A stretch of DNA of 64,000 nt from Liolophura sinensis. Taxonomy: Eukaryota; Mollusca; Polyplacophora; Chitonida; Chitonidae. Location: the NCBI RefSeq assembly GCF_032854445.1, contig NC_088296.1:18093485-18157484 (forward strand), in the 5' to 3' direction. The notes under the pieces were generated by a model, which had not been told where the DNA came from, made no database searches, and saw only the letters and a program-made list of their open reading frames with translations. This document shows, in pieces, positions 1-64,000 of this stretch. The position numbers and the translations under genes were made by a program. The stretch's first letter is position 1, and each line of letters opens with the position of its first letter.

Positions 1-230
1 CGTGCCGAATGCCCACCGGACGGTAAGGGCACTCATTCACTCAAAATGTCTGGTTAATTCGATCGATTGATTAATTTACCGATCGAATGATTGTTAAAGG
101 ATAGGGAACTCTTTTATGTGTAGCTTGTAACCTAACGTGTCAGGTTAGTAGGCTTGGGTCGTAAATCAGTTGACTCAATTAGGCGTTGAATAAAGGGAAA
201 TGCAGTATGCAAGTAATAATATCTTATTCT

Positions 231-281
231 GTTTTGGGTATGGCGTAAAACACCAATCAAAGCAAATAAATAAATAAATAT
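231..281 (+). repeat. SINE-1 3' tail fragment
   Basis: It reads 'ggcgtaaaacaccaatcaa' and then (AAATA)n, the 3' end of the SINE-1 family described at 33919-34180. It stops only about 10 bases before the acceptor AG at 290-291 of the coiled-coil exon. Confidence 0.75.
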
Positions 282-291
282 TCTGTTTCAG

Positions 292-3200
292 ACGTCTCCA
301 AAGTCTTGCGAAAAATTCAAAAACTTGAGAAGAGGCTGTTTGAGCAGTTGGCCACAGTGAAACAACAACTGAGAACTCCAAGCGGTAATGTGTTTTCTTT
401 TTAACATTACATTAGTCAGCTTCAAAGCCTACATTTATCTCTTTCAACCCTTCCTTCTAGAAGTTTTGATTTTGTATCTGCTCCAAGAACCGCTATAATT
501 CTCTGTCTGTCTGTTATTAGACAGACTATTGGCCTAGCGGTCTGCCGGTCTGTCTATACATCTATGTCTGTCTGTCTGTCTGTCTCTTTGTCGGTCAGCC
601 TGTTGGTCGGTCTGTCTGTCGGCATGTGTATATGTGTGTCTGTTTGTTTGTTTCTCGACGGCTCCGTAAATTACTGACAACCTGTCTTTTATGCGAGAAA
701 TTTGCTTAACGAGGGGCTTGAGAGTTAGATTACATTTGTTGCAGCTATTCTGAATTTATCCTTTGTGTGCGCAAGGAAATATGTGCAAACTAATTTCGAC
801 CATAACTAAACGAAAAGATCTTTTGTACTTAAATAAGTTATTTACGTTGTATTTCTTATTCTTATCATAACAGAAAGAGGTTAGTACATGTGTTTTTAAC
901 AGTGTGACATGTCCTCAGTTTCCGATGTACATCTTCCAAGTATCCTCTTATAGGCCTCTTTGGATCAAACCAGTGCTCTCCTGGGCCTAAGGGACCGCCT
1001 GGAAAACCCGGCGACCCAGGATCCGTTGGGCCCGATGGTAAGTAGATGCATGATTCCTGGAACATGCAAACTAAACAGAGATTAAACGACGGCCCCTTCA
1101 ATTCTACGCCTAACAAATGGTCGGAGAGTACACATGAAGATCAGTTTACAATTAGATAATATATATAGTGTTACATTTATCTCCGCTAACGGAGTTTATG
1201 TGTGTATGTATGTTTGCTTGGGGTTTCACGTCGTACTTAACAGTTTGTCAGTCATATGACGACGAGGAGTCATTAGATGTGTGCACATGTAATCTGTCTT
1301 CTTGTGGCAGCGCGAGTCCATGCCACCAAAGTACTAACGTCACTGAAGTGTCATGCCGAAGACACCAGACATGGTACCCCCACCCTGTCACATTATACTG
1401 ACACCGTGCTAACCGGTCCCGATTCCCTGTTCTAACATCTCAGTGGTGAGGTTCTAGCGAGATAACAACAAGTATAATTTTTAAAATCTCTGACACGACC
1501 CAGGTTTGATCCCTGCTTTCCCGACTTCGAGGATATTATATACATTTTAACTCGGTGGCCTAATAGTTAGAGCGTCCTCCTCGAGGTCTATATATATTTG
1601 AAGAAATAGAGAAAGATCCCCTGGTGAGGAGAATTTACATAGGAAAAAAATAATAAAACGCCTTCTTAACTTTCGACATTCTGTTATATTCCAACAAACT
1701 TCATGTTGATATGTATAGACATAATCTGACAAAGATTTTCTACATTTTCACTAAACCGTAAAGCTATAAGCATACATTCCACTTCTAAAGTGGATCGCAA
1801 TCGAATGCGTACATGTAAAGTATTTTTGAGAATGTTGCAAAACTCCAGCTAAAATGAACATATAAGTGTGAGCGGGTACTTTTTCAACTGGCCTGTGCAA
1901 TTACGGTTTTCCTGTATCGTCGAGGTTGATATGTTTATACGTTTGTTTTTTCCTTTTCAGGTTTGCCCGGGCCTTTGGGAATGAAGGGCCGACGGGGTGA
2001 CCCCTGTATCCCGGGACCCCCAGCGTGTAAGTGACTTAAACAATCATGTACAAGGTTTGGTCAATAAATTTGTCAGTGCTTTGATTGACTGACTTATTGG
2101 TTGATTGCACGATTAATTGACTGACTGACTGATGGAAGAAGTGATTAGCTGATTACGCCATTGACTGCGTGACTGACTGACCGACGGACGGAGTAATTGA
2201 CTGATTACCTGACTGACTGACTCAATGATTAATTGATAGACCTTTCCAAACTGTCAATCAAGAACACTCAAATGGCCAGTCATAAGCAGCATTGTTGCAA
2301 GTAGATCAAACGGACGTTTCACACATTAGTTACAAATGTTAAATCGTTCTTTGACGTCATGACGTCACAATTGATTTCGACGGGGAATGAAAAGTAACGT
2401 AGTCAGGAGAAAGGGTGGTGAGACATCGAACGTGTTGAATCCATCCATCGTTGTTCACCCTACTGAAAATTTTTTATCTTTGCGGTGGGGGCGGTTTTAT
2501 GGGTGAGGCAAACCGGAGGGCTCGGGGTATACTATCCATCTTACGCATGTGTCAGGTATAGATTAGCACGTTTAACTGTCTTCAACGAATGAGAGATTGT
2601 GCGAAGTTACAAAAAGCGAGTGAATCTACAAATCTCTTTTCCAATGGACCCAAGATTGAATCCGTCCCTCGTGAAGCTCATGCTTTGGGGTCTTGAACCT
2701 TCATACGTACTGCTTTCTTTCCACTGAGAGAAAGTGTCCGTGAGCTGTACGCGTTGTTCAGGTATAATTGCGTTCTTTTAAATGAACACACAAAATATTC
2801 AGTTATCAAACCGTTTTCAAACTGTTTCTAGATGATGAAGGATTTACCGTTAACCAACTATTGACTTTTCTTTCCTTTTCGCGACTATGCATGTTTATTT
2901 CAAAATTAAAGTCAAAACAAAACATTACAATATAATAAATATTACGAATAACACAAATGTCCATCGCTGAACTACGTCTACCCTTGTTATACAATGGTCA
3001 GAAACAGAAGTCAACAATTTTGCTACGTTTGATCTAACTGTTCTTATTTTATTTTCCGGGTTTAGCGATGTTGTTTTTGCATTCTGACGGAACACAATCT
3101 CGTGATTTAATTCAGAAATTGCATTGCTTAAGCAATAGCAACATAGGACGATTATCTTATATTTTTTTTAAAAGAAAGGTTACGCTGAGATGACATTTTG

Positions 3201-3729
3201 TCAAATTGAGCCATTACATTTAGCTGAAAAATTATGTCAGTATTTTGCGTTTATGATTCCAAAATATTTTTTGAAAACTTGCAGATTTGTATCCGATAAA
3301 GGGGTATCGAGGAGACCCAGGTGCAAAGGGAAGAAAGGGCTACAAGGGAGATCAGGTAAGATTATAGTGAAAATTATATATGGAAGCCACTAAACTGTGT
3401 GCGAAGGTCTTCCAGCAACCTGTGGACGGTCGTTGGTTTACTTTGGGCTCCGTCCAGTTTCATCGCACCATAACGCTGGCCGCCGTCGTATAAGTGAAAT
3501 ATTCTTGGGTATGGCGTAAAACATCAGTCAAATAAATAAATAACTACCTAGTCATGAATTTAAGGTCATCCACGTGTAACAAGTACACTTACATGCCTAT
3601 AAAATAAGCAGACGGCATGGATCATACCCGCTGAAAGGCCTGCCGGCAACCCGAGGATGGTGGTGGGTTTCCTCGGGGCTCAGCCCATTTTCCCACTGTA
3701 AAACACCTTATAAGTAAGTAAGTAAATAA

Positions 3730-3807
<78 letters not shown>

Positions 3808-6800
3808 CCAGCACATAGACATTAAAACCAGAAGAAGAACGTCAGTCCTCTTTAGTGCTTAAACATGAGCAACTTGCTTTTAGCACGATGAGTTAAGAAA
3901 GATAAGACATAAAAATGCAGGTTGTGCTGTTAAATCTGTTGTCTAAGTGATGCTGCAGTGTATTCTGTTATTAGAACTCAGTAATCTGTTATATTAAACA
4001 TAAGAGTTTGTGTATTATATTTAACACAACAATCCACTTCAATAGCAGAATATTCTTGTATCACTCAGGCAACGTCGGCTTTCCTCACAATCAAATTATT
4101 CAGTTTATGTATTGCCGTGTCTCAGTGCTACAAGACACTAAGCTCTGTAATATTCATTATTTATTTGTTTGGTATTTTACGCCGTATTCAAAAATATTTC
4201 ACTCATACAACAGCGAACCACTATGTTGGGAGGAAACCGGACAGATCCCTGGGGAAACCCATACCCATGTGCAGATCTACCCACGCCATAATCATATACC
4301 AGACTCTTACATCGACAGAGTATTGCGAAGACAATTCAATTATATAGATGTTTCCTAATTCAGAATGTTACACTCCCATTAGCAGCTCAAGCTGGCTTCC
4401 TCTCCGGCCGTACGTGGGAAATTCTGTCAGCAATCTGCGGATGATCGTGGGTTTCCTCCGGGCTGTGCCCGGTCTCCACCCACCATAATGCTGGCCGCCG
4501 TCGTATAAGTCAAATATTCTTGAGTACGGCGTAAAACACCAATCAAATAAATAAATAAATAGATAGATAAATTACACTCCCATTAGCCTGTCTTCAAGAC
4601 TGAGGCTTCATTGACATCCTGATTATTCCAAGAGAAATGCCCTGATTGATAATAGGATCTGTTTAATTTGACGGAGAGTAAAAACTTTTACCTAATATGT
4701 GATCGACGATGGAACGAGTGTAAGATAAAAATGTATGCTCTGGGACTCATCTCGGAGATTTCTTGAATGACGAGAAGAAAGAACTTCCGTTTCCGAAGCT
4801 GTTGCCTGCGTTTCGGAAAGAGTTTTAAGAAATCTGGGACATTCCGCCTTTGAGCACAAACCTTCATTTAGGATTATATTTTGTGTAGTCTTTGGTGTTT
4901 GAGAGAACCTCTTTTTGCTCCCGTGCTTCATTGGTCGAACTCACCAAAGATGCCATGGCCCACCTGAGGAGAAGAATGCAGAATGTTCCCTGGTCGTTCG
5001 CTGTAGGGGGAATGTGGGAAAGGAGATTCATGTAGAGTTTAAAATGCCCTCAAAGATCAAGAACAGAAAGTACCGCACGCCAAGTAACAAGCACAAAAAC
5101 AACAACGCTGACCTCTCGCCGAGCCCTTCTTTTATGGCCTTTCAGCTCAGTTAGGGCCTATATGTACCGTAACCGGACAATACCGTGTGTAGGACAATGT
5201 GTATGTATGTCATTTTGAAAGCCACGGGACTGAGATAATGTCCCACAGACACGAGCATGGACTAAAGTACATGCAAAGTAGCATTTTCTGCTTTTTATTA
5301 CCCCGAGAGCTGGGACACTGTACATTGTAACCTTGCCATAATAAACTGGAAACAATGCACTGGTATTAGGTCCATTTATGCTTCCCGTAGGAAGTGACAA
5401 AGAAGACATTAAAAATTCTCTCTAAGCTACAAACTTAAACCATTTATGTGAATTATGCAGTCATAGTTCCGATACAAGTTAATTACAGGTACTAGATATC
5501 CATACGCCATATTCCTACCAAGGCTCTACTGGCTTTATTCTGGAAATGCTCGAGGAATTCATATTCAGCTGGAACTGTCGTGAAGAGAATGCAATTTGTT
5601 TTACGATCCAGGGCATATGCCTCTGCCAGGAGACGAAAACCCCGTGCAGGAAGTGCCCTTTTGAAGGAACTGGAGGCCGTGGTGACATTGGGGAACCCGG
5701 GCGTAAGGGTTACTACGGCCACAGCGGAGAGCCGGGACCACACGGGGAATACCGAGCGATACCGAGCCTCCCCGGACGGGTTGGGTTACCTTAGAGAGGA
5801 CAACACTCGTCTGCTCAGGGGCCGTGGACTTGAGGGGAGAGAGAAAACAAGAGAGGGAGAGAGTGGGGGTGGGGTGGGGCAAAGAGACAGGAGTGATTAT
5901 CTTCACTCTCCACTCCCATAATTAAGTTCATAAAATTACGATTTTCTTAAGTTGTTGTTTTTACTTGTATTTTGCCATGGGTCTCATCTGATAGGGTTTA
6001 AGAACCCCCGGAACCTTCGTGTCTCCTGGATCCGCGCCTTTTGCTCTGGGATACTTCCCATTAAATCCCTATCGTAAACATTTACACCAAGTGAAGCATA
6101 CCTCCATCCCCACCCCCATCCCCACCCAAAACCTGCTTGTAATTTTGACAAGCTGACAAAATGTACCACGGTTTGGTTTACTTAATACTTTACTATCCAC
6201 GTTGAATTTTATGTCGTTGTATAAACAGGGGTTTCGAGACCGAATTTTTTATTCGTTGAAAATAAAAACAGTCCTTCTGTGTCATGTGACTTGTGAAAAG
6301 GGTTAGACAACCTGTGTAGACATCACCTTACCTATCAATTTACCTAACATTTGTCTCACTGTCTTTCACAGCCACATCTTTCCTTTCCTTCTGAAGTTCA
6401 CAAATGTCCAGCTCCTCAATTTTCTCCATTGTTTGTCTTTTCTAAATACTATTTGCGAACCTTTCTGCAGAAATCCATGTTATAGTAAATGTGACCCTGC
6501 CATAGTTGCCTAAGGTGTTTGACAGGTCGGATGATACGTAAGGACTTTTTTACCTTTAGCTATAAAAGAGTTCGCCATCGATTCTCGCCCATTGTAACAT
6601 CTCTGGGCCAAATTTTAGTGCGGTTCAGTGTTATTAATTGTGTGTAGCATCTAATACTGTTTAGTCTAGACCTCATATAATGTTGCTTGGTACCATTTAG
6701 TTATTTCTCTTGACAATTAGATTAAGCATAGCATGGTTTCATTTAATTGTTTAAGTAACATCAAATCTTGTACTCCGCACGACATGAGAATATGGCTCTA

Positions 6801-9368
6801 ATCTTCTATTATTTATGAAACTGTTGGAGTCGTCAGGCCCTCTGCACAAGCAGCATTGTTTGCTTTATCTTGTCCTGTACCTTTTAAACCAATATGAGGC
6901 ATTTTCACTTTAATCCTTGTTCGCGTGTATAATCATTGGTCAACATCAAACACTGTATCATTTAGACCATATGCAGCCTAGCAATTTTTTTTTTTGGGGT
7001 TGGGGGTGGGGGATCATGTAGCTTCAAATATTACAGAATTAAACTCGTTCAGATGTATTTTAATAAGTTCTTTTTTTGTGTCTAGATTTTGTCACTGCTT
7101 TATACAGGTGAGATATAACGTTGTTCTAATACAAAAAAGATTACAGATTCTGACCAGACCAGAAAATCCACGGCTGCGGGTACCATGGACGGAAGCTATA
7201 ATTGTCATTTTTTTAAACAAATGTCTATCTGTGTGCTGGCACAAATGGTTCGTCACAATGACCGCCAAATGGTTGATGTAAATATACAGGATCTTGGGCC
7301 CATTTCCACTTGGCATTCTATTATGTGTCAGTAAACTGTGACTGCGACGTTGTCTGGTGTACGGTCGACACCGGAGCTATTTCTCAAAGAGATCGTGACG
7401 TTACGCCGATCTTAAGTACCCAAGCTTTCACCAAAGATTATGCTGTCAATATGCGTCGTCGTGGTGATTAGGTCTGCGTATTGGTTCGACTGCTCTCAGA
7501 AACATTCCCACCATTAAACACTGTGACTGTGTTGTTAGGTAGACTCAAACCCTTATAAACCTCTAAACAGATTTCTTTTTAATTGTATAACGCAGATTCA
7601 TGAAAGCTTTTTTGAGCATGCTGTAGAACGAGGAAAATGTATCATAACAGAAAAGCTAGTGTCCATTTTGTTTGATAAACGGTTCAGGTGATTCGCCTCC
7701 GGCCAACCAAATGGCGGACCGTTCGATTTAAAAGAAAAATCATTGAGAATACTTGGTGAATCGGGGGCCGGTATCCGTGGCTGAGTGGTTAGCTGGCTGG
7801 TGCAGAAAAATTACTCGCGAGTCTTTCACCAATATGTTTGCCGTTAGTGCAATGTTGACATTCTCCCAGTGGGTACATGGGAAAGTTCCACTAACCCTAA
7901 CAACATGAACCCGTTCTTATATTTGATATGGATTGATCAGTAAGTCATCCCAGCCTGTCATCTTTTGACAGTAATCCAGTCATTCAAACTTTTGATTCGA
8001 ACAAGTCGCGCAAGCGCCAATTACGCTTTGAATTCGAACTTCCGGCAAGGCAAAAATGGATTGCGAGCATTTTATTCCAACCAACATCGATCTCTTAGTT
8101 TTTCGTTTATTTATTTTATTGGCATTTTACGTCATACTGAAGAATATTTCACTTATTCGCCGGAGGCCAGGATTATGGTGGTAGGAAATCGTTCAGAAAC
8201 AGGGGAAAATCCACGACCATCTGCAGTTTGATGACAGACCTTCCCGCGATCTTTTAGTTTTTATATGTACAATCAATAATTAAATAAATATATAAATAAA
8301 AGAAATAAAAGACCAATCAAATAAATAAATACCATCAGCTGTCTTGGGGGCGGGGGATTCTTCAAACTGAACAAGATGCGTTTAATAGACGTTTAATTTT
8401 ATCGAGTATACTGCACCTCGTTCTAAAATTCAGCTTTTGCACATTTACCACTCTAAAATGAACGACTCAATAAAGAGTCATTTTTTTTTATTCCATTATA
8501 CTTACTTTAAACTTTTACATATTTATTTGACACAAAATGACGCAAACGCAGGGCAAATTGCACAACGTTCATCCCCCATTTCCCTGCAATCTCTCGTCCG
8601 CTGTCAACACCTGTTGGAGAACGTCATAGAAAGAACCATACACATACAAAGCATGGGGGTAAAGCAATTAGCATGAGTTTGTTGTTGTCTGCGTTAATGA
8701 ATTTGTGGCCTGAACACCTGTGATAACCTCCTATTTTGAAATGGTGTCGTCCAAGGTGGAGCTTTGTGACACGAATCGTAACGCGGATATGTTCCGCAGC
8801 ATGCGTCTCTAATTTTAGACCCGTTCACTTTCAACGTTTCACGTAGTAGGAAAATCCAAAGTATAACTTATGTATTGATTTGATTGGTGTTTTGCTGTCA
8901 AACGTTCCCAGTTGCGGCAAGAGAGGAAGCCAGCATGAGCGAACTTTTCTCCAGAAACTTCAACTCACATCGACGTTATTGGTGAGAGGCACCTGGGACA
9001 TTGCGCTGTGCTGGCGTGATAACACTTTCGGCCACGGAGCAGCCATCTCCCCTCTCCCCTCGGCCCCTCCCCACAAAAGTATATTAAAATTTGTGTTTTA
9101 CCCTGTATGGTTCCCAAAATTTACAAGACAAAAATGAGAAAGATTTATTGTATAGAGAACCCAATATGTTTGTTCTATCCAGGGATTATGCCTCTGTCAG
9201 GAGACGAAAATGCCGTGTCGGAAGTGCCCTTTTGAGGGTCGTGGTGAAAAAGGAGACAAAGGAGATGTTGGCCGTCCAGCACGTGGAGGTGTAGGAGGCA
9301 ACCGCAGAGAGTTCGGAGGATTTGTGACTGGCAGACCCAGTATTCCGGGCAGGCCACCTATTCCGTGA
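292..9368 (+). CDS. Short collagen-like protein with coiled-coil, 5' part outside window (partial gene)
   Basis: Exons seen: 292-384, 954-1037, 1961-2026, 3285-3355, then one of two last exons (5630-5794 or 9201-9368). All have AG/GT borders. Phases run 1-1-1-0 and join without a stop. The first exon encodes a heptad-like helix (V..VL.KI.KLEKRL..QL) of the sort that nucleates trimers. The next three encode Gly-X-Y triplets (SPGPKGPPGKPGDPG; GLPGPLGMKGRRGDP; GYRGDPGAKGRKG). The last exon begins with ETKxPCRKCPFEG, whose Cys pair could crosslink chains, then carries a few more triplets. The visible protein is about 160 residues. A secreted, trimeric extracellular-matrix role follows from the family; the exact protein is not recognised. 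No signal peptide or start codon is in view, so the gene begins upstream of base 1. Introns hold SINE fragments and microsatellites. Confidence 0.85.
501..625. repeat. Degenerate (TCTG)n microsatellite
   Basis: Interrupted tctg/gtct repeats in an intron of the collagen-like gene. Confidence 0.8.
1190..1420 (-). repeat. SINE-2 copy, partial, minus orientation
   Basis: It opens with 'gcttggggtttcacgtcgt' and 'cagtcatatgacgacgag', the reverse complement of the SINE-2 3' end. The middle is diverged. A possible tRNA-like head remnant lies at 1552-1590 ('ggcctaatagttagagcg'). Confidence 0.6.
2082..2225. repeat. Degenerate (GACT)n microsatellite
   Basis: Repeated gactgactgact / gattgatt motifs in the intron after the exon ending at 2026. 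The rest of that intron (2226-3284) shows nothing recognisable. Confidence 0.75.
3404..3543 (+). repeat. SINE-1 3' half
   Basis: Contains 'ccagcaacctgtggacggtcg', 'gctggccgccgtcgtataag' and the tail 'gtcaaataaataaataa'. The tRNA-like head is missing. Confidence 0.8.
3632..3806 (+). repeat. SINE-1 fragment running into (AT)n
   Basis: A diverged SINE-1 3' half (3632-3731) is followed by an uninterrupted (TA)n run at 3730-3806. The microsatellite begins in the SINE tail. Confidence 0.75.
4154..4292 (-). repeat. SINE-1 copy, minus orientation, partial
   Basis: Starts at the tail (ttatttgtttggtattttac) and runs through 'gggaggaaaccggacagatc' before losing similarity. Confidence 0.75.
4384..4568 (+). 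repeat. SINE-1 copy, 5'-truncated
   Basis: Runs from 'gctggcttcctctccggc' to 'caccaatcaaataaataaat'. It is one of the better preserved 3' bodies. Confidence 0.85.
5630..5794 (+). CDS. Alternative last exon A of the collagen-like gene
   Basis: The acceptor is 'ctctgccag'. Reading phase 0 continues from the exon ending at 3355. It encodes 54 residues then TAG. The start ETKTPCRKCPFEG is followed by Gly-X-Y triplets including an RGD (5678-5686), and it ends SLPGRVGLP. It is clearly homologous to the exon at 9201-9368, intron flank included. A possible AATAAA lies at 6261-6266. A/C-rich and G/A-rich simple sequence follows the stop. Confidence 0.8.
   Translation, partial: ETKTPCRKCPFEGTGGRGDIGEPGRKGYYGHSGEPGPHGEYRAIPSLPGRVGLP
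6181..7760. other. No recognisable feature
   Basis: A/T-rich DNA between the two alternative last exons. No exon with convincing splice signals and phase, and no clear repeat, apart from a short G-rich stretch near 6995-7012. Confidence 0.5.
7764..7905 (+). repeat. tRNA-like SINE head, diverged
   Basis: 'ccgtggctgagtggttagc' resembles a Pol III A box and the SINE-1 head. No matching body follows directly. Confidence 0.4.
8104..8330 (-). repeat. SINE-1 copy, minus, followed by A/T-rich tail debris
   Basis: 8104-8252 is an inverted SINE-1 3' half. 8270-8330 is (AAATA)-type sequence with a second, forward tail 'gaccaatcaaataaataaat'. Confidence 0.75.
8876..9032 (-). repeat. SINE-1 copy, minus, with internal deletion
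   Basis: 'tgattggtgttttgctgtc' jumps to 'gaggaagccagcatgagcg' and 'ttggtgagaggcacctggg', so the middle of the SINE is missing. It lies just upstream of last exon B. Confidence 0.75.
9201..9368 (+). CDS. Alternative last exon B of the collagen-like gene
   Basis: The acceptor is 'cctctgtcag', phase 0. It encodes 55 residues then TGA. It starts ETKMPCRKCPFEG like exon A, then GRGEKGDKGDVGRP, and a non-collagenous Gly/Arg-rich end finishing SIPGRPPIP. Preceding intron bases (tatccaggg.ttatgcctctg) match those before exon A, so the two arose by duplication of exon plus flank. It lacks the RGD of exon A. A possible AATAAA lies at 10008-10013. Confidence 0.8.
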   Translation, partial: ETKMPCRKCPFEGRGEKGDKGDVGRPARGGVGGNRREFGGFVTGRPSIPGRPPIP

Positions 9369-9755
9369 TTACTCAGGCATTCCACCAACGCTGATGTCGT
9401 CACGGATGGAATCGATACTCTCAAAAAAATATTCTGTTAAATTTAACCGAAAATCTGTTGTCGGTTGTGCTAGAATGCATTGTGTAATTGCAATAGATTA
9501 TTCTGTCAAATGTAACACACCTATAACCCATTAGTTCACAGGAACTGTTAGACTTACCGGATGTCATGTTGAATATGGCACAATATTGTGTTATAATCAC
9601 AGAATGCATTCTAGCCTCACACATACATGTACTTTCTGTTAAAACTAACACATTATCGTTTTTGAGTACAACGAGTTGCTTTTGGGACGTTAATTTCTAC
9701 ACTGATACACTTACAACACATAACATTGCCGACCTCATGCAATCATTCAGGTATG

Positions 9756-10430
<675 letters not shown>

Positions 10431-12150
10431 GTCTCTCCAAACCAGACCGTCCTGACCTACTGGTTTTCGGTCTGTCGAAATTCCTGGCCACAGACTCCCA
10501 TTAGTTATTCATAAGTGACAGTGATAACGTTTAGCGCTGTAGCTCAGCCCCAAACATACCTGGGCCAGCCTGTGGGAAAGAAGCCATTAAAATCTTGACA
10601 TAGGTTGACCGTCAAAATCTGGACCTTTCTATGCCGGCAGCTGGGAGGGGTGCCTGGCAACGCCAAGGGACGTCACTCGCAGCCTCATTACCACCTATCT
10701 TCTTGTGTTCTCTCGCTCAGAATTTCAAACTTTCATCAGTAAAACTCATACCTGCCCAAAGCTTAGACAATTTCCATCATTTTGATACCAAGCATGCACA
10801 TGTATACCAAAAATGGCAGGCCGGCAGCAAAAAACAGATTTTACACCCTAAAATACACAGAATGACATTCGTCCCTCCCGAAAAACAGAAGTTGTAAGGG
10901 GGTCTGTATCCACCTATCACACCAGCTAACTTTTTTCAAAATCAATAATTTTTGCACCACATACTCCACCTCTCAACCTCGCACACAAAGTTAGAGCTTG
11001 ATATATGCAAAAAGTTTGGATAGGAGGAATTCAACTTGGCGTACCCCTGTCTTGGAAACGTGTCTGTCTGTCCGCTCTCAAGCACCAACTTCAAAGCTTT
11101 GTAGTGCACATACATGTACCGTTCAAAATATCTCAACCCAGTCAAATGTTTTGGAAAGCTGGCATGTACATCTGCAAGAAAAATGAAAAAATTCCAATGA
11201 TCAAGTATTTTACATTTTCCAATAACAAACATTTTGAAAATTATGGATTTTCAAGTAGATTTTCTTGTTTACAGCAGTGCTAAGAAAATAGTTAAAGGTC
11301 AAAAGTGTCAAAATATCAAAAAGTATCAAAAGATAGATAATTTATTTGACAATTCACTTACAAAATATAAGACTTGTCTTTTAGCAACTTTGAGCAAAAT
11401 TTGACTTTCACTGATACAGGGGGGGTACCAAAGCAGATTTTCCAAAGTGCAGAAAGTCCACTCTGATAAACATTAAAGTAAACATACGTATCCCAACTGA
11501 ATGATGCTCATAGGCACTGTTTCCATGGATACGGCTTAAGAAAAGACTAGTATCCCTTTTACACACTGATTCACATGATAAAACCCTTTAAAAGACCCAA
11601 CCACACCCACACACCCCACCCGCCTCCCCCTAGGCTGCCATTGGTTGGTTGGCTCACTTCAACTCATGGTGCAAAAGAATCCCACCAGACTAAATTAGTA
11701 CTTTCCACATAACAAACACCAAAGTGTAACAATGGCATCTACAAGAGATAAATACAGGGGAGAAATATGAATTTGCCACTTACTTGGTCATTCAGGACAC
11801 TCAGCAAGGCAACCTTCCCAAGACATGTTGAAGGGACAGAAAAAAGAGGGAAACAGTTATATTTTTAACCTGTAATAACACAGAAACCCTCAAATAATCA
11901 GTGAGAAAATACATCCTTAATCAGGTTCCACACTTGGTGTTCCTGGCTGAGCATGAGGAATGGACATTTAAACCGCCCATTTACCCCGGCGTGGAGGGAG
12001 TGGGGGGGGGGGGGGGGGGTCTGGAGGGATATGTGTCATGGCATAGTATCGGACCAATGATGGGGATTCTACATCGGCCAAGGGATGGGAGGACTGTATC
12101 CGATTGGTCCGGCCTTTTAGGGAGCTGAATGGCTAGCAGGCCCCACTCAC
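10431..12150. other. No confident feature
   Basis: No exon with convincing splice sites and phase. There are open frames on both strands around 10940-11280, but none shows a family motif and the two strands overlap each other. A G-run of 18 lies at 12002-12019. Confidence 0.4.
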
Positions 12151-12195
12151 CTAGGTAGATTCGAGTTCAATATATGCATAAACCAGGCTGAAGCC

Positions 12196-12474
12196 ATGTT
12201 TGAGAGACAAGGTCGAAAGAGGGAAACCAAGAAGAAAGCTCAAAAGGTACTGAACTAAGATGTGAAAGCCATGTGTAGCTGTCTATTTTCTCAACTTGTG
12301 TGTGAGGACATTAGAAATATAAAAATTAAAAAAAAATCGCAGCTACCGAGGGAGGTGAATGCCACCCCGGGCCAGATACTACAACAAAAACTGCTTGAGG
12401 TGTCGCAGGACCAGGGCACTATGTTCTGGTGGAGAAACAGGCACCTGGTGGGGCAGAGACTTATTTTCACAAGG
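12196..12474 (+). CDS. Possible two-exon reading frame, unrecognised
   Basis: A possible exon 12196-12246 begins ATG, encodes 17 basic residues (MFERQGRKRETKKKAQK) and ends AAG|gtactg. A possible exon 12343-12474 is in the same phase and encodes 44 residues ending WWRNRHLVGQRLIFTR|gtaaaa. A CCAAT-like 'attggtcc' lies about 100 bases upstream. Against it: the acceptor has an A-rich rather than pyrimidine tract, no third exon was found, and no family is recognised. It could be part of a repeat. Confidence 0.2.
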
Positions 12475-12777
12475 GTAAAACTCCAACAGATCACGCTTAC
12501 ATGTATACCAGATACTTGAAATTGATAATTTTTCTTTCATCGCCGTACATAATGTGTGAGTGCACATGTAACTTGTCAGAGAAATGAATACACACATGCA
12601 ATGACAACTACATGCCTACAGTGGTTTATTTTTATGTTTAAAGAGGAAAATTAACCTTGTCAACGTCAAGCCTATGCCTAAGACAGCAGCCAGTTGTTAA
12701 CACTGCTCTGTCAATAGACACCCCTCCTCCCTATACTACTCAGAAAACATACTAGGACTCTACCACAGGTCAACGGA

Positions 12778-12930
12778 TCCTGCAGGGGACGAATTAAACA
12801 AAACAAAAATGTGCCGGAGTGGGAATCGAACTCCCACCCAGCAAAGCCTGGCCGCCTATCTCTGCAAAGAACCTGTAGAGGACGAATAAAAATATGCCCG
12901 GGGTGGGGATCCTCCACTTAGCAAACCTAA
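12778..12930 (-). repeat. Tandem dimer of tRNA-like units
   Basis: Two related units ('ggggacgaattaaa...gtgccggagtggg' and 'gaggacgaataaaa...atgcccggggtgg'). Read on the minus strand, the first has a T-arm-like 'gtgggagttcgattcccac'. No full cloverleaf can be drawn for either, so this looks like a tRNA-derived repeat rather than a tRNA gene. Confidence 0.5.
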
Positions 12931-13043
12931 CTGCCTCATTTCCACCCCCCCTCCCCTCCCCCCGCAAGTAATCCCCTAGCAGTTGTAATCCGGATTTACG
13001 CTAGCGAATCACCCCCATGCGGGGTTCCGTGGTATCAGTTTAC

Positions 13044-13508
13044 GCCCAAAAACTTGTGTAGACAGACGCTTTCCCACGTACATAACCAAGGCCCAAAATC
13101 TTGTGTAGACACACGCTTTCCGACGTACATAACCCAGGCCCAAAAACTTGTGTAGACAGACACTTTCCTACGTACATAACCCAGGCCCAAAAACTTGTGT
13201 AGACACACGCTTTCCCACGTACATAACCCAGGCCCAAAAACTTGTGTAGACACACGCTTTCCGACGTACATAACCAAGGCCCAAAAACTTGTGTAGATAG
13301 ACACTTTCCTACGTACATAACCCAGGCCCAAAAACTTGTGTAGACAGACACTTTCCTACGTACATAACCCAGGCCCAAAAACTTGTGTAGACACACGCTT
13401 TCCCACGTACATAACCAAGGCCCAAAATCTTGTGTAGACACACGCTTTCCCACGTACATAACCAAGGCCCAAAAACTTGTGTAGACAGACACTTTCCTAC
13501 ATACATAA
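13044..13508. repeat. 47-bp minisatellite, about 10 copies
   Basis: The unit begins gcccaaaaacttgtgtag and ends acgtacataacccag. Two subtypes, 'acagacactttcctacg' and 'acacacgctttcccacg', are interspersed. Long minus-strand open frames across it are repeat artefacts. Confidence 0.95.
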
Positions 13509-14611
13509 AGTCACAGAGCTCACAGAGCGATGACATGTACCCTCCTGGTAAAAAATAACTTTAATGTGAACGATAAAATCAGGTCAGTACCAGTTTTCAT
13601 GTCTTCCACGGATTATTTTTTAGGGCTGGGGGCAGTAATATGCTGCCAGACGTAACAGTTTTCAGTCACACAAAAAAAAAAAAAAAGAAAGAAAGAAAAA
13701 CGGCAGCGGGTTGCTACAAAGAAACAAAGAAAGAGGGGAGTTACTTCCCCTTGAAAATGGATGCGCATGATTTCAAGTCAATGGTACATGTATACAGCAG
13801 TCAAGGGAGACTGGAACTGGAAACAAGCATTGGTCCATTACTAAGTACAAATGTACATGTAGCCTGCAGTCTAGGGAGATTACTACATCATGGCTTATTT
13901 CCCTGAACACAACATTTTACATGAAATAGAACTGTAAAGCATAGTGCTAAACTGGCTAAACAGGTGTTAATCAGAAAGGAACGCACCCAGTATTTAGTTA
14001 CAAAAATACACGGTATATGTACTGTACAATAACCGTGCTATGGTAAATACCACTGTATCAAAGATACCTGATATTCCGCACAGTGTACATAACTACATAA
14101 TTGTGACTCGTTCAAAGTACATTTACGCATGTGAAGTCACACACAGGTATGACTGGATCGACGCTCTCTTGCTAGAGCTTCCCCATTAATATCATGACCA
14201 CCTAGGCCATCCGTGAAAAAAAAAATGTGTTTCCCGTAACGAGGCCCTGAAAAAATGGGTAAGTAGGTAGGTAGGTAATTTTTTTTTTCTTTCTCTTTAA
14301 GTACTAGCAAGCCCAGTGATCACCCCATCAATTTCTTTCCACCATGAATACAGCGTTAAACGCAGGGCCTGATCTAGCTCAAAAGTCTGGTTAAACCTTT
14401 TTAACTTGAAATCATCATTTTTTTCTCATCATAGGCAAGTACAAAATAAATGCAAAAATCCGTATAGGGGATCCCAAACTTGAACTACGTATGAGCTGTC
14501 CGTGGAAGACACCGACCCGGGAACGACAGATCACTGCTCTTCATTTCCTCCAGCACTGTTAAACAACTTGTTTTGTTGTAAAACCAGCCTCCCTCATGTG
14601 CTGTTTTTGCA

Positions 14612-14642
14612 GGGGTGGGGGTGGGGGGGGGGGGGGGGGGGG
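14612..14642 (+). repeat. G-run with quadruplex potential
   Basis: GGGG-T-GGGGG-T followed by 20 uninterrupted G. Four G-tracts are easily formed. Confidence 0.7.
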
Positions 14643-16814
14643 AGGCAGATACGGACGTCACTGCTTACTTGACACTGCATCATACCTTGAAATGCATTTA
14701 AAAATGAGTTAACATGGGTTGTCATCCGTGCAGCCAAACAGGAAAACAAAAGTTTATTACCATTAGCTGATCACAATCAAAACTCGGTACATCATATTTT
14801 TATATTCTGTATTGTAATTCACCACTTACACTCAACCGTGTACTCCCTGTCCAGATGTGAGATCCCACCAAAATTTGAAACAACTTTTCCCTTTGTGTAA
14901 TGTTTCTTTTTTTTTTTTATTCTGTTACCATACATGACTTGATTTTTTACTTCAAATTTTACTGACAAGACATAAAACTCTTATAAAAAATATACTGTTT
15001 TTCATTTTCTTATGAGTTTGACAAGTAGGCCTATTCTTTGTCCAAAACAAAGTAAAAGTGATCATTTGTTCATAATGATATGTATTTACTATTTAACATA
15101 GATATTATTTCTAAGGAAATGTTTGTGTCGGTGTCGTTGTATAGGCCTAATTATAGTCTCTTAATTTACTAACCTCACTTATGAAACTAATTAACTTGTT
15201 GCGCGGTCACAGTGACTGCTAGATCTACGATAGCATCGAGTCCTTCGCCGTCTCCAGCTTTTTTGAACTGTCCCGTGACCTACTTCTCTGTTTGAAATGC
15301 AAATAAGCTTTGACATTGAAATCCTGGAGAGAAGTATTATATTTTGCTTATCTTTAGCAAGCACAACTTCAACCTTCTTAATTCAATCCAAAACGGCATT
15401 TAAAAAAGTTGTATTTTTACTGCAGGAAACTTTCGTGCCTGAAGCGGTCTTTGTCACGCTGATTTTCGTCATCTTGACAAGTAAAACGTGAATGTTGCCT
15501 TGGGAGTTCTTCTGTCTTTGGAGGTAGTTTCAATCATTCGCCAGTGATACAAGAATGCGCGAAATTCGTAGATGCCGTCTTTTAACATATTTATTTTTAT
15601 GGGGAACGTGGAATCATTTTCGACATTTAGCGGCCAATGCGTAACCTGTATGAGCGTTCGCCGCTAATTTTAAGGCATGTGGACAGTTTGTAAAGTTCAA
15701 TTTCTGCCCACGCAAGGCGTAAAAAAAAAAAAAAAAAAAAAAAAAAGCCGACCCGGGAAACATGAATGGTATTACGGACCGCCCTACAATGAATGAATAC
15801 AAACCTTACCATAAGGCAAATACCATACAGCACAATGCTTATAACCTTATGCATTTACAAGACTACTAAGTTACACAGGCATCACTCGCACGAAGTGGAA
15901 ACCGGCTCATCGTCTACATGTGAAAGTAACTACACATACAGTGATCACTAAACGCTCATGTAACTCTTGTTGAAATTCCCTCTTTACAACCTAGACAAAC
16001 TTCCCTCGCAGAGATACAAATTAAAGTGCGTCACAGTTCCATGTACTTGACCATGCGAGCGTATTATTAAAGACTAGCGTATTCGTTTATTTCCAACGAA
16101 AAGCGACCAAGACTGAAAACCTGGATTTCGCTGTACAGTCACATGGCTTACACGGACAACACTGTCCGAAGAAAACAGAGCCCTGTTCTTACAGTACGTT
16201 TCATAACCTTTCACAGAACATGTTATCAGTCATGTTCTCGCCAATATATCATTAATTAAACAGAAAAATTTACCCTAATCTGCGAAATAATCTGTAGTGC
16301 CTACACCCATCGCATGCTGTTGATCAGTGGGCGGGTAGTCTCCAAGTACACTTTACCCTTGAGAAAGGGAGATAACTCTCACGACACAATAACGTTACTC
16401 TAAGATGCATTTAGAAGCCGTTGGTGATGCGGTGGGGTAAAGGTGGAGTTAACCTGCTGCAGACGGGGTTTCACTTAACCATAATTAATTACTACATGTA
16501 TTTATAATTGTTCTGGTCAGTTGCTTTACCAGAACCAAGTGTTGGAAATGAGCTACTGCATGAAAACATGAAAGAGAAAACAGTGTGAACAAGGGGTATT
16601 AAACACCTATACAGTTGTACCACGTTTTACCAGGTTTATGTATTTGATTGCTCTCGAACGACACGCTGAGAATGTCTTAACAGTGGAGAAAACCAAAGTG
16701 CCATGATGTAAATCACCAACCTTTGGCAAGTTGCTGACAAACTTGACCTCATTTGGTGCACTGAATTGCATACCAAATGCACACCATATGAACTGTACAA
16801 GACAATTTGGTCTT

Positions 16815-16930
16815 CAACTGCTTTAACAGGATGGGTAGATTTCCCATGGGCTTTGCTCGGTTTCCTCCCACCATAATGCTGATATCAGTGAAATACAGCA
16901 TAAAACACCAATCAAATAAATAAATAAATT
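16815..16930 (+). repeat. SINE-1 3' fragment
   Basis: 'ctcggtttcctcccaccata' to 'acaccaatcaaataaataaa', with a deletion in the middle (gctgatatcagtgaaatac). Confidence 0.75.
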
Positions 16931-17570
16931 AACAGGATGGGAATGTTAGATAAACAGAAGAGGACTGACACAACATATCTGATCTTGAGATGAAATCGCT
17001 TTACTTTGATGACATTTGGATTACCACATATAAAAAAGAAACCTAGCTCATCTCTACACATTATCAGTGCAATAATTTCACATTACAGATGCATTCTCAC
17101 TCTTCTCATGTCTTTTGTTCTAAACCAATGCATATATGTATATGTAAACACACTATATTCCAGGTCTCCCTACAAGTAAAAGGAAGATCATCTTATTGAT
17201 ATAAATGCATACAAGGCATATTTTATCTTTTCCTATGTCATTGTCATCTACTGTGTGTATGTTTTCAGAAAGCTTACGAATTGCATCTACCTCAGCATGC
17301 GTATGTATGAGGGGGCATCATTTTTTTCTTTAAAAAAAATACTTAAAAATACTTTTGAGTTAACAGTATTTTATTGCCCACTGCACTTAATCCTTTAAAA
17401 CTCTGTTCATTGTCCTCGCCTAATTATCAAGCATTGCGAGAATATTTTTCTTTCTAGTCTTAGAGAAACTCTTTCTGTTCAGGGTTGACGTTGAACCAAT
17501 TTTATAACGGTGTTTTTTCTCAAGCCAGAGGACGCATAGGCAGGCTTGTAGTCTCCTCTAAACCAGACCA

Positions 17571-17752
17571 GTTCTGGCTGTTATCATGTATGTAGCCATT
17601 ACAACCGATTTCTCCGAGCGAGGGTGAGATGGTGAAGCCCTAGATGCTGGGCCTGGTTCAAACCCGAAAGATGTCGCCCCATCAAGATCAAATGGTTTAC
17701 GTATATATATATATATTATAGATATTATTATGAAAAGCGTATGATCGGCGAT
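17571..17752. repeat. Direct repeat R1, left copy (182 bp)
   Basis: Nearly identical to 18818-19084, except that about 75 bases are deleted between two 'gcc' triplets and the internal (TA)n is shorter. It lies downstream of the TRIM-like stop codon; a possible AATAAA for that gene (17786-17791, minus strand) is next to it. Confidence 0.85.
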
Positions 17753-18147
17753 TACATACCGCTCCTTCCGTGTAGCCTATTCTAATTTATTTAATCTCAT
17801 GGAACATGTCATGCAGACATAGCCCTCTCCTTTTACCACAACTCCGCCAGGGAAGACGAAGTGGGAAGTGTCCAGGAGCTCCTTAGAAGTCTTACTTTCC
17901 GTCATCAAATCACGCCTTTGAGCTGTCACAACTCAATTATTCACTATCGATACTAGCTGTGTTAAACAAATTCTACAGTAAACCTAGAAATCCACATAAT
18001 CTTTCCATTTCTTTGGTGTGGCATTCGAATCTGCATGATTGTAGTATATAAAGAGTTATAGGTGTTTGCACATGTCATCTGTCATTTACTGTTTACGACT
18101 TCCCCTCAGGAGATAGTCCATTGGTCGGCCAGGATTATGTTAAATAG

Positions 18148-20628
18148 CTATGCTGACGTCACCGTATACGAGATGTGCAGGCTTTTCAGCAGAGGTTGAG
18201 TAGACTTAAGGTCCTCTGCTAAAGGGGGGTACATTACTCTTTGAATAGCGGGTTTTTTAGGCCACGTAAGGAGTGTTGCCTCCAGGTTTTGTAAAGCTTC
18301 CACGGCTGCAGAATAAGCCTCTTCTACCTCCCGATTGCGAAGTTCCTGGTTTTCCTGCGAACAGAAAAAATCCTTTATACCTCATCTAAAACTGTGTGTT
18401 CAAGAAGTTATATATGTATGTGTGACAGGGTGAAATAACAGCTGTGTCTACAATGTACATCCGGGATGGAGGGGACTCCCCTTTAGTCTAGCGATGTACA
18501 TGTAAGTAAATAAACTTAATTTATTATTTATTTTATTTGATTGGTGTTTAACGCTGTACTCAAGAACACTTCACTTATACGACGTCGGCCAGCATTATGG
18601 TGGGTGGAAACCGGGCAGAGCCCGGTGGAAACTCACGACCATCCGCAGGTTGCTGCAAGACCTTCCCACTTACGGCCGGAGAAGAAGCCAGCATGAGCTG
18701 GACTTGAACTCACAGCGACCGCATTGGTGAGAGGCTCCTGGGTCATTACGCTGCCATAGCGCGCTAACCGACTGAGCCACGGCGAAGTAAATAAACAGCG
18801 ATTCTTACATGCCGATTGTTCTGGCTGTTATCATGTATGTAGCCCCAACCAAGACAACCTTACACATGTAAGTGTTGACTCAAAACCCAAGGTAGGTGGT
18901 TCAACCTCCAAAGGCATTGTGCCATTACAACCGATTTCTCCGAGCAGGGTGAGATGGTGAAGCCTTAGATGCTGGGGCTGGTTCAAACCCGAAAGCTGTC
19001 GCCCCATCAAGATCAAATGGTTTACGTATATATATATATATATATATATTATAGATATTATTATGAAAGCGTATGATCGGCGATAGTATATCAAATGGAG
19101 TTGTTGCGACGTGGGCATGTCGCGTATGTGTCAGTGAGAAGAAAGTCATATTAATGACACAATAGTCTGATTAGATAAACCAGAAATCTGTAAAATAGAC
19201 CCATCCTTCATGCAAATAAATCCCTCTTACATCAGTCTGTGCATTCCCCTGTTTAAGTTCTTATAAAAAGTGGGTCACTGTTCGGGTTTAACTCTTTAAT
19301 TGTAATCTACATATATAATATGTGACAGAAAACAGCTTTATCAAGACTGGATGATTGACAGCTGTAAGTTACCTGGATTTATGAAAGATAGCAATCCTCT
19401 ACATAGTCAAAATGGAGTCAACAGGGTATGTAGACAACAAAGGCTGAACAGGTGTCATGGACAATACCAACCTGTATCTTATTCTGCAGCCTCATAACTC
19501 CTGACATTGACTCTTTAGTTTCTTGTAAGACTTTCTCCAGTTCACTTGTCTTGTTCAAAATAGCTGGCTGTAAAGGAAAAAAATGCTACATTAAAAAATC
19601 TGCCTTTCACAAGACTCACTACAGTACAGGACAAAAAGCCCCATTCTTCGCTCTTGATCATAAGATTTGGGTCAATATATAGTTCCAAATCATGGCATAT
19701 TTATTTTGATTTTCGACTTATATACTAGCACGATACTTGACTTAGACAATGATTTAAGTTACTCGCTTAGAACATTCCTTGCTTCTTTCTAACATCATAG
19801 AAAACTGTTTACTACTTCCCTTTACATGATTCCAAAGTGATTTTGAACTTACACAATTAGTTTTAGTTTTTTTCCTGGTTCATGTTAATCGTTGTTTTGG
19901 GAATTGACCTCATGATTAATGGCTCAGAACATCCATTTTGGTTGTCTTTTTCGCCTTACCTTGACTTTCGCAGCTGCAGATTTTATATCCTGCATAGTGT
20001 GTCCTGGATGCTCAACCACACACCCCATACAGATCACCATCCCACACGGTACACAGTACAAGCCGAATGGCTGACCGTGCCTGGCACAGGACGGCTGCTG
20101 AGTTGATTGGCGGTCCCTGCTGACTTGACCCTGTGAGGTTTCCTGGGAGAGGTACTCCAGGGAGGAAATCAGTTGATGCCGTTTTAGAGCCCCCCTCATT
20201 GGATGGCAATTTGCAAGACATTCCTGACAGTAGAACACAGCACAGGTGGTACAAAACTTGACAGCTTTAGCCTGATTATCCTCCTCACACAGAGAACAAT
20301 ATGGGGTGTCATCCTCTACCTTTACAGCAGACGAAAACTTCTCCACAATTTCCGCCAGATGAAAGTTGAGAGGCAGACCAGCCACACCTTCTCTCTTCAG
20401 ACTGGTCGGTGCCCGACACACGGGGCACGCTATCAGCTGATGAATGCCCTCATTCCCCGTGTTTCCGGAGGTCTTATCTGTCTGCACAGGTTTGGACTTG
20501 TCAGCATGCAAACCAATGCATTCCATACAAAAACTGTGCTGACAGGGTAGCATTACTGGTTTCCGGAATGTTTCCATACATATAGAGCATGTGGGAACAT
20601 CGTCCAGATTCTGCTTGCTTTCAGCCAT
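18148..20628 (-). CDS. TRIM-type RING/B-box/coiled-coil protein
   Basis: Three coding exons on the minus strand: 20628-19960, 19567-19472 and 18354-18148, all phase 0 with GT..AG borders, giving 323 residues. The start MAESKQ is chosen because an upstream 3' splice signal (tttttatttcag, ending near 20655) would make the longer open frame 5' UTR. The RING finger C3HC4 is C14, C17, C29, H31, C34, C37, C68, C71, with an unusually long loop between C37 and C68. B-box 1-like zinc ligands lie at 111-151 and B-box 2 at C181-H210 (CARHG..GLYCVPCGMVIC). A coiled coil follows (about 215-300), then a short tail ending at a stop. There is no SPRY, NHL or filamin domain. By family it is a probable E3 ubiquitin ligase. 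A SINE-1 copy sits in intron 2. Confidence 0.9.
18516..18784 (-). mobile_element. SINE-1, near full length, with 12-bp target-site duplication
   Basis: Inverted copy running from the tail (ttatttattttatttgattgg) to the tRNA-like head ('cgctaaccgactgagccac'). It is flanked by a perfect direct repeat aagtaaataaac at 18504-18515 and 18785-18796. It lies in the last intron of the TRIM-type gene and interrupts another repeat (compare 'gtaaataaacagcgatcc' at 22256). Confidence 0.9.
18818..19084. repeat. Direct repeat R1, right copy (267 bp)
   Basis: The fuller copy of the sequence at 17571-17752, with a (TA)n core at 19025-19050. The last TRIM-type coding exon lies between the two copies. Confidence 0.85.
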
Positions 20629-20699
20629 TATTTGCTTGTTTTTTTTTTTTTTTCCTGAAATAAAAAACGGCAAATCTCTCAGATTGGCACCTGTGAGGG

Positions 20700-21330
20700 T
20701 GTTCCCATTTACAAAAATATTGATGTCCATGGCAGCACATAGCTTCCATTTGTTCCCAGGTTCCAACAACATATTGGGTACAGTACTTTTTGTCACTATT
20801 CTCTAATTCTCATTTAAGAAGCATTAAAGCACCTATACATGTACGAGGAGAGTACGCCTAAATCGCTTTCCTGAAAATGAAACCTTTCTGGTCAGTTACA
20901 AATTCAGCAATTCTACCTTTTATTACGCTTGAGAGACTTTTTTGACAAAGGTCTGGTCGAGCCAGTTTGGGCAGATGTGTTCGACAGGTATACAGTTCCC
21001 ACCCATAATTAGCAGATTTGTGTGGTTATGAAGGTAACTTGATCCTATATACTGTATGATAATAGGACCAAACCTTTAGAACATCTCTATCTGCAGAATT
21101 TTAGAGATATAATAAATACCACATTACTAATAGTGACGAGTAACACGAACATTTCTTACTTAGATTAAAACGGATATGATTTAAGGTCAAAGTCATCGGC
21201 TCTCAGTATTTGATTATGTTTTTGTCAGGAACCACAGAAGTACAGACTACAACTGAGCTGCTACACCCTCCGATCAACACTGATCAAACAAAATGTTTAA
21301 ACCGTAAATGCTGACTTCGCTCCACTGTAG
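20700..21330. other. 5' flank of TRIM-type gene, nothing else recognised
   Basis: Should contain upstream non-coding exon or promoter DNA of the minus-strand gene. I could not place a TATA box, initiator or 5' exon. Confidence 0.35.
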
Positions 21331-21334
21331 AAGT

Positions 21335-21695
21335 GTGAGTGCGTGAGTGCTTGGGGTTTAACGTCGTGTTCCACAATTTTTCAGTCATATGACAACGAAG
21401 GAATCCTTAGGGTGTATGTGATGTGCCTCCTTGTAGCAGGACGGATTTCCATTGCTCTTTTATCTAGTGCTGCTTCACTGAAACGACTTACCGAAGGCAA
21501 GTAAGCCACCCCATCCGAGCCATTATATTGATATGGGTCAACCAGTTATTGCACTAACCCCTTTATGCTAAACGCCAAGCGAGGAAGTTACAACTTACTC
21601 TTTTTAAAGTCTTAAGTGTGACTCGACCAAGGATTGACCCTGGATCTACCACTCCCGAAGCAGACGCTCTACCAACTGTGCTATCCGGCCGGTAG
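21335..21695 (-). repeat. SINE-2, near full length, minus orientation
   Basis: Runs from 'gcttggggtttaacgtcgtg' to the tRNA-like head 'ctaccaactgtgctatccgg' (on the minus strand an A box 'tagcacagttggtagagcg' and a B box near 'agggtcaatcc'). Compare the forward copy at 53551-53894. Confidence 0.85.
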
Positions 21696-21739
21696 AAATG
21701 TGAAGTACATGTCCAATTAGATACAGTTTTATGTCAGGG

Positions 21740-23150
21740 TCAGTTTAAAGAGAACCAAAAAGCCTGGATTGGAGATATGTAACCTCAGGTAGACTGTAGA
21801 AGTAGGTCAGCGTTAGTTCTGTCTTCACACAGACAGCTCGAGCTAATGTATAAGTAGACCTACATACAGTATACGACAGCCCTGACTGGCTCAACTGTGT
21901 CAAGTTACACCCACCATTATCGGTGATCAATGGGCGAGGTTGTAATGCTTGCTGAGTGGGCTGTTAATAATGTATGTGGCCTTTCAGTTCTGTAACACTG
22001 AAAATCCTGTGTGCAATTCGGTAGCCTACATAATTTTAAGATTCGACTGACTTATACAGTGTAATACATGCCTTATGGTTGAGTCCGCCTCGAAGTCGGG
22101 AGACCAGAGGTCGAACTCGAGTCTGGGTCAAACCAAATACTTCAAAAATGGTGTTTGTTTCTGCCTCGCTTGGAATATGAGAGCATGTATATCCTAACTA
22201 GAAATTTTGAACTATTACAGTTTTTATATTTAGAGCAGAGAGGCAAACGTTGTAAGTAAATAAACAGCGATCCTTACATGCCGGGTGTTCTGGCTATTTG
22301 CATGTATGTGGGCCCCAGCCCAAGACAACACGTCACCGACAACCGACGACCTTCAGCAAAATCATTCACAATGCCTTTCAAGGTCAAAGCTTCAGAAAAA
22401 TACATTAATGATGTACCATCGCACTGGATATAGTGAGAAGATCGACATAATTAGACAGTATGAAATTCACCCCAATTAAATCAGTCGTTTTCCTTGAGAA
22501 GAAAAATTTCCGATTGTTTATAGACAATGTCAGACGTTCACACACAGGCTGAGAGTGGACACACCCGGAGTCGTACGGTCTACTTCCTCTCCACTTGGGG
22601 GACGAGCAGACCAATTAAATACTGTCTGAGAGTCGGTCACATTATTATGTAAAGACAATTCTCTCACTTGAAAGAAAAATCCAGACATAAACATAGACGT
22701 ACTCCATCTTACAGGACTTACCTGCTGACACAAGTCCCACCGTCCTCCTCCACTTGATTAAAACTGCGCAGACTGAAATAGAAAGGATTTAGTTGTGAGA
22801 TATACGCGTCATCTGAGCAGGGGAGGTAATCTGCTTTTACACATTTACACTCTGTGACATCCCCACAATTTTTAGCACAGTTCCCATCTAACTTTACATG
22901 CGAATGCGATATTTTAACAAACATACCAGTTTCCCTAAAATTAATTCAGCAGTTGGGTCCAAGTCATTTATATTTGTATGTAGATTTGCTTCTTGACAGT
23001 GTAAAATAGACAGCCTTATGGAGACATCACTATAGCAAGGCTGAAGATAATGTGTGCAAATCCGTACATAATTGAAACATTCCATTTGCTTTCAGCAACA
23101 TTTACGTGTACACACATTCCTTAGTTTTGACATTATAAACAGTAGGATTT
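21740..23150. repeat. Tandem block copy C
   Basis: Diverged segments shared with copies A (26895-28080) and B (30165-32180). Examples are 'gagatatgtaacctcag' with 30190, 'cagcgatccttacatg' with 27036 and 30738, and 'tcacacacaggctgag' with 30991. Its right end is cut by a SINE-1 fragment and the pogo-like element. A tRNA-like fragment sits at 22080-22130. Confidence 0.75.
22722..22924 (-). CDS. Cysteine-rich peptide-like exon, copy C (unrecognised)
   Basis: Minus-strand open frame with DGNCAKNCGDVTECKC, then KADYLPCSDD, ending GGTCVS-AG|gtaagt at a good donor (exon end 22722). A possible internal acceptor 'tctatttcag' at 22773 would give a 51-base exon 22772-22722. The same acceptor, exon and donor are recognisable in copy B (31411-31460), which is 1 base shorter. 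The C..NCG..C spacing resembles copy A. No signal peptide or start exon was identified and no family is recognised. It may be a small secreted-peptide gene, a pseudogene, or chance. Confidence 0.3.
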
Positions 23151-23195
23151 ATTATTTATTTTATTTTACTGGTGTTTTACGCCGAACTCAGGAAT
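23148..23195 (-). repeat. SINE-1 tail fragment beside the pogo-like insertion
   Basis: 'tttattttactggtgttttac' then 'gccgaactcaggaat'; similarity ends 13 bases before the transposon's TA. Confidence 0.7.
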
Positions 23196-23577
23196 GTGCA
23201 CATAATCTTAGGGTAGGGCGGGGCAAGAAGCCCAGGCGAGGCAAAAAGCCCACCCCACATTTGGAAGTAATGACGTCATCCTCCAGCCCGCGAACTGCTC
23301 AGTTCAAGTGAGGTCGTCAAGGCTGAAAGTCTCATGGAGCGGCAGGTTTGAAGGCGGCGTAGTTTTCCTTCGTCACGGTGAGTGTGAAAATTGACACATT
23401 TTTTGTAAAAACATAGCATGATTATATTACGAAATACAGACTGAAGGAAAAGTCCAATTAACAAGACACTTGGTGTGCAATAAACCCTTGTAATTATGCT
23501 TCGTACGCAGCTGCTCCACAGCAAGAAATATCTGACTGGCCTTGCGCAGTTGAAAAAAATGTTGAACCACGTGGGCT

Positions 23578-23658
23578 GGGGCAAAACGCCCATGCGTGTC
23601 TGGGGCTAAAACGCCCACTGTGTGCGTTTTACCCCAGTGCATGTGCGTTTTGCCCCAT
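23578..23658. repeat. Left subterminal motif cluster of the pogo-like element
   Basis: Four copies of GGGGCAAAACGCCCA or its inverse: 23578-23592 and 23602-23618 forward, 23621-23637 and 23643-23658 inverted. Related sequence occurs in the terminal repeat itself (ggggcaagaagccc, ggcaaaaagccc). They may be transposase-binding sites (inference). Confidence 0.8.
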
Positions 23659-24004
23659 CAACAGTATTCCCAGTTTAATAAGTTTTTAACGTTAGCGCAA
23701 ATAATATGTGTAGTAAATACCAGTAGTTTGTAATGTATAACCACTACCTAGGGATATACATCTATGTACATATTTACAAATTTCTAAGGTTGGATGACAT
23801 TTGTGATAAAACGGGGCAGCTAGTTTGCGAGGATTGGTAAAAAAGCCTAAACTGTTTTGAATTTGATGAAATGGTATCAAAGGCATCTTTCCGTCTAATA
23901 AAATCTATCTATGGTATACGTGTATATATATAACATATATTTTGGGATGTGTGATACGGCTTATAATGGGAAAATATTTTCTCACGCTTGTTTCAGATTT
24001 CACT

Positions 24005-26043
24005 ATGGTGAGGAAATACAAACGTAAATCCACTAGGGACAATACGGGAACCAACAACTTACTTTGGCTTTGGAAGCAGTGAAAGGGGGTATGCCACTCC
24101 TGCGAGCGTCGAAGGAATTTGATATTCCCCGTAGGACCATAAGACGCCACAGGGATCGACTGGTGGCCAATCCGGGTGTTTTCACGTCTTGGTAGACATC
24201 GTGTTATCCTCACAGAAAATCTCGAGAAAGAACTAAATGACCAAATTCAGTATATGGAAAAGTCTCTCTACGGACTGACCACACAAGACGTTAGAAGACT
24301 CGCCTACGAGCTGGCTGAGGCAGTTGGATTGCAACACCCATTCAGTCATGATCGCAAAATGGCTGGGAAGGACTGGCTTTCAGGATTTCTCACTCGCCAT
24401 CAAAATTTGAGCATTAGAGAACCTCAAGGAACTAATCTCTCCAGGGCGGTTGGGTTCAACAAACCTAAAGTTCAACAGTTTTTCGGTGTGTACAAGGAGT
24501 TGCTTCAATCTGAGGAATTTACACCTGCCCGTGTTTGGAATATGGATGAGACTGGGATAACAAGCGTACATAAGCCAGGGAAAATTCTTGCCACCAAGGG
24601 CGTGAAACAGGTGAGCCGGATGACAAGTGGAGAGCGTGGCAAGACGGTGACTGTGATTTGTGGAATGAATGCTGCAGGCATGTATGTACCCCCTATGCTT
24701 ATTTTCCCCCGAAAGAGGATGGTCGATGCGTTGATGGCCGCGCACCTCCGCAAGCAGTCGGTTATGCAAGCCCAAATGGGTGGACTGACGCAGAACTTTT
24801 TCTCAGGTGGTTGGAGCATTTTGTGAACTTTACAAATGCTTCAAAAGATGTTAAGCAAATAATTATTCTTGATGGTCACCACAGTCACAAAACACTGGCG
24901 GCAGTTACCTACGCACGGGAGCATGGCTTGCATCTTCTAACTCTGCCACCCCACAGTACACACAAGATGCAGCGTTAGACAGGACGTACTTCAAATCCCT
25001 CAAGAGTGGGTATAATGCAGCATGTGACTCGTGGATGGTTGCCAACCCTGGGAAGCGAATTTCATTCTTCGAAATGGCTGCTATATTTGGCAAGGCTTAC
25101 CTGAAGTCGGCAACACCTGAAAAGGCTGTTGGGGGGTTAGCATGTTGCGGAATATGGCCTTTTGATGAGAACATATTTCCAGATAGTGAGTTCGCCGCAG
25201 CTGCAGTGACAGATGAACCTGAACCCCAGAGAGAGACAGCTAATGGACAGGATACACCCATTACAGAATTGACAGGGACTGTCCGTTCTACCGAAAAACA
25301 GCCGAGCGCGGCCATCGGCGAGGAAGAAACTTCTGGTTCTTCGAGTGAAGAAGCTACACAGTTACCACCACCATCTGTACCAGGCCCCAGCACTCAAGAT
25401 GTACCTGGTAATTAACCTCTATGACAGCGTATTTTCTACTAAGTGTGTAGGCCTGCCTAAATGACTGTGTTTTGCAACATACAGGGAGTCTTCTGTCTAA
25501 ACTATACTTAATTTGTCTGGTTCATATATTGTTGAAAGTTATATTGTTGTCTTGAGAGTGAATGGGCGCCTTTGTTTATTTCAGGCTCAACAGCACTGCA
25601 GAACTTAATTCGAAGCTTGTCACCGACTCCAAAGCTAGCAACCTCGCGAGCAAGGAAGAGGAAAGCTGAAGGGGTGCGGCACTGTTAACCTCATCTCCGT
25701 ACAAGGCAATGCTGGAAGAGAAACAATCTTCAAAAGATGGCAAGGGTAAGAGGGGTAGGAGAGCTGCCGTCAATAGCTCAGGAAAGAAGAATGGCAAGGG
25801 AAATGTGAAGGGAAAAGGGACTGTGGAAAAGACAAAGGACGCCTGTGAAGACAGCAGCGACGAAGACGAAGTATGGCCTTGTTTGATTTGTGGGGAGCCT
25901 TTCTCCAATTCCAAATCAAGGGAAATTTGGGTGAGTGTGTAACATGTCTGCAATGGGCACATGAAGAATGTACAAACGGGGAAAAGGTGTTTTTATGTCC
26001 GAACTGTGAATCTGACCAGGATTCAGAAGATTCAAGTGATTAA
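24005..26043 (+). pseudogene. Broken pogo/Tigger-type transposase
   Basis: The start ATG at 24005 encodes MVRKYKRKS. An N-terminal helix-turn-helix (LTLALEAVKGG..RASKEFDIP) is followed by a CENPB-type HTH (KDWLSGFLTRHQNLSIREP) and a DDE_1 domain. DDE acidic residues are in VWNMDETGI (about 24535-24560) and IILDGHHSHKT (about 24870); the third, in a PLDRTYF segment, lies just after a frameshift at about 24973. Further frameshifts lie near 24052, 24178, 24736, 25678 and 25920. A likely intron is 25408-25584. The C-terminus is Lys/Ser-rich and ends in a PHD-like zinc finger (CLICGEPF.., then WAHEEC and FLCPNC). Upstream 'cttgtttcag' may be an acceptor. The gene cannot make a working protein as it stands. 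Confidence 0.88.
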
Positions 26044-26269
26044 ACGAGATTCAGCCAATTTAACCAGAATGTTTTCAGTCGATTCAACAAGTTTTTGGGG
26101 TTTTTTTGGATGAACTGAATGTACTTTTTGTTTGTCATTACAAGACCGCCATTAGATACAATTTCCTGTAATGCCTGAGGATTTCTGAATAGAGCAAAAA
26201 TACTGGTATTGTATCCGACAAGAGTGGTATGCTTATGATGAATGATTATTCCAGTCTGGGGTGTTGAAA

Positions 26270-26344
26270 GGTAAAACGCCCACCGTGGGCATTTTGCCCC
26301 AGCTTGTGGGCGTTTTGCCTCAACACCTGAGGCAAAACGCCCAC
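26270..26344. repeat. Right subterminal motif cluster of the pogo-like element
   Basis: Four further copies of the motif seen at 23578-23658: 26270-26283 and 26329-26344 (caaaacgccc sense), 26285-26300 and 26306-26321 (gggcgttttgcc sense). Confidence 0.8.
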
Positions 26345-26644
26345 TTTGTGTTGATAATGTTCAGGTCTCTATACCGCCTAAAGAAAGGCTATTACCTATA
26401 TGCCATTGGGCACGTACAGGATTACGCTATAGGCTATCTCTGTGTGGAATGGTTTTTCATTTAGCAGAGATGTTGTGGATACAGAGCCATTTGCGCTTAG
26501 GGTGTGCGTCTTGCCCCACCCTACCCTAAAAATGTTGGCCTTCGCAATGGCCGTTATTTACAGAGTAGGCCTACGGTTTTTAACCGCCGCTAATCGGATG
26601 GCTCACAGATCAACGGTCGTAACAATTTACCCCTAAGAATATTT

Positions 26645-26894
26645 AATCATTTATTTGATTCGTCTTTTATGCCGTATTCAAGAATACTTCACTTATACGA
26701 TGGCGGCCAGCAATATGGTAGGAATAAATCGGCGCACGGGGGAAGCCCACGACCACCGGATAATGCATACCCACATACGGCCTGAGAGGAAGGCAGCATG
26801 AGCTGGACTTGAACCCACAGCAATCGCATTGGCGGGAGGCTTCATGGTCACTGAGCCGTTCTGTTGTGCTAATACCCACGGGCACGGAGGCCCC
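26645..26894 (-). repeat. SINE-1, near full length, minus orientation
   Basis: Tail 'tttatttgattcgtctttta' through to the head remnant 'acccacgggcacggaggcccc'. It lies between the pogo-like element and block copy A. Confidence 0.85.
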
Positions 26895-27392
26895 TATGAG
26901 CAACTGATATAGGATAGGCCTATCATATAACAGACGGACTGACGTACATGGATTACGAGAACGCTTGTACCCTTAACAGGATTTTTTTACTATCACAGTT
27001 GTTACATTTTGACCAGACAGTCGAACGTTGTAAGTAAAAAACAGCGATCCATATAGGTATTCGGATATATATAAGATATTCGGACTTTGTGTGGCATAGG
27101 CTGCACGTCACCGCCAGTAATCGACCTTCAGCATAACTGCTCACTATCGCCTGTATGTATAGTGGCAAGATCGACACAAATAAACAGTATATGAACCTGA
27201 ATAAAAATCAGTCGTTTTCGCTGATACGCAAATATCGACTATTAGGGGTCCACACATAGGCCGACATGGTTGATGTTAAAGTCTATAAAAGGAAGCTCCC
27301 CTTCGTATATCTACGTTGTGTCGATTTGAGGACGGCAAGACCCATTAAACTGTCTCTGTCAGTCGGTGATACGATCAAGTAAAGACTACTCC

Positions 27393-27599
27393 TTAACCTG
27401 AGTGATCGTTTCCATCCAAACTACAGATAATCGTCTTACAGAACCAGCATAATGAGGTTAGGCTATAGCTACAATAGTTGCCCATTGAATTTAAGCTGCA
27501 ATACCCTCGTGGGATCTCCGGGCAGAAAAGAATAGGACCGCAGTTTTCTTGGCAAGCTTGTCGTAACCGTGTGGCCTCGGTGAAATATAATGGACTCAC
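27393..27599 (-). CDS. Cysteine-rich peptide-like reading frame, copy A (unrecognised)
   Basis: Minus-strand frame of 68 codons: MSPLYFTEATRLRQ, then ACQENCGPILFC, RGYC, GNYC and LCWFC. The C-x3-C-G spacing matches copy C (CAKNCG). A likely donor TTCT|gtaaga near 27437 aligns with the donors of copies B and C, and a possible acceptor '..atttcaccgag' precedes the GCC near 27582. A candidate first exon with a TCTTGCGAGA site lies 50-100 bases upstream. No homologue is recognised. Confidence 0.3.
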   Translation of the reverse strand: MSPLYFTEATRLRQACQENCGPILFCPEIPRGYCSLNSMGNYCSYSLTSLCWFCKTIICSLDGNDHSG

Positions 27600-27643
27600 A
27601 TCTCCGATATTTGTATGAGGGGCCCATAGAGGAGTATGTCTAC

Positions 27644-27693
27644 CTGTTTGTCCTGGGTTGCGACCCTTAATTCAAGACAACGATCTTGCGAGA
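27644..27693 (-). promoter_or_regulatory. TCTCGCRAGA-type element plus candidate 5' exon, copy A
   Basis: 27684-27693 is a one-mismatch form of the TCTCGCGAGA palindrome, a known core-promoter/Kaiso-type site in animals. About 40 bases downstream on the minus strand is 'acaaacag|gtagac', a donor conserved in copy B. A short non-coding first exon is inferred. Confidence 0.35.
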
Positions 27694-28423
27694 TATTCAA
27701 GCTCAACAGTCACTTCTGCTCTTACTGATTTACAGACTCAAAATCGGATTTGCCCAGTTTGACCAATCGGTTGGAGCGGATATGCTCCGAACTAAAATCA
27801 CAAGGGGGTTGTAAATGTCAAACGACTGACAACATAAAAGTGACAGTAATAGCAAACTCATTAGGTACTCATCGACATTTAATAACCTCTCTTTTCCTCA
27901 GTCGATCTCACTTTGCCGGTACAGTGCCCAAGTACAACCTATACATACCTAATCCGTCCAAGTGCTTTACATGCCAAACGTTGGGCATGGTAATGGCCAA
28001 TGTAGAAATAAATTGTTTTGCTTCCGATGTGCAGGAGAAGGCCATAGGGGTTTGCCTCTACTAAGACAATAAATGTTAAAATTGCGACGAAGCCTATATG
28101 GCCTCCTCTATCGACTGTTTTTCTTTATTTATAAAAGAGAAACAGGTCACTACCTTGAAAGTTCTAAAGCCATACAACTTTTCAAGAAGCACATCGCCTC
28201 ATCTCTTCCTCGAGCACTGTCCTGAAAACTTCATTCGCCAATGTGGTCAAGAGAGTATCAACATTTATTGACACCCAAATATCACTGACTTGCCAATTAT
28301 TGTGACGGTAAACCTAAAACAATATTTGTGAAAGAATTAACTAACCTGTCAATAAAACTACGTCTACATCGGGCTCTGCACTCAATCAAGACATCACTGG
28401 GCCTAAGTTTCTTAATATCTCGA

Positions 28424-28590
28424 GGCCTCCGTGGCCGAGGTGGTTAGTGTGCCAGCGCGACTCAATGACCCAGGGGGATCTCACCAATGCGCTTTCTGTG
28501 AATTCAAGTGAATTTCTATGGTGAGAGGAAACCGGGAGAAACACACGACCATCCGCAGCCGTAATAGGCTTGAATCCCTAGGCTCGAGCC
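28424..28590 (+). repeat. SINE-1 head with scrambled body
   Basis: The head 'ggcctccgtggccgaggtgg' and 'caatgcgctttctgtgaattc' are forward; the body at 28520-28560 (gaggaaaccgggag) is in the opposite sense, so the copy is rearranged. Confidence 0.6.
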
Positions 28591-28599
28591 CCTGTTTTT

Positions 28600-28960
28600 T
28601 CTGTTCGAATTATTATTATTCTAGGCGGTTTGGTGATACATTTTATGAGAAAACGCCAAGTGATACATCCCTGAAACTTCCGTATGTTTTAGGAATGTAT
28701 CTGAAGTTGTGCTTTTTGGCTTTTGGTGACATTTAAACAAATCTTCTTCTCCAGAACGGCTGATGCGTTTGAGCTAAAAAGTAAACTGCATTTGCACAAA
28801 TCCTAGGTACATTCAGGGTGATAACGAAAACTTTCTCCTTTGAAAATTGTACAAGCTCGCTATTGAGTGAAAATGTCATGTGACTCAAACACAGTGAGAA
28901 CGTGAGAAAATGAATCAGACGTACACGAAACCCACAAAGTGCCCCAAAATGTGTTAGATG
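28600..28960. other. No recognisable feature
   Basis: A/T-rich sequence without a supported gene or repeat. Confidence 0.4.
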
Positions 28961-29284
28961 TATGTTCCAGAAACCACTAATGAACACAAAACACATCCGA
29001 CATACATGTACAAGAAACCACTAATGAACACAAAACACATCCGACAACATGTACAAGAAACCACTAGTGAACACAAAACACATCCGACACACATGTACAA
29101 GAAACCACTAGTGAAAACACAAAAACACATCCGACACACATGTACAAGAAACCACTAGTGAACACAAAACACATCCGACAACATGTACAAGAAACCACTA
29201 GTGAACACAAAACACATCCGACAACATGGACAAGAAACCACTAGTGAACACAAAACACATCCGACACACATGTACAAGAAACCC
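28961..29284. repeat. 43-bp minisatellite, about 7.5 copies
   Basis: The unit holds 'caagaaaccactagtgaaca' and 'aaaacacatccgac', with 1-2-base length variants (aca/acac). Confidence 0.95.
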
Positions 29285-30160
29285 AAAGGCAATACAAGAT
29301 GAATGCCATTGTTTTGTTGTTTTACTGCTTATTAATATTGTAACAAACAAACAAACAAACAAAAAGAGCACATAGTCATATGTGTTGAAGTGATCATGTT
29401 ATATCTGTAACAACCTAAGGGCTTTACGTGTTTCAGTTACTTAGTTTCCTCCAGATTACGTTTCCACCCGTCAACATGATTTTGTACTCAGTGTTATGAG
29501 GTAATCACCAAAAGTCTTCAAAGTACCACTCACTGGCTAACCAGAAAAGATTTATTCCTTTCTAAAGCTAATTTGTTTTTGTTCACCCATATAATTGCTT
29601 TCTTATTTTCCGCCATAAAACCAACCAGTTAAATGATGATAGAGTGTTGCGGTGTTTGCTTACACAGTATCCCTTTCTTCAAGAAACAGTTGATTCATGT
29701 GATGAAAGTTTGTAGGCCGAGGAGGTTAAATATAAAATCGTTAACTCTCAGTTACTTTAAACAATTTTCTAAGTTATGTATCTTCTACAAACAACATACA
29801 TTCTTTAGCAATCCATTCAAGTAAGTGCCAATTTTCCGGAGTGAGTTATCTCCCAAAACATTTCCAGCCATATATGGGGGTAACATATAACACTTTCTGT
29901 CACTATTGCAATTTTCTTTCAAAAGCATTGTAAGACATACAACAGTATGTGCGCCTCGCTTGCCTCGGAGATCCCCTTCTGCTCAGTTAGATATATGGCG
30001 AGTTTCGCTATTGTCATGCTATAAATAGCAATGTGTGAAAACGACTCTCGACATATAAAAAGTAGGGGGAAAAAACAAGACAAGTCGTCAGACGCAATGT
30101 TGGGAATTGAACATTTTGATAATAGGGTTAAACATATGGTCTACAGTGCTATTACGTTTA
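29285..30160. other. No recognisable gene
   Basis: Contains a short (CAAA)n at 29343-29362. Nothing else could be supported. Confidence 0.4.
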
Positions 30161-31410
30161 CATTTTAAAGACACCCCCCAAATCCTGATTTGAGATATGT
30201 AACCTCACTCAAGTAAAATGTAAAAGTAGGTCAGCGTCCCTTCACAAAGACAACTCTAGGTAATCTATTAGCATGCCTACATAAAGATATTCGGCTGCCC
30301 TGACTGGATTAGCTACATCAGCAGACATAGCCTCGCCCAGTGCTCACGGACAATGGAGGTTGCAACTTAGCTGGAGCTGTCTGTGTGAAGAGTGTGGAGT
30401 TAATAATACATGTAGCCTCTTAATTATGGATACATATACATCTGACTCTTAAAATTGTAAAACAGACAGCCTTACCGGGACTTTATCTGTCTACATTATA
30501 GTTAGGCTGAAAATAATCTGTGCAAATCCGTACACAGTCTTAAGATTCGCTTTACTTTAGCACCATTTACGTATACAGACATTCCTTAGCTTTGACGTCA
30601 TAATCAATTGATATAGGCTATCATATAACAGACGGGCTGACGTACATGAAATAGAAGAACTGTATACCCTAATCATCCATTTTTGATTACCACAGTTTTA
30701 TATTTGGAGCGGAAAGCCGAACATTGTTAAGTAAAGAATAACGACAGCGATACATGACTAAGGCAATACGTTCGGGCTTTGTGTACAACAGGCGACACGT
30801 CCCCGCCAGTAATCGACCTTCAACATAACTATGCATAAGGCCTTTTATGTCAAAGCTTCAGAAACTCAATAAAGTAGAGGCCTCCCATCACCGTGTATAT
30901 ATACATGTACATGTCGTGACAAGATCAACATACTTAAACAGCATGACCCTGAACCCAATCCAGTTGTTATTCAGAATGTTTATCGACAGTGTTACAGGTT
31001 CACACACAGGCTGAGGGTAGATCCTATACAAAGACACGCCCCTGTCGTCAGTCTGGAATTAACATCACTGCCTTTTTTTACCTAATTCTGCTGAAACCAT
31101 GGTGCTAGGGGGCTTGTGATTTGCTACTATACACGCATTTACTTGAACAGTTCGAATAAAGGCCTGACTGAGGTAAATTGACAGGGGCCGTATTTCATCG
31201 GTTAGGTTTGACCATTTGTCAGCTATCACACTGTCGTCGCTGTTCTGGTTTGTCTCTCTGTTCTGTACGTCTTATTAATGTGGAGATGTGAGGATGACTC
31301 CACCAACTAAGCAGTGTCTGACAGTCGGTAAAACGATCAAGTAAAGACAACTCCCTAGCTTGACAAGTATTTCCACCCCAAATATACCTACCCCGTCTTA
31401 AATGACTTAC

Positions 31411-31460
31411 CTGTCCACACAAATACCACCGTGCTTTACAAATTGACAACGCTGAGCAGA
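31411..31460 (-). pseudogene. Remnant of cysteine-rich exon, copy B
   Basis: The exon is bounded by 'tatattccag' and 'GACAG|gtaagt' on the minus strand. One frame encodes SAQRCQFVKHGGICVD; the GGxCV end matches copy C. The upstream Cys-rich part is lost at the SINE-1 tail (31530-31595). The exon is one base shorter than in copy C, so one of the two copies is out of frame. Confidence 0.3.
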
Positions 31461-31529
31461 CTGGAATATAAAATACTTAGTTCTGAAAATTGGACGTGAT
31501 CTATGCAAGTGAGATAAATCGCTCATGAT

Positions 31530-31595
31530 GTTTGTCATATAAGTGAAATATTCTTGAGTACATAGTAAAACAGCAATCAAAAAAATAAATAAACA
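31530..31595 (+). repeat. SINE-1 tail fragment in copy B
   Basis: 'atataagtgaaatattcttg' to 'agcaatcaaaaaaataaata'. Confidence 0.7.
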
Positions 31596-31742
31596 ATGAT
31601 TCTACAGTCAACTCTATATATGCGTTGTTTGAGAGCCTCACTGGCGATGCCATCATGAAATACCTGAGGGCCATTGGCCTATATCATAAAATATAAATTC
31701 TAATTATCAGTAACCATGTGTGTGTGTCATTATATTATATAC

Positions 31743-31792
31743 CTGTTTGCTGTGGGTTGCGATCCTTAATGGAAGAGATTAGTCTCGCGAGA
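31743..31792 (-). promoter_or_regulatory. Perfect TCTCGCGAGA palindrome plus candidate 5' exon, copy B
   Basis: 31783-31792 is exactly TCTCGCGAGA. About 40 bases downstream on the minus strand, 'cagcaaacag|gtatat' aligns with the copy A donor. Confidence 0.4.
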
Positions 31793-31918
31793 TTTTTAAG
31801 AACAACACTGCACATGACCCTTGCTTAGATAGAGACGGGAGGTTGGATTGGTCCAACTCGACCAATCGCCTGGAGCAGATGCACTCCGCACTAAAATCTC
31901 ACGAGGTTGTAAATGTCA

Positions 31919-31920
<2 letters not shown>

Positions 31921-31987
<67 letters not shown>
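31921..31987. repeat. (AT)n microsatellite
   Basis: About 33 AT units inside block copy B, replacing a non-repetitive stretch of copy A. Confidence 0.95.
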
Positions 31988-31992
<5 letters not shown>

Positions 31993-32327
31993 ACAGTAAC
32001 AGCAAACTCAACAAGTACTTATCGACATTTAATAAACCTTATGGTCTTCAGTCGATCTCAATTTGGCCACAGGACGTCCATGTAGACATGCACATACCTA
32101 ATCCGACTAGGTGTTTTACATGTCAATGACGGCAATGATCAATGTAGAAAACAAAATGGTTTTCTTCCCAAATGCTGGTGATATTCGACATTCTACACAG
32201 TCAACTCTATATATGCTTTGTTTGACAGCATCCCTGGCGATGCCATCATAAAATAATTGAGCGCCATTGGCCTATATCATAAAATATAAATTCCAATTAT
32301 CGGTATATAGATGTGAGTGTGTGTCTA

Positions 32328-32332
<5 letters not shown>

Positions 32333-32390
<58 letters not shown>
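32333..32390. repeat. (AT)n microsatellite at left end of repeat D
   Basis: It abuts repeat D copy 2 just as (AT)n(GT)n abuts copy 1. Confidence 0.95.
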
Positions 32391-32393
<3 letters not shown>

Positions 32394-32765
32394 GGGATGA
32401 GACTGAACAAAATACAAAAACGCTGTCAATTCACATACAGGCTGATTGATATATATTTCCAAATTATGACATTCAGTATAATAACGTCAGCAGTACTGTA
32501 TACTGTATGTCGCATATGTGTAAAACGTCAACAGTTTCAGTAGTGATATTCCTACAATATACCCCAGCCACAACGTATGTTTGCCGACTTGTAAATGTAT
32601 GGCATATGAAGAACATAGACATTCACGTTGACGATGGTACACATGCACATGTCATAAAGAACATTATTGTCTACATATACAACACAAAGAATAATGTAAA
32701 TACAGTTTAAATTTGTCCGAATCAATCTGCTGAATTAAAACAGAGCATGCCTATATATGGGAGAT
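32391..32765 (+). repeat. Dispersed repeat D, copy 2
   Basis: Matches 9885-10430 from 'gactgaacaaaatac' to 'gcctatatatgggag'. It lacks the internal (AT)n and about 100 bases in the middle. Confidence 0.7.
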
Positions 32766-33918
32766 ACACAAGTATAGATGATATGTGAACAAAAGATATT
32801 TGATTACATGTAAAAAGATACTTGGCATACATGTTGATATTTACCGCAGCTTTACCGAAAGCCTTGTCTTCATGCTTGGCACAAAAGTATATCCGAAAAT
32901 AAACGGGTTTTCCTCGGTGAAATAATATAGACGGGTATGGCATAAAAGCGAACGTTACCCAGCGACTTATGTGAAACTGTGTGTGCAAAACGGGTGTTGT
33001 GGAAGAGACACCTGTGTGCAACACTAGAAAATGGGCACGTGTCCAACGTGTGTGGGGTGGGGGGTGAGTTAAGTATGAAATTAGTTGAAATCTAAAATAA
33101 CGAGCACAACATAATTTTCTGTGATCTATATCGATGGAACCCAAAAAACAAATTGTGTGGTTTACATTGTAAGGTTTTAGCGGTAACACCGAGATCATTT
33201 GTAGCTTACTATATTGATCAAATAATAGATATGGTAGACCTATACCCACGAGTAAACTGTGGTCATCTTCAATTCACAACATCCTGAGACATCTTACCGA
33301 GCTTTCAACATATATTTGCATAGTTTATCGTTGAAATACACATACATCTTGCAGTTCCTAAATTACCATCATCACAGTTTATCCGAGCAGTACAATACAC
33401 AACAGGAATAAATGAAGAAAAACGAACTACACATGCCTATTAAACGATGGAGAGGTGGACACAACTCCCTAGGTCATACAATTAATCCTATTTTTCGTTG
33501 ACTTGCGATTTCAAATAAAGACGTGTGAGCATCTCTTCTTTTTTCTAAAAAAAGCAAATTTGTGCTGAGAGGAATTCCCAAGAAAAACGCCAAAAAAAAA
33601 AAAGAAAAAAAAAATCCACCCCTGATACTCCAACCAGAGCCAGAGCCGACAATTTATACAGTTACTGTACGTCAACATATTCAAGTGATGTTCAAGAGGC
33701 GCGTTTCAAAAAGAATATAAAATACCTGTATCTATATTTGTGCGTCCACAACGGGAACTCCAAAGCTATAAATTCCCTAAAATTAGAATAGTACTAACAG
33801 AGACATGAGTTTACGTGAACACTCTTGCTTAATACAGAACACAGGTTAATTATCAATATCTAAACACTGTAAGTGTTCGCAGTGGAAGTCCAGGTAAAAT
33901 AACTGCCTACGAATTGAA
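32766..33918. other. No confident gene
   Basis: A 175-codon minus-strand open frame (32722-33249) crosses into repeat D and has no recognisable motif. An A-rich stretch lies at 33590-33616. Confidence 0.4.
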
Positions 33919-34180
33919 GGGCCTCCGTGGCTCAGTTAGCGCTAGCGCTAGCGCAGCGTAATGAACCAGGAGCCTCTCACCAATGTGGTCGCTCTGAGTT
34001 CAAGTCTAGCTCATGCTGGCTTCCTCTCCGGCTGTACGTGGGAAGGTCCCTCAGCAACCTGCAGATGGTCGTGGGTTTCTCCCAGGCTCTGTCCAGATTC
34101 CTCCCACCATAATGCTCACCGCCTTCGGATATGTTAAATATTCTCCGGTAGGGCGTAAAACACCAATCAAGAATAAGAAT
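33919..34180 (+). repeat. SINE-1, near full length (reference copy for this window)
   Basis: The head is 'ggcctccgtggctcagttag' (A-box-like), followed by a local (agcgct)n expansion, a B-box-like 'gagttcaagtctagc', the body 'gctggcttcctctccggctg', 'cctcccaccataatgctcac', and the 3' end 'gcgtaaaacaccaatcaaga'. This is a tRNA-derived SINE with a conserved body; which named superfamily it belongs to needs a consensus comparison. Confidence 0.85.
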
Positions 34181-35110
34181 CTGAACAACGATCATATCTG
34201 ATGCCTTGAGAAAATCGACATGATTGATACACATCGAAACAAGTAATTATAAATATTATAACTAACATCCAAATTTAACAGAATATTACACCAGATTTTT
34301 TTGTACTCTGATAGATCTTGAGAAAAAAAAAGACAAAATATACATGCTGTTTTCAGTGAGTATCGAAATAAACGAAGCCTAAAGTTACCAGAAATAGCAT
34401 TAATTTCACAACAAATAAACCTTACTTTACTTGTAGATAAAACATGTCAGGCAAATTTACTAAATAAAGAGAGACCATCTATTTTCTTGCTCTCCTAAAA
34501 ATTCAGACAGATACTTTAGATTAAAAGTTTAAGATAAAGAAATGCTCTCTTCAAAAAGAAGACATACTGTAATTCATGTGACAACAGATTTCCAAATTCT
34601 CTTTTTTCCTTTCTTTTCGAATACGACACCCAGATTAACAAAAAGTAAGGAAATATTAAATAATGGAGGTGAGGCAATGTTGTGACTAGAATTCAGATGG
34701 AGTAAACATTCTGTATTGTAATTGTAATTGTAAAAAATACTCAACATACTAAACAAAAATTGAAATTTCCTGTGACAAGTATTTCATTTTGTATTTTGAT
34801 TACCTTATCTGAGGGTAATATATTTCTTATTATTGTTTTAAGAGGTTAAGAAATATTCAATTAGCTATTCACCACAATCATTGGTGGGAGGAGTGTGACT
34901 AGACAATTGTTTGTAATCTAGTTTTCAGAAATGAATAAATGTAAACTTTCTGGGAAGATCAGTTTTCTTTTTTTTTTTTTAGAATTCTCTTCGATTTTCT
35001 TTTTAAATTTTGGGTCCTATTTACACATATGAATCCCAAACCATTAAATTTACTTTTGTGCTTACGGGAATCTCAGAACACTAGAGTTAGGCTTTTATTA
35101 TGCCTTCAAG
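34181..35110. other. 3' flank of ACP6-like gene, no other feature
   Basis: A/T-rich. A minus-strand AATAAA (35094-35099) is a possible polyadenylation signal for the ACP6-like gene. Confidence 0.4.
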
Positions 35111-35117
35111 TCTGGAG

Positions 35118-35545
35118 CTAGTTTTGAGTTTCAGGGATTCCCTGTGCTAAGTCAGATTTGGACTTTCGGAATGCGGCCCTGTACTAAGTCAGATTTGGGC
35201 TTCAGGAATCCTGCTCTGCACTAAGTCAGATTTGGGGTTTAGGAATCCGCCCCTGTACTAAGTCAGATTTAGGCTTTAGGAATCTGCCCCTGCACTAAGT
35301 CAGATTTGGGCTTTAGGAATCTGGCCCTGTACTAAGTCAGATTAGGGCTTTAGGAATCCTGCTCTGCACTAAGTCAGATTTGGGCTTTAGGAATCCGGCC
35401 CTGTACAAAGCTAAATTTGGGCTTAAGGGAGCCCCCGAACAAAGTCAGCCTTGGGTTTTGGGGAATCCATGAACAAAATTAGATTCAGGCTGTAGAGAAT
35501 CCCTGTACAGAATTAGATCTGGGCTTTAGGGAATCCCTGAAAACA
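35118..35545. repeat. 37-bp minisatellite, about 11 degenerate copies
   Basis: The unit contains 'actaagtcagatttgggc' and 'tttaggaatccggccctg'. It lies downstream of the ACP6-like stop (35980) and before a possible poly(A) signal, so it may be in the 3' UTR. Confidence 0.9.
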
Positions 35546-35979
35546 AGAGTTACCTTCAGGATTTAGTGAAGCTTGGAATATTAGAATTACCTTTGGGGTT
35601 GTTTTTTGTTTTTTAGTGAATTCTAGTACATAAGAATTAGTATACACTTTATGGTAATTCCAGAACATTAGACTTCATACAAAATTTGGTTTTCTGTAAA
35701 TGTGAGAATTGAAATTATAAAATTTAGATTTGGGCACTATAGTGAACAGCACTATGTATTTTTGTGAAACAATTACCCAGCATTCAGTTATGGGTCATCA
35801 CAGTGCAAGTTAAATGTCTTGGATAGGCCACAGGTCATTTCTTTCTATTCAAATATGTGATGAATGTCGTTCGCCAACAACAAAATTACTATGCTGCCCA
35901 TTTCTGTACGTGATCCAAAATGTGACCTTGAACCTTGGCTTAACCCCAGGGGTTTGTTTTTAGTTTCTGTGGGGTGTTT

Positions 35980-38900
35980 TTACATTCCTGCGGGTCGCTC
36001 AGCTTTTTCATCTGCTTCAGCAGACTCCTCTTTTGTTTCTTGGTGGTCGGGTAAGAGAGATCCTTCTGGTAAGTTCAGGTCACTGGGGGCTGAAAAAGCA
36101 AACAAACAACACAGAAGGTTTTAGTAAGCCAAGCTTAATACAAATTTATGCCCCCAAGCCAAACAACTTGCGTATGAATAAAACTGCTTTTCAAACTTGA
36201 TCTGACTTGCCACAAAATGAAGTCGCGACACTCATACCACTGTGGCTATCATTATGGTGGGAAAAATCACAGCCAGAGTCATTTTAAATCCCAGGACCAT
36301 CCGTAGGTTGCTGACAGACCTTACCACGTATGCCCTTCTATGAGAGTACAGGTAATCGTTATTTAAGGCCAAATTTAAGCATAAATTTGAATATTTAATT
36401 GGATCTATTTTAAATCTCGTTTTAATTTCTGACTGAAGTCAAATTTATCTTGTGTAAACAGTCCTGAAACTTTTTTTCATTTTTTTTTTTCAAACTTTTT
36501 TGAAACTGTTTTTTTTTTTTTCAGTTAATTCTTGGACTGAATTTCCGACACTGAATTTTAGCCCAGTCAGGCTTTCGAAAGCAACCACTAATACCATCAG
36601 AGAATTTCACACGTCACATAGGCATGCAAAACCATCAATACGCATAGGTATATTGAATTTCTGACACCCTAATAACAAGAGCAGTGAAAATACAAGCCCC
36701 ACTGAGACTGGAACTCACGACTTATCGGTACCAGGATTGATTGGTTCAAGCATTTCTGTAAATAAGCTTAATTCAATGTAATCTTACCTTGGAGTTGTGC
36801 AGGAAAAGTCGCTCCACACAGTTCTTTATGCCTTTTGTTGTCTACCATGTACTTTGATAATGCACTTTTCATCTGACTGACGCTAACAACTGGAGAACCA
36901 AAACCTCGCTCTGTCATGTCCTGTTAGAACATTGATCAAGTTTTGGCATCTGGTTTTGAAATGTAGTAAACTGTTAGATATTTCAATATAATTTAATCTG
37001 GAAGAAATGTTATTGAAAAAAATCCAGCGATCTCATTTCGAGGTTGTGAGCATTTTACTAACTACATGCACCTTCACACCTTCACAGGTTAGTGGCATCT
37101 GTTACCTGCTTGTCTCGGAAACTCTGTGCGTTCACAGTGTATCAGCAATGGGCTACACACAAGACAAAGCAAAATTTAAAATTTCTGTATTGACGACCTA
37201 CAGGGTGCACTCCAATAATTAAGGCAAATTTCGGTCTCGATTCAAAACTCGGTACAAGGGTCAATTTCTCTTGTTAGATGCTTATATATGCAGTAGGCAT
37301 GCACACTCCAAACGCACTTACCTCCCCTAGATACTGGACTTTAACCCAGTGTTCACCCTTTTTGTCCTCGTATAACTCTATTGCTATATCTGCTGCAAAT
37401 GGCGGCCATTTTCCATCATATATCCCCATAGCAACCAGAAGTGGAATGAGGCTGGTGTCATGGCAACTGTACAACATCATCTTAGGGCCCCTGAGCAGAG
37501 AAAAAAAATACTATGAATGTAAAATTTATTAAGGAGATTAATGCATCTTTATCTATCTGATTGGTGTTTCTGGAGTGGCCTAGTGGTAAGAGGTGCTTGC
37601 TTTCCAATCATTCCAATCACCAGGATATTCAGGACACATGGGGTGCGGTTCTTATCAAGGGCTTAAACATGCTGGACAGACCATTAATTCAAAGGGCTAA
37701 TCGACAAGTAATGGGTTATATCAGTGAGTTATCTTCCCTTGGACAACATCCAGATGGCGCTATGCCTGTCTTGGTACTGGGCCATCACTGAGTAATCAGT
37801 ACAGTTTCCCACTGCTCACTTACTGTAAATTATCAGTTTTTTAAACAACTAAGCACTTATTTCGGTGCAATTTACGCATACACTTATTGTGAAAATGAAG
37901 CCAAAAATAATTTCTTTTGAGTCACTAAAGATGCAATCTCCATGAAAGACTTCAAATTATTTCTCTACACTCCATGATCCCTAGTTCTTCCAGAATGCTT
38001 CAATATTGATTGCAGAGATAGTTGAAAAGGTTGATTTATTTGGGTTTTTCGCCATACTCAAGACTATTTCACATTATGGTGGGAGGAAACCAGGCTCGGG
38101 GAAAGCTGACGACCAGCCACAGGTTGCTGGCAGACATTCCCACTAGGGCCGGAGAGGAAGCCAGCATGAGCTGGACTTGAACTCACAGCCATCACAATGG
38201 TGGGAGGCTCTTGAGTCATTGTGTGCTAACTCCCTTGTTGGTTAATGAATGAACAATCATGGTTTAACGCTACATCGGCAATATTTCAGCCAAATCATGG
38301 CTAGAACATGTTTAATACAGAAGGCAGAGAAGGGTTTTCGATATGATGATGACAGCATTAAAGAAAAAAGAAACAGAAAGAACTATAATTTATATAAATA
38401 TAAACTCTCTGGCTGTAAGTGGGAAGGTCTGCAAGCAGCCTCCGGATGGTCGTGGGTTTCCCCCGGGCTCTGCCCGGTTTCCTCCCACCACAATGTTGGC
38501 CGCAATCGTGTAAGTGAAATATTCTTGAGTACGGCATAAAACACCAATCAAATAAATAAATAAATACAAATATAAATTAAAATTAAATTAATAAATATAA
38601 ATATCACAGCATCACCAACAATGCTGTCAAATTAGTGGCATATGAAAGCAAAAGTTAAGTGGAAATAAAGTACCGTCTGAGCCCTTTTTGTACTTACACA
38701 TTCACATCAACAGACACTTTGGTTACATACTAATGTGGGTTTGAATACAGTCTTAGTGTTGAGGTTGGAAGGCCTCCACATTTGTACTCACTTTTCACCT
38801 TTGACAGCGCCCTCTATTTTCTGAATCACCATGAAGAGTGATCTCCCCATGGCCAGTTTGACCACCTCCTCCCGTAGTCTGGAACAGCAAAATTAACATA

Positions 38901-41900
38901 TCTTATTAAAAGTGAAAACTGAAAAAAACTAGTAGGTATTTACCATATTTACAGACTTAAAAGCTGAAAGACTACTGTTTTTACTTGGATGGGTTAAAAA
39001 AAATTCGTTTCGGACAGTGCTGTTAGGTAATATTGTTATAAAGCTGAAGTTGTAACTATCGGAAATTTTGGCAGCAAAATTCTTGTGAATGCTATTTTTT
39101 ATCATTTGGACCTTAGTTTGGCAGCCATACTGGATTTCAAGCAAAAACCTTCTTCTTAAGAACCAATGGACAGATCCTTCTAAAATTTTATATGCACGTA
39201 GAACGCTACTAATTACATGAAGTTTGAACAAAAAAAAACTCCATAAAAATTGGTTGAAAACATTAAAAGTTCAGCATTGTTTAGTGACTCCAGGACAGAC
39301 TTTTTCAAATAATCCACTGTATCTCATATATTTACCCCAAATTTCATCAATATCTAATCAAGATTCACCTATCCATTTTGCCCGATTCTGGCTACTCTCT
39401 TGATCAAAGAAAGGTGTTTCAAGGTTTGTTTGGAAGCCAGGATGTTTTCCTTTTTCAGCACTAAAAGAAAGATGTTGTGACCTAAATGGTCCCTGACTTA
39501 CTTTCCGTCTGTCCCAGTGTTAGCATAAACAACCATCCCTACAGCGTAACGCTCCACAATCTCCTCAAACTCTCGCAATTTCTCTGGGACTTGGAATCCA
39601 TGGCTCTACCAAAAGAAATTATTACAAGTATTTTTAAAGCTAATTGGTGTTCAATCCCATATTCTGGAATATTTCATGAATACAATACATGTCAGGTACA
39701 TATATTTCATTCATTTGATTAGCATTTAAGGTCATATTTTTACACAGTAGTAATGTTTCCTTTACAGAGCGCCAGAGTGGATGGAAATAACCAGATGCTG
39801 TATCCCACCCAAGGTTTAGCATCTTTCAAGTGACACCTTTAGCTTGATTCTCATTGCTTTATCCACCTCTTCGGGCCTCCTGAAAGTTTTTTGTTAAGTT
39901 CGATTAATTTCTTATAAGAAAAACTTAATTGCTGGCAATAAAATCATCGTCTTCACACGTTCATGGGCTTCTGAGAGTTGGTTTTAACCTACAAACTTTA
40001 TATGAAATATAGCACCTTTGTTCCATGTGTGACACAAGGATTTTATTGTGATGGCCAAGATCAAAATGAATGTCATAATACTGAAATGCAAGCCCTCTGC
40101 AGCAAGCACTCTCCATCAAGCCCTCTAGAGCAAGCTCTCTCCAGCAAGCTCTCTTCAGCAAGCACTCTACAGCAAGCCCTCTGCAGCAAGCCCTCTCCAT
40201 CAAGCTCTCTCCAGCAAGCACTCTACAGCAAGCCCTCTCCAGCAAGCCCTCTGTAGCAAGCCCTCTCCAGCAAGCCCTCTCCAGCAAGCCCTCCACCAAG
40301 CTCTCTCCAGCAAGCCCTTTCCAGCAAGCCCTCTCCAGTAAGCTCTCTCCAGCAAGCACCCTCCAGCAAGCACTCTCCAGCAAGCTCTCTCCAGCAAGCA
40401 CTCTACATCAAGCTCTCTCCAGCAAGCCCTCTACAGCAAGCTCTCTCCAGCAAGCCATCTACAGCAAGCCCCTTTACAGCAAGCACTCTACAGCAAGCAC
40501 TCTCCAGCAGCCTTCATGTAAGACAACATCAGCTGCCTCCCAAGCACCAATATTTTTGGGGTGCAGAGGAACCAGGGTCCTCACAGAAAATTACTGCCAG
40601 CCCCTCTTCATAGTTTGGATGTGCCTTGTACTTTCAAAAATGGTGTTCCACTCCCCCCTCCCCCTTATTTGCCCTGGAGTATATGGACATACCATCCAAT
40701 TAAAACGTGATATTAGAATCAGCCTGCATTTCTGTGGTTGCATAATCTTACCTTACGGCACACAATATCATCCCGGACATCAACCATACAGACTTGCTCC
40801 TTGGGGTCTAAACTCGAGTCAATCCCTGATGCCAAAAAAAAAAAAAAAGAGGCAAAATGAAACCATTTATTCCGGTTAATTATTCCATTCATTTATTTAT
40901 TTGATTGGTCCTTAGTACCTCAAGTACCTCAGTGGAGGTGTATCCTGTAAATATTAAGTAAAAAAAATGATGCCTGAGGTGTATCTGAGGTATAGCTGAG
41001 GTGCATGCTTATAGGCAAGTTGGATGTACACTATTTTCACTTTTATTTTGATACAAAGCAAGCTCAAAACACTTAAATATTGGCTATGTAAATTATAGAT
41101 AAATTTACAAAGTTTAAAGTTTGAAAATGAATGCTGTTCCTTGTTTGAAGTATCTGTAAAATCTCAGCTGATTTACAACAATAACAGTGATACACATTTA
41201 CATGAGGCTTTCTAGCTGCTTGATCAAAATTTAGTGCTACTCCTTTTCTATGCCTGTTACAACTGTTCGTCTGTCCAAACCTGTTACAAATTCAGTACAT
41301 AATTGGGTTGTTTTCCCAAAGCCTGGAATATATATGCACATTCTTCAGGGCAGCCATCTTGGAATAATCTGGGGCAAATATATCCATGCTCTGTGATTGG
41401 TCAATATTTGCACACTGGATGGCAAGTCAGTGTAGGGTGAGACAAAGGCTTATATTTATTTAGTAAACATTTTTTTCTTTTGCACAAGAACACTTGTAAT
41501 TTTGTACTCACCATTTTGTCTCAACTAAAATGTCTAAATCTGGTCCCTTCATTTAAACCTTGTTTCAACAAAGTAACTGAAGTGTACCTGGGGTACATGA
41601 CCACTAAATTATAATCAAAATCTCTAACGTGTACCTGACGTACCTGTGCGTCATTTACTTTTTTTAACTTTTAAAGTCTTTAAGGTGTACCTGAGCTATA
41701 TCGTCAAAGTGTTGATTTCTTTCAACGTTGCTGAGGTGTATTTGATTTATTTATTTATTTGACTGGTGTTTTACACAATACTCAAGAATATTTCACTTAT
41801 ATGATGGCGGCCCGCATTATGGTGGGTAAAAACCGGGCTAACCCAAGACCATCCGCAGGTTGAGAGGTGTATTTGAGGTACATTATCTCATATTCAAAAC

Positions 41901-44900
41901 TGCTCAAAAAATCTTAAAGTTTTTCCGGTGTACCTGAGATACATCATTTACTTCTTTTAGCTTTCATTAGCTTTCAAGTGTTGATTTTTTTTTCAAAGGA
42001 TGTTCCTGAGGTACATCCGAGTTATAGGCATATGGCTGGGGTGTATCTGAAGTACTACAGTACACCTCAGATAATATAGGTGGGGTGTACACCTGATCTA
42101 TACCTCACACTAAGGTGTACATGAGGCATACACCCCATACACACCTCATCTATACCTCATTTATACCTCACACTGAGGTGGACACCTCGTGTTTGGAAGA
42201 GTAAATTACACTGAAAGTTGCTCTTTTAAATGTGAAAAGGTTGAGGAGTTTGAATGGGTAACCGAGAGAACAGAAGCAGATCAGTATAGAATCTTGAAAA
42301 TTTCTTGCATGAAACAGTCTGCGCCTCTTAAATGACTTTGCCATTGGAATTTCATTTATTTGTTTATTTGATCAGAGTTTTACGCCATACTCAAAAATAT
42401 GTCACTGATACAACAGCGGCCAGAAACCCACATCCATCTGCAGGTTCTTAGCCGCAGAAAGGAAAACAGGAATGACCCACTGACAATTCCGTTTGATGTT
42501 CAGAATCAATAAGATAAAATAATTAGTCTAGACAGATCCCAGATTGTAAATCACATTTGTAAGCCGGAGTACCAGACCTTTTAATTTTCCCCTTGCCCCC
42601 GTGGCAAACCAACCAACACTTAACACCCCGCACTAGTATGGAGCTTTAGGAACAATGAGTTAGGCGTAAATTAAGACATGCAAATCTGATTTCCAAAACT
42701 CAATTTTGTTGTGCATGATTTTTATTATTTTGAACTGTGATATATCTTAGTTATACAACATTTTATCACAAAAGGGAAAAGGTAAAGCTTCTTGAACTTT
42801 GGTTAGAATACTCTTTCAACACATACATATATTTGGTCTAGTGTTGTCTTGTTTTTAAAATGGCAGGGCTTTAATATACATTTATTTGAGCAAGTCCTTA
42901 CCCAGAACTTGCTCAAGTTTAAGCCTCTCCTCCTTCACTCCGGGTATGTTCCCGTAGTTCGTCAGCGTTTTGTGCGTAAGTTTCTTGAGAAAGTCACAGT
43001 GATGTCCATTGGGAAAGAGGTACTCCTTTCCTATATCCTGAGTGTAGAGAACCACATTGCCTGAACAACAGAAAGACAACATTATGAGTGAAGAGAGCCA
43101 CATTGCCTGAACAACATAAAGACAACATTATGAGTGGAGAGAGCCACATTGCCTGAACAACAGAAAAACAACATTCTGAGTGAAGAGAACCACATTGCCT
43201 GAACAACAGAAAAACAACATTATGAGTGAAGAGAACCATATTGCCTGAACAACAGAAAGACAACATTGTGAGTGAAGAGAACCACATTGTCTGAAGAAGA
43301 AAAGACAACATCCTGAGTGAAGAGAGCCACATTGCCTGAAGAACTGAAAGACAACATTATGAGTGAAGAGAGCCACATTGCCTAAACAACAGAAAGACAA
43401 CATCCTGAGTGAAGAGACCCACATTGCCTGAAGAACAGAAAGACAACATTATGAGTGAAGAGAACCACATTGCCTGAAGGACAGAAAGACAACATTCTGA
43501 GTGAAGAGAACCACATTACCCGAGGAACAGAAAGACAACATTCTGAGTGAAGAGAACCACATTGCCTGAACAACAGAAAGACACCATTCTGAGTGAAGAG
43601 AGCCACATTGCCTGAACAACAGAAAGACACCATTCTGAGTGAAGAGACCCACATTGCCTGAACAACAGAAAGACAACATTATGAGTGAAGAGAGCCACAT
43701 TGCCTGAAGAACAGAAAGACAACATTCTGAGTGAAGAGAACCACATTGCCTGAAGAACAGAAAGACAACATTATGAGTGAAGAGAACCACATTGCCTGAA
43801 GAACAGAAAGACAACATTCTGAGTGAAGAGAACCACATTGCCTGAAGAACAGAAAGACAACATTATGAGTGAAGAGAACCACATTGCCTGAAGAACAGAA
43901 AGACAACATTATGAGTGAAGAGAACCACATTGCCTGAACAACACAAGACAATGTCCTAAGAGTAGACAGCCACATTGCCTGAAGAACAGAAAGGCAACAT
44001 CCTGAGTGAAGAGAACCAAACTGTCTGAAGAAGGAGAGAGACGACAGCATCCTGAGTGAACAAAATTTTTAATTTACAAGAAAACTTATGAGAAACTGAT
44101 TTTCTAACTCTTGTGAAAGTGCTTGCTGATGACCACAGGTGAAACAGTGAAAGCTGGATTTGAGTCTGGGACGTCTTTGGTCACAGGCTGCTAACATGAG
44201 GTTAATGGGCCTGTAAGGTTAATGGGCCTGTATGGTTAATGGGCCTGTATGGTTAATGGGCCTGCAAGGACACAATGTACATGTACTATGGGTTATACCA
44301 AAGATTTTAAAACAGTATTTTTTGCTTCCTCAGTTAGCGCTCTGCACCGAGAGGATAGAGCAGGAAAACAGGACTGGTCGGCCCTGTGTCAGAACAATGT
44401 GACTGGATGGAGTGTCATGTCTGGTGTCTCTGCCATGATACTTCAGTGGTGGCAGCACTTTGGCAGCGTGAACACGCCTTGCCACAAGAAGACACAGTAT
44501 ATGTACACACACCTAATGACTCCTTGTCGTTATGTCTGAAAAATTGCGCAGTACGACGTAAAACCCCAGGTATGCACACATTCATATTCAAATCTTATGA
44601 ATGAAGGTCTAAATGCTAAAAAAAAAACATTGGCAATACATAAAATACTAAATTTAGCAACTACGTCAAAAGATGTAGATGAACTAACATAATATACATG
44701 TCTACATGTATCTGAGTTTTCCGGTGATAATTGTTGGAAATTTCGAAGAATTGAACCAAAAAAGTTATTTTCACGTCTTACTTACCTGCTTTCTTTAAAT
44801 GGACAGCTCCGTATATTCCTGCCACTACACACCTTAATGAATCTATTGTCCTCTGTGTGTTTGTCGAATGTGGGCTAGAAAGGTAAAGAATTTTAAGGTA

Positions 44901-47724
44901 GTGAGTGAACTGATAATAACAATCAAAGTGCTAAAATGTAGACTGGTAGGAACTGAAGCCCTGAAGAAATTCACCAGAGCTTCATTTTTGAGGTATGCTA
45001 TTCCGCTTCCTTTAGTTCACATTTATTTATTTGACTGGTGTTTTACGCCGCACTCAAGAATATTTCACTTATGGTGGGAGGAAAATAGTGTGGGGTTCAC
45101 ATTTCAGAAATACTCAACTATTAATCATGGTAAATAATTTGCAGAATTTAGCTTAATTTTCCGCAAAGGGGGTGAAAAGCAAACTTTATGAGTGAATGTT
45201 TGCTAATGACTTAAACACAGCATATTTACCTGTCAAAAATATTAATTTATTTATATGATTGGTGCCGTACTCAAGAATATTTCACTCCTGTATTAAGCTG
45301 TGAGAAACCCCGGCTCGGGGGGAAAACCCTTGACCACCCCTGCAATTTGCTAACAGACCTTCCCAGGTATGACTGGAGAGGAAGAGAAATTGATTACCAT
45401 CCATGGATGACTGAAACTAAGACTGAAATAAAAAATCTATGATAGGAAATGTATGTGCATGGATATCAGAGTCAGATAAAGCCTCTGGCCAATAACAGCC
45501 AGAGATCAAAACAAATTATTGCAATTCTTCAACCTTTTCACATGTTTGCAAGGTGTTTATTTAAGCAAATTCTGAGGTAGACTAATAAAATTAATCTTTT
45601 TGTGAAGCAATGAAATCGGACAATACAACCAATGTAAATTTGTCTGCAAAATCAAATTAAAAACCTGTATAACTTGCACTGAAAGTGGCTTTTTCATATG
45701 CAAAAAAATTGAGGATTTCGGCTACTCACAGAATACTGTCAGGGTCATACTGATCACTGATTAGTCCAAACTTGTCTAGGTACCGCCTCCGTATCCGCCT
45801 CCCAAGCATGTAAGTCTGGTCTTGTCCTAGACAGGTCAGTTGACCAATGTAAGCTCCGCCCTAACAAGACACAAAATGATTGGCATGCTGATTGACAATG
45901 TCACAAGTGATATGTAAAAAATATTAGAATTTTTTCATCTGGTTTTTGCGTTTAAAGAGGGCCTGTGTTAAAACCATTCATACATGTGTTCGTCTCTTTC
46001 TGAATATTTCTTAGATTTCTGATTTCTGTGGTTTTAAAAGGAAAAAAAATTAATAAAATCGGAAAAAAGAAAATAGAGAAATTTTTACTTTAAGTGTGTG
46101 TTTCCTGTAATGCTTCTCCAGAGAAGATTCTGGTCTTGCTCCTCCTCCAGTCAAATCACGTAGAGTGTAATTGTACAGAGTATGTGGTACCCCTGCTAGG
46201 AAGAGCCGAACTTCATAATTGGCCTGGAAAACAAGGAAAACTGGCAGCTTCATAAAGTTGAATCATAACAACAATCAGGATGACTCTCTATAAAATCCAT
46301 GAGGAAGTTTTGCCATTTTTAAGCCGACATACACGGATATTTCACTTATATGATGGTAGACATCACTATGGTGGTAGGTAATCCATGACCATCCGCAGGT
46401 TGCTGGCAGACCTACACACGTACGACCGGGGAGAAAGCTAGCGTGAGATGGACTTGAACCCACAGAGACCGGACTGGTGAGAGGCTCCTAAGTTATTACA
46501 CCTGCTGGCACGCTAACCACCTCTGCCACAGATTCCCCCAGGTATCATCTGTCATAGCAAAACCATTTCCAAAGTGGGAGGTCTACGTATCACATTAGAA
46601 ATATTATATGATTTTATGACATTAATTTATTTATTTATTTATTTGATTGGTGTTTTACGCCGTACTCAAGAATATTTCACTTATACGACAGCAGTCAGCA
46701 TTATGGTGGGAGGAAACCGGGCAGAGCCTGGGGGAAACCCACAACCATTCGCAGGTTGCTGATAGACCTTCCCACCTACAGTTGGAGTGGAAGCCAGCAT
46801 AAGCTGGACTTGAACTCACACCAACCGCATTGGTGAGAAACTCCTTGGTCATTACACAGTATAAAAAGCTGGTAAATTCTGATCAAAAATAGCAGGGTGA
46901 TATGCCCATGAAAGTCTATGATGATGACGAGTCCACTATGACGTCAGGGTTGATCTGGGTCCACATATGATGGCCAGACCTGGGCATCTGAGCCGGCTAC
47001 AGGTACCATGGATGGAAGATATTCACCATGGCTGGAGGATATTCACCATGGCTGGAGGATATTCACCATGGATGGAAGATATTCACCATGGCTGGAGGAT
47101 ATTTACCATGGCTGGAGGATATTCACCATGGCTGGAGGATATTTACCATGGCTGGAGGATATTCACCATGGCTGGAGGATATTCACCATGGCTGGGAGAT
47201 ATTCACCATGGCTGGAGGATATTCACCATGGCTGGAGGATATTCACCATGGCTGGAGGATATTCACCATGGCTGGGAGATATTCACCATGGCTGGAGGAT
47301 ATTCACCATGGCTGGAGGATATTTACCATGGCTGGAGGATATTTACCATGGCTGGAGGATATTCAGCTACGATCCGGCTGTGCTGTAAATCCTGTTTCAA
47401 TCAATCATCAACGTTACCGGTAGGCCTACTGCAGAGATTAAAAGACAACCAGCACCTTACACATTTTGATTTTACCTGTTCAACATTTGGTATGGTTTTC
47501 AAAGGGGTCCGTGCTCCGTGACGAAAGAAAATCTGCACCTGTTTTAACGTCAGCTCACTTTCGATTTCGTTATCAACTTCGCGCTCAACATCAACCGCTT
47601 TGTTGTCTGCGAAAACAGTTCCGGTATTTGACTGAAACCTCCAACGAACGCCTTTATAGGCCATCAGACCAAGAACAGCAGATCCAGTCGCACTACTTAA
47701 CTGCAGTATCAATCTTCGATTCAT
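35980..47724 (-). CDS. ACP6: Lysophosphatidic acid phosphatase type 6-like histidine acid phosphatase
   Basis: Eleven exons (minus strand): 47724-47476, 46223-46089, 45860-45730, 44874-44786, 43060-42902, 40825-40752, 39605-39502, 38878-38792, 37490-37322, 36920-36788, 36089-35980. All have GT..AG introns and consistent phases, giving 479 residues. In vertebrates ACP6 is mitochondrial and converts lysophosphatidic acid to monoacylglycerol. Here the N-terminus (MNRRLILQLSSATG..) is basic and hydrophobic, fitting a mitochondrial signal. The catalytic RHGARTP is at residues 68-74 and HD at 353-354 (CHDTSL). Other family landmarks are GGAYIGQLT, LFPNG, GIDSS and KWPPFA. Oddity: the conserved RSTN reads HSTN (residues 174-177), replacing a phosphate-binding Arg. 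The C-terminal tail is longer and acidic. Introns 1, 4 and 6 hold minisatellites and intron 5 a degenerate tandem repeat. Confidence 0.92.
36226..36346 (-). repeat. SINE-1 fragment in last ACP6-like intron
   Basis: 'catcattatggtgggaaaaa' to 'ggttgctgacagaccttacc'; both ends are lost. Confidence 0.65.
38030..38240 (-). repeat. SINE-1 copy in ACP6-like intron 8
   Basis: Inverted copy from 'gatttatttgggtttttcgc' through 'gagctggacttgaactcac' to a remnant of the head. Confidence 0.8.
38403..38575 (+). repeat. SINE-1 3' half in ACP6-like intron 8
   Basis: From 'aaactctctggctgtaagtg' to 'aatcaaataaataaataaat'. Confidence 0.85.
40085..40510. repeat. 14-bp minisatellite, about 30 copies, ACP6-like intron 6
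   Basis: The unit is close to agcaagccctctcc, with variants (agca, tcaagctc). Apparent proteins read from it are artefacts. Confidence 0.95.
40884..40914 (-). repeat. SINE-1 tail stub
   Basis: 'catttatttatttgattggt' directly abuts the first tacctcaagtacctcag motif. Confidence 0.6.
40911..42190. repeat. Degenerate array of ggtgtacctgaggtac motifs, ACP6-like intron 5
   Basis: At least a dozen matches in both orientations (for example 40972, 41578, 41687, 41928, 42000, 42058-42190). A longer surrounding unit (tctttaaggtgtacctgag then 'caagtgttgatttc') recurs at about 41675, 41910 and 41990. The right end (42055-42190) is nearly all motif and self-complementary. Confidence 0.65.
41745..41862 (-). 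repeat. SINE-1 copy inside the gtgtacctgag array
   Basis: 'ttatttatttgactggtgtt' to 'gaccatccgcaggttg'; the array motif resumes immediately after. Confidence 0.8.
42351..42450 (-). repeat. SINE-1 fragment, ACP6-like intron 5
   Basis: 'catttatttgtttatttgat' to 'catctgcaggttc', with a deletion in the body. Confidence 0.7.
43061..44060. repeat. 46-bp minisatellite derived from ACP6-like exon 5 splice acceptor, about 21 copies
   Basis: It starts at the base next to exon 5. On the minus strand each unit is about 20 bases of intron (pyrimidine tract ending gttgttcag) plus 26 bases matching the first 26 of exon 5 (GCAATGTGGTTCTC..CACTCAGGAT). The array thus repeats the real 3' splice site. 46 is not a multiple of 3. 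Confidence 0.92.
44310..44585 (+). repeat. SINE-2 copy, diverged
   Basis: 'cctcagttagcgctctgcac' head to the 3' end 'gcgcagtacgacgtaaaacc', in ACP6-like intron 4 next to the minisatellite. Confidence 0.65.
45018..45385 (-). repeat. Two SINE-1 fragments, ACP6-like intron 3
   Basis: 45018-45085 ('tttatttgactggtgtttta') and 45243-45385 ('attggtgccgtactcaagaa' to 'acagaccttcccaggta'). Both are inverted and 5'-truncated. Confidence 0.75.
45510..45655 (-). repeat. Dispersed repeat E, copy 1
   Basis: Read on the minus strand, 'aaataaacaccttgcaaaca' then 'tgtgaaaaggttgaagaat' matches 58140-58190 almost exactly. A third copy is at 52847-52985. Confidence 0.65.
46316..46540 (-). repeat. SINE-1 copy, ACP6-like intron 1
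   Basis: 'acacggatatttcacttata' to the head region 'gcacgctaaccacctctgcc'. Confidence 0.8.
46622..46855 (-). repeat. SINE-1 copy, ACP6-like intron 1
   Basis: A well preserved tail and body ('ttgattggtgttttacgccg'); it stops in the head at 'ggtcattacacagt'. Confidence 0.85.
47005..47368. repeat. 20-bp minisatellite, about 18 copies, ACP6-like intron 1
   Basis: The unit is gctggaggatattcaccatg, with variants gatggaag and gctgggag and a few attt. It is highly regular, so probably young. All three plus frames are open by arithmetic. Confidence 0.95.
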
Positions 47725-47962
47725 CTTCAAACAAAAAGAAAACGCTTTTTTTAAGTGTTTGTCGCTCACACAACTGTCATCTGTCAAACTCTAGAAAACA
47801 CGTGGTGAGCACTTCCGGAAGAGCTCTTCTAGGGGAAACTATCCTGTTTTTATTCTAGTCACTCGGACTTTTAGCAATAGTTGCCTCCCTTTATCCGCCA
47901 ACAGGTATGTGAAAAGTGAGTGAGTGCTTGGGGTATGAGAAAAGCACCAACAAACCAAATCA

Positions 47963-48121
47963 CACAGTAAACTATGAGGGGCCAAATTAACATTTAATCG
48001 CAAATTAACGATATCAATAAATCATTCATCGATATCAATAATTCTTTTATCTGTATCAACAAATGAATTAGCGATATCGATAAATCTTGATTAAATGTTA
48101 ATCTGGCTCCCCACAGTAAAC
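47963..48121. mobile_element. MITE-like inverted-repeat element with 9-10-bp direct repeat
   Basis: About 24-bp inverted ends (47976-47999 GAGGGGCCAAATTAACAT.. and 48089-48112, ..ATGTTAATCTGGCTCCCC) enclose A/T-rich repeats of gatatcaataaat. cacagtaaac occurs just outside on both sides (47963-47972, 48112-48121), with three extra bases (tat) on the left. No coding capacity. It lies about 250 bp upstream of the ACP6-like start codon. Confidence 0.65.
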
Positions 48122-48427
48122 ACAATCCAGAAATAGTAAATAGTGAGAAAAGTGAAAGCTAAACATTTATTTTTGAGATATTGTTACCATCGAGGTCCAT
48201 TAAGAAATTTGGCCATTGAACTTGAAGCCAAGAAAACAATCTGATACTGCAACGTTTAATAACATGATTTCTTTGATTTTACACCTATCAACATTTAAAC
48301 AAATTTAAATTGCAATTACATGTAGCTTAGAACCTTGAAGATTAAGAGCATTCAAAACTTTTCGGTTAGAAACTCGATCGCCTTTGTGTACTTTAAATCT
48401 ATTTTGCACCTGTTCCTATGATCAAAG

Positions 48428-48510
48428 TTTCGCGCGCGCACTCGACGTCACGACGGTTTAGCCAATCAAATAGCCCATATACCTTTGCCGTACAGTGTGA
48501 CGTCATGTCG
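48428..48510 (+). promoter_or_regulatory. CpG-rich promoter-like stretch with CCAAT and CRE
   Basis: 'cgcgcgcgcactcgacgtca' is followed by 'agccaatcaaa' (CCAAT box) and a perfect CRE, TGACGTCA, at 48498-48505. It is CpG-dense compared with its surroundings. It could serve a rightward gene and perhaps the ACP6-like gene in the other direction. Confidence 0.45.
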
Positions 48511-50721
48511 AGGTCAATGGCAGTAAAAATTAGTGAAAGCAATGGCTACGACAACAATGAGAGAGCACGATTCAAGGTAACTCTAAAGATTAGGCTGTGA
48601 TTTATTTTTTCCTGTGTGACTAAGCAGGCGTTGCTGGTGTGGCGACATTAAGTAGCTGTGTGTATGCCCTTCTAATTTCAGCAAAAAAATGTCTAAAACT
48701 CGTACGTGCTTTTCTGTCACCATGTCTATTACAACAACAACATAACATACAGTTACCTACGCACGCACATGAAAGACTGATTATTGAATACTTGTGTTAT
48801 TTGCATTTAAATGGATAGTTTCATGCCGAAAGTTTGAAAGTTTCGGAATAGCCATGGTCGTGCATTCAAAGTGATGAAACGTATTACTGTATAGTTTAGG
48901 TTTTGAGGTTAATCCTTGATATAAATTGTGCAGTTATTTGAAAACCCCTCTTACAAGTTCTAACTTCTAGCTGCACGCATTGTACACATGGCTCTAAGGC
49001 ATAGCACCCAATGGTGTGAAAGCCCCATGGGCTATATGCACCTCTGCACAGAAAATCGTAAAACGAATTGCGATATAATTCTAATTTTTCCTGGAAAATG
49101 ACTCAAAATTAACTAACAATATTAACCCTCAGTCTTGGTCACATTTCGATCAGCCTTGGTCGCATTTCGATCAGCCTAGCCGAAAGCTAAGCGGGAATAA
49201 TTGTTCCAATTTGTAAAGCCCAGCTACGGTCATGTAGACTTCCATGCGAACAGTTTCATGAAAAAAACTACAGCTTAAATCCTCTTCATTGTGGAGTATT
49301 AAATCAGGCTAAGCAGGGAATAAAATGAATGAATTAAGGTCTTTTTGCATTGCCTTGAGGGTGCATAGGCCTGCCAGCAACCTGCAGATGGTAGTCAATT
49401 TCCCTCCTACCATAATGTTGGCTGCCGTCGTATAAGTGAAATATTCTTACGTACGGCGTAAAACACCAATCAAATAAAGAAATTCATTGAGGGTGCATAT
49501 ATGAGCCATAGAAAAATTATTTCTATGTGTAGTGTGAAAAATTTTAATTTTTGGCCAGGAAAAACCTCATGGCAGCCTGGAAATTTGAAATCTTTGATAT
49601 TTTTAACTCTGTGACTCTTTCAACTCCATGGTCTTTCCGGTATATGAAACAAACGCTCCAGAATTCCTCTGAAAAATTCTTCATGAATTCTTTACTCTAA
49701 TAAAACAAAGTTTTTATGAATTTGTAACATTTAATTTTCAAAATGAAATGAAATGAAATTTACTTGTACAGGTTTAAGGGTTTATCATTTAATCCAGATG
49801 GTCTCCACAAGCCTAGCATTACCTGTACATGTACCCTGCCCTGACATTGTATTAAGCTACAGGGCACATTTACCTGTAGATGTGGGCAAATTGGGCTTCT
49901 CTAACTATCGTAAAATGACCTGAAGATTTGCATTTTCACATGGTTTCATGCAGTTGCCATGGTAACCTGAAGTTTTGCATGTGAGTTATTGTTGTTTACT
50001 TTCACACAATCTGAGATGACAAAAGAGACTGATTAGCCTCCCGCCTGTTTCATTACCCTGCATGGCTATTAGAAACTCTGGTTGCTAATCCTCGCCACAT
50101 GGGGTCAAGTCACTGAAGGTGAGAAGTGCAGGTCTCCCAACTAGTAGGCCTACATGTACATTTCTAGTTATACCCATGAAACACTGTCTCCAAACACTGT
50201 CTCAAAGCATGACCACAGCAAACAAGAAATGTACATGCACAATGTACAGTGCAGACGAACCGTGATATGCTTAGTGTACTATAGCATACTCATTTCTTGG
50301 GTTTACTCATTAAAGTTACTGGTTTAATCTTTATTAATGGAAAGTGAAATCTGTAGTACTGTGTTTCACTTAAAGTTTGGTATGTAAATATACACTGTCA
50401 GAAACGCATAAAAGACTTTAAGCCTTAAAGCTATACTTCTGATGCCAACATTTTAGTTTTTCTCTGTAAGAAATCGATCATAGCTTAGGAAAGTTTCTAA
50501 ATATGCATTAGGTGGATGAATCCAACTTAAGGTGAAATATAGTAATTAGAAAAAAAACAAAAAACGACAATCAGTGTACTTTTTAAAATGTATAAATACA
50601 TGTACTCTTTTTCTGATTAATTTCCATGTAAATTTTTGTTTTGCAGACCACGCTGGTTATCTCTGCATGACCTGTGAATTACTGAAGCTGGACCCATAAA
50701 AACACACTGGAGACACACCAG
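48511..50721 (+). other. Candidate 5' exons of a rightward transcript
   Basis: A possible exon ends at 48576 (TTCAAG|gtaact) and another is 50647-50721 ('tttgttttgcag|ACCACG' to 'CACCAG|gtacat'). Joined, any reading frame soon stops, so they would be 5' UTR or carry only a short uORF. No further exon was found to 64000. Confidence 0.25.
49368..49482 (+). repeat. SINE-1 3' half
   Basis: 'ggcctgccagcaacctgcag' to 'aaacaccaatcaaataaaga'. Confidence 0.85.
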
Positions 50722-51875
50722 GTACATGTATGTATATAAGTATAGACAATTAATATATTAATTAATTAATTAATAATTTATAAATATAACAATTGACGTT
50801 TTGAATATTTCTGCAGAACTTTAATACTTTGGTAAGCTCCGTCAGAAAAAGTCAAATGAGCATTTGAGTCACGTTGTTAGTGCAGGTTTGGGAGAAGAAA
50901 AAAGGTGGGATTGACGCTGTCACAAACTATGTGTACGTGAAATGAAAATATTGAATGTAAGAAATGTGGTTGTATGTGGTTTCTAGTCGGACCTGTCTGG
51001 TCAGTGGTCTCATAGGCCACACCAGTTAAATTGTGTCATGGGCAGATTGAATGTTTTTTGGGGTTTTTTTTCGGGTGCAGTATTGGAGGAGGGTGTAGAA
51101 ATAAGAAACAAATCTGGAAATTCTTTGAATTTGCATGAAATTCGGAGTGTCCAAGCCATTTGTCCTGCCTTAGCACAAAATGCACTTATACTCACCTTCT
51201 TGTGTATGCGTTTATATGTTGTAATCTATTAAGGCTTTCAGGATGTAATAAAGTTGCCCCAGAAAATTGCTATGGGAATACAGGGCATTTCCACATTAAA
51301 CACTCATCATTTTCGCATGGTTTCATGCAGTTGCTATGGTAACAGATGTTTTTAATTTTCCCACATTTCTGCTGTTGTGCATTGTACAGTTTTTTAAGCT
51401 GTTACAGTGTCTTTGTCCCCCGAAGACTTGACTCTTCCATCAGGCCGTTTAGGGGTGTGACTCTGTTGATTTCAAACGAACATGCTATACGGGTGTAAAG
51501 AGTTTATCTGCCCTGGGGGTGCAAGCTGATCACTGGCTCTTCTTTCTGACTCTTCTTTCTGACTCCAGGTCAGGGTATTGATATAGTTGGAACAGCGTGT
51601 TAACACTTGCCTTTATGAGAAAAATGTATCAAAACAACTATTTGACCTAAAATTTTGTACCAAAATGTGCATTTTAAGAGGCGAATAACAGTGAAGAAAT
51701 AATGGTACTGAAACAGTTGTCTAGTAAGACATCACATTACCTTCCAACAAACGTTAAAACATCTTTTCAACCTCAGTGGAACTCTAAGTATCAGGCAAAA
51801 TGTGTCATGGACAAAATTTTAGGTCATATTCCATAGTTGAAATAGCGTGTTACATACCAAAAAAAAAAACATGTT

Positions 51876-52005
51876 ATTTATTTATTTATTCGATTGGTGT
51901 TTTACGCCATACTCAAGAATATTTCACTTATACGATGGTGGCCAGCATTATGGTGGGAGGAAACTGGGCAGAGCCTGAGGGAAACCCATGACCATCTGTA
52001 GGCTG
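51876..52005 (-). repeat. SINE-1 copy, 5'-truncated
   Basis: 'tttatttattcgattggtgt' to 'ccatgaccatctgtaggctg'. Confidence 0.85.
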
Positions 52006-52846
52006 GGGAGAAAAAAATACATAAAAAAATACTTAATTTTTTGAAGGTCTTCATTTCCTCAGGCTTTGCATGCCTAGGTTGGTTCTGGAATCAGCCGTCT
52101 GAACATTGTCACATATGATTGGATGGCCAAAGAGATTGAAGCAGTAATTATGATACAACCTTTTTGATTGGTTGTTTGATGTTTTAGTGTTAAAAAGAGT
52201 ATGATAATCTTTGTTGTATTGCTAAGACTGGAAGTCTTTGGGAACTGTCAAGGCTGATGTCTCAGACTTTCCCCGGATTAATTAAGAAAAGTTCGTTCCA
52301 TGTTGAGGTTGATAGCTTGCCGGAAATTCGTTTTGGCGTGACTCGGATGTCAGGCAAATTTTCAGTGTGCTTTGACACTGGAGGCAATGGAGATTTTTAA
52401 GTGCCCGTGCTCACCATGTGGACTGAGGCGTTGGGGATTTTGACTTCGTGGTCACAGTGGAAAAAAAAAACGCCCGTTGAATCACTAATTAATAAAACGT
52501 TAAAAGAGACAGATCGACGAGACATCGCCGCGTTGTTGGAGACAAAAAGACCGTAAAGAACATTGTTGAAGCCTTTTGAGAGTTAATGTCGAATCAGCAC
52601 CTCATTAATGCAGTTAATTAGAACTGTTAAATTAAATTGATTTTCAATTAACATGATTAGGCAACAAACCACATTGCCTGCCTGTGGCCTGATTTTCGGG
52701 TGTGTGGTCCTTGAGTTTTATTGCAAGTCCAATTATCAGTTAAAATGTAAACCATGTATTGTAACCCTGTATAATTCCTCAATCTTTCCGCATTGGAAAG
52801 ACCAATTTTCAGTGCAATTCTTGCAGATTTTTAATTTGTTTTTGGA

Positions 52847-52985
52847 GACAAAACTACATTAGTTGGATTAACCAGTTTCAGGGTTTCACAAGGAGTATAC
52901 TTTTGTCAGTCTACACAGAATAACGCCTTCAGAATATGTTTGAAGGATATACACAATGGAAAAGGTTGAAAAATTACAGTAAGAG
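52847..52985 (+). repeat. Dispersed repeat E, copy 2
   Basis: 'gacaaaactacattagttgg' ... 'ggaaaaggttgaaaaattac'. Same order of blocks as 58060-58203 but more diverged. Confidence 0.65.
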
Positions 52986-53550
52986 ATTTGTGGCAGTTTT
53001 TGGCATTTCAGTATGCAGGTAAATGCACTATATCTCATAATTTGTTTAAAAAATTTTATAAAAATATTTGATTGTGTTTTCTTAATTTTGTGATTTTCTG
53101 AATCTGAAACCATCGTTATTGAAACATTCAGCCCAGCTAGTAATTAGTGACAACTTTTTTGAAAAGTAATTGTTGACACATTATGTTTCTTGGTTGGCTT
53201 TTTTTTTGTTTTGTTTTCTCCAGTTGAATGAAACTGTAGTACGCTTATGTGTTGACATGAAATGCATTGGCTATGATATAGTATGTGGAATGTAATAAAA
53301 CCATATGTTATGAGTAATGCTTTATGAGGAAAGAACTTAATAAACTTTGATTGCGAGTTTGTTTGGACACAGTGCACACGTACCTGTCTGCTTACTGGTA
53401 GCAGGACATCAGTGCAATGACCTAAAAATTTGACAACAAAATTTGTGATGATTTTGATTTTTTGTGAGGCAAATATATGTCATGAAATAATACTAAAATT
53501 TACATTTTCCCAGTTGGATATCATCCAACACCTCTCAAATCACCTTTCAC

Positions 53551-53894
53551 CAGCCCCAATAGCACAGTTGGTGGAGCGTCCGCTTTGGGAGTGGTAGATC
53601 CAGGGTCAATCCTGGGTAGAGTCACACCTAAGACTTTTAAACTTCCTCGCTTGGTGATCAGCATTAAGGTGATAGTGCAACGACTGGTTGACCCGTATCA
53701 GTATAAAGGCTCAGGTTACTTACCTTTGGTAAGTTGTCTCAGTGAAGCAGCACTAGATAAAAGAGCGGTGGAAATCTGTCCTGCAACAAGGAGGCACGTT
53801 ACATGCACTGTAAGGATTCCTTCGTTGTCATATGACTGAAAAATTTTTTAAGTACGACGTTAAACCCCAAGCACTCACTCACTCACTCACTCAC
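53551..53894 (+). repeat. SINE-2, near full length (reference copy for this window)
   Basis: The tRNA-like head 'tagcacagttggtggagcg' carries a Pol III A box, with 'agggtcaatcctgg' near the B box. The body includes 'agtgaagcagcactagata', and the 3' end is 'agtacgacgttaaacccc' followed by (CACT)n. Confidence 0.85.
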
Positions 53895-54149
53895 ACGACC
53901 TCTCTAAAATTAGTAGAGCTCCAAGAATCTAGAAAAATGAGCAACTTACATGTAGTCATGGACGGAGTTTTAGGTTGTTTAGGGTAGTTAACTTTTGTTA
54001 GACAGATAGAAAACATTGGAAATTGTCAGATGGCGACCAGGCTGACTAAAGTGTTATGTTAATAGGACGTGTAAGTACATAATTTTGCTTGATGTACATT
54101 TTCTTATGTTTTTTTTTCTTTGTTTGTCCTACTGTTTGAAACACTGTTT

Positions 54150-54282
54150 GTCAACCTGCGGATGGTCATGGGTTTCTTCCAGGCTCTGCCTGGTTTCCTT
54201 CCACCTTAATGCTGGCCGCCCTCGTAAAAGTGAAACATTCTTGAGTGCAGCGTAAAACACCAATCAAATCAAATAAATGAAA
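54150..54282 (+). repeat. SINE-1 3' half
   Basis: 'caacctgcggatggtcatgg' to 'caccaatcaaatcaaataaa'. Confidence 0.85.
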
Positions 54283-54289
54283 CACATTG

Positions 54290-55800
54290 TCAAAACTTCA
54301 GACTTATAAGAGAATAAAAAAAAAAGTAGATTATGTGGTTAAGAAAGTTTGCTGTTTAGATTTTGATTATTGGTATTGGTTGGATTTTGATTACAGCACA
54401 TCATATATATCATTGTTTTCATTTCATTTACATCATGTGGAAACAGTGCTGTATAAATCTTATTTCAGCGCAAAGCTTGCGTTGAAGCTTAAATACTACC
54501 CAAATCTTTATTCGATTTTACTAATTTTTTTTCTTTTCACTTCACCCCTTTTCTAATGCGACAAGTGGTATTAGTGGTGCGATCTCGACTTGTCAAAAAC
54601 CCCACCCCTCAGGGATATCAGTATAATGGATGTGGAAGCCGTCCCTGTGTCAACTGTTTCAAAATGCATTAGCCGTGACAATGTGTGTGCCTTGGGAAAT
54701 CTTGTTATGCATACAGCTTTTCTTCCTCCTTTCCCAAAGATTTGGCATCCATTGTGACTGGTGGAAAACTCTGTGTAATGGAATGATGTGACAAGTCACC
54801 AAAACGTAATCGATAAAAGATTTTTTTTTTTTTTTTTTCGGACCAGCTAGTATTCTCAGCGCAAACTAGGCTTTTAAATGGTTGTAAAAATCCAAGACGA
54901 TGTCTGAAAGCATCTATTAAATTCTGTTATTTTAAAAGCTCCAAACGTCTCTGATAATTGTCTTTTTTCGTCTTCTGATGCCTGGAGGTGTTATTCTTGA
55001 AATTTTTAATAGTCGAATCGACAGCAAATCTAAAAAAAAGATTCCTTTCTTGTCTGTTGAATTATGTGCAGAAAAAAATCCCCGTAAAGTTAAATAATGC
55101 AAATACTGGTTTAGGAATTATCTGTCAAAAATAGGCATTAGACAGACAAAAAGATTAAAAATCTCCCTGTTGCATTCTTCATCGTTCTCCCACTAGTTAC
55201 CATTTTATACATGTGCACACAGGTACGTAAAATTAGGCCCTGGTATGGTATCATCTGTGTCCCGAATAGGTACCTTGTACATCTAGTTGAAGTCATCCAC
55301 CCAGAAATCTGACACACCAGGGATGGATACAGGGTCGCGTTGTGTCTGTCGACTGTTCCAAAATATCAAATTTGCATAAAAATCAAATGATATTAAAGGA
55401 AAAAAAAGAAATGTGTGTATATTAAATTCACTGTAGGACTAACTCCCTGATTGGTGTTGGCAGTACACATTTTATAGCACAGAAATAGCTTTGAGAATAA
55501 AAGGGCTGAGAATGTTTTTCCAAGAATACACAAAATCTTGGGCATCCAGCCATTGGGCTATCATGGTGCGTTTCACTTCACTGTACTGGGCGAAAATTTG
55601 TCCAAAAATTTAAACAGGGACTACACAAAAATTGCTGGTTCCGACATTGCAAGTTGATAAGCATTATAGCATAAGTGCAATATTGATTCTTGAGTGTGAC
55701 ACTCTTCGCCGCTTTGACAGGTTCGAGTGAACATACATACGTATGAATTGGAGAAATAGAAATTGTGCAAATAGATCCATACAGTAGACATATACACATG
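54290..55800. other. No gene recognised
   Basis: Poly(T) at 54821-54838 and A/T-rich sequence. No exon supported. Confidence 0.4.
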
Positions 55801-55807
55801 CAAATTG

Positions 55808-55890
55808 GGGACCTCCATGGCGCAGTTAGTATAAGTGAAATATCCTTGAGTTTGGCGTAAAACACCAATCAGATAAATAAATAAATAAAC
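55808..55890 (+). repeat. SINE-1 head joined to tail (internal deletion)
   Basis: 'gacctccatggcgcagttag' is joined directly to 'tataagtgaaatatccttga' and the (AAATA)n tail; the body is missing. Confidence 0.8.
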
Positions 55891-55917
55891 ATGCAAAATG
55901 TCTTTATTAGGCAGTTC

Positions 55918-56372
55918 ACTTCTCCTACCCATACCTTCTCATACTTCTCCTACCCATACCTTCTCATACTTCTCCTACTCATACCTTCTCATACTTCTCC
56001 TACCCATACCTTCTCATACTCCTCCTACCCATACCTTCTCATACTTCTCCTACCCATACCTTCTCATACTTCTCCTACCCATACCTTCTCATACTTCTCC
56101 TACCCATACCTTCTCATACTTCTCCTACTCATACCTTCTCATACTTCTCCTACCCATACCTTCTCATACTTCTCCTACCCATACCTTCTCATACTCCTCC
56201 TACCCATACCTTCTCATACTTCTCCTACCCATACCTTCTCATACTTCTCCTACCCATACCTTCTCATACTTCTCCTACCCATACCTTCTCATACTTCTCC
56301 TACCCATACCTTCTCATACTTCTCCTACCCATACCTTCTCATACTTCTCCTACTCATACCTTCTCATATTTC
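55918..56372. repeat. 25-bp minisatellite, about 18 copies
   Basis: The unit is catacttctcct then acccataccttct, with sporadic C/T changes (acccat/actcat, cttctc/ctcctc). It is very regular and starts about 30 bases after a SINE-1 tail. Confidence 0.95.
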
Positions 56373-56399
56373 TCAGAGCCCAAAAGAATGAGGGAATTA

Positions 56400-57960
56400 T
56401 GTAAATATATAGACAATTATGCACCTTCTCTCTTGAGTCTGAGAAATCAAAATAAATAATGAGATCAGAGAAGTGCTTGCATACGATGGACTCCAGTATA
56501 ATATGTAAAGTGCAGGTACTGGAAAACTGGGCCCAGCTGGATACAGCGTCCCCTGTATCCAACAATTAGCAGGTGACAGCAGAGGTATGACTCATGCAAT
56601 GCAGCTGCATTGAGGTGCAACGCGCTGCAGTGTGGCTGCTGCATGGCTGCATTTACATGATGCAAGCATGTCTGCATGTGAAGGAGCTGTCAGGGTGAGT
56701 GATACGACTTGTTGTTTGTGTAGAAGCTACGACACAAGGCCTTACTAACTAAGTCTCGCATGAGCGGCATGTCTATTTCTACCAGGATTTTCCACCGCAA
56801 AAAAAAAAAAAAAAAAATTGGTGGGTTGTCCAGAAAATGTAATTTTGGAAATGGAAACGTGTTGCGGGAATGCTGTAACTAGAGGTAGCAGGGATCGTGG
56901 CACTGGAATTACATGTAATTACCCGACTAGAGATAGTAAAGCACTCAGAACTCGGCAAAATCTCCAATAAGATTATTTGTTAATGATTATGCAACAGGGC
57001 TACAATTTTTACTTGCGGTTTGATACAAATTATATTGACAGGTTGACATTAACGAAGTGAGCAAAACTGCATTTGTGTCGTGTTGTATGAATGTAAATTG
57101 CATTTGACATGGCAGGGGAAAAAATCGACACGTTCACAATCGATAAACATCGAGCAGAACCAAAAAAGGGTATGTGACAGACTAACGAGCAGGAAAAAAA
57201 AATGACTACATGTAGTGTCCGATATTGTATAACAGGATATAAAAATTACTGCGTGTACGTGTAATTTTAGACAAAGTTGCACTTTTTCTATTATTTCATG
57301 TAATGGAGTGCATGTGTAAATAACTGGAAAAGTTCTGCATAAGGTGTCATTGAGAGGCGTTGATATTGTAAAACATTTCCTTCTAGAAGAATATTCCGAT
57401 ATTTTCAGACTAATCGGTTGTTTCCATGGTAATTTGGGCAGGTTTATTGCATCGGTGTCAATCTTCAGCCATCATCTATTTCTTCATGTCTTAAAAAAAG
57501 GGCTTCACTTCAGTTTGTAATAATTGATCGAAATTTTTACACCTAAAATTGATCGAAATTTTTACACCTAAAATTGATCGTAATTTTTACACCTAAAGGT
57601 ACATCACGTCATTATTTTCTTTGCAAAAACTCTAATCTCTGATGAGTGATCAGAGGTTTGATCGGTGATTGAGAGGTATATTTACTTTAAAGGTAATGTT
57701 TGATTAGGCAGGAAAGAATTTCTTTATATATTGAACAATACTTGCTCAAGGAGAAAAGAAAAATGGGTGCCCTTCTCACATTATTATATGTATGCGCGTA
57801 TGAAAGAATACTGTATTGCAAGGTCCCATTTTTCTGATTTGTTTTGATCTGGTGTGTGTGTCTGTGCTCATAATATGTGCATGTAGCTGTAGTGTTTCTT
57901 TGAATATATGTATGTAAAAAGTTTAATCTTACAGGTAAAGAATGTGATGCTTTGGTATAG
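56400..57960. other. No gene recognised
   Basis: Poly(A) at 56800-56817 and a 25-bp triplicate at 57522-57596 (aattgatcgaaatttttac + acctaa). Nothing else supported. Confidence 0.4.
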
Positions 57961-58059
57961 ACATATGTATATATATATATAGTCCCTAATTCCCCAACCT
58001 TTTATCCACAATGCAATTTTATCCACATTTATAATTTGATTTTTTTTTTTAATAATTTG

Positions 58060-58203
58060 ACAAAACTACATTGGTTGGATTCGCCAGTTTTAGGGCTTCA
58101 CAAAAAAGTATAATTTTATCAGGCTGCACAGAACAATGCCTTCAGATTATGCTTAAATAAACACCTTGCAAACATGTGAAAAGGTTGAGGAATAACAGTA
58201 TAG
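58060..58203 (+). repeat. Dispersed repeat E, copy 3
   Basis: 'caaaactacattggttggat' to 'gtgaaaaggttgaggaataa'. Confidence 0.65.
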
Positions 58204-59014
58204 GCAGAACTCCAAACGAGAAATGGTTTACATGGACATATTCATACACACGTGTATATCTAAATTTGAACACTGATAAAGAAGTGGTTTAAAAAACATG
58301 TCAAATACATGTACACATGTATCTTCATGCACAGCATAGATTTAGCCCAAATTTGAAATCAGACTATGTCATTTTTATTTTTCTCCGGTTTTCCCTGTCT
58401 CTCTCGTGTTAATTTTCTCAGAATAGGGGGTCTCCAAGACCGGAAACATTCCCTCTGCCTAAAGCTATAATGTGAAATACATATTAAGTTTGAAGAAACT
58501 AGAAGATGTACCCAAGTTTGAAACATACTAATATGAGATACTTTTGAACAATCTGAAATATTATGTTCAACTACAGTGCCTAAGTTTTGGACAAGCCAGA
58601 AATCCAAAAATCTAAACTTAGAATTAACAGTTTAGACTGAGATATAACAATGTACATGTAATTTTTGTGACGAACCAGGAAAGAAACATTGAATGAACTT
58701 GATTCTTGGGGAAACAAATTTTCCGCAATTAACATTTCCCAAAATCTCCAGGATCCCATTAATCAAAATTTAATTGGTGGCTAGTGTTAAGGAAATAGCT
58801 GATCAACAGTTCCTTAATGATAGGGGTCAGTGGTCAGTTTATCTGATGGTCACACTCCCATGACAGGACAGTTGAGCCCTTGAGGGATGACTCCAGTTAC
58901 ATTCTCACATTTCTCTCTTTAATGACCTTTAACTACCTTGAGGTACAAAGTTGCTTTAAAAAGGGTTCACTTCAGTCATTCTATGGAATTCGAGACTGCA
59001 AAAACATCCTGGTA

Positions 59015-59231
59015 CTTCCCATTTTACTTGTGCCCACAGACATTACTTCCCATTTTACTTGTGCCCACAGACGTTACTTCCCATTTTACCTGTGCCCACA
59101 GACGTTACTTCCATTTTACTTGTGCCCACAGACGTTACTTCCCGTTTTACCTTTGCCCACAGACGTTACTTCCCATTTTACTTGTGCCCACAGATGTTAC
59201 TTCCCATTTTACTTGTGCCCACAGACGTTAC
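59015..59231. repeat. 31-bp minisatellite, 7 copies
   Basis: The unit is cttcccattttacttgtg then cccacagacgtta; one unit has a single-base deletion. Confidence 0.95.
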
Positions 59232-62200
59232 TCGCAGACTCTCACATAGAGGTGAACCTATGGTGTAAATAACATACATTTATCAGGTAATACGAAATTC
59301 TTCATCAAAGGAACATAAAATCACTCTTTTCAGTTTACCTCAGTTTTTATTCTACTTGTTCATGTAAATGTGCAGACAGTAGCAAATGGTATGCCCCCTA
59401 GCGCCATTGCTTAAGCAGAATTAAGTGAAAAAAAAGGGGATTTATTAGACGCTGGTCTAAAAGTACTTTTAAAAAGGCTTTTCTATGGAAAGTATAAAAT
59501 TATCATTAAATATTGAAAACAAAAAAAAAAAAAAAAAAAAAAAAAGATGGAAGAGATGGAAATCATTTAACACTTGAAGAAACCAGTAGTAATCTTGTTG
59601 ATAGCCAAACTGTGAACAGTCGACCTAGGATGTATGTGAATCATCTGTCTTCTATCTGTCTAATCTCGTTAGCTGTACATTCCTTCTGCAATTCTCTGTG
59701 TGAACAAGCAGAGAATTGTGACAATTGGCCGAAATTAAGTTATAAGACTGATCCGAATACAAATATTGGTGTTAGAAATCTAATAATTGGTAAAGATTGT
59801 CCAGCTGAGTGACCACAAGGTTGACCATTGGGGGAACGGCAGCAGGGCAGTGGTGGTTCCTTAGTGACTTGACCATCTGGCCCAGATCCTGGGGTGCCCA
59901 CCGAGTGGGAATAGATGACTGGGTATTGTACAGTGAGACAGGACTCATTCAGAATCTGGAATTAGTACCCACGATGGTGTCCCAAAGGCGACTAGAGGGT
60001 TAGGATTAAAGAATTGACAGGGCCCGGAGTTCATTCAGAGGCCGGACTGATACCATAATGGAGGGTTGGAAGTTGTAGAATTGACAGGGGTTTCGGTTTG
60101 GACCTCTGGACCAGCGCCTTTATGGTGGCCTAAAGAGAAATACAGATGGAACTGGCATTGGTCTCATACCACATGAATCAGATCCAAACCACAGATTAAT
60201 TTTTGACATTGTACACACATGTATATATAAAAACTCAATACCTTGAAGTACATACAGTGTGTGGAGAAATAATTGGAACAGCTTTAGCAAGCTTGCATCT
60301 TTAAAGGCAGGAGAGATCATTGTAGCAAACTCCACTGAAAGAAAAAAAAAGAGGTTTGCGTTCAGTTTAAGAATCATCTTAACACAAAGCACTGAATATA
60401 AAACTAGTCAGTGTTGTGTCATGGCATTGATCAGTTCTTTTGCTGTTGGTCAAAGAATTGATTTACATATTCTGAAGTGGGCTACATGAATTCGACTGCA
60501 TGGATCAATTTCTGGATGGTTTAACTTTTTGTGTCTGAATTATTTCCTGGGAATGGTCACATAGTGACAGAAAGAATGTCCCTTGGGAGATGAGCAGGGA
60601 TAGTGTTGTTTGATTAACCAGTGTCCTGTTTGACTTTACTGAGATCACCCAAAGCCCTTATTATAAGGCTCCAAGGACTTATCCTCTGGAGGAAGCAGAC
60701 CTTATTAATATGATATTTGGCTTAGTTTACTGAGCCACACACGATATCTGATTTGACAGCGCTTCAATTCTGGCATGAATAATGTATGATGAAGCTGAGG
60801 CTGAAGTTGGAATCCCACTTGTATGTCCGTTTTCATATTCTTTTTATTATGTTACTTAAATGTAACAGGGTTATAACTTGACTGTTAACCGTTTCATTTT
60901 TATGATGATACGGTGGTTTCATTTTTTTTTTTTTTTTTTTTTTTCGTAAGGGAAACAGGATTTTACGTTGGTTTCGGTTATAAAATGTGAGCAAATTAAA
61001 TTCTGTTTATTTCCCACACAGGTATTTTAGTGCCCAGATTCAACTGACTCATCCCAGTAAAGAAATCCGTTGTCGTCAGTTTTGGGTGAATAGAAGGCTA
61101 TAATTTTTTCTATGGCCTGGAGAAACATTGTGCCACTTTCATTTTTAACGATTTTAGTAATTATGGTATGTTATAAATCTTGAATGTGGACATGCATACA
61201 AATAAAATGTTATATTCAAAGCATGCATATGAACAAACAGTGAGATAAGTTACAGTTTGAAAACAGCAATTCTTGTCTGAATTAACAAATAGAACAGTCA
61301 AGTTAAAAATGCGAACATGAACAGTTATAGTTTGTCTCAGAAAAACAATGCGGTCATTGTAAGTTCAAGTCCAGCACATGCTGGCTTCGTCTCCAGCTGC
61401 GTGTGGGAAGGTCTGACAGCAACCTGTGGATGCTGTCATAACGCTGGTGATCATTGTATAAGTGATATATTCTTGACTAGAGCTTAAAACACCAATCAAA
61501 TAAATAAAGACAGAGAAAGTTCCATTTAATTTGTACCATTCAATTACATGTACAATGCACATGTAAATCTGTATGACACTCAAGTTGCATATTTGACAGA
61601 CTTCATTAATTTCACAGGCATTACAAAAAAAAATTGTAAGTATAAATAGCAAATACTTACTTGTAGCTTTTGCCCCCATTTGACCACATTTAAAATAAAT
61701 GTCCTAAAATTTGCTGACTCAGCTGTTTGTCATTTCTTGACATGAAAAATATGTTACTGGATGTGACTAAGCTGTGCAGACTCAGATGGTATGTGTACTG
61801 TATGACTAAGAAAATCTTTTATGTGTCTGGTGTACAGTTACATGTACAAAGACAGATATGGTATGTAACAGGCTATTTTTAGATGTGGGGAATACCCATA
61901 ATGAGTCCATGCACAGTGCTCTTTCTTGATCAGTACATCAGCACATGTGTATATGTGAAATTTCTTGTTATACTCGAATATCACATAATCCGAGGACTTC
62001 AGGGATTACAGGGATTAACGTAGGCGGGAATGATTCCAGATTGATAAGGAAATAATTGTTGTAGATACATGTATAAATATGTTTAATCCGTTTTGCCAAC
62101 AGGCCCTGAGATGCCAGCGAAAATAGATTTATTATAGGCTGGGTTCTTAATAATATGTCATATTTCGTTCTGCTTATGCTGTTATAAGTATATAATGAAC

Positions 62201-64000
62201 ACACATGTACATGTGACTGACTCACCAATGTATTGATCGGATCTTAGAACAGGAAGCATTGTTCTATTTATAACTGTAGAGGAATTCCCATATACAGGAT
62301 GTACACTGGACACATTATGTACATTGTCATTGGGGTCTTAAACCAAGTAGAATGTCACGGCAATAATGCACATGTAAAATTCTTTAAATTACGTTTTAGA
62401 GGACTCTTGAGATTTTCCTCAACAACTTAACTTGGTTATCTGTAATATCATAGTTTCTCGTCAGTTGTCCAAGTACATGTACATGTGTGTTCTCCCTGGT
62501 CTTACGAGAGATATGACTTTTTGTAAAGCCAAAAAAAAAAAAAAAAAAAAAGCGCACCAGCCATGTTGCATGAAGTTATTTACTTCTGTTCTGTGTCCCA
62601 TGATCATTAGACATTGGCATCTTTTTCTCTTCTTGTGTGAAGAAAACTATCTGCATGCAGTGATCTGGGGCCTGTTTAATGAAGGGTACTTAAGTAAGTA
62701 TCCATGCTTACTTTAACTGCACTTTATATCTCTGCAACATACATTGTCATGGTAGTTAAAGACTTACTTAACTAAGGGCGCTTCGTGAAACCGGCCCCTG
62801 GCTGATTAATGTGTTAATTAGTAATTTACACATTTCAGCACCCCCAGTTCTCCTCCTAACTGCCACTTGTTGGATTTTGGGCCCCCAGTGGAATAGAACC
62901 GTTATCTGAACTAAAGAAATATTTGGGCAGAATCTGCAGTTCTTGATCACCCAACAGGATTGCTTGAGGGGAGGAGCTTAAACACTAGGGAGAATGACAG
63001 GGGGATATAATTAGGCCTACCAGGGCAAGAGCAAGACCCCTAATGACTCAGGGGGAAAATTATCACCCCTTTCCACCCTTAATGATCGCCTTAACTCCAT
63101 TCTGGTTCGGACATAGAGGTAAAATAAATGATCCTATATAAAGTATTATGAAGTAAAAATAAATTAATAAAATATTAAATATGCATGCATGTTTTTTTTC
63201 TCGGTGTTGATCACAGCTTTTACTGGAAGTAGAACTCAGTTTGAAGGACTGTTAGGAAAGCTAGAGTATTCTTCATTGCGATACTCGTAATGAAGTTTGC
63301 ACCAAATGGAGGATGTTTACGAGGCTAGTTCCACTGAAGTGTGATATTCTATATGTGCTTCATCGTGGGATTCGTAAGAAAAAATTTACATGTGAGAGGC
63401 AAAAATGAAATAGAATCAAACGAATTTTTACTTTTTGCCTTTAAGTTTTTGATCGACTTTCATCCTGAAATTGGCAGTCCCGTTTAAGAAGCAGTTCATA
63501 CAAAGATTGTACGCTTTACAGATTGATATTGTTGTTCTGCTGTCAAAACCAGTATTTGTGTGAAAAAATTCAAAATGTACATGTAACCCTGATCATGTAC
63601 CAGTAGAAAATGCAGGTACATGTTGTGTTTGGCTTGTTCTGTAATCATATTGTTGATTTCCAATTCGCAGTTGCCTTTTGAAACAAATATTCAGTTTTCA
63701 CCCATTTTTTTTCTCAGTGTCAAAGAGTGAAAACAGCGTGCCACTCTCTTTAAAAACTTAGTTTTCGAGACTTGAGTATGAATGTTTCTGTTGTTGAAAA
63801 TTGAAATTTGCTGAAAGTATTCAGTGTTTAACTCATTTCTATGCACTGAACATATCTTTATAAATACAACATGTACAATCATGTACAATGTACCTTGTAG
63901 AAAGCATTTGCACTTTTTTAAGATCACACAGCATCTAGCTCCGTTGTCGTTGTTTGATGACTCATGGCTATCATCGATCTTAACTCTGTGACAGGAGAGT
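59232..64000. other. No gene recognised
   Basis: Homopolymer runs at 59521-59545 (A), 60921-60944 (T) and 62531-62551 (A), and a SINE-1 fragment at 61356-61510. No convincing exon on either strand. Confidence 0.4.
61356..61510 (+). repeat. SINE-1 3' half
   Basis: 'aagttcaagtccagcacatg' to 'aacaccaatcaaataaataa', missing the middle 'tttcctcccaccat' block. Confidence 0.8.

Follow-up and report, generated by a model that had tools for sequence, protein, structure and literature searches.

Tandem copies of intron-exon boundaries, termed mirages, have been described in the amphioxus genes encoding Adh3, troponin C and PGBD5 and in the globin genes BflGb6 and BflGb9 (PMC3087553, PMC3902484). The accessible parts of these two reports state or suggest that mirages do not disturb splicing; cryptic use of their splice sites is allowed for by the authors, who also proposed a model in which introns of amphioxus globin genes are gained from duplicated junctions (PMC3087553). 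A literature search with terms other than mollusc or chiton returned a single such array outside amphioxus, a minisatellite of human IFI6, and no mollusc case; in the text available from two further papers, 'mirage' denotes a transposon (PMC9071541, PMC9912274). A previous interpretation of the chiton locus described here, which was made from the letters alone (the sequence-only reading), could name no standard example of it in ACP6 genes; the phenomenon is not without precedent, since the amphioxus mirages and the human IFI6 minisatellite, as presented in the accessible text, embody the same idea (PMC3087553, PMC3902484, PMC4526556).

A partial protein was joined by hand from reading frames of the window, i.e., the whole stretch of 64,000 bases that was analysed. 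Among 12 matches of this partial protein, the best was the structure 4job of human ACP6 (lysophosphatidic acid phosphatase type 6) with an E value of 1.3e-54, and exon 1 encodes RHGARTP, an instance of RHGARxP, which we take to be the histidine-acid-phosphatase motif. Judged by its sequence, the gene is ACP6-like, as had been proposed, with human ACP6 as the closest solved structure. The histidine-phosphatase family has 13 matches genome-wide, one of which is a late exon in the window. The join of exons 4 and 5 keeps the frame (KKA/GNVVLYTQD; here and below, a slash marks the junction), and GNVVLYTQD, encoded by the start of exon 5, is aligned with GPIIIHTDE in human ACP6. The exonic half of the repeat described below therefore consists of long-established coding sequence and gave rise to the repeat rather than resulting from it, in line with the earlier proposal that the units derive from exon 5.

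At the acceptor of exon 5, Tandem Repeats Finder (TRF, period 46) reports a 46-bp minisatellite at 43038-44032 with 21.7 copies, 90% matches and a score of 1556; a tandem array with such a score is not due to chance. Walking upstream from the acceptor on the minus strand yields 22 unit-length segments between 43061 and 44069, 19 of 46 nt and three of 45 nt, the outermost of which is strongly diverged. Both approaches bear out the claim of a tandem acceptor array of about 21 copies. The composition given for the unit (pyrimidine tract, AG and first 26 bases of exon 5) is likewise recovered by the walk: each unit consists of the last 20 nt of intron 4, comprising the pyrimidine tract and CAG, and the first 26 nt of exon 5. 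Read with the exon part first, the unit is GCAATGTGGTTCTCTTCACTCATAAT followed by GTTGTCTTTCTGTTCTTCAG, and exon 5 itself starts with GCAATGTGGTTCTCTACACTCAGGAT. The array had been placed with its start at the intron base touching exon 5; it does adjoin the acceptor, but the repeat crosses the junction of intron 4 and exon 5 and reaches about 23-26 bp into the exon. The pair of bases preceding the 22 upstream unit starts is AG in 20 cases, GG in one (43519) and TA in one (44069), so that tandem acceptors are indeed present, with 20 unit-type decoys ahead of the real one. Altogether, the array holds 35 AGs, namely these 20, the real acceptor and 14 others, 11 of which are part of ACTCAG within the exon-derived half of the unit. 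In two branch-site-like words, TTCAC and CTCAT, the A is located 28 and 24 nt, respectively, ahead of the real junction, and both words fall within exon-derived repeat sequence. The coordinates of these features and of the kinase arrays discussed below are listed in Table 1.

Table 1. Positions of the exons, repeat features and edge-crossing kinase arrays; the first six rows refer to the window, the others to the respective kinase locus.
Feature	Position	Strand	Details or basis
Exon 5, ACP6-like gene	42902..43060	-	159 nt, intron 4 phase 1, donor GTAAGG
Exon 4, ACP6-like gene	44786..44874	-	89 nt, donor GTAAGT
46-bp minisatellite with 20 unit-type decoy acceptors	43061..44060	-	TRF, unit walk, AG count
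Partial copy in the exon (the 26 nt at the start of exon 5), serving as template for the exon half of the unit	43035..43060	-	residues align with human ACP6
Real acceptor and pyrimidine tract	43061..43080	-	sequence reading
Outermost, most diverged unit; upstream limit of the array	44025..44069	-	edit distance 15 to consensus
37-bp array, acceptor	L035:563-880		eight upstream ACAG sites
80-bp array, acceptor	L036:1-398	+	four decoys and the real TTTCAG/ATAG
67-bp array, donor	L043:1-380		ATGG/GTGAGT and four further GTGAGT or GTGAAT copies; tyrosine-kinase exon
65-bp array, donor	L049:12-355		real GTATGC, followed by five copies of GTAAGC

Further copies of the array were not found elsewhere in the genome: a 240-base piece has seven matches, all of them within the array at 43061-44069, in a search that skips very common words. 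Intron 4 contains a second array at 44199-44269, which consists of 4.2 copies of a 17-bp unit whose copies look like acceptors on the minus strand (TACAG/GCCC). The other arrays within the gene do not touch any of the eight placed exons. When the four arrays of the gene were placed randomly with respect to its eight exons, several edges of which are a few bases off, some array overlapped some exon in 82% of the trials, and one array ended 15-46 bp within an exon in 16%. Because random overlap is so frequent, the fact that an array meets an exon is less remarkable.

Several units are identical to each other (9, 16, 18 and 19; 15 and 17; 1 and 14), and one block of two units is repeated, which points to a recent expansion. 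The outer units 20, 21 and 22 differ from the consensus by edit distances of 12, 6 and 15, respectively. Base 16 of the exon is A in the exonic copy and T (18) or C (1) in the 19 full units; the exonic copy therefore lies outside homogenisation. The edges of amphioxus clusters likewise escape homogenisation, according to the available text (PMC3087553). Tandem arrays are prone to mis-assembly, and the length of this array was taken from the assembly, which would fit an artefact in which the array or its copy number is not real. Most units differ from their neighbours, however, and PacBio HiFi reads with an average of 8,347 bp, as given in the accessible part of the source (PMC11068029), are long enough to span a 1-kb array, which makes an artefact extremely unlikely.

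The presence of so many acceptors raises the question of what their use would entail. When exon 4 is joined to any of the 22 upstream unit starts, the frame runs into a stop, located either within the array or within exon 5 (22/22), and a premature stop likewise follows from each of the 34 AGs that precede the real acceptor in the array, including those that restore the frame. In-frame extensions are therefore excluded for this allele. The sequence-only reading had envisaged in-frame extensions of 46 residues and minus-strand frames that stay open through the array; the latter are interrupted by stops. These premature stops, which are also met from all 20 unit-type decoys, would suit a poison-acceptor array, i.e., decoys that are used appreciably and give rise to stop-bearing transcripts that are degraded, whereby the length of the array would tune the output of ACP6. 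The strength of the decoys also speaks for this possibility: over 15 positions, the pyrimidine content of the tract is 73% at the real site and equal or higher at 16 of the 20 AG decoys, and a branch-site-like word is present 24-32 nt upstream of all ten acceptors sampled (the real one and nine of the 21 upstream ones). The tract alone can therefore not account for the choice of the site. However, neither the AG nor the intron half of the unit is specially conserved: among the 19 full-length units, the exon and intron halves both show 1.0 changes per column, and the AG pair varies at least as much as 658 of the 1035 column pairs do. There is thus no sign that the decoys are maintained by selection. 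Purine runs, moreover, are absent from the array, and the amphioxus mirages are reported, in the parts of the papers available, as leaving splicing undisturbed (PMC3087553, PMC3902484). Taken together, a poison-acceptor array is considered improbable.

Purine hexamers occur at 88/kb in exon 5, at 0/kb in the array and at 5-43/kb in other intronic stretches of the gene; the array, in which any motif density amounts to one unit counted about 22 times, stands out by its lack of purine runs more than exons do by having them. The opposite holds for UCUU, a word bound by polypyrimidine-tract-binding proteins, which reaches 49/kb in the array versus 3.2-8.4/kb in counts from five other stretches of the gene's introns. 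From its composition, the array might act as a pyrimidine-rich silencer that gathers these proteins, thereby regulating exon 5 or sequestering the protein. This appears very unlikely, since a single pyrimidine tract present in about 22 copies accounts for the UCUU density and since one 311-nt piece shows no strong RNA fold (z = 0.78). The ordinary fold of this piece also led to the rejection of a model in which the decoys are hidden by RNA structure. The creation of new exons through donors inside the array was rejected as well: the donor words GTAAG and GTGAG do not occur within it, and GTAAT occurs once.

The explanation that is preferred, and held to be quite probable, is that the array is a junction-spanning minisatellite, or mirage, of neutral origin whose decoys are mostly skipped and which is removed with the intron. 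A 46-bp segment over the boundary of intron 4 and exon 5 would have been duplicated in tandem and expanded on the intron side, presumably by slippage or unequal exchange. Each unit would thereby bring along a 3' splice site with a branch-site-like word, a pyrimidine tract and CAG, and exon 5 would still be recognised via features that the copies lack, namely a donor close by and purine-rich sequence past base 26. The decoys would then be mostly skipped and the array spliced out with intron 4. Exon definition is an established principle of splicing and would favour the real site, which is followed by purine runs and bounds an exon of 159 nt, whereas use of a decoy would result in an exon 5 of 205-1123 nt. 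Splicing probably proceeds to the exon-proximal site. What speaks against this explanation is the presence of 20 near-identical acceptors with branch-site-like words, from which some competition is expected; the decoys may be used, but this idea is unsupported.

Minisatellites are common in the parts of the genome that were sampled. A sample of 190 kb, made up of 19 segments of 10 kb each from fixed positions on six contigs, contains 42 merged arrays with a period of at least 10 and a score of at least 100, which cover 10.9% of its sequence. The window, with 10 arrays on 3,666 of its 64,000 bases (5.7%), lies below this value; further minisatellites in it are located, for example, at 13044-13508, 28962-29283, 40088-40509, 47005-47365, 55918-56374 and 59013-59232. 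The window also harbours a SINE-like interspersed element on both strands (e.g., at 18570, 46676 and 38505), of which the word TTCACTTATACGAC occurs 16 times with at most two mismatches. The palindrome TACATGTA is found 30 times in the window versus 1.9 times expected from base composition, and the reading frames at 24143-25412 are presumably DDE-transposase-like.

Exon edges were surveyed in the protein-kinase family, a small survey of a single family with 138 matches, in which 131 of 842 candidates were scored. The main set comprised 33 matches with open frames of at most 120 amino acids and 350 bp of flank, some of which contain stops. In four of these 33 cases, a tandem array extends into the matched exon sequence, as judged by TRF and by reading in register; in five additional matches, which had longer frames and were taken with 250 bp of flank, none of the exons was overlapped by an array, giving 4/38 in total. 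Two of the four arrays cross an acceptor (L035, L036) and two a donor (L043, L049), and all four exon pieces have a Pkinase match above the cut-off. The decoy copies of L036 carry the acceptor and the first ~33 or so coding bases of the kinase exon. The weakest of the four is L049, in which, according to TRF, no more than 5 bases of the match belong to the array. A stricter test, in which exon 14-mers had to recur in the flanks, detected only L036 among the 33, so that the evidence for L035, L043 and L049 comes from TRF and from reading in register; with the same test, the known exon-5 array yields just two recurrences, which is a weak detection. At locus L057, a 31-bp array (561-664) starts 16 bases outside the kinase exon match and was left out of the crossing count.

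Over the 66 edges of the 33 exons, array coverage outside the exons is flat, with 6.0-10.4% per 50-bp bin and 7.1% in the nearest bin, and it drops to 0 beyond 60 bp inside the exons. Splice sites are therefore not visibly spared; only the body of the exon is. Mirages may be common in this chiton, and the duplication of splice sites may be well tolerated. A more far-reaching reading is possible but rather doubtful: exon edges might be pervasively tandem-duplicated, at thousands of junctions if 4/38 holds, with arrays arising as frequently as minisatellites within introns, even directly at the splice site. The spliceosome would then routinely have to rely on exon context to pick the right one of many near-identical sites, and output could be tuned via stop-generating decoys in some arrays, including the ACP6-like one.

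Near-identical natural acceptors offer a direct test of what guides the choice of the spliceosome beyond the splice site itself, and exon definition could be studied as in a natural experiment if a genome had numerous arrays of this type, differing in length and placed at donors as well as acceptors. The same arrays bear on intron gain from duplicated junctions as modelled, in the text accessible, for amphioxus globins (PMC3087553). The wider lead, the frequency of exon-edge arrays in this genome, is of greater interest than the single locus.

The host of the array is a chiton, whereas the described mirages come from a cephalochordate, to which the phenomenon would be confined if it were specific to amphioxus. 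On the mitochondrial contig, ND1, CYTB, ND4 and ND5 are encoded on the strand opposite COX1 and COX3 (Pfam and frame reading), an arrangement which we take to be molluscan and not chordate. Contig C99 carries seven COX1 matches about 15.5 kb apart, which look like head-to-tail mitochondrial copies. Like ordinary intronic minisatellites, the ACP6-like array is a tandem array, but it additionally crosses the junction into coding sequence. Compared with the amphioxus mirages, as far as the available parts of the papers describe them, the array likewise consists of minisatellite-like tandem copies of an intron-exon boundary (PMC3087553, PMC3902484). Many amphioxus copies retain an intact AG or GT on the acceptor or donor side, and the chiton array retains AG at 20 of its 22 upstream unit starts; both are homogenised within and diverged at the edges of the cluster. 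The units of amphioxus Adh3 measure 10-72 bp, a range that includes the 46 bp found here (PMC3087553, PMC3902484). The copy number differs, with about 22 in the chiton versus 6 and 3 on two haplotypes of BflGb6, where the units are 150-160 bp long. The human IFI6 minisatellite, according to the accessible text, also has tandem units that carry splice sites at an exon edge; however, it concerns the donor, and two of its units further downstream are said to serve as donors (PMC4526556). As far as the literature was searched, mirages thus extend to a second, distant phylum, and the ACP6-like array is a real, well-formed mirage of the known kind, most likely neutral and spliced over.
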